NCBI GenBank assembly: GCA_947594425.1
Contig: CANQED010000020.1
Span: forward strand, 1-36,339
DNA: 36,339 nucleotides
Source of the DNA: an uncultured Ruminiclostridium sp.
GTDB lineage: Bacteria; Bacillota; Clostridia; Oscillospirales; Ruminococcaceae
Reading direction: 5' to 3'
A program made the translations under genes and the position numbers. Under the pieces are notes generated by a model, which saw only the letters and a program-made list of their open reading frames with translations, had not been told where the DNA came from and ran no database searches. Shown here piece by piece: positions 1 through 36,339 of this stretch. How positions within the stretch are numbered: position 1 is the first letter of the stretch; each line of letters begins with the position of its first letter.

Positions 1-114
1 TTTGAGCGTTTTGACAGTCAAGGATATTCCATTATTGTAAAAGGAATGGAAGAAGATAAAAGAATAAATGACTTATCGATAAAAGTTGATTATTTGTTGT
101 CTAAAAAATCTTAG
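1..114 (+). CDS. 3' end of an unidentified gene (partial)
   Basis: An open frame runs from the first base of the window to a TAG at 112-114 and encodes the last 37 residues of a protein (ending DYLLSKKS). The frame is open from the edge and its AT-rich codon use matches the neighbouring glycan genes, so it is probably the C-terminus of a real gene that starts outside the window. I do not recognise the family. The next start codon lies 49 bases downstream, so it may belong to the same plus-strand glycan operon. Confidence 0.5.
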   Translation, partial: FERFDSQGYSIIVKGMEEDKRINDLSIKVDYLLSKKS

Positions 115-163
115 CAGAGTGACTTGGTTTAGTCAAATTTAAGGTTATAAAGGTGAAATTAAC

Positions 164-349
164 ATGAAAATCATAGGCGTGATCCCTGCCCGCTACAAGT
201 CCACTCGCTTTCCGGGAAAGCCGCTCGCGGACATTTGCGGCATAAACCTCGCCGTCTATGACCCCGCCGCCGATAAGCTAGTCGACGCGATAGGGTACGA
301 TAGGCATAACGCCGAGGGTAGGTTCGTGAGGAAAAATTTAGACGGGTAG
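164..349 (+). pseudogene. Truncated chimeric kdsB-like ORF
   Basis: This 61-codon ORF begins with 26 residues identical to the N-terminus of the intact kdsB at 1151 (the nucleotide-binding PARYKSTRFPGKPL signature). After the Gly codon at 239-241 the similarity stops and an unrelated 35-residue tail follows (INLAVYDPAADKL...). The two 78-base copies differ at four sites, all synonymous third positions, so they were both translated and selected while diverging. The most likely history is a second kdsB-type gene whose body was deleted, fusing its 5' end to the 3' end of another gene. A weak ribosome binding site (AAAGGTGA) precedes the ATG. The product lacks nearly all of the cytidylyltransferase fold and is unlikely to be an enzyme. 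I do not recognise the tail. Its stop is followed at once by the AGGAGG site of the acetyltransferase gene. Confidence 0.7.
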
Positions 350-357
350 GAGGAAAT

Positions 358-1149
358 ATGATCGTCTTAAGCAAATCCATTAAATTAAAAGACGGCAAGA
401 CTGCCGTAACGGTAAGTGAAAGCCCTCAGCTCGGCACATGGGGGCTGCACAAAAGGACAGTTATCGAAGCGCCGGTATATTTGGGGCGAAGCCAAATCGA
501 TACCGGATACATAGGGGCATTCACCCAGATAAATATGCGTGCGGTGAAAGCGCCGACGACAAACAGCTGCATCGAATGTCAGAGCATCGGCAGATACTGT
601 TCTATAGCACACGCGGTAAATGTCGGCATGGGCGGGCATTCTACCACCTTTCTAAGCTCGTCGACGTTGTTTAAGTTCAATAAAAACGCCGAGGCTTTTA
701 CGCCGTTTTTAGAAAATAGAAATTTCGACTGGGAAAATTCCATGAGAGAGAAAAATATATCTTCTTGGAAAAAGCCCCTACCGAAAATAGGCAACGATGT
801 ATGGATAGGCTTTGGAGCCACCGTGCTCAACGGCGTCACTATCGGCGACGGGGCGATAATAGCCGCGGGCGCGGTGGTCACAAAGGACGTCCCGCCATAT
901 ACAATTGTCGGAGGAAGTCCAGCACGTGTAATACGCCAAAGATTTTCCGATGCTATTGTGGAGCGTCTGCTCAAATTAAAATGGTGGAAGTACGGCCCCG
1001 ATATTTTGTGCGGTCTTGACATCTCAAGCCCGGAAAACTGCATCGATGAGCTTGAGGCCCGCATTCTTGCGGGGGGGGGTACAGAGTATAAGCCGCCTTG
1101 TGTTATTTTGGATATTGAAAATAATGATATAAAATTGGAGGAACATTAA
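358..1149 (+). CDS. CatB/XAT-like hexapeptide-repeat acetyltransferase
   Basis: A 263-residue left-handed beta-helix acyltransferase of the xenobiotic/CatB type. Isoleucine-patch hexapeptides run from about residue 45 to 200, including [22 protein letters not shown] and [18 protein letters not shown]. His94 in GGHSTTFLS sits where the catalytic His of this family lies, and the [11 protein letters not shown] signature closes the helix. It probably transfers an acetyl group to a nucleotide- or lipid-linked sugar for surface glycan decoration; the substrate cannot be read. A strong AGGAGG lies 5-10 bases before ATG 358. The C-terminus is unusual: a nine-G tract at 1071-1079 encodes AGGG after the family fold, followed by a 25-residue tail. 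The stop is one base before the kdsB ATG, so the genes are tightly packed. A change in tract length would replace that tail. Confidence 0.88.
1071..1079 (+). repeat. Poly-G tract G9 in acetyltransferase 3' end
   Basis: Nine consecutive Gs flanked as TTGC-G9-TACAG. With nine Gs the ORF runs to 1149, next to the kdsB start. With ten it would stop at 1089-1091, and with eight at 1130-1132. The tract lies beyond the conserved catalytic domain. Homopolymer G tracts of this size are classical slipped-strand phase-variation sites in bacterial glycan loci; that function here is inferred. Confidence 0.85.
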
Positions 1150-1150
1150 A

Positions 1151-1900
1151 ATGAAAATCATAGGCGTGATCCCTGCCCGCTACAAGTCCACCCGCTTTCC
1201 GGGAAAGCCGCTTGCGGATATCTGCGGCAAGCCTATGGTATGGTGGGTGTACCGGCAGGCGAAAAAGGTCAAGGAGCTCGACGAGGTATATGTCGCAACC
1301 GACGATGAGCGCATAGAGAGCGCGTGCAGGGAGTTGGGGGTAAATGTGGTGATGACGTCGGAGGAGCATCCCACCGGAACAGACAGGATAGGCGAGGTAG
1401 CGAGAAAAATACCCGCTGACCTATATGTTAATATTCAGGGAGATGAGCCCATGCTTGAGCCCGAAATCATAAGGTCGGCAATTTTGCCGTTCTATGATGA
1501 TCCAAATCTTCAAGTCACAAATCTTATGGCTGAAATAACAAATCCGGTAGATGTTGTTAATTTCACTGTACCAAAGGTTATCGCTAACGCTGAGGGCATT
1601 GGGATCTACCTGACAAGGACTACCGCTCCGTATCCCAAAGGGAGTATTAGATACAAGTATTATAGGCAGGTTTGCGTTTACGGTTTTAAGCCCGAAGCGT
1701 TACAATTTTATTGCAGCTCTCCCCGCGGTAAAATTGAAGAAATAGAGGATATAGAGATATTGCGTTTTATCGAAGCGGGTTACCGCGTGAAATATATCGA
1801 GGTCAAAAGCAATTCAATTGCCGTAGATACATATAAAGACCTTGAAAAAGTACGAGAAATGCTAAAATATTCATGCGGGGGGGGTACAGTTATAAACTGA
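1151..1900 (+). CDS. kdsB: KdsB-like CMP-ketodeoxysugar cytidylyltransferase
   Basis: A 249-residue protein with the full layout of 3-deoxy-manno-octulosonate cytidylyltransferase: N-terminal PARYKSTRFPGKPLADICG, the EEHPTGTDRIGEVA segment, NIQGDEPMLEP with metal- and nucleotide-binding residues, and a C-terminal VDTYKDLEKVREML. The family couples CTP to a ketodeoxy sugar acid to give the CMP-sugar donor and PPi in the cytosol. In a Gram-positive host the substrate need not be Kdo; a related ulosonic acid for a capsule or glycoprotein is more likely. GGAGGAACATTAAA precedes the ATG. After Tyr242 the gene carries an eight-G tract (1877-1884) that encodes CGGG and then ends in TVIN. One more G would extend the ORF by 12 codons, to a TAA overlapping the next ATG. 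The first 78 bases have a diverged copy at 164-241. Confidence 0.85.
   Translation: MKIIGVIPARYKSTRFPGKPLADICGKPMVWWVYRQAKKVKELDEVYVATDDERIESACRELGVNVVMTSEEHPTGTDRIGEVARKIPADLYVNIQGDEPMLEPEIIRSAILPFYDDPNLQVTNLMAEITNPVDVVNFTVPKVIANAEGIGIYLTRTTAPYPKGSIRYKYYRQVCVYGFKPEALQFYCSSPRGKIEEIEDIEILRFIEAGYRVKYIEVKSNSIAVDTYKDLEKVREMLKYSCGGGTVIN
1877..1884 (+). repeat. Poly-G tract G8 in kdsB 3' end
   Basis: Eight Gs flanked as ATGC-G8-TACAG, nearly the same flanks as the first tract. With eight Gs the stop is the TGA at 1898-1900, leaving 34 bases before the next gene. With nine the frame stays open to a TAA at 1933-1935, which overlaps the ATG at 1935 as TAATG. With seven it stops after VQLY. Confidence 0.85.
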
Positions 1901-1934
1901 TACCCAATGCAGCCTCTAAAAAGGAGGCTGCATA

Positions 1935-2636
1935 ATGAAAACTGTAGCAGTCGTACCGATGAAATTAAATAATTCTCGATTGCCGAACAAGAACACAAAA
2001 TCTTTTACCAACGGCAAGCCGTTATGTTCGTACATACTGAACACGCTGAAAAGTGTAAAATCGTTGGATGAGATATATGTTTATTGCAGCAATTCGGATA
2101 TTACAGCTTTTATTCCCGAGGGTGTAAAATACATAAAGCGCTCTGAAAAATTAGACAGAGATGTCACGAGCATGAATGAAGTGTTAAAAGCATTTGTAAA
2201 TGATGTTGACGCGGATATTTATGTTTTGGCGCATGCTACGGCGCCGTTTATCTCACCCGAAAAAATACAGGACGGATTAAACGCTGTACTTAGCGGGCAA
2301 TACGATTCTTCTTTTGCTGTTAAAAAAATTCAAGATTTTATGTGGCGTAATAATAAGCCGCTAAATTATGATCTTGACAATATACCGAGAACTCAAGACC
2401 TTGAGCCGTATTTTATCGAAACAAGCGGATTTTATATTTTTAGAAAAAATATCGTTGCCGAAATGAATCGCCGCATAGGTAATGCGCCGTATATGGTGAC
2501 AGTAAGCGAAGTCGAGAGTATCGATATTGATGAACAGGAAGATTTTGAGATAGCCGACGCGGTTTACTCAAAAATTATCGTGCCTCGTTGTGAAAATGCA
2601 CAAAACGCAAATTCCACAACGGGGGGGGTATTTTAA
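1935..2636 (+). CDS. NeuA-like CMP-sugar cytidylyltransferase, copy 1
   Basis: A 233-residue acylneuraminate-cytidylyltransferase-type protein. It has the N-terminal nucleotide-binding segment VVPMKLNNSRLPNKNTKSF, a central AHATAPFIS and the C-terminal metal-binding region SIDIDEQEDFEIADAVY. The family transfers CMP to nonulosonic or other keto-deoxy sugar acids. AAGGAGG at 1920-1926 drives the ATG. It is paralogous to the next gene, with similar motifs along the whole length. It differs by a C-terminal extension (PRCENAQNANSTTGGVF) containing the third G tract at 2621-2628. With nine Gs the extension would be 17 residues longer and end in a TGA overlapping the next ATG. The exact sugar substrate is unknown. 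Two NeuA-like enzymes plus KdsB suggest more than one CMP-sugar, or alternative specificities under phase control. Confidence 0.85.
   Translation: MKTVAVVPMKLNNSRLPNKNTKSFTNGKPLCSYILNTLKSVKSLDEIYVYCSNSDITAFIPEGVKYIKRSEKLDRDVTSMNEVLKAFVNDVDADIYVLAHATAPFISPEKIQDGLNAVLSGQYDSSFAVKKIQDFMWRNNKPLNYDLDNIPRTQDLEPYFIETSGFYIFRKNIVAEMNRRIGNAPYMVTVSEVESIDIDEQEDFEIADAVYSKIIVPRCENAQNANSTTGGVF
2621..2628 (+). repeat. Poly-G tract G8 in cytidylyltransferase 1 3' end
   Basis: Eight Gs, flanked by CAAC and TATTTTAAAA. With eight the ORF stops at 2634-2636, 58 bases before the next gene's ATG at 2695. With nine it stays open to a TGA at 2696-2698, giving an ATGA overlap with that start. With seven it stops at the TGA at 2641-2643. 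The tract lies after the conserved domain. Confidence 0.85.
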
Positions 2637-2694
2637 AAGCTGATTTGTGCATAGTGCACTATTTCTCCAACTCTACGAGAGGAGGAATAGCGGC

Positions 2695-3351
2695 ATGAAA
2701 ACTGTAGCAGTCATACCCATAAAGATGAATAATGTTCGCACCCCGGGGAAAAATACCAAGCCTTTCAGCGACGGTACGCCTTTGATAACGTTAATTCAAT
2801 CCGCCCTTTTAAAATCAAGCGAAATAGATGAAATATATGTGTATTGCAGTAATGAGGCGATAAAACAGTATTTGTTGGACGGGGTCAAATACATAAAAAG
2901 AGATGAACGTTACGATACGCCGCAGGCAGATGTTATTGAAATGATGAAAGTGTTTTCTGATATGGTCGATGCCGATATATATGTTCAGGCGCATGCCACA
3001 ACGCCTTTTTTGGCGGCAGAAAGCATCGATAATGCCGTCGCAATGGTCAAATCCGGTAAAAACGATTCTGCGTTTGCTGTTGTAAAGGTACAGGATTTTT
3101 TGTGGAAGGACGGCAGTCCTATCAATTATATGCCCGAGAGAATACCTCGTACTCAGGATATGGAGCCTATGTGGAAAGAAACTACGGGGCTGTATATCTA
3201 TACAAAAACGGTTATAAATTCTCATCACAGGCGTATAGGATACCGACCTTATTTAGCGGAGGTAAACGAAATCGAGGCTTTGGATATAGATACTCCTCTG
3301 GATTTTGAAATAGCTGACGCGGTGTACAACTACCTTAAAAAGGAGAAATAA
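2695..3351 (+). CDS. NeuA-like CMP-sugar cytidylyltransferase, copy 2
   Basis: A 218-residue paralog of the preceding gene. It shares MKTVAV, KMNNVRTPGKNTKPF, a central AHATTPFLA, IPRTQDMEP and the C-terminal ALDIDTPLDFEIADAVY. I place the start at ATG 2695, behind AGAGGAGGAATAGCGGC and at the same MKTVAV as its paralog. An in-frame upstream ATG at 2647 would add 16 residues unlike the family. There is no G tract or C-terminal extension; it ends just after the last helix (YNYLKKEK). The stop is two bases before the aldolase start, so the two are probably translated together. It likely activates the product of the downstream aldolase with CTP; the sugar identity is unknown. Confidence 0.85.
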   Translation: MKTVAVIPIKMNNVRTPGKNTKPFSDGTPLITLIQSALLKSSEIDEIYVYCSNEAIKQYLLDGVKYIKRDERYDTPQADVIEMMKVFSDMVDADIYVQAHATTPFLAAESIDNAVAMVKSGKNDSAFAVVKVQDFLWKDGSPINYMPERIPRTQDMEPMWKETTGLYIYTKTVINSHHRRIGYRPYLAEVNEIEALDIDTPLDFEIADAVYNYLKKEK

Positions 3352-3353
3352 AA

Positions 3354-4943
3354 ATGATAAGTGTGCTTGACTGCACCCTGCGTGACGGCGGGTATGTGAA
3401 TAACTGGGAATTTGGCTCTAAGACTATTTCTCATATAGCAGAAAAGCTGTGTTCTTCACAGGTTGAGATGATAGAATGCGGATTTTTGAGCCAAACAAAA
3501 AAAGCGACAGTCGGGCAAAGTATATTTAAAAATATATCGGACGCGGAAAAATATTTTGAAAAATGCTCGGATAATTTAGCCCTTATGATAAATTGCGGAG
3601 AATACGCTCCGCAGGACATTCAACCCTATGAGGGCGGAAAGATAAAAACAATACGCATAGCATTTCATAAGCACCAGCGAGATGAGGCTCAAAAGCTTTG
3701 CGTTGCGTTAAAAGAAAAAGGCTATGACGTCTTTTTTCAGCCAATGTATACAATAGGATATAAAGACATAGAGCTTATCTCCCTTATAGACTGGGCTAAC
3801 TCGACCCGTCCAAAAGCCTTTTACATAGTGGACAGCTTTGGCACTATGAGCAAAAGCGACCTCCTCCGTATGTTTTACCTTGTCGACAACAATTTATCAA
3901 AGGATATAAAGTTAGGCTTTCATTCGCATAACAATCTTCAGCTTTCGTTCTCAAATGCGCAGGAGCTTGCCGAGCTGAATACCAAGCGAGAGCTTATTAT
4001 AGATTCGTCCGTGTTCGGTATGGGCAGAGGCGCGGGAAACCTTTGTACCGAGCTATTGACCCAGTTTATCAACGATAATATTGAGGACAAATACGACCTT
4101 ATCCCCATACTTGAGATAATGGACGAATACATTATGCCTATTTATACAATGCACCCGTGGGGGTATTCTGTCCCATACTGTTTGGCTGCAATGAATGATT
4201 GCCACCCAAACTATGCTACATGGCTTATAGCAAAACAAACGATATATGTTAGGGATATCAACGCCATAATAAAAAGCATTCCCGAAGAAAGAAAGCACCT
4301 CTACGACGAAAATTTGATAAGCACCCTCTATCTTCAATACCAGCAGCGCAGCGTCGACGACGCTGACGTGATAAAGAAGATAAGCGCGCTTTGCAAGGGC
4401 AGATCGGTGCTTATTCTTGCCCCGGGGAAAAGCCTGCTGACCATGCAAAAGACCGTCGACGAGTACATAGCGCTGAATAACCCCGTGGTTTTCGCGATTA
4501 ATCACATCCCATCCCACTACAAGTGCGACAAGGTGTTTATCAGCAATCTTAAGCGGGTCAGGGGTATCGACGACGCCGCCGAGAAAATCAAGGACAAGCT
4601 TATTTTCACCTCTAACATAACCGACGATGGGGCGTATGATTTGGTAAATTATTCGGAATATCTTGTAAACGACCCCGTTATTTCCGACAATTCGGGACTA
4701 ATGCTGATAAATCTTTTTCGCAAGGCGGGAGTAAACGCGGTATCGCTGGCGGGGTACGACGGCTTTAAGTACGACGAAAACACGAATTATTTTGACAACC
4801 GAATGATAAACAATGTCCAGTACGAAAAGCAAAAGCAGGTAAACAACGCGATAATCGGCTATTTTAAGAAGATACGAAAGACTATGGACATAAGCTTTAT
4901 TACCCCCACAATTTACGACGGGGAGGAAGATGGGGGAGAATAG
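3354..4943 (+). CDS. HMGL-type aldolase fused to a C-terminal glycan-locus domain
   Basis: A 529-residue two-part protein. Residues 1-300 are a DRE-TIM metallolyase (HMG-CoA lyase / 4-hydroxy-2-oxovalerate aldolase type). It starts with LDCTLRDGGYVNNW, where Asp11 is the metal ligand, and has the HSHNN motif with His190 and His192. From about residue 347 a second domain begins with RSVLILAPGKSL and includes SLAGYDGF; it resembles the DUF115/MptE-like or Maf-type Rossmann domains of glycan loci, though this match is loose. The aldolase half could make or cleave a C-C bond to pyruvate, fitting synthesis of a 2-keto-3-deoxy sugar acid that the adjacent cytidylyltransferases then activate. AAGGAG precedes the ATG. 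It is the last gene of the plus-strand island and is followed by a hairpin. Confidence 0.82.
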   Translation: MISVLDCTLRDGGYVNNWEFGSKTISHIAEKLCSSQVEMIECGFLSQTKKATVGQSIFKNISDAEKYFEKCSDNLALMINCGEYAPQDIQPYEGGKIKTIRIAFHKHQRDEAQKLCVALKEKGYDVFFQPMYTIGYKDIELISLIDWANSTRPKAFYIVDSFGTMSKSDLLRMFYLVDNNLSKDIKLGFHSHNNLQLSFSNAQELAELNTKRELIIDSSVFGMGRGAGNLCTELLTQFINDNIEDKYDLIPILEIMDEYIMPIYTMHPWGYSVPYCLAAMNDCHPNYATWLIAKQTIYVRDINAIIKSIPEERKHLYDENLISTLYLQYQQRSVDDADVIKKISALCKGRSVLILAPGKSLLTMQKTVDEYIALNNPVVFAINHIPSHYKCDKVFISNLKRVRGIDDAAEKIKDKLIFTSNITDDGAYDLVNYSEYLVNDPVISDNSGLMLINLFRKAGVNAVSLAGYDGFKYDENTNYFDNRMINNVQYEKQKQVNNAIIGYFKKIRKTMDISFITPTIYDGEEDGGE

Positions 4944-4946
4944 CAA

Positions 4947-4970
4947 AAGAGCGCGGGTCACCGCGCTCTT
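4947..4970. terminator. Convergent hairpin between island and rSAM remnant
   Basis: A perfect 10-bp stem, AAGAGCGCGG / CCGCGCTCTT, with a GTCA loop. On the minus strand it is followed by TTGCT, giving a short T run, and overlaps the stop of the radical-SAM remnant. On the plus strand the T run is poor. It probably served the minus-strand gene and may also end the glycan operon. Confidence 0.6.
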
Positions 4971-5268
4971 ACTTCACCCCCTCCAGATCCCACCTCGGTA
5001 TCATCTCCTCCCCTGCGGCGGAGGCGTCCTGCGTGTAGCCGATAAAGCCGAGGGCGGCGGCGTGGTCGACGACGGAGTTGTACTCAAAGGTCGTCACGCG
5101 GCGGGAGAGCTCCTTTATCTCGGCGGCCTTGTGGCAGGGGGTTTACTGTCGCATAAGGCTGAGTCGGACGTCCGCGACGGGCAGGGCGGCGGCGAGGATA
5201 TCCAGCACGCGCATGCTGTCATGTCGGCAGGAGGTGTCGTAAATCGTTTTTGCTAAGCTGTTCCCCAT
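4969..5268 (-). pseudogene. C-terminal remnant of a PflA-like radical SAM protein with nonsense codon
   Basis: On the minus strand a 100-codon frame runs from an ATG at 5268 to a TAA at 4969-4971. Its conserved pieces, in order, are CRHDSMRVLDILA, LSLMRQ, a TAA at 5143-5145, TP, RRVTTFEYNSVVDHAAALG, GYTQDASAAGEE and IPRWDLEGVK. From memory of the family, the C-terminus of PflA-like radical SAM proteins reads SLM-x-QYTP and then RRVTxxEY; here the Tyr (TAC) has become TAA while both flanks stay in the same frame. The N-terminal CxxxCxxC iron-sulfur core is missing. It is a dead remnant, probably of the ancestral chromosome next to which the glycan island sits. Confidence 0.75.
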
Positions 5269-5531
5269 CAAGAATACAATTGAAACAGCGGATAACTGTC
5301 AAAATAACCTCATCGTATTCGCGGGCGGCTCGAGTTAGGTCCCCGTATACTTAACTCAAGCCAATAATTTAAACCTCAAATCTATTATTATTGCAGCATA
5401 ATTATAGAATTTGACGTGTCCCATAAAACGGACTATTACCCAATATGATAATAGTATAACATGAAATAGAAAAACAATCAAGTTTTTTTCATACAATTCT
5501 GTAAACTCAAAGTAATAATTTAAAACGCATA
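5269..5531. other. AT-rich intergenic region without a recognised gene
   Basis: About 260 bases with stops in all frames and no gene I can support. It contains a weak inverted repeat around 5334-5359 (GAGTTA...TAACTC) and long A/T-rich stretches. No tRNA, riboswitch or convincing small-protein start was found. Confidence 0.5.
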
Positions 5532-5572
5532 GAAAAACCCTGTACCCGGCGAACAATCGCCTGATACAGGGT
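5532..5572 (-). terminator. Rho-independent terminator of ppdK
   Basis: Read on the minus strand, ACCCTGTA (5572-5565) pairs with TACAGGGT (5544-5537), with further GGCGA/TCGCC pairing inside, followed by TTTTTCT. It lies about 55 bases beyond the ppdK stop. Confidence 0.85.
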
Positions 5573-5628
5573 AATTCATTATAAGCTTAAGAAATCATTA
5601 AAGCGATTATATGGCTTTTATTTAGCTC

Positions 5629-8268
5629 TTACTGTTCATCCTTAATAGCAGCCTGAGCAGCGGCCAGTCTTGCTATCGGCACACGGAACGGTGAGCAGGA
5701 CACGTAGGTAAGTCCGAGCTTGTGGCAGAACTCAACGGAGGTCGGGTCGCCGCCGTGCTCGCCGCAGATACCTACATGCAGCTCGGGACGGGTAGCCTTG
5801 CCCAGCTTGATGGCCATCTCCATCAGCTTGCCCACGCCGGTCTGGTCGAGCTTAGCAAACGGATCGTTCTCGAATATCTTAGCGTCATAGTATGCGTTGA
5901 GGAACTTGCCCGCGTCGTCACGCGAGAAGCCGTAGGTCATCTGCGTAAGGTCGTTAGTACCAAAGCAGAAGAATTCAGCCTCCTTAGCTATCTCGTCAGC
6001 GGTAAGAGCGGCACGCGGTATCTCTATCATGGTGCCTACCTCATACTTAAGGTCTGCGCCTGCTGCCTTGATAACTTCATCAGCGGTCTCAACGACTGTC
6101 TTCTTAACGTACTTAAGCTCGTTGACGTCGCCTACGAGCGGTATCATTATCTCGGGAACGATGTTCCAGTCGGGATGAGCTTTCTTAACGTTTATAGCGG
6201 CCTTGATAACGGCGCTGGTCTGCATCTTTGCTATCTCGGGGTAAGTCACCGCAAGACGGCAGCCTCTGTGACCCATCATCGGGTTGAACTCATGCAAAGA
6301 AGCGATAATGTTCTTGATGGTCTCAACAGACTTGCCCTGAGCCTTAGCCAGCAGCTCGATATCAGCCTCTTCGGTAGGAACGAACTCATGCAGCGGAGGA
6401 TCCAGGAAACGGATGGTAACGGGATAACCCTCAAGAGCCTCATAGAGCTGCTCAAAGTCGCCCTGCTGCATGGGCTCTATCTTAGCGAGCGCCGCTTCTC
6501 TCTCTTCAACGGTATCGGAGCAGATCATCTCACGGAATGCCGCAATTCTGTCCTCGGCAAAGAACATATGCTCGGTACGGCAAAGACCGATACCCTCGGC
6601 GCCGAGCTCTCTTGCTTTCTTAGCGTCGGTGGGAGTGTCGGCGTTGGTCCTTACCTTAAGCACTCTGTACTTGTCAGCCCAAGCCATTATTCTGCCGAAC
6701 TCGCCCGCTATAGTAGCGTCAACGGTCGGGATAAGTCCGTCGTAGATGTTACCGGTAGAACCGTCTATCGAGATGCAGTCGCCCTCGTGATAGGTCTTGC
6801 CCGCAAGCTCAAACTTCTTGTTCTCTTCGTCCATCTTGATGTCGCCGCAGCCCGATACACAGCAGGTACCCATACCGCGTGCAACAACGGCTGCGTGAGA
6901 GGTCATACCGCCGCGAACGGTAAGTATGCCCTGTGCGGCTTTCATACCGGTGATGTCCTCGGGAGAGGTCTCAAGACGTACAAGAACGACCTTTTCGCCC
7001 TTCTCTTTCCATGCAACGGCGTCGTCAGCGGAGAATACTATCTTGCCGCATGCGGCTCCGGGAGAAGCGCCCAGACCCTTGCCCACGGGAGTAGCAGCCT
7101 TGAGCGCCTTAGCGTCAAACTGCGGGTGGAGCAGAGTGTCGAGGTTCCTCGGTTCGATCATGGAAACAGCCTTCTTCTCATCGATCATACCCTCGTCAAC
7201 GAGGTCGCAGGCTATCTTAAGAGCGGCCTGTGCGGTCCTCTTGCCGTTACGGCACTGGAGCATATAGAGCTTCCCGTTTTCTACGGTGAACTCCATATCC
7301 TGCATATCTCTGTAGTGATCCTCGAGTATCTCGCATACCTTTACAAATTCTTCATATGCCTCGGGGAACTTGTCAGCCATCTGAGCGATAGGCATAGGAG
7401 TACGAACGCCCGCAACGACGTCCTCGCCCTGTGCGTTGAATAAGAACTCGCCCATCAGCTTCTTTTCGCCTGTAGCGGGGTCACGGGTAAACGCAACGCC
7501 CGTACCGGAATTGTCGTTCAAGTTACCGAATACCATCGGCATTACGTTTACTGCGGTGCCCCAGCTGTAGGGGATATCGTTGTCGCGACGGTAAACGTTA
7601 GCACGGGGGTTATCCCATGAACGGAACACGGCCTCGATAGCGAGCTTGAGCTGCTCTACGGGGTCGGAGGGGAAGTCAGTACCGAGCTGCTGCTTGTACT
7701 CTGCCTTAAACTGCGACGCGAGCTCTTTAAGATCTGCGGCGGTCAGGTCAACGTCAAACTTAACGCCTTTCTTTGCCTTCATCTGGTCGATGAGCTCTTC
7801 AAAGTACTTCTTGCCGACTTCCATAACGACGTCGGAGAACATCTGTATAAATCTTCTGTAAGAGTCGTATACAAATCTTTCAAACTTAGGATCGGGGTTG
7901 CCTGCTATCATAGCGGCTACAACGTCGTCGTTAAGACCGAGGTTAAGAATGGTATCCATCATACCGGGCATAGACGCTCTTGCGCCTGAACGTACCGATA
8001 CGAGCAAGGGGTTCTTAAGGTCGCCGAACTTCTTGCCGTTCTCTTTTTCCATCCAAGCAACGCCCTCCATTGCCTGAGCCATGATCTCGTCGTTGATCTT
8101 GCGACCGTCCTCATAGTACTGAGTACAAGCCTCCGTCGTGATAGTGAAGCCCTGAGGTACGGGCAGACCGATCTCGGTCATCTCCGCGAGGTTTGCGCCC
8201 TTTCCACCGAGCAGATTACGCATTGTCATATTACCTTCTTTAAAGGTATAGACCCATTTTTTTGCCAT
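5629..8268 (-). CDS. ppdK: Pyruvate, phosphate dikinase
   Basis: An 879-residue cytosolic enzyme that interconverts pyruvate + ATP + Pi with PEP + AMP + PPi, typical of anaerobic PPi-linked glycolysis. The N-terminal ATP-grasp region begins KKWVYTFKEGN and GGKGANLAEM. The swivelling phosphohistidine domain has GGMTSHAAVVARG near residue 455. The C-terminal PEP/pyruvate barrel includes LCRTEHMFF and the catalytic-Cys motif HVGICGEHGGDP. The length is normal for the family. I chose ATG 8268, preceded by AGGAGGAGTAATCCA. The frame extends upstream another 17 codons, but that extension (RTSRSNKNFRRSN) lies over the ribosome binding site. The gene stands alone, with a promoter at 8355-8383 and a terminator at 5532-5572. 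Confidence 0.97.
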   Translation of the reverse strand: MAKKWVYTFKEGNMTMRNLLGGKGANLAEMTEIGLPVPQGFTITTEACTQYYEDGRKINDEIMAQAMEGVAWMEKENGKKFGDLKNPLLVSVRSGARASMPGMMDTILNLGLNDDVVAAMIAGNPDPKFERFVYDSYRRFIQMFSDVVMEVGKKYFEELIDQMKAKKGVKFDVDLTAADLKELASQFKAEYKQQLGTDFPSDPVEQLKLAIEAVFRSWDNPRANVYRRDNDIPYSWGTAVNVMPMVFGNLNDNSGTGVAFTRDPATGEKKLMGEFLFNAQGEDVVAGVRTPMPIAQMADKFPEAYEEFVKVCEILEDHYRDMQDMEFTVENGKLYMLQCRNGKRTAQAALKIACDLVDEGMIDEKKAVSMIEPRNLDTLLHPQFDAKALKAATPVGKGLGASPGAACGKIVFSADDAVAWKEKGEKVVLVRLETSPEDITGMKAAQGILTVRGGMTSHAAVVARGMGTCCVSGCGDIKMDEENKKFELAGKTYHEGDCISIDGSTGNIYDGLIPTVDATIAGEFGRIMAWADKYRVLKVRTNADTPTDAKKARELGAEGIGLCRTEHMFFAEDRIAAFREMICSDTVEEREAALAKIEPMQQGDFEQLYEALEGYPVTIRFLDPPLHEFVPTEEADIELLAKAQGKSVETIKNIIASLHEFNPMMGHRGCRLAVTYPEIAKMQTSAVIKAAINVKKAHPDWNIVPEIMIPLVGDVNELKYVKKTVVETADEVIKAAGADLKYEVGTMIEIPRAALTADEIAKEAEFFCFGTNDLTQMTYGFSRDDAGKFLNAYYDAKIFENDPFAKLDQTGVGKLMEMAIKLGKATRPELHVGICGEHGGDPTSVEFCHKLGLTYVSCSPFRVPIARLAAAQAAIKDEQ

Positions 8269-8354
8269 TGGATTACTCCTCCTGAAATTTTTATTTGACC
8301 GACTTGTCCTTTTCGCCAAAAGCGAAAGGCAGACTTGTCAACCATATCAATAAT

Positions 8355-8383
8355 ATTATATCATACGGCGGCGAAATTTTCCA
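8355..8383 (-). promoter_or_regulatory. Probable sigma-A promoter and leader of ppdK
   Basis: The minus strand has TATAAT at 8360-8355 and TGGAAA 17 bases upstream (8383-8378, 4 of 6 bases of the consensus). The leader of about 80 bases downstream contains two GACAAGTC repeats bracketing an imperfect hairpin (CTTTCGC...GCGAAAAG). Confidence 0.55.
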
Positions 8384-8481
8384 GTATATTTTTTTATTTT
8401 TGTATAGAATTTTCGCGGTCGATTTTGGGCATTATGCCAAAAAGAGAGTATGCGCCGACGCGGTGCCTCTTTGTAAAAGCC

Positions 8482-8667
8482 TCACACAAGCCCGCAGTCG
8501 TCATAATCTCCCCATTTTTCCCTGTAAAGCTGCTCCTGCTGAGCTATCTTCATCACAATAAACGCCACGCTCGCAACTATCAGCACCAGCGCGCCTATTA
8601 TAGCGGGGAGGGTGTAATTTCTCGACCTTGCTATTTTCTTTCTATCGTTATCGTTATGTGCACTCAT
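8482..8667 (-). CDS. Small single-pass membrane protein
   Basis: A 61-residue protein with a charged N-terminus (DNDRKKIARSR), one transmembrane helix at about residues 18-42 (LPAIIGALVLIVASVAFIV), and a polar tail rich in Tyr and Asp. I do not recognise a family. The coding call rests on its position: AAGGAGG inside the 3' end of rsmI precedes the ATG, and the start lies two bases past the rsmI stop, so it is the last gene of that operon. The function is unknown. Confidence 0.65.
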   Translation of the reverse strand: MSAHNDNDRKKIARSRNYTLPAIIGALVLIVASVAFIVMKIAQQEQLYREKWGDYDDCGLV

Positions 8668-8669
8668 TA

Positions 8670-9521
8670 TTATTCCTCCTTATTTGCCTGCCCGTTAAGG
8701 CTTAGATATTCTTTATATACCTCCGAGCGCTTGAACGGCGTTCCCTCGGCCGCCTGTCTGCACGCGTCGGAGGGCTTTATCCCCTCGGATACTAACCTCG
8801 CGGCGTTTTGTGCCGCCGTATTCAGCGTGATATCGCTTTGCTCGGTATGCCTTTTGCCCTCGACGATAATGACATATTCCCCGCGCGGGGTATTTATGTC
8901 ATAATACTCAGCGAGCTGCGACAGGCTGGAGCGTATGACCTCCTCGTGCAGCTTAGTAAGCTCTCGGCAAAGCGCCGCGGGACGGTCGCCGAGCGCGTCA
9001 TATAGATCGTGCAGGGTATTTTTCAGCTTATGGGGCGCCTCGTAAAATATCAGCGTGTGCGGCATATCCTTTATCTCGGCTAAATGCTTGTCGCGCTGCT
9101 TTTTTGTCACGCTCAAAAAGCCCTCAAATGAGAACCGCGCGGTATCCATACCGCTTATGCTGAGCGCCGTTACGGCCGCCGACGGGCCCGGCACCGCCTC
9201 TACCTCTATCCCTCGGTCGCGGCACTGCTTTACAAGCTGCTCGCCGGGGTCGGATATGCAGGGCATACCCGCGTCGGTTATCACGGCGCAGCTCTCCCCC
9301 GCCGCTATGCGGTCGATGATATCCTGCTCGCGCTGCTCGGTACTGAATTTGTGATAGCTTATCATAGGGGCGGAGATATTAAAGTGCTTTAGCAGCTTTG
9401 CGCTGACGCGGGTGTCCTCCGCCGCGATAAAATCGACCTTAGCGAGGGTACTTATTCCGCGCGGCGACATATCCGACAGATTGCCTATCGGAGTCCCCAC
9501 CACATACAGCTTTCCCGCCAT
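8670..9521 (-). CDS. rsmI: 16S rRNA C1402 2'-O-methyltransferase RsmI
   Basis: A 283-residue SAM-dependent tetrapyrrole-methylase-fold enzyme that methylates the ribose of C1402 in the 16S rRNA decoding centre. It begins GKLYVVGTPIGNLSDMSPR and has AAEDTRVSAKLL, ITDAGMPCISDPGEQLV and AVPGPSAAVTALSISG, all hallmarks of the family. The C-terminal part carries the small helical domain (GIKPSDACRQAAEG). AAAGGAATGACGGT precedes the ATG. It lies four bases after the TrmN6-like methyltransferase, a common RNA-modification pairing in Firmicutes. Confidence 0.96.
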   Translation of the reverse strand: MAGKLYVVGTPIGNLSDMSPRGISTLAKVDFIAAEDTRVSAKLLKHFNISAPMISYHKFSTEQREQDIIDRIAAGESCAVITDAGMPCISDPGEQLVKQCRDRGIEVEAVPGPSAAVTALSISGMDTARFSFEGFLSVTKKQRDKHLAEIKDMPHTLIFYEAPHKLKNTLHDLYDALGDRPAALCRELTKLHEEVIRSSLSQLAEYYDINTPRGEYVIIVEGKRHTEQSDITLNTAAQNAARLVSEGIKPSDACRQAAEGTPFKRSEVYKEYLSLNGQANKEE

Positions 9522-9525
9522 ACCG

Positions 9526-10242
9526 TCATTCCTTTCCTACCGAGTACATTTTCTTTATATGCTCGGAATATTCTCCGTTGTCGTCATATACCGCAAGCTC
9601 GGGGAAAATATCCATAGACGGCTTTGCTCCGCGCTTTCCGCTGATAAGAAACAGCCACGGCTTTTCTCCGTGACGCTTTACGACAAATCTAAGCGTCTTA
9701 GGCTCTATCCCCGCCGCTCTCATAGCGCATACCACATCGGACAGCCGCGAGGGGATATGGCAGAGCTTTAGGCTGCCGCCGTATTTGAGCAGTCTTGCCG
9801 CCGCCGCACATACGTCGTCTATCCCGCACAGCAGCTCCGTCCTCGCCGCCGCCTGAGCGGGGCTGAGTTTAAGTCCGCCGCTGTCCTTTTTAAAATAGGG
9901 CGGGTTTGCGGTGACTATATCGCAGCTCTCGCGTGGTATCGCGGTGATGTCCTTAAGGTCGCAAAGTATCGGCTTTACTCGGTCGGAAAGGCCGTTATGC
10001 CTTACGCTTTTTTCAAACAGCGCGCAGGCCTCGGGGGCAATATCCACGCCGAATATCTCCCTCGGGGGTTTTTCCCTACACAAGAGCATAGGTATTATCC
10101 CGCACCCCGTGCATAGGTCGCAGACCGTATGATTAGGCAGCGGCGCGGCAAAATCTGCAAGCAAAAACGCGTCGGTGCCAAAGCGGTGATCCTCCGACAC
10201 GAATATCTCCAGTCCTCCGAGCTCAAAGCGTTCTTCCGTCAT
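9526..10242 (-). CDS. TrmN6-like tRNA(adenine-N6) / class I SAM methyltransferase
   Basis: A 238-residue class I methyltransferase. It opens ERFELGGLEIFVSEDHRFGTDAFLLADFA, typical of the tRNA1(Val) A37-N6 methyltransferase (YabB/YfiC) family. The SAM-binding motif CDLCTGCGIIPMLL and the catalytic NPPY motif (TANPPYFKK) are intact. In this family the NPPY tetrad positions the adenine amino group. The start overlaps the stop of the upstream membrane-protein gene by four bases (ATGA), and rsmI follows closely, so the three are co-translated. The exact target tRNA is inferred from family only. Confidence 0.9.
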   Translation of the reverse strand: MTEERFELGGLEIFVSEDHRFGTDAFLLADFAAPLPNHTVCDLCTGCGIIPMLLCREKPPREIFGVDIAPEACALFEKSVRHNGLSDRVKPILCDLKDITAIPRESCDIVTANPPYFKKDSGGLKLSPAQAAARTELLCGIDDVCAAAARLLKYGGSLKLCHIPSRLSDVVCAMRAAGIEPKTLRFVVKRHGEKPWLFLISGKRGAKPSMDIFPELAVYDDNGEYSEHIKKMYSVGKE

Positions 10243-12032
10243 ACCGTCTCCCGTGGCGGGTCATTATCGCCCGTGTACATCAGGGTCTCTTCACCCCGCA
10301 CATATATATTTATGCCGTCCTCTCTGCCGATAAGCACACACAGCCCCTCGCCCGAGATAGCCTGCTCGCTTACTATAAAGCAGTCGTCGGGGAGTCGGCT
10401 CTCGTCGGTGACATACACCACCGAGCAGTTTTGGTTAAAATATTGCAAATTCATGGCGAGAGTGCGGTCGGTGTCAAACACCGCGACCAGCGGCCGCCCG
10501 CCGTCCGCAGTGCCGTTTTCTATATATTCGCTAACCGCTCGAGTAAAGTCCGCGCTCTCGGCGCTGTTTACCGCCGCGACGGGCAATACCGCCGCCGCAA
10601 GGTACACCGAGCTGTATGCGATAAGTCCCGCGCAGATGTAGCTGACTATGCTGCCCGCGTACTTTTTGGCACAGCACACCACCGCCGTCATAGCCGCAAA
10701 AGCGGTCAGTATAAGGCATATAGGATATATCACCGTGTCGGCGTTGAACGGCTCGAACGGCGACATACCCACTCTAAGCGCGCCGAGGTCCGCGTCGGTC
10801 ACCTCAACCGTGCCGAATACCGAATTAGTCGGCAGCAGGCAAAGCGCTAACGCCGTCGCCGAGCACGCCCCGCCTATCCCCGCGATAGAGGCCATCAACC
10901 GCCCGTAGCTAATCTCGTATTTTATCAGGTGCAGGAACAGCAAAAGCAATAGCGGCGAGGCTATTAGCACCGTCACTGACGAGGATATCGCGGTAGGCTC
11001 TTCGCTTTGCGCGCCCATGGCAAAAAATGCGTCGGCGACCGCCGCGAGTATAATTATCAGCGTACACATAAGCACCGCCGACGAGTATACGGGCGAATAG
11101 GAATAATCTTTATTTTTGCGGCGGCGAAAGCATCCGGTCAGCGCGTATATGCCGAGTACTATCGACGCGGCGGTAAGTCCCCACGAGGACACAAATGTAT
11201 GATACAGCCGCCCGAAAAACAGCGCGGCAAAATCGCCGGGCGAGGCGGCAGTTGCCGCCCCCGCGGATATCAGCGTGCCGTACAGCCCTCCGTCCGACGT
11301 GTGCAGGACCGCCGAATTAAGTACAAACGTAAGTATCATATCCGCCGATATCAGCAGCAAAAACGCCACCGTATACACCGAGCGGAATATGCTTTCTCTC
11401 CCGGTCAGGCTCTTTAAAACAGTCGACGAAACAATCACCGCGATAAATACCACTATGCACGCGGGCTGTAAAAAGTATGCCGCCGCGGTAAAAAACGCCG
11501 CTATCACCGAAGAGTAGAACCGCTTTGGGCGGCTTTTCTCGCTCTCGTCAAAAAGTATCGGGAGTATCAGCCATATTGCCGTAGCCGCAAGTCCCCCCGA
11601 AAGCAGCAGGTGCGAGTGTATCATAAGGGTAGGATATGCCCCGCACAGCACCGCCGCCGCGATACGTATGCCGAGCCTTTTTACCCCCGCCCTTAATGTA
11701 ATGCGATAAGCGACAACGGGTATCAGCGAGAATATCGCCGCGTTTATCACCAAGAACATCCTGTACTGCGTCACGGGCTCTGAAAACGCCAGCATTGCGG
11801 GCAGATACAGCACCCCCTGCAAAAAGCCGCCCGCAGAGCTTGCCGACGGCATGACCGAGAACCAGTCCTGCCCCGTAAACATCGCCGCGCAGGCAGGCCC
11901 CGCGTATTCTCCAGCAAACGTCATCGTCTGCAAAAACAGGCATAAAAAGCAGTTCAACAGGAAAAATCCCGCATATAACAGCAGGCTTACGCCGAAATCT
12001 ATATTTTCAAACCGCTTTTTTATAAAATTCAC
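10239..12032 (-). CDS. Polytopic membrane protein, possibly GT-C glycosyltransferase-like
   Basis: A 597-residue protein with a dozen or more hydrophobic segments and a soluble C-terminal region of about 110 residues (from YIENGTADGGRPLVAVF). The long helices, an early aromatic acidic loop (FTGQDWF) and a final extracytoplasmic-looking domain recall GT39/PMT-like dolichol-type glycosyltransferases, but I see no decisive catalytic motif. The start is the GTG at 12032, eight bases after GGGAGG. An in-frame GTG three codons earlier overlaps that site and is less likely. The gene lies in an RNA-methyltransferase operon and is coupled to the TrmN6-like gene. Its function is not established. Confidence 0.8.
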   Translation of the reverse strand: MNFIKKRFENIDFGVSLLLYAGFFLLNCFLCLFLQTMTFAGEYAGPACAAMFTGQDWFSVMPSASSAGGFLQGVLYLPAMLAFSEPVTQYRMFLVINAAIFSLIPVVAYRITLRAGVKRLGIRIAAAVLCGAYPTLMIHSHLLLSGGLAATAIWLILPILFDESEKSRPKRFYSSVIAAFFTAAAYFLQPACIVVFIAVIVSSTVLKSLTGRESIFRSVYTVAFLLLISADMILTFVLNSAVLHTSDGGLYGTLISAGAATAASPGDFAALFFGRLYHTFVSSWGLTAASIVLGIYALTGCFRRRKNKDYSYSPVYSSAVLMCTLIIILAAVADAFFAMGAQSEEPTAISSSVTVLIASPLLLLLFLHLIKYEISYGRLMASIAGIGGACSATALALCLLPTNSVFGTVEVTDADLGALRVGMSPFEPFNADTVIYPICLILTAFAAMTAVVCCAKKYAGSIVSYICAGLIAYSSVYLAAAVLPVAAVNSAESADFTRAVSEYIENGTADGGRPLVAVFDTDRTLAMNLQYFNQNCSVVYVTDESRLPDDCFIVSEQAISGEGLCVLIGREDGINIYVRGEETLMYTGDNDPPRETV

Positions 12033-12065
12033 GGCGCTCACCTCCCGATAAAATTTTATTTACTG

Positions 12066-12995
12066 TTAAAGTATCCCTATCGCCATTGCAATAGAGCAAA
12101 GCACGAAAGTTATCATAAGGCTTACGCATAAAGGAAACACTATAGCGTTAAACAAGCTCGGTCTGCCCGCCTCGTGCAGTCTTTCGAGCAGTTCTTCTCT
12201 CGGCAGAGCCGCGCATTCAGCCTTTACCGCCCGTATCCTTTTGAGCGAATTTTTAAAGTACCGATAATTAAAAAACATCAGGCAGAATATCATCACCCCG
12301 ATAATAGCCGCCGTAAGCAAAGCCGTTACCACCCTCGCCGCCGACTCGGGAAATATCGAGGGGTACACCGCCGAAAGCGAACGATACGCGGATCTTAACA
12401 AAAAGGTGATATTCAGTATCGCGGTGATAATTACCCCGGGCAAATTCATTCGGTGGAAAAAGCAGCACACGGGCGCAAAAAGGAACGCCGCAAAATTAAA
12501 CATAATAAACCTGCGCCTTTGCGCGAACTGTATAAATTTGTCAAAATACATCAGCGAATTTTTCCCGAGATAGGCGCACATTTCTTCTCCGGTTACGCCG
12601 TCATACTCTCCAAAGGCCGCCTCCTGCCGCCTAAGCACCTCTTCTATCGCGACGTTAAACTCCTCATAGCTCGTCGCGCCGAACGCCTTAGTGCGATAAT
12701 ATTCTACGTCCTTTTCCTCTTCGTCGGGCTCTTCTGCGCCGAGCTCTTTTTTCTGAGCCTGCTCGGCCTCGACCTTTGAATTTTCTAAATTTATATAATG
12801 CTCTTTAAGCTTCTCTTTTTCGCTCTTCCATTCAAACTCGGGAGAGTGCTGCTCGGCATACACGCAGCCGCCGCCATTTGTATAGCATTCTCTGTGATAG
12901 GGCGCGCCGCAGTCGGGGCATACGACTATGTCGCTGTCCTCTGAAAATTTTTCGCCGCAAGCCTGGCATTTTTCATCTGTAAACGTACTGTGCAT
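12066..12995 (-). CDS. Membrane protein with N-terminal RING-like zinc ribbon
   Basis: A 309-residue protein. Residues 8-45 carry CQACGEKF...VVCPDCGAPYHRECY, a C-x2-C / C-x2-C / H-x3-C pattern of the prokaryotic RING-finger family, which probably binds two zinc ions. A charged, Glu/Lys-rich helical stretch follows at about 50-100. The C-terminal half has several transmembrane segments (FLFAPVCCFF, VVTALLTAAIIGVMIFCLMF, VSLMITFVLCSIAMAIG). The start is ATG 12995 behind AAAGGACGGTC; the promoter at 13049-13077 lies too close for the longer frame starting at 13058. It is the first gene of the operon that runs to 8482. The function is unknown; a membrane scaffold or quality-control role is only a guess. 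Confidence 0.8.
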   Translation of the reverse strand: MHSTFTDEKCQACGEKFSEDSDIVVCPDCGAPYHRECYTNGGGCVYAEQHSPEFEWKSEKEKLKEHYINLENSKVEAEQAQKKELGAEEPDEEEKDVEYYRTKAFGATSYEEFNVAIEEVLRRQEAAFGEYDGVTGEEMCAYLGKNSLMYFDKFIQFAQRRRFIMFNFAAFLFAPVCCFFHRMNLPGVIITAILNITFLLRSAYRSLSAVYPSIFPESAARVVTALLTAAIIGVMIFCLMFFNYRYFKNSLKRIRAVKAECAALPREELLERLHEAGRPSLFNAIVFPLCVSLMITFVLCSIAMAIGIL

Positions 12996-13048
12996 ATGAC
13001 CGTCCTTTTTCCCTGCCGTCACACGGCGCGATAACCTACTTAAAGTAT

Positions 13049-13077
13049 ATTCTACCATAAATAAAGCGGCGTGTCAA
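13049..13077 (-). promoter_or_regulatory. Sigma-A promoter of the RING-protein operon
   Basis: The minus strand has TTGACA (13077-13072), a 17-base spacer and TAGAAT (13054-13049). It lies about 50 bases upstream of the ATG at 12995, which fixes that start against the upstream in-frame one. Confidence 0.8.
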
Positions 13078-13101
13078 CCTTGACCGCCCGACAACATAAA
13101 T

Positions 13102-13130
13102 AAAAAACATCGGGCAAAAAATGCCCGATG
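13102..13130 (-). terminator. Terminator of the chemoreceptor gene
   Basis: On the minus strand CATCGGGC pairs with GCCCGATG around an ATTTTTT loop and is followed by TTTTTTA. It starts 17 bases after the chemoreceptor stop. Confidence 0.85.
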
Positions 13131-13146
13131 ATGTGATTTGCGGTCC

Positions 13147-14466
13147 TTACTGCTCCTGCTCTGCCCTATGCACTCCCGACGCGTCGATATTGACCCTGCC
13201 GTCCCGCCTTAGGTAAAAGCGCTTTACAAGCCGCTTAAGCTCGCGAGCCTGCGCTAAGGTCAGCGCGCTTGCGGAGGCGCTCTCCTCGGCTGTGGCGGCA
13301 TTGTTCTGCACGACCGAGGCTATCTGCTCGACGCTTGCAAGCACGTTTTCTATGGTGACAGCCTGCTCCGCCGCCGACGCGGATATGCTTCCGAGCAGGT
13401 CGTTGGTGCGGTCGAATTTGCCCATAACGTCGCGGATGGTGGCGGCGGTAGAGTCCGCGAGCGCGGTGCCGTTCGCCACTGCGGCTATAGAGCTGTTTAT
13501 AAGCTCGTTGGTGGTCTGAGCGGCCTCGGCGGACTTGCTCGCGAGGTTGCGCACCTCGTCGGCGACCACGGCAAAGCCCTTGCCCGCTTCTCCTGCTCTC
13601 GCCGCCTCTACAGCGGCATTGAGCGCGAGTATGTTGGTCTGAAAGGCGATAGTATCTATCGTGTTTATTATCTTTTCTATCTCGTTGGACTTTTCTTCAA
13701 TAAGGTTCATAGCCTCTAAGAGGTTTTGCATTTCTTCGTTGCCGCGACGCAATTCTTCGGTCGCGCTGTCGGATATGCTGCTCGCGCCCGCGGCGTCCTC
13801 GGCGCTGTGCTTTACGCGTACGGAGATATCCTGCATAGAGTCGGACAGCTCGCGTATCGCCGCCTCCTGCTCGGACGTGCCCTGCGCGAGCGCCTGAGCG
13901 CCCGAGGACACCTGCTCAGACGCGTCGGATACCATAGTCCCCACCGTCTGTATCCGCGCAAAAAATTCATTCAGGTCGTTAAGTATCGCGTCAAAGGCCT
14001 CCTTTATCGGGATAAATTCGCCCTTATACTCGTATGTTACGTCCATGCTGACATTGCCGTAGGACATCTGAGTAAGCATGTAGCTAAGCTCGTCGGTCAT
14101 CTCGCGGATATATTTTTTAGACTGCACGAGGGCGTTTTTAAGGTCGCCGATGTCGTCGTTTCCGGTGTTTACCTCTAACTCTTCCGACAATACGCCGTTA
14201 GAAAAATTATACAGCTCGCGGGTTATCCTGTGTATCGGCTTAGCGATGGCGTTTCTGGTAAAGAACATCTGTATGGCGGCGAATATGCAGCATAGAAAGC
14301 ACACCGCCGCTCCTACTATCAGCATAGGTCCGCCGTCGTTAAGGGCGAGCACGCAGAATATCAATCCCCCTACAAGAGAAAGCGCCGCGCACCCCGAGCA
14401 AAGCACAGCGTTCATGACCGAGCGGCTGTGCCATATATTTTTTACAGTATCAAGGAAATTACTCAT
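13147..14466 (-). CDS. Methyl-accepting chemotaxis protein without external sensor domain
   Basis: A 439-residue chemoreceptor-like protein. Two transmembrane helices at about 19-42 and 45-69 are separated by only a few residues, so there is no periplasmic/extracellular ligand domain. A HAMP-like region follows ([17 protein letters not shown]), then a linker and a long signalling coiled coil. The conserved hairpin tip is intact: [37 protein letters not shown]. The tip binds CheW/CheA in clusters at the membrane. With no outer domain it probably senses membrane or cytosolic state through HAMP and the linker at 100-180. GGGGGAGGACAT precedes the ATG. It is a single-gene unit with its own promoter and terminator. 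No other chemotaxis gene is in the window. Confidence 0.92.
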
Positions 14467-14511
14467 ATGTCCTCCCCCGCAAATATCAGCGTTTTGTACT
14501 ATTATAGCATT

Positions 14512-14540
14512 ATTTTACCATAAAAAGGCGCTAAAGTCAA
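14512..14540 (-). promoter_or_regulatory. Probable promoter of the chemoreceptor gene
   Basis: The minus strand has TTGACT (14540-14535), 17 bases, then TAAAAT (14517-14512). A second extended -10 (TGCTATAAT, ending at 14501) lies just downstream and could be an alternative. Confidence 0.65.
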
Positions 14541-14601
14541 CGCAGAATTAAAAATAATTGAGCCACCCGCCCGCCTTTTCAAAAAAACTCTCTAATTACA
14601 C

Positions 14602-14630
14602 TTGAAAAATTATCAAAAACGGTTTATAAT
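14602..14630 (+). promoter_or_regulatory. Sigma-A promoter of the rodA-like gene
   Basis: TTGAAA (14602-14607), a 17-base spacer and TATAAT (14625-14630), followed by the ATG at 14681. It is divergent from the chemoreceptor promoter. Confidence 0.8.
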
Positions 14631-14680
14631 TATAGTGTATAATTTTATAGCATGTGACATTTTACTATCGGGTAAGTAAT

Positions 14681-15835
14681 ATGAAATTTGTTTTGTCTAA
14701 GATAAAAGGATATTTCGTAAAGCTCGACAAGCTGCTGCTTTTACTGGTGATAGCTATCTGCGCTTTCAGCGTATTTATCCTTTACACATTAAATGAAAAT
14801 CAAATAAGCTCCGCGGTCACCGAAGCGCAGTACCAGACCCAGCTTATTGCGTCGGTGGCGGGACTTGCGGCGGCTCTTATAATAACGGGGATAAATTATC
14901 GCTTTATCGCTAAGCTGTGGTATATCTACACGCCGATAAGCTTATTGTTTACCATTCTGCTGTTCACCCCGCTCGGCATACAGCGCACGGGCGCGGACGA
15001 TATAGGCTGGCTCGACCTCGGGTTTATGCAATTCCAGCCCTCAGAGGTGCTTAAGCTCGCGTTTATACTCTCCTTTGCGTGGCACTTGTCAAAAGTCGAG
15101 GATAGGCTGAACGAGCCGCTGCACTTTATCCTATTGTGCCTGCACGGGGCTATCCCTACCCTGCTGATAAGAGAAACGGGCGACGACGGCTCGGCGATGG
15201 TATTTTTGTTCATATTCTTCTGCATGTTCTTTGCGGCGGGTCTGTCGTGGAAGTATATCGTGCTTTTCGCGGCGGCGATCCCACCCGCGATATATGTGCT
15301 GTGGAATTATCTTATGCAGCCGCACCAGCGACAGCGCTTTGAGGTGTTATGGAACACGCAGATGCAGCAGGACGAGGCTGTAGGCATATATATGCAGCAG
15401 CGCCTCGGGAAGATAGCCCTCGGCTCGGGAGGTCTTACGGGGCTCGGGCTCTCGGGAGGAAATTATACCTATGTGCCCGAGATACACAACGACTTTATTT
15501 TCTCCTATATCGGTATGACAATGGGGCTGCTCGGGTGTATGCTCGTCGTCGGACTGCTCGCGGCATTGTCGATAAAGGTGCTGTCTAACGGCTCTTCGGC
15601 TAAGGACACCCTAGGACGGCTGATATGCGTCGGGGTTTTCGCGCTGATAGTGTTCCACGCGACGGTCAATATAGGTATGGTGCTCGGAGTAGCGCCCGTA
15701 ATAGGCATACCGCTCCCGTTTTTCAGCGCGGGCGGCACGTCGACGATGTGCCTTTTTGTGGGGATAGGGCTGGTGCTAAGCGTCAATTTCCACAATATGC
15801 GAAAATACCATATGTTCTACTCCGAGGCGGACTAA
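14681..15835 (+). CDS. rodA: RodA/FtsW-type SEDS peptidoglycan glycosyltransferase
   Basis: A 384-residue polytopic membrane protein of the shape, elongation, division and sporulation family. It polymerises lipid II together with a class B penicillin-binding protein. Family marks seen are FQPSEVLKLAFIL, GSGGLTGLGLSGG, the EIHNDFIFSYIGM loop with the conserved Asp, and IPLPFFSAGGTSTM near the C-terminus; about ten hydrophobic segments are visible. RodA is preferred over FtsW or SpoVE because no division genes are nearby, but the distinction is not firm. I chose ATG 14681. A GTG at 14654 in the same frame would add nine residues and lies close to the predicted transcript start. Confidence 0.9.
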   Translation: MKFVLSKIKGYFVKLDKLLLLLVIAICAFSVFILYTLNENQISSAVTEAQYQTQLIASVAGLAAALIITGINYRFIAKLWYIYTPISLLFTILLFTPLGIQRTGADDIGWLDLGFMQFQPSEVLKLAFILSFAWHLSKVEDRLNEPLHFILLCLHGAIPTLLIRETGDDGSAMVFLFIFFCMFFAAGLSWKYIVLFAAAIPPAIYVLWNYLMQPHQRQRFEVLWNTQMQQDEAVGIYMQQRLGKIALGSGGLTGLGLSGGNYTYVPEIHNDFIFSYIGMTMGLLGCMLVVGLLAALSIKVLSNGSSAKDTLGRLICVGVFALIVFHATVNIGMVLGVAPVIGIPLPFFSAGGTSTMCLFVGIGLVLSVNFHNMRKYHMFYSEAD

Positions 15836-15902
15836 GTATATCTTCGGCGGCGGGTCAAAGCCCCCTCCGTAATAATATCAGAATACGAAAGGAAATCAGA
15901 CA

Positions 15903-17162
15903 ATGGCTAAACAGACAGTTAGCAGCCTAAGCGAGCTTTATCTTCCGACCGAGCTTGACGCTCAGCGCGAAAGGTACGCCAAGGCGACCAAGGCGTTCTG
16001 CGAATATTTTGATACCGACGACAGCGGGATAAGGTACTTCTCCGCGCCCGGGCGCACCGAGGTAGGAGGAAACCACACCGACCACAACCACGGAAAGGTG
16101 CTCGCCGCGAGCGTTAATCTTGACGTTATCGCGGTAGTTAAAGAAACGGGCGACGGCAAGATAGTAATTAAATCCGAGGGCTTTCCGGAGGACTCGATAA
16201 GCCTTGACGACCTCGAGGCAAGGGAGAGCGAGAAAAACACCTCGGCGGCGCTTATACGCGGCGTGGCGGCGGGATTTGCTGCGCAGGGGCTCGCGATAGG
16301 CGGCTTTCAGGCGTACACTATGTCCAACGTGCTCAAGGGCTCGGGGCTTTCGTCCTCGGCGGCTTTTGAGGTGCTGACGGGCACGATACTGTCGGGATTA
16401 TTCAACCGCGGCGCGATAAGCCCCGTCACGATAGCGCAGATAGCCCAGCTTGCGGAAAACGTATATTTCGGCAAGCCGAGCGGTCTTATGGATCAGATGG
16501 CAAGCTCTGTGGGCGGCTTTACCGCGATAGACTTTAAGAATACCAAGGCTCCGCTTATCGAGAATATACCCGTCAAGTTTGAAAAATTCGGCCACGCGCT
16601 GTGCATAATAGACACTAACGCCGACCACGCGGATCTTACGAGCGAATACGCCTCTATCCCCAACGAGATGAAGCAGATAGCTAACTTCTTCTCGGTAGAC
16701 TATTTAAGGGAGATATGCCGCGCCGACGTGATACTTAATATGAAGCTGCTGCGCGAGCAGTTCGGCGACCGCGCGGTGCTCAGGGCGCTCCACTTCTTCG
16801 ACGAGAACGAGAGGGTGGACAAGCTAGCGCACTCGCTAAAAAGCGGCAACTTTGACGACTTTCTCGACTCGATAAACGAGAGCGGCAATTCGAGCTACAA
16901 GTATTTGCAAAACATCTTCGCGGTGTCCGACTATAAGAGCCAGTCGATAGGCATAGCGCTGAATGTCGCCGAGCACGCCCTTTGCAGAAAGGGCGCATGC
17001 CGCGTTCACGGCGGCGGCTTTGCGGGGACGATACAGGCTTTCGTACCGCTCGACCTCTTGCAGGCGTTTAAAATGGACATAGAAAAGGTATTCGGAGCTA
17101 ACAGCTGCCATATACTTACGATACGCCCGATAGGCGGTACCGAGGTCCTGCCCGAAATTTAA
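15903..17162 (+). CDS. galK: Galactokinase-like GHMP kinase
   Basis: A 419-residue GHMP-superfamily sugar kinase. The substrate signature GRTEVGGNHTDHNHG is near residue 50, the ATP-binding LKGSGLSSSAAFE near 145, and the third motif RVHGGGFAGT near 365. These are the three galactokinase motifs in order, and the length fits. It would phosphorylate the anomeric hydroxyl of galactose in the Leloir pathway. The variant signature GGNHTDHNHG, instead of the classical GEHTDYN, marks a clostridial subgroup, so a related sugar cannot be excluded. No galT or galE is nearby. AAAGGAAATCAGACA precedes the ATG. Its stop overlaps the stop of the opposing hflX. Confidence 0.88.
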   Translation: MAKQTVSSLSELYLPTELDAQRERYAKATKAFCEYFDTDDSGIRYFSAPGRTEVGGNHTDHNHGKVLAASVNLDVIAVVKETGDGKIVIKSEGFPEDSISLDDLEARESEKNTSAALIRGVAAGFAAQGLAIGGFQAYTMSNVLKGSGLSSSAAFEVLTGTILSGLFNRGAISPVTIAQIAQLAENVYFGKPSGLMDQMASSVGGFTAIDFKNTKAPLIENIPVKFEKFGHALCIIDTNADHADLTSEYASIPNEMKQIANFFSVDYLREICRADVILNMKLLREQFGDRAVLRALHFFDENERVDKLAHSLKSGNFDDFLDSINESGNSSYKYLQNIFAVSDYKSQSIGIALNVAEHALCRKGACRVHGGGFAGTIQAFVPLDLLQAFKMDIEKVFGANSCHILTIRPIGGTEVLPEI

Positions 17163-18394
17163 ATCATATACCGCTCAAAGCGGGAAAGGTACTTTTTATC
17201 AAGCGTCAGCGTAAGCTTTATCCCCTCGGGGAGATACTCGCGGTCGCTCACATTGCCGAGCCTGCTCGCCGCCGCCTCGTCGGCGGAGGACGAATACGGG
17301 ATAAGCAGGGTCAGGGTCACTTCGTTCTCATTCAGCTTATCGGCTATAGCCGCAAGCAGGCGGTCGAGACCTTTCCCCGTTTTGGCGGAGATTTTGACCG
17401 TGCTGCCGTCCTCGGGGATATTATAGTCCGCCTCGTCGCATTTATTTAGCACGTTTATGGTGGGGATGTCCCCGCAGCCGAGCTCCCCGAGCAGCCGCTC
17501 GGCGGTCTTTATCTTGTCTGAGAGCTCGGGGTCGGATATATCGCAGACATGCAGGATAATATCCGCGTTAGACGCCTCTTCAAGCGTCGATTTGAACGCC
17601 TCTATCAGCTGGTGCGGCAATCTGCGGATAAAGCCGACCGTATCGGTGAGTATAACGCTCTTGCCGTCGGGCAGCTTTACCGAGCGCGAGGTAAGGTCGA
17701 GGGTAGCGAAAAGCTTGTCCTCGGCGAGCACATCAGCGCCCGTAAGCGCGTTCAGCAATGTGGATTTTCCCGCGTTGGTATATCCCACTACCGCACAGAC
17801 GGGTACTCCGTCCTTTTTGCGGCGTCGGCGCGCAAGCCCTCGGCGCTTTTCGAGCTCGCTCAATTCTTCATTTAGCTTATCGAGCCTGCGGCGTATATGG
17901 CGGCGGTCGGTCTCGAGCTTAGTCTCGCCCGGACCGCGAGTGCCTATGCCGCCGCCGAGCCTTGACAGCGAGGTACCTTTACCCATTAGGCGCGACAGGC
18001 GGTACTTTAGCTGCGCCGCCTCTACCTGCAGCTTGCCCTCGTTGGTGACGGCGCGCGAGGCGAATATATCGAGTATCAGCATAGTGCGGTCTATGGTGCG
18101 TATATCGGTGATATCCTCGATATTCTTTATCTGGGCGGCAGTGAGCTCGGTATCGAATATAATAAGCTCGGCGTCAAGAGCCTTAGCCGCCTCGGCGAGC
18201 TCGAGCATACGTCCTCTGCCTATCACGGTGGCGGGGTCCTCCGCGGGGCGCTTTTGCAAGACCTCGCAGACGGTGACCGCGCCCGCGGTCTTAGCGAGCT
18301 GCTTTAGCTCCTCCATTGACGCCCGGGCGTCATATTCGCCCGTATCCGCCCCCGCGAGAACGGCGTTTACGGTAAATTCTTCATTTACTTCCAT
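17159..18394 (-). CDS. hflX: Ribosome-associated GTPase HflX
   Basis: A 411-residue GTPase that splits stalled or stressed 70S ribosomes. The N-terminal domain carries VIGRGRMLELAEAAK. The Gly-rich linker (SRLGGGIGTRGPGETKLETD) leads into the G domain with GYTNAGKSTLLNAL (G1), LTDTVGFIRRLP (G3) and NKCD (G4). The C-terminal region is about 80 residues, normal for clostridial HflX. GAAAGGAGAGC lies before the ATG. It is divergently transcribed from nadB with only 65 bases between them. It converges with galK, the two stop codons overlapping. Confidence 0.96.
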   Translation of the reverse strand: MEVNEEFTVNAVLAGADTGEYDARASMEELKQLAKTAGAVTVCEVLQKRPAEDPATVIGRGRMLELAEAAKALDAELIIFDTELTAAQIKNIEDITDIRTIDRTMLILDIFASRAVTNEGKLQVEAAQLKYRLSRLMGKGTSLSRLGGGIGTRGPGETKLETDRRHIRRRLDKLNEELSELEKRRGLARRRRKKDGVPVCAVVGYTNAGKSTLLNALTGADVLAEDKLFATLDLTSRSVKLPDGKSVILTDTVGFIRRLPHQLIEAFKSTLEEASNADIILHVCDISDPELSDKIKTAERLLGELGCGDIPTINVLNKCDEADYNIPEDGSTVKISAKTGKGLDRLLAAIADKLNENEVTLTLLIPYSSSADEAAASRLGNVSDREYLPEGIKLTLTLDKKYLSRFERYMI

Positions 18395-18459
18395 ATATAA
18401 AGCTCTCCTTTCATAGATGGGGCTTAAATATATTCCTTAACGAAAAGGACTGATGTTTT

Positions 18460-19944
18460 ATGAAATACGACAATTACGACGTCTTGATAGTCGGCTCGGG
18501 AGTGTCGGGTCTGTACGCGGCGCTCAACACCGACCCCGCTATGAAGATACTCATGCTGTCAAAGCGCGAGCTTACTCTGTGCAACTCGGCACTGGCTCAG
18601 GGCGGCGTAGCGGCGGTAATGGACACCGACAACGACAGCTTTGATCTGCATATCAAGGACACGCTGATAGCGGGCGGGTACAAAAACGACCGCGGCAACC
18701 TGCGCATTTTGGTCGAGCAGGGTCCTAAGGACGTAAAGAACCTCTTGTCCTGCGGGGTAGAATTTGACCGCAAGGACGACGGCAGCATAGACCTCACCCT
18801 CGAGGGCGGGCACAGCCGCCGCAGGATAGCGCACCACAAGGACAGCACGGGTTATGAGATAGTCACATCGCTCATCGAGCGGGTAAAGAAGCTCGAAAAT
18901 GTAACGATACTCGAAAACAGCCACCTGCTCGGACTGAAAAAGCAGGACGGGAGATTTTACTCCGACGTTATGCACGAGGGTACGCACCATTATTATACCA
19001 CAAAGACGGCGGTGCTTGCAACAGGCGGGATAGGACGAGTTTACGACTACACCACAAATTCCGCCATAGCGACGGGCGACGGCATACAGTTTGCCTACAA
19101 TATGGGCGCCGAGATAAAGCATTTAAGCTATATTCAATTTCACCCCACGGCCTTTGCCGATAAGAAAAATCGCGAGTGCTTTCTTGTGTCCGAGGCGGTC
19201 AGGGGCGAGGGCGCGTACCTGCTGAATTGTCACAAAAAGCGCTTTATGGACAAATACGAGCCCGAGCGTAAAGAGCTCGCCCCGCGCGACGTAGTATCTA
19301 AATGTATACTAAAAGAGCAAGAGGAGACAGGCAGCGACGAGTTCTTCCTCGACATATCGCATAAGGGCGCGGATTTTATCAAGAACCGCTTTCCTATGAT
19401 ATATCAAAAGGTGCTCGAAAAGGGCTATGATATGACCAAAGAGCCGATACCCATCTACCCCTGCCAGCATTATCTTATGGGCGGAATAGCGGTGAACGGT
19501 CACGGCGCGACCACCGTCGAGGGCTTGTACGCGGCGGGCGAATGCGCGCACACCGGCGTGCACGGGATAAACCGCCTCGCGTCTAATTCGCTGCTCGAGG
19601 CGCTGGTATTCAGCCGCCTTATCGCCGAGGATATAAATAAAAAATATACCCCCGATAAAGAATATGCCCCGATAGACGCGGACTGCCCCTCCCCGAGCGG
19701 AAAGCCGCTGCCCTCGGGCATCCGCACCGAGATACGCCACATTATGCAAAAGTCGTATTTTGTCGTACCTAATTACGCCGAGGCAGAAAAGCACCTCGCG
19801 CGTGTTGAGGAAATAAAGGATATGCTGTATAACGGCGGATATGAGCTCACCCCCGACTATATCGAGGCAAAATCGCTGACCACCGTCGCTTATATCATTC
19901 TCGGCGAAGTAGTAGCCGAGGGAAAGGAAAAGGGTGAAATATAA
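18460..19944 (+). CDS. nadB: L-aspartate oxidase
   Basis: A 494-residue FAD enzyme that oxidises L-aspartate to iminoaspartate, the first step of de novo NAD synthesis. Seen are the FAD-binding VLIVGSGVSGLYAAL at residues 8-22, ALAQGGVAAVM, the active-site region GGHSRRRIAHHKDSTG, PTAFADKK and HTGVHGINRLASNSLLEAL, all typical of NadB rather than fumarate reductase. In anaerobes fumarate can serve as acceptor. AAAGGA precedes the ATG at a longish distance. The stop overlaps the nadC start (TAATG). The usual partner nadA (quinolinate synthase) is not in this window. Confidence 0.96.
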   Translation: MKYDNYDVLIVGSGVSGLYAALNTDPAMKILMLSKRELTLCNSALAQGGVAAVMDTDNDSFDLHIKDTLIAGGYKNDRGNLRILVEQGPKDVKNLLSCGVEFDRKDDGSIDLTLEGGHSRRRIAHHKDSTGYEIVTSLIERVKKLENVTILENSHLLGLKKQDGRFYSDVMHEGTHHYYTTKTAVLATGGIGRVYDYTTNSAIATGDGIQFAYNMGAEIKHLSYIQFHPTAFADKKNRECFLVSEAVRGEGAYLLNCHKKRFMDKYEPERKELAPRDVVSKCILKEQEETGSDEFFLDISHKGADFIKNRFPMIYQKVLEKGYDMTKEPIPIYPCQHYLMGGIAVNGHGATTVEGLYAAGECAHTGVHGINRLASNSLLEALVFSRLIAEDINKKYTPDKEYAPIDADCPSPSGKPLPSGIRTEIRHIMQKSYFVVPNYAEAEKHLARVEEIKDMLYNGGYELTPDYIEAKSLTTVAYIILGEVVAEGKEKGEI

Positions 19945-20783
19945 TGCTGCCCACATTTTACGTTGACGAGGTCATAAAGACCGCGCTTAAAGAGGATATA
20001 AACTATATCGACAGCACCTCAGACCTGCTGATACCTCCCGAGAGCGTAAGCAGCGCATATTTTGTAGCTAAGGCGGACGGAGTGCTCTCGGGACTTAAGT
20101 GCGCGGCGCGGGTATTTACCATACTCGACCCCGATACCGAGGCGGAGCTGCTGTATGCGGACGGAGCTCAGATACACACGGGCGACGTTATCGCCAAATT
20201 TCACGGTCACACCCGCGAAATGCTTAAAGCCGAGCGCACCGCGCTGAATATCCTACAGCATATGAGCGGGATATCCACCTACACCGCAAGGTGTGTCAAG
20301 GCGGTAGAGGGTACCGGCGCGTCGATTGCCGACACCCGCAAGACTCTCCCGGGGCTAAGGGCGCTCCAAAAATACTCGGTAATGATAGGCGGCGGGAGAA
20401 ACCACCGCTATAATCTCACCGACGCGGCTATGATAAAGGATAATCACATAGACGCGTACGGCTCGATAACTGCCGCAGTAAACGCCCTGAAAGAAAAGGC
20501 GGGGCATATGCTAAAGATAGAAGTAGAGACCCGCGACCTTGACGAGCTTAAAGAGGCGCTGGAGGTCGGCGCGGACGTTATTATGCTAGACAATATGAGC
20601 ATAGAGCAAATGAGCGAGGCAGTAAAGCTAACCGCAGGGCGCGCAAAGCTCGAGGCGAGCGGCAATATCACGCTTGACAACATCCGCGACGTAGCTCTTA
20701 CGGGCGTGGATATAATCAGCCTCGGCGCGCTTACTCACAGCGTAAATGCGCTTGATATCTCCATGAAGTGGCAGAAGGTATAA
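19944..20783 (+). CDS. nadC: Nicotinate-nucleotide pyrophosphorylase (quinolinate PRTase)
   Basis: A 279-residue enzyme that converts quinolinate and PRPP to nicotinate mononucleotide, CO2 and PPi. Family marks are LNILQHMSGISTYTARCV, ADTRKTLPGLRALQKYSV, GGGRNHRYNLTDAAMIKDNH, VETRDLDELKEAL, DVIMLDNM and the closing EASGNITLDN. The length is normal. It is translationally coupled to nadB upstream (TAATG) and to the small cysteine protein downstream (TAATG). Confidence 0.97.
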   Translation: MLPTFYVDEVIKTALKEDINYIDSTSDLLIPPESVSSAYFVAKADGVLSGLKCAARVFTILDPDTEAELLYADGAQIHTGDVIAKFHGHTREMLKAERTALNILQHMSGISTYTARCVKAVEGTGASIADTRKTLPGLRALQKYSVMIGGGRNHRYNLTDAAMIKDNHIDAYGSITAAVNALKEKAGHMLKIEVETRDLDELKEALEVGADVIMLDNMSIEQMSEAVKLTAGRAKLEASGNITLDNIRDVALTGVDIISLGALTHSVNALDISMKWQKV

Positions 20784-20953
20784 TGACTAACTGCGAGAAT
20801 TGCAAGTACTATCAATTTGACGAGTATTACGAGTATTACATATGCACAATGGAGCTTGACGAGGACGAGATGAGCAGATTTATCTCGGGCAACGCGTCCG
20901 ACTGCCCGTATTATACAAGCGGCGATGACTACTATTTAGCGCGCAAACAGTAG
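20783..20953 (+). CDS. Small cysteine-containing protein, DUF6472-like
   Basis: A 56-residue acidic, tyrosine-rich protein: CENCKYYQFDEYYEYYIC, a central LDEDEMSRF, then DCPYYTSGDD and a basic end. A C-x2-C pair plus two more Cys make a metal site or redox role possible. It resembles a small uncharacterised clostridial family (DUF6472, from memory). The start is ATG 20783, overlapping the nadC stop. A frame opening at 20768 would add five residues inside nadC. Coupling to nadBC hints at a role in NAD synthesis or Fe-S supply, but this is inference. Confidence 0.85.
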   Translation: MTNCENCKYYQFDEYYEYYICTMELDEDEMSRFISGNASDCPYYTSGDDYYLARKQ

Positions 20954-20961
20954 GAGGAACT

Positions 20962-21726
20962 ATGACGATACCGAAAAATGACCTTTCTTATATAGGCAAA
21001 AAGATAACCGTCACCGTCGACCGACCTTTAGGCTCGGCTCACCCGCGCCACCCCGAAAATATCTATGAGATAAATTACGGCTATGCCGAGGGTATCCTTG
21101 CGGGGGACGGCGCGGAGCAGGACGTGTATCTTCTCGGTATCGATAAGCCCGTGGAGCGCGCCGAGGCGGTAGTTGTTGCGGTTATTCTGCGCACCGAGGA
21201 CAAAGAGGACAAGTGGGTGGCTGTACCCGAGGAGTTAGTAGGCAGCGAGCTATGCTGCAAGTGCAATATCGAGCACGCCGTCGATTTTGTAGAGCGCTAT
21301 TTTAAGCATACGATATATGCAAAGTACGAAAAGACCTGCGGAGCGGTGATATACTGCGATACTCCCGACGGCGTGAAATTCTTCCTTATACGAAATAAGA
21401 GCGGACATATCGGCTTTCCTAAGGGGCATATCGAGTACGGCGAGAGCGAGCGCGATACCGCGCTGAGAGAGGTATTTGAAGAGTGCGGGCTTAGCGTTCG
21501 GCTCGACGAGGATTTCAGAGCGGAGTACACCTTTACCACGCTTGAAGATACTATAAAGACGAGCGTATTTTTCTTAGGCAAATTCGACATAAGCGACGCG
21601 ATAAAGATGCAGCGCGAGGAGGTCACCGACGAGTGGCTGCTCGACGCGGACAGCGTAATGGATAAGCTGAACTGGGAGCAGGATAAAGAGATATTCCGAA
21701 AAGCACTTGAGCAAATAAGCAAATAA
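20962..21726 (+). CDS. Pyrophosphatase-like domain fused to Nudix hydrolase
   Basis: A 254-residue protein in two parts. Residues 8-100 resemble a type I inorganic pyrophosphatase fold (VTVDRPLGSAHP, NYGYAEGILAGDGAEQDVY). The metal signature that is normally D-x-D-P-x-D reads DGAEQD here, so one ligand is missing and this half is probably not an active pyrophosphatase. Residues 120-250 are a Nudix hydrolase with a complete box: GHIEYGESERDTALREVFEE followed by CGL. The Nudix half would hydrolyse a nucleoside diphosphate linked to another moiety. AGGAGGAACT precedes the ATG, nine bases after the cysteine protein. Its place behind nadBC makes an NAD- or dinucleotide-related substrate attractive but unproven. 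Confidence 0.85.
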   Translation: MTIPKNDLSYIGKKITVTVDRPLGSAHPRHPENIYEINYGYAEGILAGDGAEQDVYLLGIDKPVERAEAVVVAVILRTEDKEDKWVAVPEELVGSELCCKCNIEHAVDFVERYFKHTIYAKYEKTCGAVIYCDTPDGVKFFLIRNKSGHIGFPKGHIEYGESERDTALREVFEECGLSVRLDEDFRAEYTFTTLEDTIKTSVFFLGKFDISDAIKMQREEVTDEWLLDADSVMDKLNWEQDKEIFRKALEQISK

Positions 21727-21732
21727 ATATCA

Positions 21733-21770
21733 AGCCGCCGAGAAATTAACCTCTCGGCGGCTGTTGTTTT
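21733..21770. terminator. Terminator of the nad operon, probably bidirectional
   Basis: AGCCGCCGAGA (21733-21743) pairs perfectly with TCTCGGCGGCT (21752-21762) around an eight-base loop. The plus strand continues GTTGTTTTT, a good U tract. The opposing gene ends at 21770, so the same hairpin can end it too. Confidence 0.88.
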
Positions 21771-24280
21771 TAAGTATTTACCACAGGACACCGCAGCATA
21801 TCGGGCTTAAAGTCCCCGCTGTCGAGCGGCTTAGAGCAGAAAAAGCCCTGCACCCTGTCCGCACCGAGCATTATCGCCTCGGACAGCTGCTCTCTGCTCT
21901 CTATCCCCTTGATACATATTTTTAAAGAATTGCAGTGAGCAAGCGATACTACCGCCTCGATAAGTATGCGGTCAAATTCTTCCTTAGAGCCCCTGAGCAC
22001 CTGATAAGGCATGCTTATAACATCTACATAAGGATTTTTCAGCATTTTCAGCGAGATGCTCTCCGCGCCGTAGCTGTCTATCGCTATATTTACCCCGAGC
22101 CTCTTTAGGTCGGTAAGTATACCCGTGCTGTCATTATACGGCAGATTAGCCTTAACGGGTATCTCTAATACAAGGCTAGACGGGTTTAAGCCGCTTTGCG
22201 CGAGAGCGCGCTCGGTATTGCCGACAACCACCCCCGACCTTAACTCCTCGGTCATAAGGTCGACGCTGACTTTAAGCGAGGGAAAACCGTTCTCCTGCGC
22301 CCTCTTGCAAAAGCTGCACGCCTTTTCGGTCACCCAGCCGTCTATCTGCGCGGACAGCCCGAGACTTTCTGCCAAAGGAAAGAGCGTGGAATTGGGTATA
22401 TTTCCGTACAGCGGGTCGTTAAAGCGGACAAGGCTCTCGCAGCAGACAAGCTTTCCCGTCACGGTATCGAATATCGGCTGGTACTTCAGCGAAAAGCCCT
22501 CCATGCCGTTAGCGACGCTCTCGGTTATCCGCCGCTCCATACTGCCCGCGGCGGTGCGTGAGCTCTCGAGCGTGCCCGAATAAAAGGTATAGCTGTTCTT
22601 GCCGAACTCCCTCGCGCGGTACATCGCGACGCTGGCCGCCTTGCATACCTCGTCGGGGGTCTTGCCGTTCAGCGGGTAAAACGCTATTCCCATACTGCAC
22701 CGTATATTATGCTGTACCCCGCGAAACGTCCACGGCTCGCAAAAGCGGTATATCAGCGTGCGCACGAGACTTTTCGCCCCGTCGCTGCCACACCCGGGGA
22801 GGTCTATCATAAATATAGCATTGGAAAAGTAATACACGCCTATATCCTTTATCGGCAGCTTAGACAGATACTCCGCTACGTTTCTGAGCAGCATATCCGA
22901 ATATGTATGCCCGTACACCGCGGATATACTTCGAGTATCGGATATCTTAAAGGCTATCAGCGCGCCGCTTTTGCCGCTGTTAATAAGCTCGGTGAGATCG
23001 CGGCTGAGCTTAGCGCGGTTGGGGATATTGAATATCGAATCGTAAAACGCGAGCTGGCTTAGCCGCCGCTGCGACTCCTCCAACTTCTCCTGCGCGGATA
23101 TCCTCATAAGCAAAGAGGATATTATCTGCGAGATGCTCCTTAGCTGCTTGCGCTCGCGCTGCGACCAAGTGTGCTCGTTCTCGAGCATTTCATAAGAAAT
23201 TATGCTGTCATTATCCCCGTCGGTGAAAAGGTAAAACAGCGCGTAGGCCTTTACCCCGTACTCGCTGAGCTCGTTGTCCTTTCCGGTGGAAAAGCTTGCT
23301 CCGTACTTTCTGAGCTCGGCCGCTATCTCGGTAAAGTATTCAAGGCTGCGCTTTTTTCGCTCGGCTACGCCTCTATGGTATGCGCCGCTGCGGTACCACA
23401 CCCTGTCGGTGCAGTCGCTGCCCGCGAGCCCCGCGATACATATCCTGTCGAGCTTAAAATAATCCCCGACTAGCTCGGTCACGCCCTCGAGCGCTTTCAT
23501 ACCGCTGCTGCTCTCCATAATTATCGCGTAAATATTATTTAAGAGTATCTGCTCCTCCATATTTTGGCTTAGCAGCTTATTAGCGTCCTGCGAATTTTCC
23601 ATCTCGGCGAGCAATGCCGCGAAAGCGTTAGCCATACGCGAGAGGGTCAGCACTAAAGTCTCCCAAAACGGGGTGCTTTCGTTAAGCAGGTCCTCGCTTT
23701 TCGCTCCGAGCACCCACGAGCCGCAGTCGATATGGTTTACCCGTATGCTTTTAGACTTGATATATGGGTAGTCCTCCTGCCGCTTTTTCCCGCCTGTGCC
23801 CTTAGCCGAGCAGATAAGCCGTCCGTCGGGGGCGTATATCCCCGAGAATACCTCCTGAGAGGAAAAGGGCCTTTGCAGGCTGAGCAGATATTCTCTGCCG
23901 AAAATGTCCTCTAAGCTGTCCCCGCGCCGTATATCGGGCAGGACGCTCTCATTCTTGCCGCTGCTGCCGCTAAATTCGTTAACGTCGAGCATATATCCGT
24001 CAAAGCGCACCAGCCTGCCGTTTTCTTCGGTTATCGGGCGGCAGCTGATAAAAAATCGGTGATACCCGCCCTTTACTGCAATGCGGCAGTGCGCCTCGAG
24101 CCTGTCGCCGTCCTCGCGGTAGGACAGCATATCGGTAAAGCGCGGCAGGTCGTCGGGATGTATAAGCTCGCCCGCAGCCTCGCACCTAACTCTCTCGGGT
24201 AGATCTATAATTAAAGGAAACCCCTCGGTAAATTCTATCGTAATGCCCATTATCTTTTGATGATGAGTGTCAAGCTCCAT
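21770..24280 (-). CDS. PAS-GAF-GGDEF-EAL protein with degenerate catalytic sites
   Basis: An 836-residue signalling protein. Residues about 10-105 form a PAS domain (HPDDLPRF...GYHRFFISCRPI), about 230-400 a GAF-like region, about 400-570 a GGDEF fold and about 585-830 an EAL fold. The diguanylate cyclase motif is gone: the position of GGDEF reads SNAIF. In the EAL fold the first Glu survives (ESLVRF), but N became D (VSVDLM), TE became PV (LEIPVK), DD became DS (IAIDSYGAES), the Lys is lost (VDVISMP) and EGVE became KGIE. Neither synthesis nor hydrolysis of cyclic-di-GMP is expected, so it may act as a receptor or scaffold. I chose ATG 24280 behind GGGAGG; a GTG at 24292 overlaps that site. 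Confidence 0.88.
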   Translation of the reverse strand: MELDTHHQKIMGITIEFTEGFPLIIDLPERVRCEAAGELIHPDDLPRFTDMLSYREDGDRLEAHCRIAVKGGYHRFFISCRPITEENGRLVRFDGYMLDVNEFSGSSGKNESVLPDIRRGDSLEDIFGREYLLSLQRPFSSQEVFSGIYAPDGRLICSAKGTGGKKRQEDYPYIKSKSIRVNHIDCGSWVLGAKSEDLLNESTPFWETLVLTLSRMANAFAALLAEMENSQDANKLLSQNMEEQILLNNIYAIIMESSSGMKALEGVTELVGDYFKLDRICIAGLAGSDCTDRVWYRSGAYHRGVAERKKRSLEYFTEIAAELRKYGASFSTGKDNELSEYGVKAYALFYLFTDGDNDSIISYEMLENEHTWSQRERKQLRSISQIISSLLMRISAQEKLEESQRRLSQLAFYDSIFNIPNRAKLSRDLTELINSGKSGALIAFKISDTRSISAVYGHTYSDMLLRNVAEYLSKLPIKDIGVYYFSNAIFMIDLPGCGSDGAKSLVRTLIYRFCEPWTFRGVQHNIRCSMGIAFYPLNGKTPDEVCKAASVAMYRAREFGKNSYTFYSGTLESSRTAAGSMERRITESVANGMEGFSLKYQPIFDTVTGKLVCCESLVRFNDPLYGNIPNSTLFPLAESLGLSAQIDGWVTEKACSFCKRAQENGFPSLKVSVDLMTEELRSGVVVGNTERALAQSGLNPSSLVLEIPVKANLPYNDSTGILTDLKRLGVNIAIDSYGAESISLKMLKNPYVDVISMPYQVLRGSKEEFDRILIEAVVSLAHCNSLKICIKGIESREQLSEAIMLGADRVQGFFCSKPLDSGDFKPDMLRCPVVNT

Positions 24281-24325
24281 TATTCGCCCCACCTCCCGTG
24301 CGTGTCAAATTCATCTATTTATTTA

Positions 24326-24354
24326 ATTTTACCATATCTTTTTCAAAAAATCAA
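24326..24354 (-). promoter_or_regulatory. Promoter of the degenerate GGDEF-EAL gene
   Basis: On the minus strand TTGATT (24354-24349), 17 bases, TAAAAT (24331-24326), about 45 bases upstream of the ATG. Confidence 0.65.
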
Positions 24355-24469
24355 GGTTTTTTATGTAAATTTACAATACGCCGATATTTCTTATGCGCAA
24401 GAAATATATATGCTTCGACAATTTGTCTTATACTGCTGACAAGCGTATATCCCACTGTCCGAAAACAAT

Positions 24470-24503
24470 AAAAAAATACTGCGACCGAAATCAGCCGCAG
24501 TAT
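24470..24503 (-). terminator. Terminator of serC-serA
   Basis: On the minus strand ATACTGCG pairs with CGCAGTAT around a 12-base loop and is followed by a run of T residues. It begins 20 bases after the serA stop. Confidence 0.88.
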
Positions 24504-24523
24504 CTGTATTTAACAAAAATATT

Positions 24524-25687
24524 TTACTTGATAACTCTTACCGAGATAACGGAGTCTATGCCTTTTATCTTATCCTCGATACCGTCGGGGTTGCCCTTTA
24601 CGTCGAGCACGGTGTAGCTGTAATCTTTCTTAGCCTTGCTTGCCATATTCTCGATATTCATACCGCCGTCGGTAGCGCAGCCTGTTATCTTAGTCAGCAC
24701 GCCCTCGACATTCTTATGGATAACACATATCTTAGCGTCGCCCGACTTAGCGAGAGTAACGTCGGGGAGATTTACGCTGTTTACGATATTGCCGTTCTCG
24801 ATATAATCGATTATCTCGTGTACCGCCATAACAGCGCAGTTGTCCTCACTCTCGGGGGTAGACGCTCCGAGGTGCGGTATAGCGATAACGCCCGGTACCC
24901 CGATAACATCATCGGACGGGAAGTCGGTAACGTACGCCGCCATCTTTCCGCTTGCCAAAGCGTCGATGACCGCTTTCTCGTCGGCAAGCCCGCCGCGTGC
25001 AAAATTGAGCACGCGCACGCCGTCCTTCATAGTAGCTATCGTATCGGCGTTGATGAGGTTCTTTGTGTCATTGAGCAGCGGAACATGCAGTGTGATATAA
25101 TCGCAATTCTCGAATATCTCCTTGTTGCTTGCGACATATTTGATATTGGTCGAGAGGTGAAGTGCGCCCTGAAGCGATAAGAACGGGTCTGCGCCCCATA
25201 CCTCCATACCGAGGTCGTTAGCGGCGTTTGCCACGAGTGCGCCTATTGCGCCGAGGCCTATAACGCCGAGCTTTTTGCCCTTTATCTCGGGGCCTGCGAA
25301 TTGGCTCTTGCCTTTCTCTACGAGCTTGCCTACCTCGTCGCCCTTGCCCTTAAGGGTCTTAGCCCAGTCTATAGCGTCGGTGACCTTACGGCTGCTCATA
25401 AGTATACCCATGATAACTAGCTCTTTTACCGCGTTGGCGTTAGCGCCGGGGGTATTGAACACCGCTATGCCCTTTTGCGAGCATACGTCTACGGGGATAT
25501 TATTTACGCCCGCGCCCGCGCGCGCTATAGCGAGCAGCTTGTCGCCGAATTCCATCTCGTGCAGCGACGCCGAGCGTACAAGTATCGCGTCGGGGTCGTT
25601 CTCGTCGTCGCCGAATACGTACTTGCTCTTATCGAGCAGGTCGGTACCGCAAGCGGCTATTTTATTCATTGTCTTTATGCTGTACAT
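24524..25687 (-). CDS. serA: D-3-phosphoglycerate dehydrogenase
   Basis: A 387-residue NAD-dependent dehydrogenase, the first committed step of serine synthesis. The Rossmann motif KKLGVIGLGAIGALVANAA lies near residue 145. Also seen are the NFARGGLADEKAV segment with the catalytic Arg, and IPHLGASTPESEDN with the catalytic His. A C-terminal ACT domain covers about the last 75 residues (KICVIHKNVEGVLTKIT), where serine feedback is usual. The protein is of the short form, without an intervening domain. It lies 20 bases downstream of serC, with AAAGGCAAGACT before its ATG. Confidence 0.95.
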   Translation of the reverse strand: MYSIKTMNKIAACGTDLLDKSKYVFGDDENDPDAILVRSASLHEMEFGDKLLAIARAGAGVNNIPVDVCSQKGIAVFNTPGANANAVKELVIMGILMSSRKVTDAIDWAKTLKGKGDEVGKLVEKGKSQFAGPEIKGKKLGVIGLGAIGALVANAANDLGMEVWGADPFLSLQGALHLSTNIKYVASNKEIFENCDYITLHVPLLNDTKNLINADTIATMKDGVRVLNFARGGLADEKAVIDALASGKMAAYVTDFPSDDVIGVPGVIAIPHLGASTPESEDNCAVMAVHEIIDYIENGNIVNSVNLPDVTLAKSGDAKICVIHKNVEGVLTKITGCATDGGMNIENMASKAKKDYSYTVLDVKGNPDGIEDKIKGIDSVISVRVIK

Positions 25688-25707
25688 AGTCTTGCCTTTC
25701 TTTATTC

Positions 25708-26787
25708 TTAAGAGTTTTCTTCTTCAAACTTCTTCATAAATTCTACGAGCTTCTCTACGCCCTCGATAGGCATAGCGTTGTAGATAGACGCTCTCATGCC
25801 GCCTACGGTTCTGTGACCCTTAAGGTTCTCAAAGCCTGCAGCCTTAGCCTCTTTTACAAACTTAGCGTCAAGCTCTTCACTTCCGGTGACGAAAGGAACG
25901 TTCATAAGCGAGCGGTCTTTCTTTTCTACCGTGCCCTTAAACAGCTTGCTCTGGTCAAGAAAATCGTAAAGGATCTTAGCCTTTTTCTCGTTGTGAGCCT
26001 TCATAGCCTCAAGTCCGCCCATCTTCTTTATCCACTTGAACACCTTGCCGCAGATATATATGCCGTATGCGGGAGGGGTGTTGTACAGCGACTTGTTGTC
26101 GGCGTGGGTCTTGTACTTAAGCATGGTGGGAGTGCCGGGGAGAACGTCCTCGGTGATAAGGTCCTCGCGTATGATAACGATAACTACGCCCGCGGGTCCT
26201 ATGTTCTTCTGAACGCCGCCGTAGATTATGCCGTACTTAGTAACGTCGACGGGCTCGGATAAGAAGCAGGACGATACGTCCGCTACGAGCGTTTTGCCCT
26301 TGGTGTTGGGCAGCTGCTTGAACTTAGTGCCGTATATGGTATTGTTCTCGCAGATATATACATAGTCCGCGTCATCGGGGATATCGAGGTCCGAGCAGTC
26401 GGGTATATAAGAGAAGGTCTTGTCCGCGGAGGACGCGACAGCGATAGCCTCGCCGTAATTTTGTGCCTCCTGATAAGCCTTCTTAGCCCACTGACCCGTG
26501 ATTATGTAAGCGGCCTTTTTGTTCTTCATAAGGTTCATCGGTATCATCGCGAACTGCTGCGACGCGCCGCCCTGTAAAAACAGCACCTTATAATTGTCGG
26601 GGATATTCATAAGATCCCTGATGTCCTGCTCGGCGGTGGTTATGATCTCCTCAAACGCCTTAGAGCGGTGGGACATCTCCATGACCGACATACCCGTGCC
26701 GTTGTAGTCGAGCATTTCCTCGGCAGCCTCTTTAAGTACCTCCTCGGGAAGCACCGCGGGACCTGCGCTGAAATTGTAAACTCTCAT
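25708..26787 (-). CDS. serC: Phosphoserine aminotransferase
   Basis: A 359-residue class V aminotransferase that makes phosphoserine from 3-phosphohydroxypyruvate and glutamate with PLP. It begins VYNFSAGPAVLPEEVLKEAA and has LNYNGTGMSVMEMSHR-type residues, LFLQGGASQQFAMIPMNL, the PLP-lysine motif YGGVQKNIGPAG, and GHRTVGGMRASIYNAM near the end. The length is normal. It is the first gene of serC-serA; the next step, phosphoserine phosphatase, is not nearby. CGGAGGCTAAATCA precedes the ATG. Confidence 0.97.
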   Translation of the reverse strand: MRVYNFSAGPAVLPEEVLKEAAEEMLDYNGTGMSVMEMSHRSKAFEEIITTAEQDIRDLMNIPDNYKVLFLQGGASQQFAMIPMNLMKNKKAAYIITGQWAKKAYQEAQNYGEAIAVASSADKTFSYIPDCSDLDIPDDADYVYICENNTIYGTKFKQLPNTKGKTLVADVSSCFLSEPVDVTKYGIIYGGVQKNIGPAGVVIVIIREDLITEDVLPGTPTMLKYKTHADNKSLYNTPPAYGIYICGKVFKWIKKMGGLEAMKAHNEKKAKILYDFLDQSKLFKGTVEKKDRSLMNVPFVTGSEELDAKFVKEAKAAGFENLKGHRTVGGMRASIYNAMPIEGVEKLVEFMKKFEEENS

Positions 26788-26860
26788 TGATTTAGCCTCC
26801 GTATTTCTTTTTATCCCGCGTTTTTAGGCGGGTATTTTTGCGTATAACGCTATCTCTATA

Positions 26861-26889
26861 ATTATACTATCATTTTCCGACTTTGTCAA
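26861..26889 (-). promoter_or_regulatory. Consensus sigma-A promoter of serC-serA
   Basis: On the minus strand TTGACA (26889-26884), a 17-base spacer, and TATAAT (26866-26861): a perfect match at both boxes. The leader of about 65 bases has a small CCCGC/GCGGG hairpin but no T run. Confidence 0.9.
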
Positions 26890-26932
26890 TCATTTTTTCG
26901 TAAAGCGGCAAATGCGTACAATTATTGACGTG

Positions 26933-27811
26933 TTATTCGATATTCTGTATCTGCTCTCTTATCTTTTCTATCTCGCTTTTCATATCGACGACAAGCTCGG
27001 TGATACGTATATCCGCCGACTTAGAGCCTATGGTATTTGTCTCGCGGTTCATCTCCTGCACGAGAAAATCCAGCTTACGCCCGACCTCGCCGTCGCCGTC
27101 GAGCATTTTGCGCAGCTGACCTATATGCGAGTGCAGGCGCACCGTCTCTTCGTCCACCGCTATCTTTTCCGCAAATATGGCCGCCTCGGTGAGTATACGC
27201 TGCTCGTCTATACCGCTCGTGCCGATGACCTCTTTCAGCTTATCGTACAGCCTCTCGCGGTAGGCAATAGCACTCTCTGGCGAATACTGCTCTACAAGGC
27301 GGGTCATCTCTTCTACCTTAGCAGCCTTTTCGAGCACGTCCGCCTTTAGGCTCTCGCCCTCGGTGCGGCGCATATCGATAAATCTGTCCACCGCCTCGTT
27401 TACTGCCGCGAAAATGTCCTCTTTCAGCTGCCGCTCGCTCTCCTCGTCCTTTATCACGGTAAATACGTCGGGTATGCGAAAAAGGTCCGCCGCCGTAAGG
27501 TCGTCCTCAAGGCCGAGCTCGCCCGCCGCGCTTCTTATAGCGTCTATGTAGCTTTTAGCGGCGGCGCGGTTAATCGTCACGGACTGATCCGCCGCGTCAA
27601 GGTCGTACACCGACAGCGAGAGCTCTATCTTTCCTCGGCTTATGCGGGTTTTGAGCAGATTTTTGAGCTCGGGCTCAAGAAAGCTGTAGGCGCGCCCCGC
27701 CTTTACGCTTATCTCCAAAAACTTATGATTAACGCTCTTTATCTCGGCGATTATCTCTCTGCCGTTTATTATGGTACGCGCCCTGCCGTACCCCGTCATA
27801 CTCTTTATCAT
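26933..27811 (-). CDS. yicC: YicC-family endoribonuclease
   Basis: A 292-residue YicC protein. The N-terminal domain opens with IKSMTGYGRARTIINGREI and includes EIKSVNHKFLEISVK. The C-terminal domain ends with the conserved DFLVQEMNRETNTIGSKS and ITELVVDMKSEIEKIREQIQNIE. The family is now described as a metal-dependent endoribonuclease acting in RNA turnover. ATAAGGAGGACGT precedes the ATG. In many Firmicutes yicC precedes gmk and rpoZ; here it closes an operon of peptidases and a PLP enzyme, and the ser promoter follows. Confidence 0.95.
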   Translation of the reverse strand: MIKSMTGYGRARTIINGREIIAEIKSVNHKFLEISVKAGRAYSFLEPELKNLLKTRISRGKIELSLSVYDLDAADQSVTINRAAAKSYIDAIRSAAGELGLEDDLTAADLFRIPDVFTVIKDEESERQLKEDIFAAVNEAVDRFIDMRRTEGESLKADVLEKAAKVEEMTRLVEQYSPESAIAYRERLYDKLKEVIGTSGIDEQRILTEAAIFAEKIAVDEETVRLHSHIGQLRKMLDGDGEVGRKLDFLVQEMNRETNTIGSKSADIRITELVVDMKSEIEKIREQIQNIE

Positions 27812-27820
27812 ACGTCCTCC

Positions 27821-29077
27821 TTATATTGTCAAAAGCCCCTCGTCAAGCATTGTCTGCGCCGCAAGCAGTACCCCCGTTTTCCCGGTGGGATAGGTAAGTC
27901 CCCCCTGCATCCACACCGCGTACGGCTCTCTCAGCGGTGCGTCGGCGGACAATTCTATGCTCGCCCCCATAGTAAATGCCCCCGCCGCCATAATGACCTT
28001 GCTGTCGTATCCGGGCATATCCCACGGCTCGGGGGCTGCCATACTGTCCACGGGCGAGCCCTTTTGTATCCCTCGGCAAAAGGCGCAGAGCGCTTTCTCA
28101 TTCCCGAGCCTCAGCGCGGTGATGATATCGGTGCGCTTTTCGTTATAGCGCGGGTACACCTCATAGCCGAGCAATTCGTACAGCGCCGAGGCGAACACCG
28201 CGGTCTTTAGCGCGCTCTCCACCGTCTGAGGGGCTAAGAACAGCCCGAGGAACATCTCGCGGTTCTCGTCGAGCGAGCAGCCGACCTCCGCCCCCGTGCC
28301 CACGGTAGTCAGGCGATAGGCGCACAAGTCGACGAGCTCCCTCTTGCCCGCGATATAGCCGCCCGTGCGGGCAATGCCGCCCCCGGGATTTTTGATAAGA
28401 CTGCCCGCGATAAGGTCCGCGCCTACCGATACGGGCTCTTTATCCTCGACAAATTCGCCGTAGCAGTTGTCGGTCATTATCACGGCGTTAGTGTTAACTT
28501 CACGCACGGCGGCGCATATCCTGCCTATGGTGTCTATATCCAGTGACGGGCGCAGCGAATACCCGCGCGAGCGCTGTATGTATATCATCTTACAGCCCTC
28601 AGCCGCGCGCTTTATCCCCTCATAGTCGGGGGTTCCGTCGGGCAACAGCCCCACCTCGGCGTATTTTATGCCGAACTCCTTTAATGACCCGCCGCTGTCG
28701 CCGAATATCACCTCACTTAGCGTGTCGTAGGGTCTGCCCGTAACGCACAGCAATGTATCGTTAGGGCGCAGTATGCCGAACAGTGCCGTAGACAACGCGT
28801 GCGTGCCGTTTACAAAGCCGTGGCGTACAAGCGCAGCCTCGCAGCCGAATATCCTTGCCGCCGCCTCGTCCAATTTATCCCTGCCCGCGTCGTTATAGCC
28901 GTAGCCCGTGGTGCCCTTTAGGTGCATCTCCGACACCCCGCAGTCTATGTATGCGCTAAGCACCTTTTGCCCGTTAAGCTCGGCGGTGCGCGCTATTTGC
29001 CCGAAAGCGTCCGCGCACAGCCGCTCGGCCTTGTCCGCCATATCGCGCAGCCTGCCGTCTATATTAAAAAAGCTCAT
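27821..29077 (-). CDS. YnbB-type PLP enzyme (methionine gamma-lyase family / aluminium resistance protein)
   Basis: A 418-residue fold-type I PLP enzyme of the YnbB family, often labelled aluminium resistance protein or methionine gamma-lyase family. Its marks are YIDCGVSEMHLKGTTGYGYND, FGCEAALVRHGFVNGTHAL, TDNCYGEFVEDKEP and the PLP-lysine segment AGSLIKNPGGGIA. It ends with YPTGKTGVLLAAQTMLDEGLL, also typical. The reaction is likely C-S or C-C lyase chemistry on an amino acid; the substrate is uncertain. The start overlaps the stop of the GNAT gene (ATGA), and yicC follows after nine bases. Confidence 0.92.
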   Translation of the reverse strand: MSFFNIDGRLRDMADKAERLCADAFGQIARTAELNGQKVLSAYIDCGVSEMHLKGTTGYGYNDAGRDKLDEAAARIFGCEAALVRHGFVNGTHALSTALFGILRPNDTLLCVTGRPYDTLSEVIFGDSGGSLKEFGIKYAEVGLLPDGTPDYEGIKRAAEGCKMIYIQRSRGYSLRPSLDIDTIGRICAAVREVNTNAVIMTDNCYGEFVEDKEPVSVGADLIAGSLIKNPGGGIARTGGYIAGKRELVDLCAYRLTTVGTGAEVGCSLDENREMFLGLFLAPQTVESALKTAVFASALYELLGYEVYPRYNEKRTDIITALRLGNEKALCAFCRGIQKGSPVDSMAAPEPWDMPGYDSKVIMAAGAFTMGASIELSADAPLREPYAVWMQGGLTYPTGKTGVLLAAQTMLDEGLLTI

Positions 29078-29805
29078 TTGTCCTCCTCGTCTCTTAATAT
29101 CCTGTATGCCGTTTTCTCACAGCTAAAGCCGTAATGCTCATAAAAGCCGCGCTTGTCCTCCTCGCAAAGCAGCGATATACTGCCGTATCTGCCCGCCGCT
29201 AAAGAGAGTATTTTGCCGCCGAGCCCCTTTCCCCACAGCTCTTTTTTTACTCCTATATGGGATAAGAAAGCCCCCGAGCGGTTCTCGTACAGCACGGTGC
29301 AGGTCGCGGCGGGCATACCCTCGTGACAGAGGAGCAGCATTTTGCTCACCCCATGCCGTACCCTGTGGCAGGTGTCGGTATACCAACGATCGCGCCCCTC
29401 TTTTTCTTTAATATCGAACGCGTCGGATATAACGAAGAACACCGCCTCATAGTCCTCGGTAAAAATATCGTCGCCCGTCAAGGTCTGCTCCTGCCGCTTA
29501 TACATACAGTACAGCGGCTTAGCTGTGCCGTTTTCGTCAACGCCCTCTCGGCAGGTGTCGTTCATTATCAGTGAAAAATGAGGTAGGGTCTTTAGAAACA
29601 ACCCGAGCTCCGCAGTATCCGCGCCGCCTCCCGCCCACGCGAAAACTTCCCCGCCGTAAAGCATAACGGCGGTATCTCTCCCGTGATAAAAGCGGCAGAA
29701 GTCGTATTTGCCCCCATAGGCTCGGTAGTACGCGTCTATCCTCCCCGCGACGGGGCAGTCCGACGGCAGTATCAGCCTGCCGCCGCTTTCAAGCCGCCTT
29801 ATCAT
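29074..29805 (-). CDS. GNAT-family N-acetyltransferase
   Basis: A 243-residue protein whose C-terminal half is a GNAT fold. CHEGMPAATCTVLY and GAFLSHIGVKKELWGKGLGG carry the acetyl-CoA pyrophosphate-binding loop (KELWGKGLGGKIL), followed by YEHYGFSCEKTAYRILR. The N-terminal 110 residues are less conserved. I start at ATG 29805, whose A and TG overlap the stop of the upstream M42 gene (ATGA). A frame opening three codons earlier lies inside that gene. The substrate is unknown; operon position suggests an amino acid or peptide. Confidence 0.85.
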   Translation of the reverse strand: MIRRLESGGRLILPSDCPVAGRIDAYYRAYGGKYDFCRFYHGRDTAVMLYGGEVFAWAGGGADTAELGLFLKTLPHFSLIMNDTCREGVDENGTAKPLYCMYKRQEQTLTGDDIFTEDYEAVFFVISDAFDIKEKEGRDRWYTDTCHRVRHGVSKMLLLCHEGMPAATCTVLYENRSGAFLSHIGVKKELWGKGLGGKILSLAAGRYGSISLLCEEDKRGFYEHYGFSCEKTAYRILRDEEDK

Positions 29806-30818
29806 AATATACAAAGCTCCTCAAATACCGCCCGCGCAAGCTCAGCCGTAGCAAGCGCGTCCTCTTTTTTTATCACGCACGCGGGAGAATGCAGGTACCT
29901 GCACGGCACGGACAGCGCGAGAGTCGGTATCCCTCCTGCGGCGCTGATTATGGACTGGCTGTCATTCCCTCCCGCGATAAGCGTCTTTGTCTGGGCGGCA
30001 ATGCCGAGCGTATTTGCCTTTTGCACAGCCATATCATAAAGCTGTCTCGGGTATATCGCGCCCTTATCCATATAGCTTATAACGCAGCCCTTGCCGAGCT
30101 CGCATATCCTCTGCTCGTCCTCCACCCCCGCAAAGTCGCAGGCGGTAGTGGTCTCGAGTACCACCGCATAGTCGGGCTTTAGCGCATATGCGGCGGCTTT
30201 CGCCCCGCGCGCGCCTATCTCCTCCTGCACGGTAAACGCGCACACTATGTCGTACGGCAATTGCTCGTTAAGCAGCTTCAGCATTATCGCGCAGCCTATG
30301 CGGTCGTCTATCGCCTTAGCCTTTATCATATTGTCGCCGAGCTCGGTATACCCGCAGTCAAAGTACGCCGAGTCCCCCTGCCGCACCCTCTGCTCGGCCT
30401 CTTCTTTGCCGCTTGCGCCTATATCGATAGCGAGCTGCGAGAACTTGACATCGCTCTCGCGCTCTTCCTTAGTCTGTTGGTGCATAGCCTTTGTCCCCGT
30501 CACGCCTATTGTGCCGTTTTTTAAGTGCAATTGCCTGCCTATCACCGTTTCGGCGTTTATCCCGCCGACGGGGGCAAATCTAATATACCCCTCGCCCGTG
30601 ATATATGTCGCGATAAAGCCCACCTCGTCCATATGCGCGGCGAGCATAACTTTATTTTTCGGGGTTTTTGCGCCTTTTTTATTAACGATAACGTTTCCCA
30701 TGCCGTCGATATAATGCTCACAGTCGGCGGGCAGCATAGATATAATGAGCCGTGCGATATCGCCCTCGTCACCGCTGCACCCGTCGGCAAGGCACAGCTT
30801 TTTTAATATATCAAACAT
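29802..30818 (-). CDS. M42-family glutamyl aminopeptidase, copy 2
   Basis: A 338-residue dinuclear metallo-aminopeptidase of the M42 group. AAHMDEVGFIATYI holds the first metal His and the Asp that positions the catalytic base. KAIDDRIGCA holds the bridging Asp, TVQEEIGARGAK the Glu-Glu pair, and VPCRYLHSPACV the last His. M42 enzymes form cytosolic tetrahedral dodecamers that trim N-terminal residues from peptides. It lies three bases after its paralog and overlaps the GNAT gene by four. Confidence 0.94.
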   Translation of the reverse strand: MFDILKKLCLADGCSGDEGDIARLIISMLPADCEHYIDGMGNVIVNKKGAKTPKNKVMLAAHMDEVGFIATYITGEGYIRFAPVGGINAETVIGRQLHLKNGTIGVTGTKAMHQQTKEERESDVKFSQLAIDIGASGKEEAEQRVRQGDSAYFDCGYTELGDNMIKAKAIDDRIGCAIMLKLLNEQLPYDIVCAFTVQEEIGARGAKAAAYALKPDYAVVLETTTACDFAGVEDEQRICELGKGCVISYMDKGAIYPRQLYDMAVQKANTLGIAAQTKTLIAGGNDSQSIISAAGGIPTLALSVPCRYLHSPACVIKKEDALATAELARAVFEELCIL

Positions 30819-30820
30819 AA

Positions 30821-31828
30821 TTATTCTCCTTTGCCGTTTAACGCAAATTCGGCGATAAGCCGCGCGGTAGAGCTAATATCCTCTATACGCACGACCTCGG
30901 TCGGCGTGTGCATATATTTTATCGGAATAGACAAGGTACAGCAGGGTATCCCGCCCTTAGTTACGCTTATCTTATCGGCGTTAGTGCCGCTCCTGCCGTT
31001 CATTACTTCAAGCTGATAGGGTATCTCGCCTTTCTGTGCTAAGTCTATCAGCCTATCGGACAGCGCGCGGCTAAGCGACGGGGCTATACCTATCATAACG
31101 CCCTTGCCCGCCTCGCCGCACTCTTCGGGCTTGCTGTCGGGGGTTCGCGCAAAGCTTACGTCCACCTCGAGCGCGAGGTCTGCGCTTGATGCGTATGCCG
31201 CTATTGCCGCTCCCGCCTCGGTGGTCTCCTCCTGCACGCTGAAGCTGACAAAGATATTGTACGCGGTATCCTTGCCCTTAATAAGCTCCAGCGCGTACAG
31301 TATCGCGGCGACCCCCGCCCTATCGTCTATCGCGGGGGCGGTGACCGTCCCGTCGATAAGCTCCCTCGGCTCGCTGTCTATCGTTATCCTGTCGCCGAGC
31401 GAAACATATTTTTCAAGCTGCTGCTTTGTATATCCGGTATCTATAACGATATCCTTTACCTTTTTATCCCCCGCGTGCGGAGGAAAGACGCTGACTACGC
31501 CCTTTATTTTCTCCCTGCCGCACACCGTCACGGTCTGCGCCGAGAGCACGCGCCTGTCCGCCCCGCCGCAGGGCGACGCTTTGATAAAGCCGTCCTCGGT
31601 GATATAATTTACGATAAGTCCCACCCTGTCGATATGCGCGTCGAGCAATAATGTCGGCTTGTCGCCGTCAAAGCTTCCTATCCGCGCAAATACATTGCCG
31701 AACCTGTCCGCGCCGCAGTCGTCGGTATAATTTTTCAGCATATCCACCGCGGTCTCGGCGGCGCGTGCCTCGTCCCCCGACACTCCGTCTAAAGAGCATA
31801 GCCTAAACAGTGTATCGATTATATCCAT
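30821..31828 (-). CDS. M42-family aminopeptidase, copy 1
   Basis: A 335-residue paralog of the next gene. Its metal and catalytic positions are DAHIDRVGLIV (His and Asp kept, the following Glu replaced by Arg), PAIDDRAGVAA, SVQEETTEAGA, the Asp of ALEVDVSFA, and IPIKYMHTPTEV. Since the metal ligands and Glu pair remain, it should be active. The loops around them differ from copy 2, so its substrate range is probably different; M42 paralogs are known to form mixed dodecamers. TAGGAGGAAGT precedes the ATG. It lies 18 bases after the ClC gene. Confidence 0.92.
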   Translation of the reverse strand: MDIIDTLFRLCSLDGVSGDEARAAETAVDMLKNYTDDCGADRFGNVFARIGSFDGDKPTLLLDAHIDRVGLIVNYITEDGFIKASPCGGADRRVLSAQTVTVCGREKIKGVVSVFPPHAGDKKVKDIVIDTGYTKQQLEKYVSLGDRITIDSEPRELIDGTVTAPAIDDRAGVAAILYALELIKGKDTAYNIFVSFSVQEETTEAGAAIAAYASSADLALEVDVSFARTPDSKPEECGEAGKGVMIGIAPSLSRALSDRLIDLAQKGEIPYQLEVMNGRSGTNADKISVTKGGIPCCTLSIPIKYMHTPTEVVRIEDISSTARLIAEFALNGKGE

Positions 31829-31846
31829 ACTTCCTCCTATAAAGCG

Positions 31847-33109
31847 TTATTTAGTGTGGCGGTTTATGTACTTGCTGTGCATTTTGGAATACATTATCTT
31901 CTGTCCCGTGTACAGCCCGTAATATCCCGACAATATATAGCTTACCGCTATCGCCGCAGCGAAAAGCACAAAACCCTCGGAGCCGAAAAGCTCCACACTC
32001 AGCAACAGCGACGACACGGGGCAGTTTACCACCCCGCAGAACATAGCCGCAAGACCGAGCGCCGCGGTAAACTGCGGCGGCAGTCCGATTAGCGTGCCGA
32101 CAAGATTGCCCAGCGTCGCCCCGATAAAGAACGACGGCACTATCTCCCCGCCCTTAAACCCGCAGGCTATCGTTATCACCGTAAACAGCAGTTTGAGTAT
32201 AAACGCCTCGGGGCGCGACGTGCCCGTCATTGCCCCCGATATTATATCCATTCCCGCGCCGTTATAGTCGGTGCCGAATATCACCGTCAACACCACTATC
32301 ACAGCGCCTCCCGCAAATATGCGGATATAGTCATTCTTTATCTTATCTTTGAGCAGCTTTGCCGACCTGTGCAGCAGCCAGCAAAACAGCACACTCACCC
32401 CTGCGGCGCACGCGCCGACTAACATAGCGAGCAACACCGACCCCGCGTCGACTGCGGGTGCGGCGACCAAGTACCTTAGCGGCTCGGCCCCGAGCAGTAT
32501 AGATATCCCGTACGCGGTGACCGCCGAGAAAAAGCACGGCAGTATCGCGGTATAATAGAATACCCCGACGCTTATTACCTCCATAGCGAAAAAGGTCGCC
32601 GTGACGGGAGTTGAAAACAGCGCCGCGAACAGCCCGCTCATACCGCACATTATCATAAGGTCACTGTCCTTGTCGCCGAGCTTTAATATCCGCGCGAGCT
32701 TTGCCGAAAGCCCGCCGCCTATTTGCAATGCGGCTCCCTCGCGCCCCGCAGAGCCTCCGAACAGGTGAGTGATAAACGTCGATATGAAGATAAGCGGCGC
32801 CATACGCGCGGGTATACGCCCGTCGTGCCGTATAGAGGTTATGATTATATTCGTGCCCGGGTCGTTCTCAAGTCCCGCTGTGTGGTATAAGAACACAATA
32901 GCCAGTCCCGCGAGCGGGAGCGCGTATATAAGCCAGCCGTACGCGGTGCGGGTAGAGGTAGCAAATTCCATGCAAATATGAAACGCACTGCCCGCGACTC
33001 CGCACACCGCCCCCGTAAGCCCCGCCAGCAGCAGACGAATAAATACGGTCTTTAATGTGATGAACAGCTTCTCGCCCTTTATCTTTATATGTGAAAGCAG
33101 CGAAATCAT
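31847..33109 (-). CDS. ClC-family chloride channel/transporter
   Basis: A 420-residue polytopic membrane protein of the voltage-gated chloride channel family. The selectivity regions are visible: GGSAGREGAALQIGG (the GREGP motif with Ala for Pro) and GGEIVPSFFIGATLGN (the GxFxP motif as GEIVP). The substitution in both filters is seen in a prokaryotic subgroup and leaves ion specificity open (chloride or fluoride). There is no C-terminal CBS pair. The frame is open 57 codons upstream, but the promoter at 33132-33160 and GAGGGATAGA before ATG 33109 fix the start. It heads an operon with the peptidase genes. Confidence 0.9.
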   Translation of the reverse strand: MISLLSHIKIKGEKLFITLKTVFIRLLLAGLTGAVCGVAGSAFHICMEFATSTRTAYGWLIYALPLAGLAIVFLYHTAGLENDPGTNIIITSIRHDGRIPARMAPLIFISTFITHLFGGSAGREGAALQIGGGLSAKLARILKLGDKDSDLMIMCGMSGLFAALFSTPVTATFFAMEVISVGVFYYTAILPCFFSAVTAYGISILLGAEPLRYLVAAPAVDAGSVLLAMLVGACAAGVSVLFCWLLHRSAKLLKDKIKNDYIRIFAGGAVIVVLTVIFGTDYNGAGMDIISGAMTGTSRPEAFILKLLFTVITIACGFKGGEIVPSFFIGATLGNLVGTLIGLPPQFTAALGLAAMFCGVVNCPVSSLLLSVELFGSEGFVLFAAAIAVSYILSGYYGLYTGQKIMYSKMHSKYINRHTK

Positions 33110-33131
33110 TCTATCCCTCTTTTCACTCAAT

Positions 33132-33160
33132 ATTTTATCACAAATCGCGCGTTTTGTAAA
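33132..33160 (-). promoter_or_regulatory. Sigma-A promoter of the ClC-peptidase operon
   Basis: The minus strand has TTTACA (33160-33155), 17 bases and TAAAAT (33137-33132), placing the transcript start about 15 bases before the ATG at 33109. Confidence 0.75.
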
Positions 33161-33295
33161 GGCGTATAAATTCAGTCGTTTTTCAATATAAAAATATTCA
33201 TTTTTTGGCAAAAATGCGGCGGGGCGAATATTTTCGCTCTCATCACTCATACTATCGGTGCGAAGTTGATTTTCGTGCATATAAGATGCTTGATT

Positions 33296-33309
33296 CGCTT
33301 TGCAAAGCG
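33296..33309. promoter_or_regulatory. Perfect 14-bp palindrome upstream of a secreted-protein gene
   Basis: CGCTTTGCAAAGCG reads the same on both strands and lies eight bases before the ribosome binding site of the gene at 33333. It may be an operator or a leader hairpin; no protein is known to bind it. Confidence 0.35.
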
Positions 33310-33332
33310 TTCATAAGAAAGGAAGAATTATT

Positions 33333-33803
33333 ATGAAAAAGACAGCGGCTATTTTGACCGCCGCCGCAGTTATGGCGTTTTCGGGGCTGTCCGCTTACGC
33401 CGCAGACGGCGGTAACATTGTCGGCGATGTAGTAAGCGGCGCCGAGGACGTAGTCGACGGCGTAGTAAGTGGCGCCGAGGACGTTGTAGACGGCGTAGCG
33501 AGCGGCGTCGATGATGTTGTAGGCGGCGACTCGGTAACTCCCGGCGCGTCGGACTCTGTTCCCGACACTGCCTCGGACTCGACTATCAGCGATAATTCGT
33601 CGGATATGACCTCGGATATATCGGGTGACGGCGATATGACCGCGACAAGCTCGGATAATTCGACAGGCGGCAGCATGACCGACAATGTCGGCACAGGCAA
33701 CGTAAACACCGGTGTACCTGCCGTAGAGCTTGCGGCGCTTGGTACGGCGGCTATAGGCGGACTTGCAGCTATGGCGCTGACTGTTCGCAGGAAGAACAAG
33801 TAA
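33333..33803 (+). CDS. Secreted repeat protein with C-terminal membrane/wall anchor
   Basis: A 156-residue exported protein. A Sec signal peptide spans about residues 1-24 (KKTAAILTAAAVMAFSGLSAYAA). The mature part is acidic and low in complexity: three 11-residue repeats of the form VVSGAEDVVDG, then a Ser/Asp/Thr-rich stretch. The C-terminus reads NVNTGVP, then a hydrophobic helix (ELAALGTAAIGGLAAMAL) and RRKNK. That layout matches a sortase signal with an unusual NVNTG in place of LPXTG, or a simple membrane anchor. AAAGGAAGAATTATT precedes ATG 33333. An in-frame start at 33300 overlaps the palindrome and would hide the signal peptide. The function is unknown; a surface stalk or charge layer is a guess. 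Confidence 0.85.
   Translation: MKKTAAILTAAAVMAFSGLSAYAADGGNIVGDVVSGAEDVVDGVVSGAEDVVDGVASGVDDVVGGDSVTPGASDSVPDTASDSTISDNSSDMTSDISGDGDMTATSSDNSTGGSMTDNVGTGNVNTGVPAVELAALGTAAIGGLAAMALTVRRKNK
33429..33527 (+). repeat. Three tandem 33-bp coding repeats
   Basis: Units start at 33429, 33462 and 33495 and encode VVSGAEDVVDG, the same again, and VASGVDDVVGG. Units 1 and 2 differ at few bases; unit 3 has drifted. Copy number may vary between strains. Confidence 0.85.
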
Positions 33804-33826
33804 CTTTTCCGCTAATATTCTCGCTG

Positions 33827-33857
33827 AAAGCTCACCGTAACAGTATCGGTGGGCTTT
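33827..33857 (+). terminator. Terminator of the first secreted-protein gene
   Basis: AAAGCTCACCG (33827-33837) pairs with CGGTGGGCTTT (33847-33857), one G-T pair, nine-base loop, then AGATTTAAT. The T tract is weak. Confidence 0.65.
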
Positions 33858-33953
33858 AGATTTAATCGCTAAGATTTAAGCGCAATATATGAAACCGTAA
33901 AAAATTTGGATATATGTGCAAAAAAATATTCCATTTTTTGTGCAAGTTGCACC

Positions 33954-33982
33954 TTGCTTATACTATCGATTTCATATATAAT
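33954..33982 (+). promoter_or_regulatory. Probable promoter of the second secreted-protein gene
   Basis: TTGCTT (33954-33959), 17 bases and TATAAT (33977-33982), about 50 bases upstream of the ATG at 34034. Confidence 0.7.
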
Positions 33983-34033
33983 AATATTCGTAGGAGTATT
34001 CCTATCAACTATTTCTTCACGGAGGACAAAAAA

Positions 34034-34882
34034 ATGAAGCTAAAAAGAATTATGGCAGGCATAGCAGCCGCATCTCTCGCGGTAACTACCGTTGCTGCTA
34101 CTGCTGTTTCGGCAGGCGCCGTAGGCACTCACAAGGCGTATGTCGTATTTGCTGATTCGCAGTGGTTCTGGGGCTGCTGGGGTTATGACGACACTCAGAA
34201 GGGCTATTGCGCCGACGGTGCTACCGATATTACCGGTGACGGCACCTACACCGTATATGTAGACAAGACCCTTGTAAACACCGAGGATCTCGGCACTACG
34301 GGTATTGACGAAGAGACAGGCGAGCCTTATGACATCACCGCAGTCGGCGTACAGGTATTCTGCGTTGATATCGAGGGTCTTGCAGACGAGCTCGGTCTTG
34401 CTCCCTACGATCAAGAAGTCGGAACCCTCGACCACGGCAATGTTACCATCAGCGGCGTTACCGTTAAGGCTGACGGCGCAGAGGTCACCACTATCGACGA
34501 TTCCGCAGTTACCTGGGGCAACATCGAGGGCAAGGGCAACCTCAGAATAGAGCTTGCTAACGCATACGGCATCAAGAAGGACGGCGAGCTCGTGAACAAT
34601 CCCGGCTCGGATCCTTGGGGCGGTATGAGCTTTAGTGATAAGCTCGAGGTAACCTTCACCATCTCGGGTATGGACGGAGCAGGCGCTGATACAGAGGCAC
34701 CCGCTGACACCGAGGCTCCCGCTGATACAGAGGCTCCCGCTGACACCGAAGCTCCCGCTGACACAGAGGTTGGCGGCAGCAGCAAGCCCAGCACCGAGAC
34801 CGGCGCAGAGGGCATCGCAGTTGCAGCAGGCGTTGCAGTACTTGCAGCAGGCGCGGCTATAGTTGCTATGAAGAGAAAGTAA
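34034..34882 (+). CDS. Secreted surface protein with ADTEAP repeats and C-terminal anchor
   Basis: A 282-residue exported protein. The signal peptide covers about residues 1-32 (KLKRIMAGIAAASLAV...AGAVG). The mature N-terminal domain of about 180 residues is rich in beta-type sequence (VVFADSQWFWGCWGYDD, GDGTYTVYVDKTLV, DKLEVTFTISGMDG) and looks like a carbohydrate-binding or jelly-roll module, though no family is certain. It is followed by four to five ADTEAP repeats as a spacer, then SSKPSTETGAEGIAV, a hydrophobic helix and MKRK. The xxxTG plus helix plus basic tail is like that of its neighbour. ACGGAGGACAAAAAA precedes ATG 34034; the frame opening at 33914 lies upstream of the promoter -10. 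It is probably displayed on the wall or membrane. Confidence 0.87.
   Translation: MKLKRIMAGIAAASLAVTTVAATAVSAGAVGTHKAYVVFADSQWFWGCWGYDDTQKGYCADGATDITGDGTYTVYVDKTLVNTEDLGTTGIDEETGEPYDITAVGVQVFCVDIEGLADELGLAPYDQEVGTLDHGNVTISGVTVKADGAEVTTIDDSAVTWGNIEGKGNLRIELANAYGIKKDGELVNNPGSDPWGGMSFSDKLEVTFTISGMDGAGADTEAPADTEAPADTEAPADTEAPADTEVGGSSKPSTETGAEGIAVAAGVAVLAAGAAIVAMKRK
34685..34768 (+). repeat. 18-bp tandem coding repeats (ADTEAP)
   Basis: Four full units start at 34685, 34703, 34721 and 34739, and a partial unit runs 34757-34768. Codons alternate GAT-ACA and GAC-ACC, which suggests an earlier 36-bp duplication. Repeat number is expected to vary by slippage or recombination. Confidence 0.88.
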
Positions 34883-34968
34883 GCCGATAATAAGCTGAAT
34901 ATTCTTTAAAATCACGACCTCCCGTTAATTAGTTGGGGCGTCATAAGGAAGTTAAAACTATTTTTCGT

Positions 34969-34998
34969 GAAACGGCATAATTTCGGTTATGCCGTTTC
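34969..34998. terminator. 12-bp hairpin at the end of the recombinase gene
   Basis: GAAACGGCATAA (34969-34980) pairs perfectly with TTATGCCGTTTC (34987-34998) around six bases. The recombinase stop codon lies in the stem. No long T run follows on either side; it could end convergent transcripts or be part of an element boundary. Confidence 0.5.
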
Positions 34999-36339
34999 TC
35001 TTTGCTTCTCCGCTTGCAAAAGCTCGTTTATGGGTATGAAATCCACGAGGTCGTACTGAATCCTAATCTTCTGCTTCTTCTTGCCACTTGACTTGTCGGG
35101 TTTCTCAACGTAAATTGCCTTAACAAGTTCACGCAGGGCATAAGGCGTAAGCTCATTAAGTCCATCATATTTTTTGGCGTTCTTAATGAACAGTTCAAGA
35201 TTTTCAGCCTGTCGCTCCTGCTCAGCAATTTCTGCCTGCAAGGAAATAATCTCTGATTTGAGTGTTGCCTGCTCGTCCTCGTACTGTTCACTCATCATTG
35301 CAAACCGTTCATCACTAAGTTTTGCTGTCACGTTGTCCTCGTAAATCTTGATAAAGAGCCTATCAAGTTCGGCAAGACGTTTCTCCTTTTGCGCGAGTTT
35401 TCTTTTAGCCGACTTGATTATTTCAGCACTCTTGAGCGACATTTTCTCGGTCATAACCTGTCGAAAATAGTTCTCGTGAGCCGTAACATACGAAATCACA
35501 ACTTGTAAATTGTTCAGGATGAGTTGTTCCAAAACGACCGCACGGATAAAGTGAATGGAGCAACTCCCTGTGTTACTCTTGTAATTCCCGCACACGAAAT
35601 GGTCCTGCCGCTTTTCAAAGTCCTTAGTCGTACAATAACGCATTTTCGCACCGCAGTCATAGCAGTAAACGAGTCCCGAGAACATACTACTCTTTCCCGT
35701 TCGCGTTCTGCGATGCCGCTGCTTACGGATTTCCTGCACCTTTTTGAACTCATCAGGCTTAATTATTTCGGGGTGAGTATTCTCAAAAACCGCCCAATTT
35801 TCTTCGGGATTGTCGCGCTGTTTCTTATCCCAAATCGAGTTTGTGTAGGTCTTGAAATTCACCGTGCAGCCTGTATACTCCTTGCGTTCCAAAATATGGA
35901 CGACAGTGTTTGCGTTCCAGTGATATGGGTCAGCATCAAAATGGCGAGTAGTTAATCCATGGGCATTTTTGTATGCCGACGGGTTGGGGACTTTCGCGGC
36001 TGTTAGTGCCTTTGCAATCTGCATCGGACCGCGCCCCTCCATGCACATCTGGAAAATCTGCTTAACGACTTCCGCAGATTCCTCGTCAACCTCCCACGCT
36101 CCGTTTTCGCCCTTTTTGTAACCATAAGGCACATTCGTGGACAGTGGCACTCCGCGAGTGCCTTTCGCCTTTTGCACCGCACGGATTTTACGGCTGGTGT
36201 CCTTAGCAAAAAACTCATTAAACCAATTCTTTATACCTGCCATGTCATTGTCCGTGCTGTTCGGGTCTATGGTATCAAAATGGTCATTGATTGCAATGTA
36301 ACGGACTCCATATTTCGGGAACGTAAAATTGATATACAA
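34987..36339 (-). CDS. Large serine recombinase (partial, N-terminus off-window)
   Basis: The last 450 residues of a site-specific serine recombinase. The window begins at the end of the catalytic domain (KYGVRYIAINDHFDT); the active Ser lies beyond the edge. Next come the recombinase domain (KGTRGVPLSTNVPYGYKKG, then EVVKQIFQMCMEGRGPMQIA), a zinc ribbon (VYCYDCGAKMRY...HFVCGNYKSNTGSCS, C-x2-C and C-x8-C), a coiled coil at about 290-380 and a DUF4368-type end (ELTPYALRELVKAIYVEKP). This is the type that moves Tn4451/Tn5397-like elements and phages by recombining attP with attB. It is transcribed toward the interior, with its 3' end 104 bases from the secreted-protein gene, so the element most likely extends to the right. 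Confidence 0.93.
   Translation of the reverse strand: MYINFTFPKYGVRYIAINDHFDTIDPNSTDNDMAGIKNWFNEFFAKDTSRKIRAVQKAKGTRGVPLSTNVPYGYKKGENGAWEVDEESAEVVKQIFQMCMEGRGPMQIAKALTAAKVPNPSAYKNAHGLTTRHFDADPYHWNANTVVHILERKEYTGCTVNFKTYTNSIWDKKQRDNPEENWAVFENTHPEIIKPDEFKKVQEIRKQRHRRTRTGKSSMFSGLVYCYDCGAKMRYCTTKDFEKRQDHFVCGNYKSNTGSCSIHFIRAVVLEQLILNNLQVVISYVTAHENYFRQVMTEKMSLKSAEIIKSAKRKLAQKEKRLAELDRLFIKIYEDNVTAKLSDERFAMMSEQYEDEQATLKSEIISLQAEIAEQERQAENLELFIKNAKKYDGLNELTPYALRELVKAIYVEKPDKSSGKKKQKIRIQYDLVDFIPINELLQAEKQRETA

Follow-up and report, generated by a model that had tools for sequence, protein, structure and literature searches.

Why should three consecutive glycan genes each carry a long poly-G tract at the 3′ end? 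The window analysed here, the whole stretch of 36,339 nt from an uncultured Ruminiclostridium sp. (contig CANQED010000020.1), raises this question close to its start. An earlier note, made from the sequence alone, had likened the tracts to those of phase-variable genes and had called the gene-end placement a different design from the usual ON/OFF switch. Our analysis supports both points, and the design seems to gate the next gene. From the frames, stops and predicted hairpins we consider it probable that the tracts belong to phase-variable translational couplers, in which slippage in one gene gates translation of the gene that follows.

Long G tracts at three consecutive gene ends

Counting homopolymers returned the three tracts already described, at 1071-1079 (G9), 1877-1884 (G8) and 2621-2628 (G8), as the only G runs of at least 6 in the window. 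They are likewise its only G or C runs of at least 7, in line with the note, which saw no other run this long, and its two C runs of at least 6 both have length 6. Each lies at the 3′ end of its gene, all three genes being of glycan type, and they start at codon 238 of 263, 243 of 249 and 229 of 233, respectively. The gene kinds named earlier also held: a hexapeptide acyltransferase (PF00132), a CMP-Kdo synthetase, kdsB, for which TIGR00466 and NF009905 both score over cut-off, and a CTP_transf_3 protein, the neuA1 product, which is PseF-like but far under the PseF cut-off.

1..342, + strand: leader region (blastn, 94% identity with contig C32)
164..349, + strand: 61-aa chimeric ORF, first 26 codons of kdsB in-frame with an unrelated tail (sequence)
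358..1149, + strand: hexapeptide acyltransferase, upstream member of putative coupler 1 (ORF; PF00132)
1071..1079, + strand: poly-G tract 1, G9, coupled class (TAA 1147-1149, next ATG 1151)
1080..1150, + strand: linker 1, coupled frame open (sequence; folding)
1151..1900, + strand: kdsB, CMP-Kdo synthetase type, after tract 1 and bearing tract 2 (profile matches)
1877..1884, + strand: poly-G tract 2, G8, uncoupled (stop TGA 1898-1900; the G9 class leads to TAATG 1933-1937)
1907..1933, + strand: predicted hairpin of 11 bp that includes the neuA1 Shine-Dalgarno AGGAGG, 1922-1927 (folding)
1935..2636, + strand: neuA1-like cytidylyltransferase, after tract 2 and bearing tract 3 (profile matches)
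2621..2628, + strand: poly-G tract 3, G8, uncoupled (stop TAA 2634-2636; the G9 class leads to ATGA 2695-2698)
2659..2690, + strand: predicted hairpin that includes the neuA2 Shine-Dalgarno AGGAGG, 2680-2685 (folding)
2695..3351, + strand: neuA2-like cytidylyltransferase, after tract 3 and without a tract of its own (ORF; domain search)
3354..4943, + strand: HMGL-like aldolase-domain protein (ORF; domain match)

The leader forms the start of both the window contig and C32, which bears a paralogous cluster. In the chimeric ORF, the PF02348 match is confined to residues 4-31. The HMGL-like gene starts 2 nt past the neuA2 stop and is therefore expected to follow neuA2.

Dinucleotide-preserving shuffles of the window contained a mean of 0.55 G or C runs of at least 8, with P = 0.017 for three or more, and none of 300 shuffles placed three G runs of at least 8 inside 1.6 kb. 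The genome (2,604,253 bases) holds 124 G or C runs of at least 6, among them 5 of exactly 7 and 8 of at least 8. With about 111, 5 and 8 runs at lengths 6, 7 and at least 8, the long runs form a separate class, and the window tracts lie far above the genomic background in length. For 3 of 8 randomly placed sites to fall in 1,560 nt, P = 5e-5. Chance homopolymers were rejected on the shuffles and the genome-wide run lengths. Each of the 8 genomic sites is interpretable as a phase-variation device: five lie at gene ends, two inside ORFs and one in a promoter spacer. The suggestion that such tracts would be unusual in a Gram-positive organism fared less well, as 53 of 60 genomes in the genus, counting the one studied here, contain G runs of at least 8.

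One length class ends on the next start codon

At gene-end tracts, all three frames lead to a nearly full-length protein. One length class (modulo 3) crosses a linker of 45-110 nt and stops on the next start (ATGA, TAATG), and the remaining classes mostly stop no more than 20 nt past the tract. At all three window tracts, one length class puts the upstream stop over or right next to the downstream start, with a one-base gap at tract 1. Judged by its frames, the assembly is in a state in which kdsB is coupled and neuA1 and neuA2 are uncoupled. The early stops at tracts 2 and 3 leave about 35-60 nt untranslated ahead of the next start.

We propose that each tract acts as a slipped-strand switch for the gene downstream. 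The gene bearing the tract would be translated nearly whole at any tract length because the tract sits behind the catalytic fold. At the coupled length, the ribosome would continue across the linker, melt the hairpin masking the next Shine-Dalgarno and terminate on the next start codon, where the same or a new ribosome could start the following gene. At other lengths, it would usually stop no more than 20 nt past the tract, ahead of the hairpin, and the following gene would be mostly silent. Consecutive tracts would form an ordered gate, with kdsB coupled (G9) and neuA1 uncoupled (G8), and neuA2 and the HMGL-like gene would need tracts 2 and 3 both in the coupled class. The frames predict that a change in length would alter downstream expression. 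We infer that downstream translation depends on coupling, and surface-glycan variation would be the outcome.

Predicted hairpins over the Shine-Dalgarno

The linker at gene-end tracts mostly folds the next Shine-Dalgarno into a predicted hairpin. In the window, the predicted folds have an MFE of -22.0 (z -5.6) for the neuA1 linker and -19.9 (z -2.3) for the neuA2 linker. Linker 1, between the acyltransferase and kdsB genes, has z 0.3 and no convincing Shine-Dalgarno hairpin, so kdsB may be translated independently. Terminator hairpins were considered and rejected, since a T tract is absent at the linkers.

Across our collected sites (see below), 33 of 34 couplers have the Shine-Dalgarno paired to 5′ linker sequence, versus 19 of 48 tracts outside ORFs, by a lenient criterion that asks for pairing of 3 of its 6 bases in the MFE fold and counts linker 1 among the 33. 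At pattern sites, the unpaired probability of the Shine-Dalgarno was 0.10 with an upstream ORF of at least 100 aa versus 0.59 outside ORFs (p 9e-7); at listed sites it was 0.17, a figure from the 22 of 29 having a good Shine-Dalgarno, versus 0.55 at 373 ordinary starts (p 9e-9). Of 63 uncoupled stops, 58 lie 5′ of the anti-Shine-Dalgarno arm. Exchanging 5′ arms among loci weakened the fold (MFE -22.0 to -15.3, p 2e-6), with the native arm in the best three at just 6 of 32 loci. On phage contigs, hairpins are not discriminating, being nearly as frequent at tracts outside ORFs (25 of 35) as at gene ends (7 of 8). Taken together, the controls, which comprised ordinary starts, shuffled linkers, arm swaps and G tracts lying outside ORFs, support the proposed design, with some misses.

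Recurrence in Clostridia and Treponema

The frames, the stops, the predicted hairpins and their recurrence can be read from the DNA itself. Our collection of putative couplers comprises 34 sites in genomes of Clostridia and Treponema, most of them within glycan genes, including one ortholog pair (L253/L254) and a weak case (the second tract of L254). As these sites were selected for their ability to couple, the hairpins and early stops are the sole independent tests on this list. Both other frames stop within 20 nt in 23 of 32 couplers, where shuffled linkers predict 1.6. Phases are mixed, with 14 of 34 couplers in the coupled length, and three of them (L010, the first tract of L203 and that of L206) can couple in two of the three length classes. 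By hand-sorted Pfam hits, glycan or sugar-nucleotide enzymes make up 20 of 30 proteins encoded downstream and 15 of 20 encoded upstream.

Of 22 gene-end tracts followed by a gene, automatic classification gave 18 a length class that stops at -6..+1 of a listed start, the third tract of L215 and the second of L254 being doubtful, and gave 17 one at the -5..+1 range of the control, in which 373 ordinary starts were tried 1,865 times and 27% of the trials pass. Eight of the 22 had been seen beforehand; 10 of the 14 fresh ones can couple. The pattern G8-N-GGAGG-N-ATG, which fixes the start beforehand, gave 81 sites, of which 10 were dropped (following ORF <60 aa). With an upstream ORF of at least 100 aa, 13 of 18 sites can couple (5 of them already known: L156, L160, L271, L281 and L289), compared with 19 of the 53 tracts that lie outside ORFs (Fisher p 0.008). 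Four of the five non-coupling sites with an upstream ORF are tracts inside long ORFs. The coupling frame was missing at L282 in the pattern test and at L198, L205, L218 and L224 in the automatic classification.

Relatives of neuA1 have a G or C run of at least 7 in 10 of 52 loci and couplers in 6 of 52, so the device is patchy. Within the genus, the pattern occurs in 4 of 71 genomes (counting the one studied here), of which one, G053, is not a coupler by eye. Among the 120 kdsB relatives listed of 6,153 matches, just 2 have GGG in the last 40 residues, and the tract is thus not general in kdsB; the nearest of those listed (P0001, 84%) ends in RGGVQL, which matches another phase of the window tract.

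Tract length differs among relatives

Differences in tract length were observed only among relatives and phages. Two phage contigs share an identical flank of 1.59 kb and differ solely in G9 versus G8, and Treponema contigs that are 98% identical likewise carry G9 and G8. In a sibling species (G035), the orthologous tract is G10 and coupled, compared with G8 in the window species. Of 7 distinct flank-similar pairs, 4 are equal in length. On our reading, the tracts of the window strain would slip too.

Alternative explanations

C-terminal phase variation, as proposed for Helicobacter canadensis and Neisseria, would have the tracts vary the tail of their own protein. Tails do change with tract length, and the precedent is published. 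Nevertheless, we judge this reading improbable for the window: stops land on the next start, neither the early stops nor hairpins over the Shine-Dalgarno would have a meaning for tail variation, and by eye the coupled tails share no protein sequence beyond ends set by the Shine-Dalgarno and hairpin. Moreover, the two sibling species share 92% identity in the linker, though the residues directly ahead of the tract differ.

Transcriptional polarity, by which RNA left untranslated at uncoupled lengths would let Rho or an intrinsic terminator act before the next gene, could draw on the untranslated stretch behind tracts 2 and 3. It is about as unlikely, given that the predicted hairpins reach as far as the start codon and lack a T tract, and that they involve the Shine-Dalgarno in pairing, for which a terminator would have no need. 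Polarity would be the same switch on the next gene, at another level.

That the tracts are chance or fixed homopolymers near the ends of merely overlapping operon genes is least probable of all and hardly credible: overlapping starts are common in operons and control trials pass the frame test at the rate given above, but the long runs form a class of their own with tight clustering and eight of eight sites interpretable as switches, the arrangement recurs in Clostridia and Treponema, and otherwise near-identical copies differ in tract length.

Relation to known systems

In the glycan-gene contingency loci of Campylobacter, Helicobacter and Neisseria, poly-G disrupts its own gene or promoter. 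The tracts described here resemble these loci in length (G8 or longer), glycan genes and mixed phases, but a gene-end tract would spare its own gene and gate the next. In ribosomal-protein and other operons, translational coupling places a stop over a start, with a Shine-Dalgarno hairpin opened by upstream translation. The window sites share the stop at the start in one length class, and a hairpin is predicted at the neuA1 and neuA2 linkers; coupling in those operons is fixed, whereas here a slippery tract would decide it.

Gene-end placement is not without precedent, given C-terminal phase variation in Helicobacter and Neisseria: a 3′ poly-G lies in the CDS and frames end at different points (H. 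canadensis, PMC2823697; Neisseria gonorrhoeae, PMC5320596). In H. canadensis, tract lengths vary among reads, and in Table 2 of that paper two frames are short (0-5 aa) and one is long (16-50 aa) for 5 of 8 genes (PMC2823697), the same signature as at the gene-end tracts here. The authors of these papers interpret the tracts as varying the tail of their own protein or fusing it to the next CDS; here the next gene would be gated. A word-start search of the main text of PMC2823697 returned no 'coupl', 'hairpin', 'overlap' or 'start codon', and in the text searched of PMC5320596 'downstream gene' and 'overlap' are absent and the single 'coupl' match is an author name. The part covered of PMC13190605 treats pilC poly-G phase variation and translational coupling of other genes separately. 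Searches on phase variation in gut bacteria, Firmicutes or Lachnospiraceae met only PMC6437147, on Campylobacter and AB5 toxins. C-terminal phase variation is thus already known, and our limited literature search, which found no gating of the next gene by a gene-end tract, weakly suggests that such gating is absent from print.

We think it reasonably likely that poly-G, two early stops, an open linker and a Shine-Dalgarno hairpin constitute a distinct and widely shared device, a phase-variable translational coupler that makes operons ordered chains of stochastic gates. If so, chains of paralogous sugar-nucleotide enzymes, as found in Clostridia and Treponema, and chains of phage genes would choose combinations in a fixed order, suggesting order-dependent glycan variation in both bacterial groups, and much of what now counts as C-terminal phase variation would in fact regulate the gene that follows. 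The gene-gene junction would become a third site of slippery-tract action besides the promoter spacer and the reading frame, and for every gene-end tract of this kind the wrong gene would have been named as phase-variable. Phasome software could search for the signature, in which two frames stop early, the third terminates on the next start and a hairpin covers the Shine-Dalgarno.

Tracts of the classic type

Tracts that would act on their own gene or promoter are also present in this genome. By eye, TTGACA-17-TATAAT spans the C1 tract alone; internal promoters behind the window tracts were rejected, as such hexamers were not seen there. In the pattern searches, promoter-like hexamers span the tract at 24 of 53 G-tract sites outside ORFs.

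Gene-end G tracts and proposed translational coupling

The three G tracts lie exactly where the earlier note had placed them, G9 at 1071–1079 in the acyltransferase gene, G8 at 1877–1884 in kdsB and G8 at 2621–2628 in the NeuA-like cytidylyltransferase gene neuA1, and are the sole G or C runs of at least 7 in the window's 36,339 bases, as had been claimed of long runs. A one-base length change at each tract shifts the stop and leaves the enzyme almost whole. At its present G9, the acyltransferase gene stops at 1147–1149, one base short of the kdsB start. At their present G8, kdsB stops at 1898–1900 and neuA1 at 2634–2636; the G9 class instead reaches TAATG at the neuA1 start and ATGA at the start of the second NeuA-like gene, neuA2, respectively. 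The Shine–Dalgarno falls in a predicted hairpin in the neuA1 linker (z −5.6) and the neuA2 linker (z −2.3); folding of the kdsB linker gave no convincing Shine–Dalgarno hairpin (z 0.3). Judged by present-length stops, kdsB is therefore coupled and neuA1 and neuA2 are uncoupled in this assembly. The HMGL-like aldolase-domain gene begins 2 nt after neuA2, so its expression should follow that of neuA2.

Slipped-strand switching and translational coupling are both well known. A limited literature search did not find them combined with a pair of early stops and a sequestered Shine–Dalgarno. The observed anatomy points to a phase-variable translational coupler, a gene-end G tract of which one length class stops on the next gene's start, with putative switching and gating; this mechanism is more specific than the one first proposed, and the original observation was right and its interest justified.

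Long G tracts across the genome

Genome-wide, G or C runs of at least 8 occur at 8 sites, of exactly 7 at 5 and of exactly 6 at about 111 (total count minus longer runs), which sets the long tracts apart as a separate class. Each of the 8 long-tract sites is interpretable as a switch. Five are gene-end tracts, three of them in the window; the other sites, by contig, are:

C2, locus L010: gene-end tract after an NDP-sugar epimerase-family gene (PF01370)
C32, locus L013: gene-end tract after a cytidylyltransferase-like gene (PF02348)
C3: tract inside a hexapeptide-acyltransferase-like gene (named from sequence alone), frame broken in the assembly
C4: tract inside an intact acyltransferase-like membrane-protein ORF (named from sequence alone)
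C1, L009:7865–7873 (G000 C1:116864–116872), minus strand: G9 filling the spacer of TTGACA-17-TATAAT

The C1 tract precedes a 183-aa membrane-protein-like ORF and is, by its position, a predicted promoter-type phase switch in the window's own genome.

Predicted couplers in other genomes

Among 52 neuA1-related loci from one-per-species genomes, 10 carry a G or C run of at least 7 and 6 carry couplers. Tract surroundings from six genomes behind such loci (all listed places in four, part in two Treponema) yielded 22 gene-end tracts that have a gene after them; 18 of these can couple, two of them doubtful; 8 of the 22 had been seen in the neuA1-related loci, and 10 of the 14 fresh ones can couple. 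Matches to the pattern G8-linker-GGAGG-ATG occurred in 27 of 391 genomes in the window's class, 20 of 146 in the genus that includes Treponema genome G464 and 21 of 250 in the family of genome G462, compared with 3, 3 and 5 genomes for the reversed pattern; the majority of matches are non-coupling G tracts outside ORFs. We collected 34 couplers; two further species in the window's genus supplied three more. The phase of the 34 is mixed (14 coupled, 20 uncoupled), consistent with neither state being fixed.

Pfam searches covered the window's own proteins and, outside the window, 30 proteins downstream and 20 upstream of couplers. Sugar-nucleotide or glycan enzymes make up 20 of the 30 downstream and 15 of the 20 upstream proteins, by Pfam matches and our own sorting, namely cytidylyltransferases, NDP-sugar epimerases and dehydratases, glycosyltransferases, pyruvyl transferases, hexapeptide transferases, LicD and PIG-L. 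The remainder downstream comprise two ATP-grasp proteins, two HMGL-like ones, one DUF4422 protein, a lactate/malate dehydrogenase, a match below cut-off and three with no family; upstream, one GNAT acetyltransferase, one hydroxyacid dehydrogenase, one TPP enzyme, one MptE-like protein and one with no family. Joined genes often share a family (cytidylyltransferase, epimerase, glycosyltransferase and PglD-like pairs).

Control tests of the design

At 81 pattern sites, the start was fixed by the pattern ahead of any view of stops or folding, and 10 with a short following ORF were left out. Coupling is possible at 13 of 18 gene-end sites (5 of the 13 already seen earlier) versus 19 of 53 outside ORFs; 4 of the 5 non-coupling gene-end sites are tracts inside long ORFs, as judged afterwards. 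Across these 71 sites, the Shine–Dalgarno is predicted to be closed at gene ends and open outside ORFs (median unpaired value 0.10 versus 0.59, p = 9e-7), and promoter-like hexamers span the tract in 24 of the 53. Poly-G precedes both kinds of site, but the hairpin accompanies the sites where gating would be required. The contrast persists when the comparison is with 373 ordinary starts at the fetched loci, 0.17 (22 of 29 sites) versus 0.55 (p = 9e-9), with a fold window that could take in tract bases, which the 71-site comparison excludes.

In 23 of 32 couplers, each of the two uncoupled frames meets a stop within 20 nt, with 1.6 expected from linkers shuffled outside a preserved Shine–Dalgarno region (P about 3e-15, given coupling), and the uncoupled stop precedes the anti-Shine–Dalgarno arm in 58 of 63 cases. 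Swapping 5′ arms between loci gave weaker folds on average (p = 2e-6 for MFE, p = 7e-4 for unpaired probability), though only 6 of 32 loci had their native arm in the best three.

Tract length differs between relatives

The C2 coupler is G8 and uncoupled here; its ortholog in a sibling species, with 84% protein identity over 321 aa and 92% linker identity, is G10 and coupled. Between two Treponema contigs with 98% identity across 4.4 kb, one coupler differs, G9 versus G8. Length is unequal in 3 of 7 distinct flank-similar tract pairs: one coupler, one paralog pair within one genome and one inside an ORF.

Published accounts describe gene-end poly-G tracts of Helicobacter canadensis (PMC2823697) and 3′-end repeats of Neisseria gonorrhoeae (PMC5320596) as C-terminal phase variation. 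In Table 2 of the former, 5 of 8 genes have two frames of 0–5 aa and one of 16–50 aa, the signature found here; some of these genes may be couplers.

Phage contigs

One pattern scan of a phage collection gave 47 stretches. Coupling is possible at 36 of 47 analysed sites, a count inflated by the ATGA that the pattern required; a hairpin is present at 34, and 16 combine it with coupling and two early stops. Hairpins occur almost as often outside ORFs (25 of 35 tracts) as in gene-end tracts (7 of 8), which weakens the extension to phages; some phage tracts follow very short leader ORFs, perhaps the source of non-ORF hairpins. Length is unequal in 4 of 8 related phage tract groups. Two contigs, from different metagenomes by their names, share 1,251 identical nt upstream of the tract and 338 downstream, and their sole difference is G9 versus G8. 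Phage gene chains contain coupler-like G tracts (L366, L370, L327, L333, L350, L372, L359 and L361), some of them behind very short leader ORFs, with natural length differences between related contigs.

Other sequence observations

G runs of at least 18 in some genus genomes (G019, G006), some at contig ends, are possibly poly-G sequencing artefacts, making per-genome counts of G8 or longer unsafe. A GTTA-G8..10-TAAC motif recurs in Treponema G464/G465 (L228, L233, L238, L239, L243, L248), mostly shortly before a long ORF, possibly as a family of dispersed G-tract elements. Genome G426 has several near-identical G-tract promoters, CTTGACAAAC-G9-TGATATAAT, at L142, L166 and further sites; those at L142 and L166 precede ORFs of at least 300 aa.

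The window's leader (1–342) is 94% identical to that of L013 (C32, reverse complement 1–341). This common leader heads both paralogous glycan clusters, both contigs break there, and it is possibly a repeated cassette site. A 61-aa chimeric ORF at 164–349 joins 26 kdsB codons in frame to a tail without a known family, and C32 carries a similar fusion. Where the HMGL-like gene ends, 31 nt (4939–4969) are identical to a C32 stretch.
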